Assembly (NCBI GenBank): GCA_016840645.1 | Contig: JAEORY010000018.1 | Coordinates: forward strand, 1 to 20,617 | Direction: 5' to 3' | DNA length: 20,617 nucleotides | Origin: Candidatus Borrarchaeota archaeon | Lineage (GTDB): Archaea; Asgardarchaeota; Sifarchaeia; Borrarchaeales; Borrarchaeaceae | Shown: piece after piece, positions 1-20,617 of the stretch | How positions within the stretch are numbered: the stretch's first letter is position 1 | How the letters are laid out: every line of letters starts with the position of its first letter | Program-made: the position numbers and the translations under genes | Notes under the pieces: generated by a model | Databases searched by the model: none | Told to the model about the DNA's origin: nothing | The model's input: only the letters and a program-made list of their open reading frames with translations

Positions 1-195
1 AAACTGCCACTTGCGATATGTGCAAACAAATTTGATTTAAGGAGTATTCGTACGATATCAAGGGAACGCGCTTTAGATATAGCTCGTTTTTCAGGTGCGG
101 AGTACTTTGAAACGTCAGCAAAGACGAGTGAAAATGTAGCAAAAGCATTTCTTTTCATTACTAACATGATTCTGGCAAATTCAAAAGGAGACTAA
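1..195 (+). CDS. Ras/Rab-like small GTPase, C-terminal end (5' end outside window)
   Basis: The first reading frame is open from base 1 to a TAA at 193-195 and gives 64 residues. It contains the guanine-specificity G4 motif as NKFDL (residues 10-14), and further on ETSAKT, the G5 SAK loop, followed by an amphipathic helix that ends SKGD. This order and spacing is the C-terminal third of a Ras-superfamily GTPase, closest in style to Rab/Ras proteins because the SAK motif is intact. The nucleotide-binding P-loop and switch regions lie upstream of the window. No C-terminal cysteine for prenylation is present, as is usual for archaeal members. Expanded Ras-like GTPases are a hallmark of Asgard archaea. 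The partner and membrane are unknown. Confidence 0.85.
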   Translation, partial: KLPLAICANKFDLRSIRTISRERALDIARFSGAEYFETSAKTSENVAKAFLFITNMILANSKGD

Positions 196-221
196 TATCC
201 GGTTTTTGAAAATCCGTCAAC

Positions 222-269
222 TTTATATAGAGCTTGAGCCATACTATGTAGATGTCAATATATATAGTA
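222..269 (+). promoter_or_regulatory. TATA box and candidate PadR operator
   Basis: A TATA-like TTTATATA lies at 222-229. About 20 bp further on, 242-250 (TACTATGTA) and 261-269 (TATATAGTA) form an inverted repeat matching at 8 of 9 positions across a 10-bp spacer. A start about 25 bp after the TATA box would fall inside the repeat, so a dimeric regulator bound there would block transcription. PadR proteins commonly repress their own promoters, so autoregulation by the next gene is the simplest reading. The role is inferred; only the repeat and box are seen. Confidence 0.5.
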
Positions 270-294
270 GTCTAAATATATGGAGGTCTACCAT

Positions 295-987
295 TTGGTA
301 TGGTTCGGTAAAGGATTTACTAAAACTTCACACGGAAGGATCAGTCCAGTGCAATTTATGATTCTCTTAATGGCGGAAAGAAAAAAAGAGGCTTACGGTT
401 ATGAACTTCTACAAGAGTTGTCTGGAATCTTTAGCGATGTGTGGAAGCCAAAAAGTGGAACTGTTTACCCTGCGTTGAATTCACTTGAAGAAAGGGGCTT
501 TCTTAAAAGCGAGAAGGTTGAACAGGAAGACAAGCCTGATAAGAAAATGTATAAGATTACACAAGAAGGCAGAGACATCTTAAACGAAGTTTTTGATAGT
601 TTTGAAGAAGAAGTTACATATTCAGAAGAATATGGTGCAAAAATGTTTGAGTATTTAGGGCAACATTTTGGCAGAAAATTAGGTTCTTTATTTTCAAAGT
701 TGTTTTTACATGAAGATATGGACGAAATCGATCCCTGGAAAGGAAGAAAGCAGAAAATCAAAGAGAGAATGAGACATGAGATTGATTATAGACACCATCA
801 TATGGGTCCTTGGATGTGGATGATGCCTTGGATGAAATATCTTTTTTCGGGGGATGATCTTAAAGATGATGACCGAAAGGAGATGTTAGAGCACTATAAA
901 GCACGATTACAGAAGGAACTTGAGAAGATCAACAAAGAATTAGAAGACATGGAAACTGAAGAAAACAAAGATGAGGAGGTGAAATAA
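295..987 (+). CDS. PadR-family transcriptional regulator with His/Met/Trp-rich segment
   Basis: The N-terminal half is a PadR winged-helix domain: a YGYELLQEL helix, the KSGTVYPALNSLEERGFL recognition helix and wing start, and KMYKITQEGRDIL. PadR proteins bind DNA as dimers and usually repress small efflux or stress operons. The C-terminal half is long, with a segment HHHMGPWMWMMPWM (about residues 167-180) and a charged coiled-coil tail. I chose the TTG at 295 because GGAGGT at 282-287 sits 7 nt before it; an in-frame ATG at 280 overlaps that site and would add five residues. The gene is followed one base after its stop by a small gene, so the two are almost certainly co-transcribed. The His/Met-rich segment suggests a metal or small-molecule sensor, but this is inference. 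Confidence 0.85.
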   Translation: MVWFGKGFTKTSHGRISPVQFMILLMAERKKEAYGYELLQELSGIFSDVWKPKSGTVYPALNSLEERGFLKSEKVEQEDKPDKKMYKITQEGRDILNEVFDSFEEEVTYSEEYGAKMFEYLGQHFGRKLGSLFSKLFLHEDMDEIDPWKGRKQKIKERMRHEIDYRHHHMGPWMWMMPWMKYLFSGDDLKDDDRKEMLEHYKARLQKELEKINKELEDMETEENKDEEVK

Positions 988-988
988 C

Positions 989-1192
989 GTGTTTGGGATG
1001 GAACATTTATTTCCAAAATTCTTGAAGCATTTTCACTGCATGCCAGAAATAATGGGAAAGGAAGATTTTCCAGAACTAAAAAAAGATTTCTTAGAATTAT
1101 ATAGAAAACTCTTAGAGGCTCAGATTAAGCATATTGACAGAAAGCTAGAAAAGATAGAAGTAGTAACAGCAGACGAAAAGAATGAAGCATAA
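989..1192 (+). CDS. Small PadR-companion protein, 67 residues, function unknown
   Basis: It starts with GTG at 989, one base after the PadR stop, with a strong SD (GAGGAGGTGA, 974-983) inside the end of the PadR gene, so translation is probably coupled. The N-terminal third is rich in His, Met, Phe and Cys (MFGMEHLFPKFLKHFHCMPE). The rest is one charged helix. That helix resembles the tail of the PadR protein: LELYRKLLEAQIKHIDRKLE here against LEHYKARLQKELEKINKELE there. It could pair with the regulator as a coiled coil or bind the same ligand. No named family is recognised. Confidence 0.7.
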   Translation: MFGMEHLFPKFLKHFHCMPEIMGKEDFPELKKDFLELYRKLLEAQIKHIDRKLEKIEVVTADEKNEA

Positions 1193-1208
1193 GCCTTTCC
1201 TCATCACT

Positions 1209-1267
1209 ATTTTTTAATTGCATTTTTTATCATTTCTCTACAAGAAGACCCCCCAACCTGATGGGGG
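1209..1267 (+). terminator. T-tract terminator and hairpin after the PadR operon
   Basis: Two T6 tracts lie at about 1210-1216 and 1223-1229, the usual form of archaeal intrinsic termination. Further on, CCCCCA (1250-1255) and TGGGGG (1262-1267) form a 6-bp stem with a 6-nt loop. The remaining bases up to 1460 (268 bp gap in total) hold no open frame of note. A TATA-like TTTTATTTAG near 1416-1425 probably serves the next gene. Confidence 0.45.
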
Positions 1268-1460
1268 ATAAATGACGCGGATTTTCTAATTATATCGTGA
1301 TGCAGATTTTCAGCACTGAAAGATGTCTAGCATTCGCGAGGCGGAAAAAAATGTTTGAACCTACGAAATAATGACAAAAAGTACCGCAATCGATGTATGG
1401 ATTAAATGAAAACCTAAGTTTTATTTAGTTATTTTAGATTATTCGAATTGAGGTAACACA

Positions 1461-2282
1461 ATGAAAACTGTGGTAATTGATAATGTAGAGCTTAGATTAG
1501 CCCATCCTGACAAATTAAGTGTGCAATGGATCGGACAGAAGGATCTCTTAAAGCAACTTATTGCCGCCTGGCTAGTAGTTGACGAAAAGGACATTCCACT
1601 AAACCCCCGCCTACTAGGAAAACCTGGAGTTGGAAAAACGACTTTAGCTTATGCAGCAGCAGAAGCAATTGGGCGAGAGGCGTACATTTTTCAAGCAACA
1701 ATGGATACCCGTCCAGAAGATCTTATTGTGACGCCAGTGATTTCGAGCGGAGGAGAAATAGCATACTGCGCATCTTCCCTTGTGACAGCAATGATAACTG
1801 GTGGAGTCTGTATTTTAGACGAAGGAAATAGGATGAGTGAAAAATCATGGGCATCCATTGCTCCCTTACTTGATTTTAGGCGCTATGTAGAGTCCATTAT
1901 CGCTGGTATAAAGATTCAGGCCCATCCTGGTTTCCGATTTGTAACAACAATGAATGAGGACGTAAGTACTTACGAGATTCCCGAATATATTCATTCGAGG
2001 CTTCAACCCCAGATAAAAATCGATTTCCCGGAGTGGGAAGAAGAGTTTCAAATTCTGAAATTTAACCTTCCCTTCTCAAACGATGAATTATTGAATTTGG
2101 TTGTTAATTTTCTTCAAAACGCTCACGCTGCGGATCGCCCCTATACTGTGAGAGACGGCATACATATTGCTCGATACATTTTGAAAATGGAAAAACAAAA
2201 AGCAAAAGGCGAATATAACGATCAAATGGTAGAGTTAGCAGTTGAACAAATTTTAGGAGAAGAAGCATTAGATTATTTATAG
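1461..2282 (+). CDS. MoxR-like AAA+ ATPase
   Basis: This is a single AAA+ module of 273 residues. Walker A is GKPGVGKT (53-60), Walker B is VCILDE (116-121), the sensor-1 asparagine is in TTMNED (N165) and a candidate arginine finger is R180 in HSRL. A helical lid follows with YTVRDGIHIARYIL. MoxR-type ATPases act as ring-shaped remodelling chaperones, often for a partner encoded next door with a VWA or other domain. The start is supported by GAGGT at 1450-1454. The next gene on the same strand is TraB-like. Without the 2297-2680 insertion the two genes would be about 15 nt apart, so a functional pair is likely. No VWA gene is present in the window. Confidence 0.85.
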   Translation: MKTVVIDNVELRLAHPDKLSVQWIGQKDLLKQLIAAWLVVDEKDIPLNPRLLGKPGVGKTTLAYAAAEAIGREAYIFQATMDTRPEDLIVTPVISSGGEIAYCASSLVTAMITGGVCILDEGNRMSEKSWASIAPLLDFRRYVESIIAGIKIQAHPGFRFVTTMNEDVSTYEIPEYIHSRLQPQIKIDFPEWEEEFQILKFNLPFSNDELLNLVVNFLQNAHAADRPYTVRDGIHIARYILKMEKQKAKGEYNDQMVELAVEQILGEEALDYL

Positions 2283-2288
2283 ATTTAA

Positions 2289-2296
2289 GATGATTG
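2289..2296 (+). repeat. 8-bp direct repeat, left copy (GATGATTG)
   Basis: GATGATTG at 2289-2296 recurs exactly at 2681-2688. The two copies bracket the GC-rich structured segment, and the right copy begins directly after its right-end motif. This looks like a target-site duplication. IS200/IS605 elements are not known to make one, so microhomology or a different insertion mechanism must be considered. Confidence 0.5.
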
Positions 2297-2670
2297 GCGG
2301 TAAGTCTCCTTGCGACAACTGGGAGATAAAAGCCGAAAGGTATTTATAGTTTTTTGCAAAGAATAGTTCTGATGACTATCGAGAGGAAAGCAGGGATACA
2401 AGACTCTCGATAGGAAGGTAGAAAAGAAGTCCCTGTGAGCTAGGGTTCGTACAGTTTCTAGCCAGAGTGGGTAACCGCGAAGGTAAAAGGATAATAGAAT
2501 TTGACGAATCTGTATGATGTGATGCTGGAACCTTAGGTTTCCTATCACAGAATGCCAAGTGAACGGGCCATCCTCTCTTGAGGATGATCTGTGACACACA
2601 GCCGAACGTAAAACGAAAGTTTCCCGCAAGGGTTGGGAGGACTCGCAGGAAGCACCATCCGCCAGGGTGG
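2294..2670 (+). ncRNA. Candidate structured RNA, family unassigned
   Basis: Many base-paired elements can be drawn by eye. The ends close on each other: TTGGCGG (2294-2300) with CCGCCAG (2659-2665), TCCTTGCGA (2307-2315) with TCGCAGGA (2643-2650) leaving one bulge, and CAACT (2316-2320) with GGTTG (2631-2635). Inside are hairpins with GNRA loops: GCC-GAAA-GGT (2332-2341), AAAC-GAAA-GTTT (2611-2622) and CCC-GCAA-GGG (2623-2632, competing with the CAACT pairing). A perfect 10-bp stem pairs 2376-2385 with 2404-2413; its loop base CAGGGA (2391-2396) pairs with TCCCTG (2430-2435), a pseudoknot. Further stems pair 2543-2549 with 2587-2593 around a TCTT-looped hairpin. Some pairings exclude each other. 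It may be an omega-like RNA of the element or an independent RNA. Confidence 0.45.
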
Positions 2671-2680
2671 AGCAGTTCAT
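2297..2680 (+). mobile_element. Candidate non-autonomous IS200/IS605-type element (TnpB-less, structured)
   Basis: The segment is much richer in GC than its neighbours (31 of 60 bases at 2581-2640 by hand count). Its right end reads GCAGGAAG (2645-2652), a hairpin CCATCC-GCCA-GGGTGG (2655-2670), then AGTTCAT (2674-2680). The TnpB element at 10791-11369 ends with the same order: GCAGGAAG, a 6-bp hairpin, AGTTCAC. Near its left end, a TATA-like box and the block GATGACTATCGAGAGG plus AAGCAGGGATA (2371-2398) match 10915-10950, with one mismatch and one 8-bp cagg-repeat insertion. No transposase frame is present; open frames on the minus strand look spurious. It separates the AAA+ and TraB genes. 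Alternatively it is a cellular RNA gene whose parts were picked up by the TnpB element. Confidence 0.55.
2341..2350 (+). promoter_or_regulatory. TATA-like box shared by both related elements
   Basis: TATTTATAGT at 2341-2350 lies about 21 nt before the conserved block GATGACTAT (2371). In the TnpB element CTTTAATAGT (10886-10895) lies 20 nt before the same block. Conserved spacing suggests a promoter with the transcript starting at the block. The box also forms one arm of a GAAA-loop hairpin, so it might instead be a left-end structure. Confidence 0.35.
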
Positions 2681-2688
2681 GATGATTG
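2681..2688 (+). repeat. 8-bp direct repeat, right copy (GATGATTG)
   Basis: This is the second copy of the repeat at 2289-2296. It starts immediately after the AGTTCAT right-end motif and ends one base before the ATG of the TraB-like gene. Confidence 0.5.
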
Positions 2689-2689
2689 T

Positions 2690-4528
2690 ATGATTCAATA
2701 TCAAAACGTCTATGTAGTTCCTTCTTTTCACTCAAAAATTCAATTTGCCTGTGAAGTCAGGAAACTATTTTTTGACATTCGTCCTGATGTAATTGCGGTT
2801 GAGTTACCAGAAGGTATACGCGACAAAGTCCTCGAAGGGATAAACCATCTTCCAAATATCTCTGTCGTACTTTATGCAGAAACGAAGAAGAAGAGCAAGT
2901 TTGCCTATATTCCGATAGATCCTGCGGATTCACTTATTGAAGCTATAAGATTAGGCTTAGAGTATAAGATACCAGTTGAATTCATAGATCTGGATGTGAA
3001 CAATTATAGAAATAAGCAATATAATTTTGGTGTTGAAGGATATTCTATTTCAAAAATTGGTCTTGAGAAATTTTATGAACTTATCTCATCATCTCATTTG
3101 ACAAAAAGTAATTACGGAACGAAGGATTACCAAAGAGAATTGTATATGACTAAAAACCTGAAACGTTTAATGAAGAACTACAAGAAAATCTTATTCGTTT
3201 TAGGAATGGCTCATTGGGAGAGGATAAAGGGGTTCTTGAACAGAACTAGGCTTAAGGATATTGAAAATGTTATAACAAGAGATGAAGTTAGACTATTCAA
3301 TCTTTCTCCAAAATCATACATAGAAGTTTTACGGGAAATCCCTTACATCACGTATCTGTATGAGTTCAATCGGAAGAACACTAAAACTCCCGAGGAATTT
3401 TTCGATAAATTAGAAGCATATAAGACGCTCTATTTGAATGCAAAAGATAATTATTTCAAAAACTTTGGAGAGCCAATTCGTCTTCAAAAAATGGAAAATA
3501 TACTGCAGTACTCTAGGAACTATGCATTTGTGGAAAATCGATTAATTCCCGACCTCTTTCATTTGGTGGTGTCAGCGAAAAACATTGTGGACGATGATTA
3601 TGCTGGGGAAGTATATGACCTTGCGATGAGTTATTTTTTCCAAGATAAAGAACAGAAATTCCCCACAATCGAAATAAAAAGAAAGAAGGGCTTATTTGAA
3701 GCTAGATCTGTACCATTGAGGAGACGTGTCCCCGTTGAAAAGACAGTTTATAGAAAAATTCCGTTGAAAAGACGACCAAAAGAAGAATACGAGGGGGAAT
3801 GGCAGGAGAAATGGGACGAAGAATATGAAGGTGTTTATTCATATCCACCCGAAGATCTCGTATTTGAGGATTACATGGCATATGTTCGTAGAAAAGCAAT
3901 GAAGATACTCATGGAGGATAAAGTAAAGATTCAGGAGTTCACTACAAGCCTTTTAGACGGTATCTCCATGAGAGACACCCTTCGTAACTGGCATATCGAT
4001 CAAAAATTATATATCAGGGAAGAACTTCCTCCAAAAGGCTCTATTGGACCCGTAGTATTTGTTTTTGAGGCAGATGATACCCTAACCCATGAATATTCCT
4101 ATCAGTTAGAGTGGCGACATGAACATGATGAAGAATCAGACCTATACCTTTATTCAACGTTTCCTGGAATCAATATCATTGGACCTGGCATTTCTCGTGG
4201 TGAGTATGGGGGATTTTGTTCGATTTTTCCACCTGGGGAATTTATTTACGATACAAGTTATTGGGATGAGTTTGATATAGTCCGAAATAAAGTTGATGAG
4301 TTATTATTGAAAGCTATTTTTTTAGCTGGCGATCATAAATATATCGTATATGCTGCAAAAAAGCCTCCTGATTCTTATTTGAAATCTTTAGCACGTAAAA
4401 GAGGTTTATATGTAATATATATCCCTTTAAATGAGTTTAATCCCTCTGTCATCAAAACGCTTCGAATAGTACATTTTCTAAATTCTACAAGAGTTCGAGA
4501 ATACGCGAAAGATTATATCTTTTTGTAA
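2690..4528 (+). CDS. TraB/PrgY-like family protein with long conserved-looking C-terminal region
   Basis: The N-terminal 200 residues have the TraB/GumN/ChaN pattern: SFHS (H14), RPDVIAVELPEG (31-42), PIDPADSLIEAIRLGLEYKIPVEFIDLD and LFVLGMAHWERI (168-179). Family members are thought to be metal-dependent hydrolase-like proteins, but the activity is poorly defined. Residues 330-430 are charged and probably flexible. Residues 454-612 form a second domain with EADD, RHEHDEESDLYLY and NIIGPGISRGEYGGF motifs that I cannot name. The frame is open from 2633, but those 19 codons lie in the structured insertion, so the ATG at 2690 is preferred. No strong SD precedes it. It is probably the partner of the MoxR-like ATPase: bacterial operons joining a MoxR ATPase with a TraB-related protein are known, and this pair may be an archaeal counterpart. 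It overlaps the convergent GTPase gene by 16 bp. Confidence 0.75.
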   Translation: MIQYQNVYVVPSFHSKIQFACEVRKLFFDIRPDVIAVELPEGIRDKVLEGINHLPNISVVLYAETKKKSKFAYIPIDPADSLIEAIRLGLEYKIPVEFIDLDVNNYRNKQYNFGVEGYSISKIGLEKFYELISSSHLTKSNYGTKDYQRELYMTKNLKRLMKNYKKILFVLGMAHWERIKGFLNRTRLKDIENVITRDEVRLFNLSPKSYIEVLREIPYITYLYEFNRKNTKTPEEFFDKLEAYKTLYLNAKDNYFKNFGEPIRLQKMENILQYSRNYAFVENRLIPDLFHLVVSAKNIVDDDYAGEVYDLAMSYFFQDKEQKFPTIEIKRKKGLFEARSVPLRRRVPVEKTVYRKIPLKRRPKEEYEGEWQEKWDEEYEGVYSYPPEDLVFEDYMAYVRRKAMKILMEDKVKIQEFTTSLLDGISMRDTLRNWHIDQKLYIREELPPKGSIGPVVFVFEADDTLTHEYSYQLEWRHEHDEESDLYLYSTFPGINIIGPGISRGEYGGFCSIFPPGEFIYDTSYWDEFDIVRNKVDELLLKAIFLAGDHKYIVYAAKKPPDSYLKSLARKRGLYVIYIPLNEFNPSVIKTLRIVHFLNSTRVREYAKDYIFL

Positions 4529-5154
4529 ACTAAAACAGTTTTCAATAATAAGATTAAAGAATTTAAACAATTAGATAATTCCTTGAGAAAATACAAAGCA
4601 TTTTTGACATTTAATCCAGTAACTGCGCTTACTGGGATAATCTTTTCTTCTTCAACATCTAAATAATCACTGATATTTTTTAAGACTGTTTTATTACATA
4701 TTGAGAGGTCAAGCTTGTTTAGACAGACCAAGAAAGGAAGAGATAAAGTCCCTCGTATTAATTCTATAATCTTTCGGACTTTTGTCAAATAACTCTCCAT
4801 CATCGTTGTAGAATCAATCACAACAAAAGCGCCTTTAGCTCCCTTCCACCAAATATTCCATAGCGGTTGATAATGTTCTTGCCCTCCTAATTCCCATAAT
4901 ACGTATGAATGGGAATCTTCCTGCATTTTAACTGTGTAAAAATCAATTCCAGGTGTAGGTAGATATGATTCACCGTTCGAATCAAAATTAGATGTGTTCT
5001 TCCTTTTATTGTAATTAAAAACTTCTGCTAGCTTTTTGCCCAACTTCGATTTTCCTGCGTTAGCTGGACCCATAAGAAGCAGTTTTACAACATTTAAACG
5101 CTTAAGTGATCGTGTTGGTCTATTAATAGCTGGAATCTCAGTTGTAGATGACAT
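4513..5154 (-). CDS. Arf-like small GTPase
   Basis: In the 213-residue protein from the ATG at 5154, G1 is GPANAGKS (29-36), a threonine-containing switch I is TPGIDF (67-72), G3 is WELGGQE (87-93), G4 is NKLD (146-149) and G5 is VSAVTG. The sequence WELGGQEHYQPLW followed by FVVIDST is the Arf/SR-beta pattern rather than Rab. The usual Asp of the DxxGQ motif is Glu here. About 30 residues separate G1 from switch I. The C-terminus ends in a hydrophobic, basic helix (LILLLKTVLVYKKI) that could touch membrane. A GTG at 5163 is in frame but overlaps the likely SD (AAGGTG), so the ATG is preferred. It lies 126 bp downstream of the helicase gene on the same strand and may be co-transcribed. Cellular role unknown; membrane or cytoskeletal signalling is inferred from family. 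Confidence 0.85.
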   Translation of the reverse strand: MSSTTEIPAINRPTRSLKRLNVVKLLLMGPANAGKSKLGKKLAEVFNYNKRKNTSNFDSNGESYLPTPGIDFYTVKMQEDSHSYVLWELGGQEHYQPLWNIWWKGAKGAFVVIDSTTMMESYLTKVRKIIELIRGTLSLPFLVCLNKLDLSICNKTVLKNISDYLDVEEEKIIPVSAVTGLNVKNALYFLKELSNCLNSLILLLKTVLVYKKI

Positions 5155-5280
5155 AATTTCCACACCTTTGTCAATTTAATAGGTAAAACGCCATTTAAAA
5201 GAAGCCAAAAATTTTAAAAAATCAAAGCCTTGCGACGATTCGATTTATTCTAAAACTTCTTCATCTAAAATCTTGAATCT

Positions 5281-8247
5281 CTAAGGATTCTCCACATCTC
5301 TACCACTATACTCGCAGTTTGGGTTTAAACACCGAATTTTTTTGGATTTAAAGAGGGGAAGCCCACATTGACATCGATCATTATGTATTACTGCATAGTT
5401 TGGCAGTATAAAAGCAGTTTTACAAGGTTTTTCTTCGCTATAATAATTACTACAGCCAACTGTCAAGCCGATTCTCCGAAGAAAGACAAGAGGGCTACCA
5501 CAGTTAGGACAGGGATATTTCTCTTTTTCAAATTGTTCCTTTACGATCAAGTCAGGATTCTGACACTGACGATCAATACAACAAGTAATATCATAACCAC
5601 CGTAAATGTAGCGCATTTCTGGAAGGCCACACCGTTTACAATTGCTTTCAGGCAACACTTTTGCGCTCTTTGAAATTCCATATGATATGCCACAAAACGT
5701 ACACAGTACCTCGTCTTTTTTCTTTACTAAATCGTAACCACAGTTCTTACACTTACCAATTGCCTTTGAAGAGGTATCCGCTAGTTTTTCTTTTTTTGGC
5801 TTTTTTTCCATCTTGTCAATTTCTAAGGTTTTTTTAGGTCGAGGCTTTATCACCTTGATTTCTTTCTTGTTAATTATTGGCAAGCTATCAAAATCGATGA
5901 ATGAAACAATTGATTCACATAGGATAGTTTGTTGTCTTGGAGACGTAATATAAACTGGAATAATCCAATCTTCTTCTTTATTTAGAAATAAAGTCTGTTC
6001 TATTAATTTCTTTTTGTTTAACAACAGTGTTGCATTGATACGTACAGGAAAACTCCAATTTTTTAATCTGAAAAGTGCTTCTTGAGATTCATCAATGTTC
6101 ATTCTTTCTCTAATATCCCATTCAGCAGTGATAATGGGCATTTCGTTGACTTTTTTTCGGATCTTTTCTGCATTAGCCTTTTTTATCCCAAGTTTAATCA
6201 TTTCTTCTACATTGAGTTGTATCAGGTCCTTTAATCCCATAACATTTGCACTCGCCAACAATGTCGCTATTCTTGCACCTATCCCTCTTACTTGTATTAA
6301 TTCTGAAAATTCCTCAGGTAGCGAATATTCTAGTAGAACACTAAGCCTTTTGATCTTTTCGCGCATTAGAATGGATTCAGAGAATTCATTACAGAAACGT
6401 TCCAAAGCCGACAATAGTCTATTAGCGTTTTGTTTTATAACGCGTGCGTCTGTCTGAAACTCTATATCAATTTTTACACCGCCTTTAAGAGATGCAAGCA
6501 AGATTGCAAATACCTTTTCTTGGTGTTTTTTTAGATCTTTTACGTAACCAGATGCCGAATAACTCTCAATGACATCTCGAAAGACGCTCCGTTCATTTTT
6601 TCTAACAACCATGTCGTCAAATTCGCTGGCTTTTGACACAAGTGCAAGGATTTCTTCATCATCAATAATTTCGTGAGAGTTAACTGCAACTGCATCAAAA
6701 AAGAGTTTTCCAGTATCTAAACGCAAATAGAACTTTGAGGTGAGACTTCCTAAAGGCGTGGACACAAGCCCCTGCTCTGTTTTACTGATAAATCCATCTG
6801 TGATAAGCCGTTCGATGCATTCATTTGTAGTATCCATTATTTCTTGAATCTGTAGTTCATCCTTCTGAGAACTATACAAGAACGTGCTTTTCAACCAATC
6901 ACTTATTTCAGCTTCTGTTTTAATAAAATTCAAACTAATCTCTGCATTGAGATGCTCTTCTAATGTTTCAGTTAATCTTGATTCTATTTCCTTCCCAGTT
7001 AATAGTCCCCGATAGTATTCAACGTTTCTTTTTTCTGTAATGATGATCCCATATCCAACATTATCGAATTGTGGTCTTCCTGATCTTCCAAGCATCTGTA
7101 GCAGGTCCAAGGGACTTATTTCTTTTCTTCCTTTTAGCGGATCATAAACAGTGGTGTCTTGTATGACCACCACACGAGCAGGCAAGTTCACACCCCATGC
7201 CAGCGTTGAGGTGGATGCAAGCACCTTCAAAAGTCTGTTTTTAAAAGCGGATTCTACGATCTCACGATCATTTCTACTTAAACCAGCATGGTGAAAGGCG
7301 ATTCCGTCAACAAAACATGCACGTAAAATATCATTAACAATCTCTTTTGACTTTTGCCCCAACAATTCAATCTCTTTATTTACTAAAAGCACTTTTTCGT
7401 TTTCTGAAAAGTTTTGTAATAATTTTTGTGCAGTATCTACGGTACCACGTCTGCTTGAAACAAAAACTAATGCTTGACCACCAGCATCAATGTGGGGGGC
7501 AATTAAATCATATGAAAGTTGAATTTTCAGATGTTTATTATTCCATCTATTCTTCGTATCTGATTTATAGCCACAGACTGTTGCTTCCAAATTTACAGGT
7601 CTGTAAATGTCATTAAAAACAAAAGTCCCCGACTTCTTTGCACCTAACCACGCAGCAACGTCTTCAATGTTCTTCATTGTAGCACTCAAAGCTACTATTC
7701 GTATATCTGAATTGATCTTTTTTAAACGTGATATCAGTACCTCTAAAGTTCCTCCTCTTTCGGGTGAGTCTAAAAGATGTACTTCGTCTATTATTACAGT
7801 ATCTATACGGTTTATGAACTCGTATGTAGCGCTCTTAAACTTTCTACTCGAGCTATCAACTTTTTCAGGCGTTGATATTATTATATGTGCTTTCGCTGCT
7901 TTTCTCGGCTCAATTTCAGTTTCTCCTGTTGTAACATACACATTATAGCCCAAAGGTTCGAATTTATTGGTCCACTCATCAAGTTTTTCGTAACTTAGGG
8001 CTTTATATGGTGCAATATATACGACCTTTTTATTGAAATCATCTTGATGGTTTATTAAAGCCCTTAAAATAGCAAGTTCACCGATAACTGTTTTGCCCGA
8101 AGCTGTAGGTGCTGCTACAACCACATTCTCATCTGTATTAAAAATTATATCAAAAACAGCTGATTGCATCTTATTGAAACGTTCAAAGGGAAATACACTT
8201 TCTAATATCTCAGGAATCACTTCTGTTACTTTTAATTCAACAGCCAC
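5281..8247 (-). CDS. Hel308/Ski2-type DNA helicase with four C-terminal zinc ribbons
   Basis: This is a superfamily 2 helicase of 988 residues. Motifs in order: Walker A APTASGKT (46-53), DEVH (154-157), SAT (188-190), LVFVSSRR (260-267), HHAGL (319-323), STSTLAWGVN (345-354) and QMLGRSGRP (384-392). A winged-helix and ratchet region follows, then a helix-hairpin-helix segment beginning near residue 647 (IQVRGIGARIATLL). This order matches archaeal Hel308, which unwinds lagging-strand forks during repair. Hel308 is normally about 700-720 residues. Here about 270 more include a linker region and four zinc-binding sites: C833/C836/C849/C852, C870/C873/C890/C895, C913/C916/C932/C942 (topoisomerase-like CPNCGSPL with GCSNY) and C959/C961/C973/C978. 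The start is GTG at 8247 behind a GAGGA SD. A DNA-binding role for the ribbons is inferred. Confidence 0.85.
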   Translation of the reverse strand: MAVELKVTEVIPEILESVFPFERFNKMQSAVFDIIFNTDENVVVAAPTASGKTVIGELAILRALINHQDDFNKKVVYIAPYKALSYEKLDEWTNKFEPLGYNVYVTTGETEIEPRKAAKAHIIISTPEKVDSSSRKFKSATYEFINRIDTVIIDEVHLLDSPERGGTLEVLISRLKKINSDIRIVALSATMKNIEDVAAWLGAKKSGTFVFNDIYRPVNLEATVCGYKSDTKNRWNNKHLKIQLSYDLIAPHIDAGGQALVFVSSRRGTVDTAQKLLQNFSENEKVLLVNKEIELLGQKSKEIVNDILRACFVDGIAFHHAGLSRNDREIVESAFKNRLLKVLASTSTLAWGVNLPARVVVIQDTTVYDPLKGRKEISPLDLLQMLGRSGRPQFDNVGYGIIITEKRNVEYYRGLLTGKEIESRLTETLEEHLNAEISLNFIKTEAEISDWLKSTFLYSSQKDELQIQEIMDTTNECIERLITDGFISKTEQGLVSTPLGSLTSKFYLRLDTGKLFFDAVAVNSHEIIDDEEILALVSKASEFDDMVVRKNERSVFRDVIESYSASGYVKDLKKHQEKVFAILLASLKGGVKIDIEFQTDARVIKQNANRLLSALERFCNEFSESILMREKIKRLSVLLEYSLPEEFSELIQVRGIGARIATLLASANVMGLKDLIQLNVEEMIKLGIKKANAEKIRKKVNEMPIITAEWDIRERMNIDESQEALFRLKNWSFPVRINATLLLNKKKLIEQTLFLNKEEDWIIPVYITSPRQQTILCESIVSFIDFDSLPIINKKEIKVIKPRPKKTLEIDKMEKKPKKEKLADTSSKAIGKCKNCGYDLVKKKDEVLCTFCGISYGISKSAKVLPESNCKRCGLPEMRYIYGGYDITCCIDRQCQNPDLIVKEQFEKEKYPCPNCGSPLVFLRRIGLTVGCSNYYSEEKPCKTAFILPNYAVIHNDRCQCGLPLFKSKKIRCLNPNCEYSGRDVENP

Positions 8248-8818
8248 TACAATTCCTCAAGAATGTTTGAGATCTCCCATGAAAGAATATGATATTAAAT
8301 AAAGCTATTATTGTTAGCCTTTTTTCCTTATATAAAGAGTTACCAGCTCATGAATAAAGCACAGGTCATTTATTGAATGAAATTTCAGTAATAAACGTTT
8401 TCCATACTTCATTTTTTAGTAACAAATTAAAGAAAATATCTAACGCCTGTTCTAAGACTATTGAATTATTTTCGAAATTAGCTTCAAATATAATACACTT
8501 TAATTAACTCTTCTATTAGCACTTAAATCAAAAAATAAGGGGGGAGATCTTGAGAATACTTAGGAGGATCCAGGCTATTGTATAAATCTCAAAATCTCTC
8601 TAATATCATTTGAAGGAACCTCATTTAAAAACAAATGAATCTCACATGAATTTTTAAATATACAGAATAAAGCATTTCCTAAGATTACAACAACTTTTTT
8701 TCGTAGAAATCATATCTTGACTTTTTATAACCATTTAGCATGATTTCTGCTTTATAAGCGAACTTCAATGATAGTAAATGACTATCCAGTCTACTAGGAG
8801 CGTATTGAAATAACAATT
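8248..8818. other. 571-bp gap between divergent helicase genes
   Basis: This is the AT-rich spacer between the Hel308-like gene (minus) and the XPD-like gene (plus). For the minus gene, TATA-like boxes read on that strand lie near 8288-8302 and 8328-8338 (CTTATATAAAG). For the plus gene, TTTATAA sits near 8751-8757, with AGGAG at 8796-8800, too far (18 nt) from the ATG to be a good SD. A G6 run (8540-8545) is conspicuous. No intact gene is seen; one possible broken frame is listed separately. Confidence 0.5.
8575..8709 (-). pseudogene. Possible remnant of a protein gene (44 codons, no start)
   Basis: On the minus strand a frame of 44 codons runs from just after a TGA (8710-8712) to a TAG (8575-8577). 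It contains no ATG, GTG or TTG start but reads like a real protein end: VVVILGNALFCIFKN, then EIHLFLNEVPSNDIREIL. A hydrophobic stretch, a beta-like strand and an amphipathic helix are visible. No family is recognised. It may be the surviving end of a gene lost when the neighbourhood was rearranged, or chance. Confidence 0.2.
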
Positions 8819-10789
8819 ATGAGTTCATCACTACTAACATACTTTCCATATTCAAATTTGAGACCTCATCAAGACAAATTAATTCTCCTTTCAAAAAAAG
8901 CCATTAAAAACGGACTTAATGCCATCATAGAGGCACCAACTGGTATCGGCAAGACTTTAGGTATATTAGCAGGAGTTCTTCCTGAATTAACTACGCATGA
9001 TATGAAATTGCTGTATGTTTGCAGAACTCACACACAAATGAAACGAGTAATCGAGGAACTACAGGCTATCGTAAAAGAGAAAGGACATGCAATCCAAGGT
9101 ATCGCCCTCAGTGGCAAACATGTAATGTGTGTCAAGTCAAGTATGCGTGATATGGATGCTGAAACGCTGAATGATACCTGTAATGCCATTAAGAAACGAT
9201 GTCCCTTTTTCCAACGAATGCAGAATTTTGACATCAACCCCCTGTTGCAAGACCTTTATTCGTGTCCGATGACTAGTCAGGATCTCTACTCATATGCAAA
9301 ATTCAATGGTATTTGTCCTTTTGAACTTCAGAAGAAGTTGTTACGAGAAATGGATGTGATTACCATCTCGTATCAATATCTGTTCCAACCGTTACTTCGT
9401 TATCATATCCTTGAACGATTCGTTGAGTTAAATTCCTGTTTTATCGTGTTGGACGAGGCTCATAATCTACCGTTCATCGCCAAGTCAATCATTTCCATGA
9501 ACCTGAGTTTAACTTCCATTGAGAAGGCACTTAGTGAGACGAAGGAATACCGACGCCTTTCACCGTTGAAACACCCCTCCAAATTAACCGACTTCTTATC
9601 AGATATCTATGTAAGAATCATCGAATATGCGCAGTCTAAGAGACTGAAAAGCAATAAAGAACTGAGGATCTATTCCCGAAAGGAATCAGGGAGTCACCGA
9701 AGTCATATCTCATTTTGTACAAATATCGAAGATCAAGATACCCTCAATTTCATTATCGAAAATACCGTTGCCTGGGGAGAGAAGATTCGAGAGTATCGAG
9801 CCGAAAAAGATGGGGTAGCCCGTTCATCATTATACAGTGTCGGCAAGTTCTTAAGATTACTGGAAAAAGCGGCAATCAATCCCGCCTTTGAAGCACTGCT
9901 CAAAAGGAGAAAATCAACCGACAAGCAAGCGTATCTGCTTGAGATTATTGCCTTTGATCCTCGTATCGTTACTCAACCAGTTTTTGACCGTATTTACGGA
10001 TCGGTTTCGATGTCAGGCACAATGCAACCGTTAAATGCCTATGCTGAAGTGGTGGGGATACACGATCCGTTATGTGAAGGCTTTAGTTCACCGTATAACA
10101 ACGATAATTTTCTGGTGTTGTGTACTCCGAAGTTACATACCAAAGGCGGTGGGCGAAAGATGACTTCGGGGATGCAAAAACTCTATGTGAATCGGATTAT
10201 GGAGGTGATTGCCAACACCAAAGGCAACACAGGCGTGTTCTGTGCCTCGTATGACGTACTCAAGGTATTAGAAGAACCACTATTGACTGAAATCGATAAG
10301 TTAGGACGATTTCTGTTTGTTGAGCAAGGACATAAGGCATCGTATGTGAATGATAAAATGATCCGCGAATTTAAAACACATGGAGACTTAGGAGGAGCAA
10401 CCTTATTAGGAGTAATGGGAGGGCGCAACTCTGAAGGACAGGATTTTCCAGGTAAGGAAATGTCTTCGGTCTGTATTGTTGGTGTGCCCTTCGCACCCTG
10501 GAATGTGAGGATGAAACTGGAGATCAATTACTATGAACAGACATTTCCCAGAAAAGGACGACTCTATGCATATACCATTCCCGCTATGAGACGCGCGGGA
10601 CAAGCGGCAGGCAGAGTCATTCGTTCATTGAAAGATCGTGGCATCATCATCTTCATGGATGAACGATACATGAAGGCTAACTACAATCGTTTTCTACCCA
10701 GATGGCTACGAGAAAACCTGAAGAAAACAAATATTAAACGTAGTAACTTAGGTGAAAGGATTCGAGATTTCTTTTCAATTCAAACTTGA
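8819..10789 (+). CDS. XPD/Rad3-type Fe-S helicase
   Basis: This superfamily 2 helicase of 656 residues has Walker A APTGIGKT (39-46), motif Ia YVCRTHTQ, DEAH (212-215), a SMSGTM motif III and motif VI RRAGQAAGRVIRS (about 589-601). Between Walker A and DEAH lie cysteines at 104, 121, 128, 149 and 166. By comparison with human XPD, C104, C121, C128 (CPFF) and C166 (CPFEL) are the likely 4Fe-4S ligands and C149 is extra. XPD unwinds DNA 5' to 3'; in archaea its job is probably repair. The gene is richer in GC than its neighbours (32 of 60 at 10201-10260 against 18 of 60 at 17281-17340), and its stop codon overlaps the TTGAC target motif of a TnpB element. A second copy of an XPD tail lies at 11372-11452. 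Recent acquisition is likely. Confidence 0.85.
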   Translation: MSSSLLTYFPYSNLRPHQDKLILLSKKAIKNGLNAIIEAPTGIGKTLGILAGVLPELTTHDMKLLYVCRTHTQMKRVIEELQAIVKEKGHAIQGIALSGKHVMCVKSSMRDMDAETLNDTCNAIKKRCPFFQRMQNFDINPLLQDLYSCPMTSQDLYSYAKFNGICPFELQKKLLREMDVITISYQYLFQPLLRYHILERFVELNSCFIVLDEAHNLPFIAKSIISMNLSLTSIEKALSETKEYRRLSPLKHPSKLTDFLSDIYVRIIEYAQSKRLKSNKELRIYSRKESGSHRSHISFCTNIEDQDTLNFIIENTVAWGEKIREYRAEKDGVARSSLYSVGKFLRLLEKAAINPAFEALLKRRKSTDKQAYLLEIIAFDPRIVTQPVFDRIYGSVSMSGTMQPLNAYAEVVGIHDPLCEGFSSPYNNDNFLVLCTPKLHTKGGGRKMTSGMQKLYVNRIMEVIANTKGNTGVFCASYDVLKVLEEPLLTEIDKLGRFLFVEQGHKASYVNDKMIREFKTHGDLGGATLLGVMGGRNSEGQDFPGKEMSSVCIVGVPFAPWNVRMKLEINYYEQTFPRKGRLYAYTIPAMRRAGQAAGRVIRSLKDRGIIIFMDERYMKANYNRFLPRWLRENLKKTNIKRSNLGERIRDFFSIQT

Positions 10790-10790
10790 C
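10786..10790 (+). other. TTGAC, likely target-adjacent motif of the TnpB element
   Basis: TTGAC directly precedes the element. IS200/IS605-type elements insert 3' of short motifs such as TTGAC or TTGAT, which also serve as the TnpB target-adjacent motif. The TGA inside it is the stop codon of the XPD-like gene. Confidence 0.5.
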
Positions 10791-10990
10791 GCCATTCCAT
10801 ATGAACCCAGCCACGCGGTGGTATTAATACTCCACATGTAAGATGTGCAGTTTGTGTTCACTTTCATCAAGGGGTCTGCCTAATACTTTAATAGTGGTGT
10901 GTCTATCATACTGAGATGACTATTGAGAGGCAGGCAGGCAAGCAGGGATAGCTACACAACTAAGATTTTGGTAGTATTACAGAGCAGACT

Positions 10991-11359
10991 ATGTTATCAG
11001 CGGCATTTGGAGGGCTAATACGCACACTTGCAGACAAGGTGCATACTCCCATCAAAGTCGATAGGTGGTTTCCTTCTACCAAAACCTGTTCGCGCTGTGG
11101 TACAATTCAGGACATAGAGTTGGCTGAACGAATCTATACCTGTCCGGTATGTGGGTTAGTGATGGACCGAGATCATAATGCAAGTGTTAACTTAGAACAC
11201 GAAGGTTTAAAACAACAAGTGGTACCTACGGGACGTAGGGATGTTAAGCCTGTGGAGACTGAATCCTCTATTGTGACATCGTTGGAATATTTAAATAGTA
11301 TTCCCTATGTGACAGCAAGTTCGGTCGTCGAAGCAGGAAGCCTCACTGCTTTAGCGTGA
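10991..11359 (+). pseudogene. tnpB: TnpB C-terminal fragment (RNA-guided nuclease, truncated)
   Basis: 122 residues match only the C-terminal part of TnpB: FGGLIRTLADK, then the zinc ribbon C33-SRC36 ... C51-PVC54, and the RuvC-III motif DRDHNASVN (59-67). TnpB is normally about 380-420 residues; the N-terminal RNA-binding domains and the RuvC-I and RuvC-II acidic motifs are missing, so nuclease activity is not expected. The frame ends inside the right-end hairpin, as is normal for tnpB, whose 3' end overlaps the guide RNA. The ATG at 10991 is only the first available start and has no SD. A remaining role in binding RNA cannot be excluded but is unlikely. Confidence 0.85.
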
Positions 11360-11369
11360 GGTAGTTCAC
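11333..11369 (+). ncRNA. Right-end hairpin / omega RNA 3' end of the TnpB element
   Basis: GCAGGAAG (11333-11340) is followed by CCTCAC (11341-11346) paired with GTGAGG (11356-11361), with an inner GC-TTTA-GC extension, then TAGTTCAC. This is the classic right end of tnpB elements and the 3' scaffold of omega RNA; the guide would be the flanking sequence starting at about 11370. Confidence 0.65.
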
Positions 11370-11371
11370 CG

Positions 11372-11452
11372 TTATGGTTACGAGAAAATATGAAACAGGT
11401 GAATATCAAACCTGGTAATTTAGGCAAAAAAGTAATGAGTTTTTTTAGTTAG
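11372..11452 (+). pseudogene. Tail of a second XPD-like helicase gene (5' part lost)
   Basis: Immediately after the element, a frame from about 11372 to a TAG at 11450-11452 encodes 25 residues that align with the last part of the XPD-like protein. WLREN, NIK, NLG and FFS are identical, and about 15 of 25 positions match overall. The DNA also aligns (TACGAGAAAA is identical). This copy is more AT-rich, like the host genome, and lacks the final three codons of the upstream gene. It is best explained as what remains of a resident or tandem helicase gene. Confidence 0.75.
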
Positions 11453-11479
11453 CCTTCATGGTTTTTTCAAAAATCTCTC

Positions 11480-11487
11480 TTTATAAA
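11480..11487 (+). promoter_or_regulatory. TATA box of the TPR gene (leaderless transcript likely)
   Basis: TTTATAAA at 11480-11487 lies about 20-27 bp before the ATG at 11507, and no SD is present. This spacing would start transcription at or very near the start codon, a common archaeal leaderless arrangement. Confidence 0.55.
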
Positions 11488-11506
11488 CGAACTGAGCATA
11501 TTTTTT

Positions 11507-12043
11507 ATGATGATAGAAATGACACTTGAGGACATTCTTAAAAGAGAAATTGAATATTACGAGCAAAAACGTTACAAAAAAGCTGCAAAGGAATACAAGA
11601 AGCCAGTATATGACGAGCCGATAACCTATATGGCATGGTATAATTTAGGATTAGATCACTTTGAATTAGGTGAGTTCAGTAAAGCGATTAATTGTTATCA
11701 AAAAGCCTTGGAACATAATCCTAAAGCTGAAGATGTATGGAACAGCATGGGATTAGCGTTTGGAGCAATGGGTGAACACAAAAAAGAGATTGGCTGTTAT
11801 GAAAAGGCGTTGAAACTTAATCCAAAGAATGCAGATACATGGTACAACTTGGGGATCGCCTATTATGAGTCTGGAGAACCCAAGAAGGCGATTGAATATC
11901 AGAAAAAAGCAGTAAAAATAGATCCTGAACATGCTTTTGCATGGCTCGCTATGGCAGGAGCATATGGGCAACTGGGAGATAGAATTAAAGTCGATGAATG
12001 CCAAGAAAAGGCAGCGGGATTTCTTAGATTTAATGCGATTTAG
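11507..12043 (+). CDS. Tetratricopeptide-repeat protein
   Basis: 178 residues hold four TPR units, at about 42-75, 76-109, 110-143 and 144-175, recognisable by WYNLGLDHFELGEFSKAINCYQKALEHNP and its repeats; residues 9-34 may be a degenerate first unit. There is no signal peptide or membrane segment, so it is a cytoplasmic protein-binding scaffold. The first two codons are both ATG; the first is used here. T-rich sequence after the stop suggests termination, so it is probably a single-gene unit. Its partner is unknown; the FKBP gene downstream has its own promoter. Confidence 0.85.
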   Translation: MMIEMTLEDILKREIEYYEQKRYKKAAKEYKKPVYDEPITYMAWYNLGLDHFELGEFSKAINCYQKALEHNPKAEDVWNSMGLAFGAMGEHKKEIGCYEKALKLNPKNADTWYNLGIAYYESGEPKKAIEYQKKAVKIDPEHAFAWLAMAGAYGQLGDRIKVDECQEKAAGFLRFNAI

Positions 12044-12104
12044 TTCATATTTTCTCTAATATTTTCATTCCTAATTTTCAAGAACTTCTATTATAAGTGC
12101 ATGC

Positions 12105-12141
12105 CTGTCGATTCAGATAAAATTATATAATTTTCTGACAG
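12105..12141 (+). promoter_or_regulatory. Palindromic TATA region of the FKBP gene
   Basis: AAAATTATATAATTTT at 12119-12134 is a perfect 16-bp palindrome containing a TATA box. Around it, CAGA (12114-12117) and TCTG (12134-12137), and CTGTC (12105-12109) and GACAG (12137-12141), extend an imperfect inverted repeat. Transcription would start near 12155, giving a leader of about 45 nt. The flanking repeat could be a repressor site or, read as RNA from the TPR gene, a terminator stem. Confidence 0.45.
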
Positions 12142-12199
12142 ATTATTTGAAAATCCAAAAAGTTCTTTTACTCGATTTTTTGAAAATGGAGATGAAACT

Positions 12200-12625
12200 A
12201 TGCCTATTAAGAATGGAGATAAGATAAAAGTCGAATACACTGGAACGCTTGAGGATGGAACTGTATTTGACACATCAGAAGGAAGAGAGCCTTTAGAATT
12301 CGAAGCAGGTTCTGGACAGGTTATAAAAGGATTTGATGACGCAGTAATTGGGATGGAAGCTGGAGAGGAAAAAAAGGTTGAACTGCCTCCATCAGAAGCT
12401 TATGGTGAGTATGATCCAAATCTTATAAAGAAAATTCCATTGGACAAACTACCACCAGGAGAAACACCCAAGCCAGGAATGGTGCTCGAATTAAGAACCT
12501 CGGACGGAATAGGCTTCCCAGCAAGAATTACAGAAGTAGCTGAAAAAGAGATAACTGTTGATTTGAATCATCCACTAGCTGGAAAAAACTTGATTTTTCA
12601 AATAAAAGTCGTAGATATTTCCTAA
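12200..12625 (+). CDS. FKBP-type peptidyl-prolyl cis-trans isomerase (SlyD-like, short form)
   Basis: 141 residues begin with the FKBP core: VEYTGTLEDGTVFDTS (11-26), GQVIKGFDDAVIGMEAGEEK (39-58) and PPSEAYGEY (62-70). The chaperone insert-in-flap (IF) region follows (PKPGMVLEL to ITVDLNHPLAGKNL), and the core closes with FQIKVVDIS. This is the archaeal short FKBP, which speeds proline isomerisation and helps folding in the cytoplasm. The NHPLAGK motif is typical of SlyD/short FKBPs. The histidine-rich tail of bacterial SlyD is absent. The SD GGAGATG lies just before the ATG. It converges with the HAD gene, 25 bp away. Confidence 0.92.
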   Translation: MPIKNGDKIKVEYTGTLEDGTVFDTSEGREPLEFEAGSGQVIKGFDDAVIGMEAGEEKKVELPPSEAYGEYDPNLIKKIPLDKLPPGETPKPGMVLELRTSDGIGFPARITEVAEKEITVDLNHPLAGKNLIFQIKVVDIS

Positions 12626-12650
12626 TTCTTTATTTTTCATCATTCCATAT

Positions 12651-13256
12651 TTATTCTGATGAAAATATTCCTGAAGAAAGAAGCGTAGGTAAGCCTTTTA
12701 AGTTGGAGATCACAGTAAATCCGCTTCCATGTCTATTTGGGTCATAGAAGTTCTGTCTATCTATAAGAACAGCATTACATCCGAGTTCAAGTGCTGAATA
12801 GACATCATTTAATTTATCGCCAATGACGAGGACTTCAGTGGCATGTAATTGGACATTCGATAAAATTAGCTTGATTTGACCAATTCTAGTCGCATCGTCG
12901 TCCCTTGTAGCAATGGGTACACCTTGTATACCTAGTTTTTCAATAATTATTCGAGTTACATTTGCACCTTGAAATGTCACCACTCCAAGTCTGTATTTCG
13001 ATGATAAATCTCTTAACAGTTCAGGTGAGGCATCTAGAAATTCAAGTTGACTAAGGGAAGCGAGTTCATATTCTTCAATGGTTCTCGATACTACTTCAAA
13101 TTTTTCAGTATCCCAAATCCTCGTAAAAAGTTCCAACAACGACTTAAACTCCACTCCTAACAAATCTTCAATACGACTAACTACTTTCCCCCAGTCTATT
13201 GAAAGGTGAACTAACGTTCTATCCAAGTCGAAGATTATACTTTGGACTTTAGACAT
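12651..13256 (-). CDS. HAD-superfamily hydrolase (phosphatase-like)
   Basis: 201 residues. Motif I is FDLDRT (nucleophile D10, acid D12), motif II is VVTFQG (T94), the motif III lysine is probably K129, and motif IV is GDKLND (D147, D151). A small helical cap lies between motif I and II. These are the catalytic parts of a HAD phosphatase of the phosphoglycolate phosphatase type; the substrate cannot be read from sequence. GGTG precedes the ATG by about 7 nt. The gene lies 16 bp downstream of a small membrane-protein gene and is probably co-transcribed with it. Confidence 0.85.
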   Translation of the reverse strand: MSKVQSIIFDLDRTLVHLSIDWGKVVSRIEDLLGVEFKSLLELFTRIWDTEKFEVVSRTIEEYELASLSQLEFLDASPELLRDLSSKYRLGVVTFQGANVTRIIIEKLGIQGVPIATRDDDATRIGQIKLILSNVQLHATEVLVIGDKLNDVYSALELGCNAVLIDRQNFYDPNRHGSGFTVISNLKGLPTLLSSGIFSSE

Positions 13257-13272
13257 GATTTTTCACCACGAT

Positions 13273-13551
13273 TTAAACCTTTAAATGAATTTTCATTACA
13301 TAAAGTACGCTAAAAGATAACCCCGTCCAAATGAGCCAATCAAGAATTAAAAAATGCCAAATAATGACTTTCGGTGCTCCAGGATAGACAACTTGTTTTA
13401 ACCACGGCAGGGGGTATCCCCAGTAGCTTACCCCCAAGAGATTCCGCGGTATATTGGGTAGCAAACCCAAAAAAAATGTTATAACTCCTCCTATGATGAG
13501 TGAGGGGATAACTAGTCTTTTTAAAAAGGTCGTGTTGATTGTCATAGTCAT
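13273..13551 (-). CDS. Small membrane protein with two predicted transmembrane segments
   Basis: About 92 residues from the ATG at 13551 (an upstream in-frame GTG at 13554 is also possible). Two hydrophobic segments are clear: LVIPSLIIGGVITFFLGLL near the start and a second from about residue 63 to 88 (IIWHFLILDWLIWTGLSFSV). A loop rich in Pro, Tyr and Trp joins them (GYPLPWLKQVVYPGAP). The family is not recognised. The gene probably forms an operon with the HAD hydrolase, but no joint role can be stated. Confidence 0.6.
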   Translation of the reverse strand: MTMTINTTFLKRLVIPSLIIGGVITFFLGLLPNIPRNLLGVSYWGYPLPWLKQVVYPGAPKVIIWHFLILDWLIWTGLSFSVLYVMKIHLKV

Positions 13552-13576
13552 CACTAGAAAAGGATACTCAAAGGAA

Positions 13577-13605
13577 ATTTCTCACAATATTTGAGAAATC
13601 TTTTT
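13577..13605 (+). terminator. Hairpin with T-run in the divergent spacer
   Basis: ATTTCTCA (13577-13584) and TGAGAAAT (13592-13599) form a perfect 8-bp stem followed by T5 (13601-13605). It lies upstream of both divergent genes, so it could equally be an operator for the membrane-protein/HAD operon or a stop for antisense transcription. Confidence 0.35.
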
Positions 13606-13653
13606 AATTCAAGTATTATCAGTGGATACCAATCTATTTCAACCTATCTTTGC

Positions 13654-13684
13654 GTTGATCGCCCCGCTCTGGGGTGCTTTCAAC
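13654..13684 (+). other. GC-rich two-part hairpin upstream of the radical SAM gene
   Basis: GTTGA (13654-13658) pairs with TCAAC (13680-13684), and inside it GCCCC (13661-13665) pairs with GGGGT (13671-13675). It stands out in AT-rich DNA and lies 40 bp before the GTG start. It might be a leader RNA structure or an orphan repeat; only one copy is in the window. Confidence 0.35.
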
Positions 13685-13724
13685 CTTAATTGACTGCTAA
13701 AGTAAGAAAATACATATTTGGATC

Positions 13725-15335
13725 GTGATAATTCTGAAAAAACTACCAGCTGGGCGAAAAATCGTCTTAACGTCTTCAGCTATCGAAATGAGCGGTTTCA
13801 GGCGTAACCCTTTCTTTTCATTTGTTGCATCCTTTCCCAAAGGATTCTTGCCTTTGTCTTTTTGTAGAAAATACTATCCTCCAGTTCTAAAGAAAGACGT
13901 TGAACCTTCAGAAAAAGGAATCACTCATTACGCGCCATACGGATTGAGAAAAGTAGAAGCAAGTTTAATAGACAATGGAGGCTTTGATGAGTCAGATGTT
14001 GTTTGTGTCCATCCATACTATCTAGATCAATTTGTTGGACCGAAAACAAAAGTTGTCGGAATAAGTGCCATGGAATCTCTTGGGTTAGCTTACGTGAGTT
14101 TAACCTATTCAAATTTATTAAAAACTTTTGGTAAAATGAGTTCGATATCATTAAACTCGATTGAATTTCAGAAATTATGTCATAGCAAACCCCTGCGCAA
14201 ATTCAGACCAAAGGTCATCGTAGGAGGGGCTGGGGCGTGGCAAATAAAGGGAGCCAAAACAAGAGACTTTTTGGGCATCGATTCTGTAATGATTGGCGAG
14301 GGAGATAAAGAAGTGGCAAAACTTTTTCGACTTGCTGTAGAAGGGAAAAAGATACCTCCTGTAGCGTACACATCATCACCAGATGAAGCTGACATTCCCG
14401 TAATTAAGCATGCCACTATCTATGGAAATGTTGAGATTTCAAGAGGTTGTGGAAGGCATTGCCAGTTCTGTACGCCAACCATGCAGAAACGCCGCGATGT
14501 CCCAATGTCAAAAATAATCGCAGAAGTTGAAGTTAATGTTAAAGAAGGAGCAGATATGATTACGACCGCCACAGAAGATGCCTTACTCTACAAATGCAAA
14601 GATAAGAAATTCATGCCGAATGAAAACGCTGTAATAGGGTTATTTAAAAAACTCGCTAGTTATGATCAGATACAAAGCATTCAACCTGCCCATATTAGTT
14701 TGGCACCTGTTGTTGCAGTACCAAAATTGATAGAAGAGTTATCTAACATCTTACTTGAGAAGAGCTACTATAAGCATAACGGAAAACCAAAAATAGCAGT
14801 AGAAACAGGCATTGAGACTGGAAGTACTCGCCTAATGGAAAAATACATGCGTGGAAAGATGCTTCCATTTAAACCTGAAGAGTGGCAAGAGATTGTAACT
14901 CAAGCATATGGTATTTTAAACGATAATGATTGGGTTCCTTTGTCAACTTTGATTGTAGGATTTCCTGGAGAAACGGAAGAGGATACCATCAAAACTCTTG
15001 AACTCATTGATGATTTAAAATCATATACATCTTTTTTTGTTCCTCTGCTATTTGTACCACTTGATAAATGTATTTTGCAAAACGAGAGAGGCGCAGATCT
15101 AGATTCTCTATCTGATTTGCAGTGGGAGTTTTTATCGAGATGTTGGAGATACAATGTGAAAATTTGGAAAGATACTTGGTTTAGCTTTGAAAGTTTCTAT
15201 AGAAAAGTGTTACACAGTTCTCTCGCTAAAGTAATTTTTCCATTTATTGGAGCTGCTGCGTATCTTACATGGTTTCGAGGAAGGTCAGGTGCCCGATATT
15301 ACAAAAAATTTATCTTTGAGGCTTCCCGAATTTAG
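13725..15335 (+). CDS. B12-binding-type radical SAM protein
   Basis: 536 residues. The radical SAM cluster motif is SRGCGRHCQFC (C242, C246, C249). Before it lies a Rossmann-like region of the cobalamin-binding type: VVGISAMESLGLAYVS (110-125), VIVGGAGAW (164-172) and SVMIGEGDKEV (187-197). After it, ETGIETGS and LIVGFPGETEEDTIKTLELI are typical of this radical SAM group. Such proteins use a 4Fe-4S cluster and S-adenosylmethionine for radical chemistry, often methylthiolation or methylation; the substrate is unknown. The classic DxHxxG of B12 ligands is not seen, so B12 may not be bound through histidine. The start is GTG at 13725 with a weak SD; a leaderless start is possible. It is followed 74 bp later by a methyltransferase gene. 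Confidence 0.8.
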   Translation: MIILKKLPAGRKIVLTSSAIEMSGFRRNPFFSFVASFPKGFLPLSFCRKYYPPVLKKDVEPSEKGITHYAPYGLRKVEASLIDNGGFDESDVVCVHPYYLDQFVGPKTKVVGISAMESLGLAYVSLTYSNLLKTFGKMSSISLNSIEFQKLCHSKPLRKFRPKVIVGGAGAWQIKGAKTRDFLGIDSVMIGEGDKEVAKLFRLAVEGKKIPPVAYTSSPDEADIPVIKHATIYGNVEISRGCGRHCQFCTPTMQKRRDVPMSKIIAEVEVNVKEGADMITTATEDALLYKCKDKKFMPNENAVIGLFKKLASYDQIQSIQPAHISLAPVVAVPKLIEELSNILLEKSYYKHNGKPKIAVETGIETGSTRLMEKYMRGKMLPFKPEEWQEIVTQAYGILNDNDWVPLSTLIVGFPGETEEDTIKTLELIDDLKSYTSFFVPLLFVPLDKCILQNERGADLDSLSDLQWEFLSRCWRYNVKIWKDTWFSFESFYRKVLHSSLAKVIFPFIGAAAYLTWFRGRSGARYYKKFIFEASRI

Positions 15336-15409
15336 TGTAGTTCAAAAAATCTATTATTTTAGACAACAACTCATTTTAGAGGTTAAAAACTCCAAAAATG
15401 TGAAATTGA

Positions 15410-16156
15410 ATGACAAATCTTATCCAGCTTCGTCGGTATTATGAAAAAGAAGGAGAAATTCAAAATCATCAAGAATTATTGTTTTTTAAAACGTCGAACG
15501 TTTTTTTGATGCATGAACAAAGATACCGACTTTTGGAAACACTAAAAATCGTTCCACAATCCAAGAATCTTTTGGATATAGGATGCGGTGAGGGAATAAT
15601 GACAAATCTTTTCAAAGCAGATTTCAAAGTTGGGGTCGATATTTCGGCAAATAAAATCAATAGAGCGCGGAAAAAGAAGGAAATTTACTATGTCGTTGCG
15701 GATGCGCATCATCTACCCTTTAAAGAAAAATTCTTTGAGACATCGATATGTACAGAAACACTGGAACACTTAGCATCTCCAGAAATGGTTTTTCAAGAAA
15801 TGAGTAGCGTAACATCGAAATATATAATCTTAAGTATTCCCTTGATTTCTTTTATTGAAAATACTCTCTTAAGAATGCAAGATACCAGTATAGGCTTTGA
15901 TGAGATAGGAAAAGGTCATTTAAGAGTCTATGATAAAAAATCCCTGAAAAAAGAGTTAGAGAGTCTGGAGCGTTTTAAAATAAAGAAAGTCAAGTGTGGA
16001 TGCTTTGGTTTTCATAATCTTCTAAGAATAGTGTTTAAAAGCTTGATGAGCGATAATTTTTGTCTTAAAATATGCACACTTTTTGATAAAACACTCTCAA
16101 GACTTCTACCCTTTAGATCTAAGCATTTAATTCTTTCATTGAAAGCAACTAAATGA
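15410..16156 (+). CDS. Class I SAM-dependent methyltransferase
   Basis: 248 residues. Motif I is LLDIGCGEG (54-62), the acidic end of strand 2 is VGVDIS, motif II is VVADAHHLPF, and TETLEHLASPE follows. This is the Methyltransf_11 (UbiE-like) pattern, which usually methylates small molecules or lipids. The C-terminal 70 residues are basic and hydrophobic (LLRIVFKSLM, LSRLLPF) and may contact membrane. The substrate is unknown. It lies 74 bp after the radical SAM gene in the same direction, so the two may act in one modification pathway. Confidence 0.8.
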   Translation: MTNLIQLRRYYEKEGEIQNHQELLFFKTSNVFLMHEQRYRLLETLKIVPQSKNLLDIGCGEGIMTNLFKADFKVGVDISANKINRARKKKEIYYVVADAHHLPFKEKFFETSICTETLEHLASPEMVFQEMSSVTSKYIILSIPLISFIENTLLRMQDTSIGFDEIGKGHLRVYDKKSLKKELESLERFKIKKVKCGCFGFHNLLRIVFKSLMSDNFCLKICTLFDKTLSRLLPFRSKHLILSLKATK

Positions 16157-16422
16157 TTCTATTTCAGCAATATACTTTAAGAATGATAAATAATCAAAAA
16201 AAGATACGTTAACGAAGCACGAGATTTAACAATATAAAGTTTTAAGTAGTAGTTAAGTTCTTTGTGGAATACTTACAAGAATAATCTTTATAGAACTTGA
16301 TTTAATTAGTTTGTTTATACATTCGATTTTAACAAGAAATTATTATTAAAAATTCTAATAGCAGAATCTCTATCCGTTACTCCTCGTTTAACATAAGTGT
16401 TATTCATCAATTAAAATTTATT

Positions 16423-16438
16423 GGGAGGCAATTATTTG
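16423..16438 (+). promoter_or_regulatory. SD and TTG start of the CofD-like gene
   Basis: GGGAGG at 16423-16428 lies 7 nt before TTG at 16436-16438, which fixes the start; a longer frame from the TTG at 16421 would overlap the SD. The 16157-16435 spacer (279 bp) is AT-rich with TATA-like CTTTATAGAA at 16286-16295 and no gene. Confidence 0.6.
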
Positions 16439-17371
16439 ATAACTATTGTATCTGGGGGTCTGAGGACGACCAGGTTTCTAGAAGGGCTTTTACGAGTGAT
16501 GCCGCAAGAAGATTTAGCGGTTATCGCAAATACTATAAACAATGTAAATGTCATAGGATTAAAAATATACCCAGATCTTGAATATTTATTATTTCTGTTA
16601 GCTGGAAAACTTGATATTCGGTACTGGGAAACTATTCAAGGTGACACCTATAGTTTCATGGATGCTTTATCATATCTGGTAGATAAGGAAGACTTATGGT
16701 TTCGTTTTGGTGATATACTAATTTCCCATGTAATCTTTCGCAAGCACCTTATGGCCACTGGAAAGTCATTTTCGGAAGCTATTGAAATAATCGCACAGAA
16801 ACTTGGCATTATAGCGAAAGTAATTCCTATGACGAGTGATGATGTTGTTTTTAAAGTAAGTACGGACCAGGGAGATCTACCCTTTTTAGAATACAGGAAC
16901 AAGGAACTCCAAGGGCTTATAAAGGAAGTAAAAAAGGTAGAATATGATGGAATCGATAAGGCAAAACCTAATTCAAAAATTGAAGAAACACTGTCAAAAA
17001 GTGATGCAATAATAATAGGTCCAAGTAATCCACCTTTAAACATTGAGCCTATGCTAGCGTTTCAAGATATTAAGAATGCAATAGAAAAAGCACATTGCAG
17101 TGTTATTGCAATTAGTCCAGTGCTTGGCGACGAACCCATTGATCAACCTATGAGACGACTTATAGAGGAAGCGATAGGAATTGGTACTTCAATAATTAAT
17201 ATAGTTGAACGCTACCCAGGACTTATCGATACTTTAGTTATTGATGAGAATGACGAAAAATATAAGGAACAGCTTGAAGATATGGGTATGGAAGTAATTG
17301 TTACAAAGGTTAGAATTGGAACTCAAGAAAATAGAACAAAACTTGCTGAAATTGTTACGAAACTGATTTGA
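16436..17371 (+). CDS. CofD-family protein (2-phospho-L-lactate transferase-like)
   Basis: 311 residues from the TTG start. ITIVSGGLRTTRFLEGLL matches the CofD N-terminus, IGLKIYPDLEYLLFLLAGK matches its conserved PDLDTV region, and IIGPSNPPLNIEPML (about 193-207) and AISPVLGDEP match the CofD GPSNP and VSP motifs. CofD joins 2-phospholactate (as its guanylyl carrier) to Fo to make coenzyme F420. However, the acidic motif normally reading NTGDD or NTAED is NTINN here (32-36), and the usual glycine after GG (as in SGGTG) is Arg. It may be a paralogue with another substrate or a weakened enzyme. A DUF389 gene follows 42 bp later on the same strand. Confidence 0.75.
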   Translation: MITIVSGGLRTTRFLEGLLRVMPQEDLAVIANTINNVNVIGLKIYPDLEYLLFLLAGKLDIRYWETIQGDTYSFMDALSYLVDKEDLWFRFGDILISHVIFRKHLMATGKSFSEAIEIIAQKLGIIAKVIPMTSDDVVFKVSTDQGDLPFLEYRNKELQGLIKEVKKVEYDGIDKAKPNSKIEETLSKSDAIIIGPSNPPLNIEPMLAFQDIKNAIEKAHCSVIAISPVLGDEPIDQPMRRLIEEAIGIGTSIINIVERYPGLIDTLVIDENDEKYKEQLEDMGMEVIVTKVRIGTQENRTKLAEIVTKLI

Positions 17372-17413
17372 AGACGTTCTTGCAGCCCTCCTGTAATAAT
17401 TGGGGTCCTTTTT

Positions 17414-18652
17414 ATGAGGAAACTATCCATCACTGTACCCAATGAAGATACTAAAAAAGTAGTAGAAATCCTTGAAGAAACAGGTTACGAGTTTTCAATT
17501 ATTGAAGGAAAGGCAACCAATCTTATTATGTCTGCAGTTCATACGGATGACGTAGGACCTTTAATCACTGAACTTCAGAAAGAAGGGATAGGACGTGTAA
17601 CTGGAACTCTATATGTATCTTCAGCTGAATTAGTCATCCCCTATAAACCGCACAAAATGAATTTAACTGGAGTTAAGCGCATTGCGATTGAGGAATTATA
17701 CAGAGATGTAGAACAGGGTACAAAACTAGATAGAAATTATGTCATTTTCATTGTTCTTTCTGCAATTTTAGCTAGCCTTGGTCTCCTCGCTAATAATGTT
17801 GTGGCAGTCATTGCGAGCATGGTAATTGCCCCACTCATGGGTCCGATCATCGGTACATCGCTTGGAACAGTCCTAAGCGACAAAAAATTGTTCAAGGAAG
17901 GGCTAAAAGCAGAAATATTTGGTTTACTGCTCTCAATCGCGGCAGGTTATATTATAGGCTTCTTATATCCTGAAGCAGAAGTCACTTCTGAAATATTGTT
18001 AAGGGCATCTCCGACACTTTTTGATGTGGGCCTTGCTGTTGTCTCTGGATCAGCAGCTGCAATATGCTTCACTAGTGGGGTAGCTACAGCATTAGTTGGA
18101 ATTGCTATAGCAGCTGCACTCATGCCACCAGCGGTCAATGTGGGCCTTGGATTAGCACTCCAACGATACGATATTGCTCTTGGATCTGCTCTCTTACTAT
18201 TAACCAACGTTTTTAGCATTAATATCACAGCACTGGCAGTTTTTTGGCTTAAAGATGTAAAACCAACTCTGTCACTTCGTAGAAAAAAACTGGCGAGAGG
18301 TCTAGCAAGAAGAAGAGGCTTTTTAGTGGTAGTATCTCTGCTTGTACTTTGCCTACCAATCGGTATTACAACCTACAATGCCATTGTTCAGAACAATGTA
18401 CAAAGAACAACGACGAAAATTGTCGAGGAAGAGATAGCTGACATCCCAGGGACAGAAATAGAAGATATTGCCACCCTCCTTAATATCCCGAGAAGAGAGC
18501 TATTCGTTGAAGTAGATGTAACTAGCGAAAACCCAATAGGAGTTGAAGTGGCTGAAACTATCGCTCAACGTATACAACAGGAAACAGGCTTTACCACAAC
18601 AGTTGAAATCAGAACATTTATAGTGCAAAGTGTGCGCTATGCCCCCTCGTGA
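17414..18652 (+). CDS. DUF389 family membrane protein
   Basis: 412 residues. The N-terminal 80 are a soluble ACT/ferredoxin-like fold (KLSITVPNEDTKKVVEILEETGYEF). About six membrane segments follow, with the family signature VVAVIASMVIAPLMGPIIG (about 127-145) and IAAALMPPAVNVGLGLAL. A soluble C-terminal domain of about 90 residues begins near 325. This is the DUF389 (TIGR00341-like) family; its role is unknown, with transport or membrane sensing suggested. It follows the CofD-like gene by 42 bp, with GGGGT near 17402 as a weak SD. It converges with the ankyrin gene, leaving 5 bp. Confidence 0.85.
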   Translation: MRKLSITVPNEDTKKVVEILEETGYEFSIIEGKATNLIMSAVHTDDVGPLITELQKEGIGRVTGTLYVSSAELVIPYKPHKMNLTGVKRIAIEELYRDVEQGTKLDRNYVIFIVLSAILASLGLLANNVVAVIASMVIAPLMGPIIGTSLGTVLSDKKLFKEGLKAEIFGLLLSIAAGYIIGFLYPEAEVTSEILLRASPTLFDVGLAVVSGSAAAICFTSGVATALVGIAIAAALMPPAVNVGLGLALQRYDIALGSALLLLTNVFSINITALAVFWLKDVKPTLSLRRKKLARGLARRRGFLVVVSLLVLCLPIGITTYNAIVQNNVQRTTTKIVEEEIADIPGTEIEDIATLLNIPRRELFVEVDVTSENPIGVEVAETIAQRIQQETGFTTTVEIRTFIVQSVRYAPS

Positions 18653-18657
18653 TGAAG

Positions 18658-20058
18658 TTACTGTAGTAGTTTTATAACATCGAGATAATGCTCTTTTTTC
18701 GCATAATCAAGAGCGGTATCCCCATTTTTGTCTTTGATATTTTTGTCAGCTTTATATTCTAATAGAAGTTTTACAATCTCAGGAGCATTCTTCCAAGATG
18801 CTAAAATCAGAGGTGTTTCTCCCTTTTCTTTACCTTTTACATTAACTTCTGAACCAGCTTCTAACAAAAGCTTTACAACATCTGTATAACCTTCAGAAGC
18901 AGCTTGCATTAATGCATTCCAGTTCATTTCATTTTTTGCTTGAATATCAGCACCTTTTTCCAATAAAAGTTTAGCCACTTTATAGCTTCCTTCATAGGCT
19001 GCAAATAACAATGGTGTATTCCCTGAAGAATCTCTAACTTCAAGATCAGCACCATTATCGATGAGAAAATTAGCAATTTCTACATACTCATAGCGTGCAG
19101 CTTTCATCAGCGGATTTTCTGATGCTCCATAGTCACCACCATTTATATCTGCACCATGCTTAACTAAGAATTTTATTGCCTCAAACTGACCTGTATATGC
19201 TGCTTCTCTTAATGCATGATTAGTATAATCCAGGTCTTCAGCTAAGTCGAGACCATGCTCAATGAGGTATTCTATCATGTCAATAAATCCATATTCAGCA
19301 GCATAAGAAAGTACACTAGTACCAAATCTTTCCTTGTATCGTATATCCGCACCTTGTTCTAGTAAATAAAATACAAGATCTTTATTATCTTTCTCTCTAA
19401 GAGCTTCTGCGAGAGCAGAGTCTAAATCTTTCCGTTTTACAAGCAAATCGTCTGCCTTTTCTTTAAATAATTTAACCAAATCTAACCTTTTAGCATCTAT
19501 TGCCCTCGTTAATGCGGTAGAGTTGAAAGACCCTTTAGTCTCAAGATTAATACCAGCATCTATCAGAAGCTTGGCTATTTCAATATCAAATCCTTCATAC
19601 CAGATTGAATCTTGTAATGGATTTTCTTCTGCTTCATTAAGAGCATTGGGATCTGCTCCATTTTCCAATAATAATTTAACAATTTTGTATCTGTTTTTAG
19701 ACAGACCACCAGGAGATGAAGCATAATGGAGAGGAGTTCGACCGTATTCTCCCTTTAGGTTCACATCTGCACCAGCATCTATTAGAATTTTTACAATTTC
19801 AAGATGTCCGTACGTGCTTGCGTAAGTTAGGGGAGTATCTTCAGTATTTTCTCCTCCCTTATTCACATCTGCCCCATGATCTACAAGATATTTGGCGATT
19901 TCAAAAGAGCCTTCATGACCACAAACCATAATCAAAGCAGTTTTGCCCCAGACGCCAGTGGTATCAATATCAGCGCCGCCCTCTATTGCTTCCTTGACTT
20001 TTTCCAAGTCTTTATCGTACGCACCCATAATGAGGTGAATATCAAAATCGACTATCAT
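18658..20058 (-). CDS. Ankyrin-repeat protein
   Basis: 466 residues made almost wholly of ankyrin repeats, about 13 units of 33 residues with the usual TPL..A...G..EIVKLLLE.GAD pattern. The middle repeats (about 170-260) are degenerate. There is no signal peptide, membrane segment or other domain, so it is a cytoplasmic protein-binding scaffold. The start ATG at 20058 has no SD; an in-frame ATG 10 codons later is possible. Ankyrin proteins are common in eukaryotes and also occur in Asgard archaea and symbiotic bacteria. The final repeat ends exactly at the C-terminus. The partner is unknown. Confidence 0.88.
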   Translation of the reverse strand: MIVDFDIHLIMGAYDKDLEKVKEAIEGGADIDTTGVWGKTALIMVCGHEGSFEIAKYLVDHGADVNKGGENTEDTPLTYASTYGHLEIVKILIDAGADVNLKGEYGRTPLHYASSPGGLSKNRYKIVKLLLENGADPNALNEAEENPLQDSIWYEGFDIEIAKLLIDAGINLETKGSFNSTALTRAIDAKRLDLVKLFKEKADDLLVKRKDLDSALAEALREKDNKDLVFYLLEQGADIRYKERFGTSVLSYAAEYGFIDMIEYLIEHGLDLAEDLDYTNHALREAAYTGQFEAIKFLVKHGADINGGDYGASENPLMKAARYEYVEIANFLIDNGADLEVRDSSGNTPLLFAAYEGSYKVAKLLLEKGADIQAKNEMNWNALMQAASEGYTDVVKLLLEAGSEVNVKGKEKGETPLILASWKNAPEIVKLLLEYKADKNIKDKNGDTALDYAKKEHYLDVIKLLQ

Positions 20059-20091
20059 AATAGTTTTATTTCTTTAACTAATAGGTTATAA

Positions 20092-20122
20092 CTCTAGTGG
20101 TGCTTAAAAAAATTCACTAGAG
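20092..20122 (-). promoter_or_regulatory. Perfect 8-bp inverted repeat upstream of the ankyrin gene
   Basis: CTCTAGTG (20092-20099) and CACTAGAG (20115-20122) are separated by 15 bp that contain an A7 run. The repeat lies 34 bp before the ankyrin start. Either an operator or a stem that stops transcription from the upstream transporter gene would fit. Confidence 0.4.
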
Positions 20123-20141
20123 CCTTTCATCCCTACTTGTC

Positions 20142-20155
20142 GGAAGATAACTTCC
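20142..20155 (-). terminator. Short hairpin after the transporter stop
   Basis: GGAAG-ATAA-CTTCC forms a perfect 5-bp stem 12 bp beyond the stop of the Gdt1-like gene. A T-rich run follows on the minus strand within the next repeat. It may assist termination. Confidence 0.3.
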
Positions 20156-20166
20156 CGTTGAATCAG

Positions 20167-20617
20167 TTAAAACACTCCAAATATCGTTAACAGGCCAAAA
20201 ACAATGAAGATTATGCCTGAAACAATATGCAACATTTTCGGAGAAATTATCCGTGAAAAAGATTCGCCTACAAGCACTCCTATTCCACTTACTAAGGCTA
20301 AGCCTGAAAGTACACCAAGAAGTACCACAAATGGTAGTTGATAATTTGCGACAAGAAGAATTGTAATAATTTGCGTTTTATCACCGAGTTCAGCTAAAGC
20401 AACAAAAGTAAATGCAGTAAAAAAAAGAGAAGAATGTTGATCTACCATAAGACTTTCATCGTTAATTTTTTCATCGCTTGTGCTTCTGGATTTGACAAGG
20501 AGTATCACGCCAAATACAATGAAAATGATTCCTGTCGCGAATCGAATAAATAAATAGGGAATAAATTGAACAACTAATTGCCCGATAAGCACACCAATTC
20601 CATTGATTAGAATAAAT
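20167..20617 (-). CDS. Gdt1/TMEM165 (UPF0016) cation transporter, 5' end outside window
   Basis: The frame stays open to the right edge, so the GTG at 20590-20592 is internal and the gene begins outside. About 150 residues are visible. The family motif E-x-G-D-K-T is present once as ELGDKTQ, the start of the second repeat half; the first copy must lie beyond the edge. The two halves mirror each other: INGIGVLIGQ...ATGIIFIVFGVILL in the first and VSGIGVLVGE...VSGIIFIVFGLLTI in the second. Between them is a hydrophilic loop (SRSTSDEKINDESLMVDQHS). UPF0016 proteins move Ca2+ or Mn2+ across membranes. About four membrane segments are visible. It is separated by 108 bp from the ankyrin gene on the same strand. 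Confidence 0.85.
   Translation of the reverse strand, partial: FILINGIGVLIGQLVVQFIPYLFIRFATGIIFIVFGVILLVKSRSTSDEKINDESLMVDQHSSLFFTAFTFVALAELGDKTQIITILLVANYQLPFVVLLGVLSGLALVSGIGVLVGESFSRIISPKMLHIVSGIIFIVFGLLTIFGVF

Follow-up and report, generated by a model that had tools for sequence, protein, structure and literature searches.

The question raised by this locus is what separates an AAA_5/MoxR-type ATPase gene (positions 1461..2282) from a TraB/DUF5682-like gene (2690..4528) on the forward strand of a Candidatus Borrarchaeota contig, of which we analysed a stretch of 20,617 nucleotides, referred to here as the window. An earlier note had described the interval 2294..2680 as a GC-rich, heavily structured insertion without a convincing protein, possibly an undescribed structured RNA or element. 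Our analysis places the structured segment at 2289-2680 (392 nt), a slightly different extent, and bears out its character: its GC content is 46.7%, compared with 37.0% for the whole window, and RNA of the forward strand is predicted to fold with -133.9 kcal/mol (z -4.0; 0 of 100 shuffles equal), while the reverse strand reaches z -2.5 (1 of 100 shuffles equal). None of the 20,226 stretches of 392 nt in the window scan is richer in GC, although the earlier contrast with surroundings of 30-35% GC was overstated on the upstream side, where the preceding gene has 40.8% (the following gene has 35.4%). The minus strand of the segment holds two overlapping open reading frames of 148 and 119 aa, neither of which matches a Pfam family at E values up to 1, in agreement with the note's view that no protein is encoded; there is no transposase reading frame, for which the segment would be too short.

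Searches against known RNAs gave no significant match either. No Rfam family matched in 2289-2680 at gathering thresholds, and none within 2294-2673 at E values up to 10; the five weak matches of this lax search lie outside or touch only the last bases from 2674 on. The covariance models of archaeal RNase P and SRP RNA, whose hallmarks the note had not recognised in it, did not match the segment at either threshold, and neither did group I or group II introns, which were also absent from six related loci, where Rfam recovered three tRNAs and one partial tmRNA and nothing else. A resemblance of GAGGAAAG to the CR-I region of RNase P, seen by eye, was dropped. No similar DNA was found in phage and plasmid collections. 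The segment contains four inverted pairs of at least 8 nt, none of which links the left end to the right end, and it thus has no terminal inverted repeats.

The two neighbouring genes provide a reference for the state without the segment. Their named best protein relatives are mostly from Helarchaeota. The TraB-like label of the gene at 2690..4528, which has no Pfam match of its own, is taken from the names of its relatives and from the PF18934 domain of some of them; in viral contigs, 30 stretches fit a pattern used for the protein, and none was a relative. The same pair of genes lies only 15 nt apart in Helarchaeota LW55_61 (L012), where the stop codon of the ATPase gene is followed by ATTTAAGTTGATATT and the ATG of the next gene. 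If 2289-2680 (392 bp) is taken out of the window, the ATG is preceded by ATTTAAGATGATTGT, a spacer of 15 nt and hence of the same length as in L012, and the segment is likewise absent from a second relative, L033. The stretch 2289-2680 is a mobile insertion.

Copies of it were sought in 227 genomes of the phylum to which L012 belongs. With at most three candidates scored per genome, at least 12 near-full copies with 81-86% identity were detected in four of the 227 genomes, and scoring of all candidates in those four and in two further genomes revealed many more full and partial copies. Altogether, 20 distinct full copies are available, that of the window and 19 in four Asgard genomes; they are 389-404 nt long, and the others are 77-86% identical to the window copy. 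TTTAA precedes the left end of 18 copies (in the window at 2284..2288) and CTTAA that of the remaining two, and 19 copies end in TTCAC, the window copy in TTCAT. The frame TTTAA, element, TTCAC is therefore defined from the 20 full copies, and together with the empty site in L012 it delimits the 392-bp element at 2289..2680. Flanking sequences differ from copy to copy, with the exception of L066 and L070, which represent one insertion common to two genomes. None of the copies interrupts an open frame that reaches 90 codons (at least 25 of them on each side, flanks joined); across the joined flanks of the window copy the longest open frame is one of 86 codons on the minus strand, compared with the cut-off of 90. 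The motif of the right end, GCAGGAARC-N(12-26)-GTAGTTCAC, occurs in 19 of the 227 genomes, and its reversed control gave no match; the individual places considered are the first ones in each genome (17 of 42 in genome G034).

Derivatives of other sizes were seen among the relatives. The 42 right-end pattern matches of G034 (L193-L207) include fetched loci with a recognised left end about 123-144 nt upstream of the motif, that is, miniature elements of about 170 nt, and L090/L094 (G177:C8:185652-185956) is a shorter derivative of about 300 nt that is devoid of query positions 139-228. In L093, about 30 nt of the omegaRNA module are inverted in place, with short complementary arms on either side.

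Longer elements with the same kind of ends encode full-length TnpB in the copy-bearing genomes. The most complete arrangement was observed for one insertion present in two genomes (L140/L142), which combines the left end with a TnpA of 156 aa (matching Y1_Tnp in L140), a TnpB 428-437 aa long and the right-end module also present in the segment; it is the only insertion in which a full-length TnpA was seen between such ends. Compared with TnpB-carrying elements, the left end of the segment shows 69-75% identity, 2444..2508 is 72-80% identical to the tnpB coding sequence before the zinc finger in 14 fetched TnpB loci, and 2537..2679, which corresponds to the 3' end of tnpB together with the right end and thus to an omegaRNA module, is 68-80% identical in 16 of 20 fetched loci. 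The coding sequence of the zinc finger, about 100 nt, is missing between these two matches. Judged by this pattern of similarity, the segment is an internal-deletion derivative of a TnpB-encoding IS200/IS605 element. The four genomes G175-G178 contain 20-47 TnpB (PF07282) matches each; TnpA (PF01797) is represented by one match in G177 and four in G178 (three above the cut-off), and no TnpA was found in G175 and G176, draft genomes holding many copies. For the genome of the window itself, we assume that matching TnpB and TnpA proteins are present.

Comparison of the 20 copies further yields a conserved fold, the consensus of which comprises 93 pairs in 13 helices, with 96.8% of cells paired and 15 pairs changed on both sides. 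None of 500 shuffles reached any of the five measures applied, and moving the partners by 1-3 columns reduced pairing to 37.6-44.4%; in these controls the consensus is favoured over the slid versions by having been derived from the same 20 sequences, and over the shuffles by the relatedness of the copies. On the forward strand, the fold begins with a left-end hairpin at 2295..2335, formed by helices 1 and 2 (2295-2298/2332-2335 and 2304-2310/2321-2327; 98.8% and 95.0% of cells paired). It is followed by a stem of the 5' domain at 2377..2412 (95.6% paired), whose loop sequence CAGGG is complementary to CCCTG at 2431-2435 and may form a pseudoknot with it; this pairing is found in 100% of cases but is nearly invariant, and it thus provides no evidence either way. 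A domain at 2432..2649, closed by helix 2432-2439/2642-2649 (96.9% paired), includes the tnpB sliver (2444..2508) with helices 6-7, and a right-end hairpin at 2652..2673 (helix 13, with double changes in four pairs) precedes GNAGTTCA[CT]. Helices 2 and 13 are palindromes near the two ends of the element. The end-to-end pairings proposed in the earlier note (2294-2300 with 2659-2665 and 2307-2315 with 2643-2650) are possible within the window sequence but differ from the conserved pairs: across the other 19 copies only 95/132, 53/76 and 53/76 cells are paired, compared with 94/95 and 53/57 for the conserved helix 2432-2439/2642-2649.

For two parts of the fold, larger or additional samples could be used. 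Among 104 distinct right ends, six of the seven tested pairs of the right-end hairpin exceeded all 500 shuffles, pair 5 did not (76 vs. a shuffle maximum of 81), and the eighth position is mostly unpaired. The 5' stem contains four doubly changed pairs among ten sequences; four of the five measures were reached by none of 500 shuffles, the fifth (further pair types) by 400 of them. In a search for this stem on its own (model R1, with 22 candidates per genome scored), it was detected in five of 227 genomes, four of which hold the element (the fifth with an E value of 5e-4). It was also seen outside full copies, namely in L141, inside a patch of about 500 nt described below, and in L154, where no element was recognised.

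Taken together, we consider it highly probable that the segment is a non-autonomous transposon of the IS200/IS605 family, a PATE with left and right hairpins and an omegaRNA scaffold, which would have been spread by TnpA acting in trans. The earlier view of an inserted structured RNA or element fits the empty orthologous site, the 20 copies of nearly constant length and the compensatory changes, and its suggestion of omegaRNA as a candidate proved a correct lead, for the 3' part corresponds to the omegaRNA formed by the tnpB 3' end and the right end. The epithet "undescribed" may hold for the family, of which, as of its conserved omegaRNA, our literature searches showed no earlier description, but not for the kind, which is known. 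In place of a structured RNA of unknown kind, the Asgard archaeon thereby has a well-delimited mobile element for which guide and target can be predicted.

Other identities have to be weighed against this. A stand-alone cellular structured RNA, as originally suggested, would account for the strong fold, the conserved length and the lack of an Rfam match; yet the segment is missing at the orthologous site in both L012 and L033, it is multicopy at varied intergenic sites without any conserved locus, and its ends and 3' half are common to tnpB elements, which together render a cellular RNA extremely improbable. We attach just as little weight to a self-splicing insertion similar to an IStron, a group I intron joined to an IS element (PMC4227781). 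The IS605 ends and the structured 5' domain are reminiscent of such an arrangement, but the segment has no Rfam match to group I or II introns, and no open frame of that minimum length (90 codons) is interrupted by any of the 20 copies.

A rather less likely but still appreciable alternative to a functioning omegaRNA is that the element is an inert fossil, that is, a PATE whose DNA hairpins serve TnpA, whose RNA is idle, and whose copies resemble each other due to recent spread. Many such elements are known (PMC3119063), the identity among the copies is compatible with recent spread, and a sliver of tnpB has been retained although no protein is evident. Against an idle RNA speak compensatory changes in interior helices far from the ends, in the tnpB-sliver hairpin (GC to UA in five of 20 copies) as well as in the 5' domain stem, and the conservation of 2589-2628 within the omegaRNA module, which belongs to the highest along the element, with a mean pairwise identity of 0.94-0.95 in a profile of the 18 copies whose left end fits the pattern.

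Among described systems, the segment resembles the PATEs of Haloquadratum (PMC3119063) and the PATE-like element of Halanaerobium (PMC7290912) in the lack of a transposase gene, in hairpins near both ends and in its origin by internal deletion from an IS605-type element. Those elements show no general target duplication; among the insertions of the present family, 37 of 42 conform to this, and the other five, the window copy included, are treated below. In the Halanaerobium element, a left end of 28 nt and a right end of 160 nt are kept along with the final 58 nt of tnpB (PMC7290912). In contrast to what is described for these PATEs, the family shows a conserved omegaRNA fold with covariation and carries an extra 5' stem with the possible pseudoknot, and some related insertions possess the guide-seed copies treated below. 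With the omegaRNA, or reRNA, of ISDra2 (PMC8612924) and SisTnpB1 (PMC10640517) it shares the combination of tnpB 3' end and right end with a guide from the flank, the ISDra2 reRNA being about 150 nt long with its last ~16 nt derived from the flank (PMC8612924). TTTAA at the left junction is also the TAM of SisTnpB1 of Sulfolobus islandicus, which cuts the non-target strand 15-18 nt from the TAM (PMC10640517), and we presume the same role for it here in addition to that of an insertion motif. Unlike ISDra2 and SisTnpB1, however, the segment carries no tnpB, so that TnpB would have to act in trans, and its fold includes a tnpB sliver joined by deletion to the 3' module. RF02656 and RF02657, halobacterial sense-overlapping RNAs that are omegaRNAs of archaeal IS200/IS605 elements (PMC12558985), differ from the segment, which matches neither.

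By analogy with the ISDra2 reRNA and from the anatomy of the element, the guide is expected to consist of the ~16-20 nt with which the right flank begins; in the window this predicted guide is GATGATTGTATGATTCAATA at 2681..2700 on the forward strand, and it extends over the start codon (2690) of the TraB-like gene. A mechanism can be proposed in which an internal deletion removed most of tnpB, including the zinc-finger part, from a TnpB-encoding parent, and TnpA supplied in trans would then have spread the product, inserting it 3' of TTTAA, with the hairpins serving single-strand transposition. The transcript of the AAA-TraB operon would supply the omegaRNA, which TnpB provided in trans would bind and process, the guide being whatever follows the right end. 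The TnpB-omegaRNA complex would recognise TTTAA plus guide at an empty site, leading to the element being copied back. Insertion 3' of a motif without target duplication has been described for the TnpA of ISDra2 (PMC8612924), and cutting of the empty joint by TnpB with subsequent copy-back has been proposed (PMC8612924; PMC11870625); the same sources report TnpB as a drive in plasmids, and what they offer in support of a retention or drive function is a model and laboratory work. If TnpB-less copies are indeed kept by TnpB in trans, guide-bearing miniature elements would be parasites of an RNA-guided retention system.

The left end of the window copy begins with GATGATTG (2289..2296, forward strand), the same 8 nt as those opening the right flank and thus the seed of its own predicted guide. 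Such own-guide matches directly after TTTAA are also present in L140/L142 (10 nt), L145 (9 nt), L146 (7 nt) and L236 (11 nt); L072 has one of 5 nt and is in neither of the two sets tested below, since its right end missed the pattern. Upstream of each of 129 distinct flanked right ends, as much as 2600 nt (the full 2600 nt for 77 of them, under 400 for nine) was scanned for a TTTAA that continues with the beginning of the element's own right flank, and eight rows, corresponding to seven independent cases, matched at least 7 nt of their own guide. Only 0.1 were expected from 200 exchanges of guides, to which the same best-of-all rule was applied with no preference for own-guide matches; L134 and L133 represent the same insertion, shared by two genomes. 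A complementary set comprises 42 independent insertions whose left end was recognised: in 33 of them the match is 0 nt long, in four it is 1-2 nt, and the remaining five have matches of 7, 8, 9, 10 and 11 nt. In 20,000 exchanges of flanks the number with matches of at least 5 nt was never above three; here, among several left-end candidates the guide-matching one was preferred, and the permutation was done without a new choice. As a control of the register, shifting either side by 1-6 nt abolished all matches of at least 5 nt.

L095 and L141 belong to the set of 129 right ends, and their matches are outside the five among 42, with no recognised left end at the match; L141 is counted among the 42 with a match of 0 at its element's own left end. 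Its T-rich seed copy of 10 nt leads into a stretch of about 500 nt that contains another right end; the 12-bp left flank GTACCTATTTAA then occurs a second time, followed by the element. In L095, no recognisable left end follows the seed copy. Both arrangements look like the outcome of break repair. In the other cases, the native 9-mer of the left end, C[AT]TTATCGG, is replaced and not displaced, the distance from TTTAA to the AAGT anchor remaining 11-13 nt as judged by eye. For the window, four of the eight matching nucleotides (ATTG) are also found in the native left end of L040, and the informative part of its match is thus about 4 nt.

The guide-seed copies are best explained as repair scars at a cut or excised donor site. 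A break at the donor joint would leave behind TTTAA with some of the guide; if this tail is incompletely trimmed, repair templated by a copy that carries the element would extend it and produce the guide-seed scar. We give somewhat less than even weight to the view that the copies are natural scars of RNA-guided retention, in which either TnpB-omegaRNA made the break or excision by TnpA was followed by one, with copy-back repair in both cases. The break of TnpA excision alone could yield the same scars without TnpB. If the retention reading is true, genomes carry a countable record of guided copy-back in which TnpB-less elements took part via TnpB in trans, and confirmed scars would offer a sequence-only assay of whether and how often copy-back repair occurs in nature. 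No earlier description of guide-seed copies was found in the literature searched, most subscription journals being outside its coverage.

One might suspect that the elements choose targets resembling their own left end, an idea that was rejected, as elements with C[AT]TTATCGG are not found beside such flanks. The 8-bp repeat at both ends of the window copy had also been considered as an ordinary target-site duplication, and direct repeats of 7-11 nt do flank these particular elements. A duplication would have pushed the native 9-mer inward instead of replacing it, 37 of the 42 insertions match only 0-2 nt, most insertions thus having no repeat, and insertion of ISDra2 makes no target duplication (PMC8612924); this explanation was dropped for the window and is very improbable for the group as a whole. 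It is also conceivable, but unlikely, that the seed copies are functional, a TnpB binding the left junction via the TAM and a 7-11-nt seed and thereby repressing excision or transcription; such a TnpB could be nuclease-dead and TldR-like. The exact register after TTTAA and the lengths of 7-11 nt would suit a seed with such a role, as would the active site of the partner TnpBs considered next. However, only five of 42 insertions have a copy, copies are also present in the tnpB-less window element and in L095 with its unrecognisable left end, and the duplicated 12-bp flank of L141 with its patch of ~500 bp resembles break repair.

Partner TnpBs of these elements carry Gly (VGDL, VGEL, IGEL, VGAL) where the structure 9yyg has Glu (VEDL), the latter being the canonical catalytic Glu of RuvC-II. 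This Gly is followed by Asp or Glu in four of five aligned full-length TnpBs and in six of the seven Gly-type motifs detected by pattern; the pattern search covered 22 proteins and yielded, besides these seven, two with Glu and 13 with no motif. Alignment with the ISDra2 chains (IIGTEHL) is gapped at RuvC-II and leaves the register ambiguous, and the Asp residues of RuvC-I and RuvC-III are kept in the Gly-type Asgard TnpBs where these motifs were seen. The partner TnpBs may thus be inactive, or have a shifted site, and may not cut. The group of Gly-type Asgard TnpBs comprises L043, L055, L100, L136, L140, L145, L146, L148, L153, L164, L173 and L178, with some overlap.

The window itself contains a further trace of a TnpB-encoding element at 10991-11369, a tnpB 3' remnant of 122 aa with a Cas12f1-like_TNB domain and a right end of its own, GCAGGAAGCCTCACTGCTTTAGCGTGAGGTAGTTCAC, at 11333-11369. 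It represents a different subfamily, with 31% identity to the TnpB of L140, and is preceded by a decayed copy of the 5' stem at about 10911-10950. Just past the remnant, the 3' end of an XPD-like helicase gene recurs in diverged form (10700-10789 vs. 11371-11452, compared by eye), which suggests that the insertion is bordered either by a duplication or by a second, broken gene.
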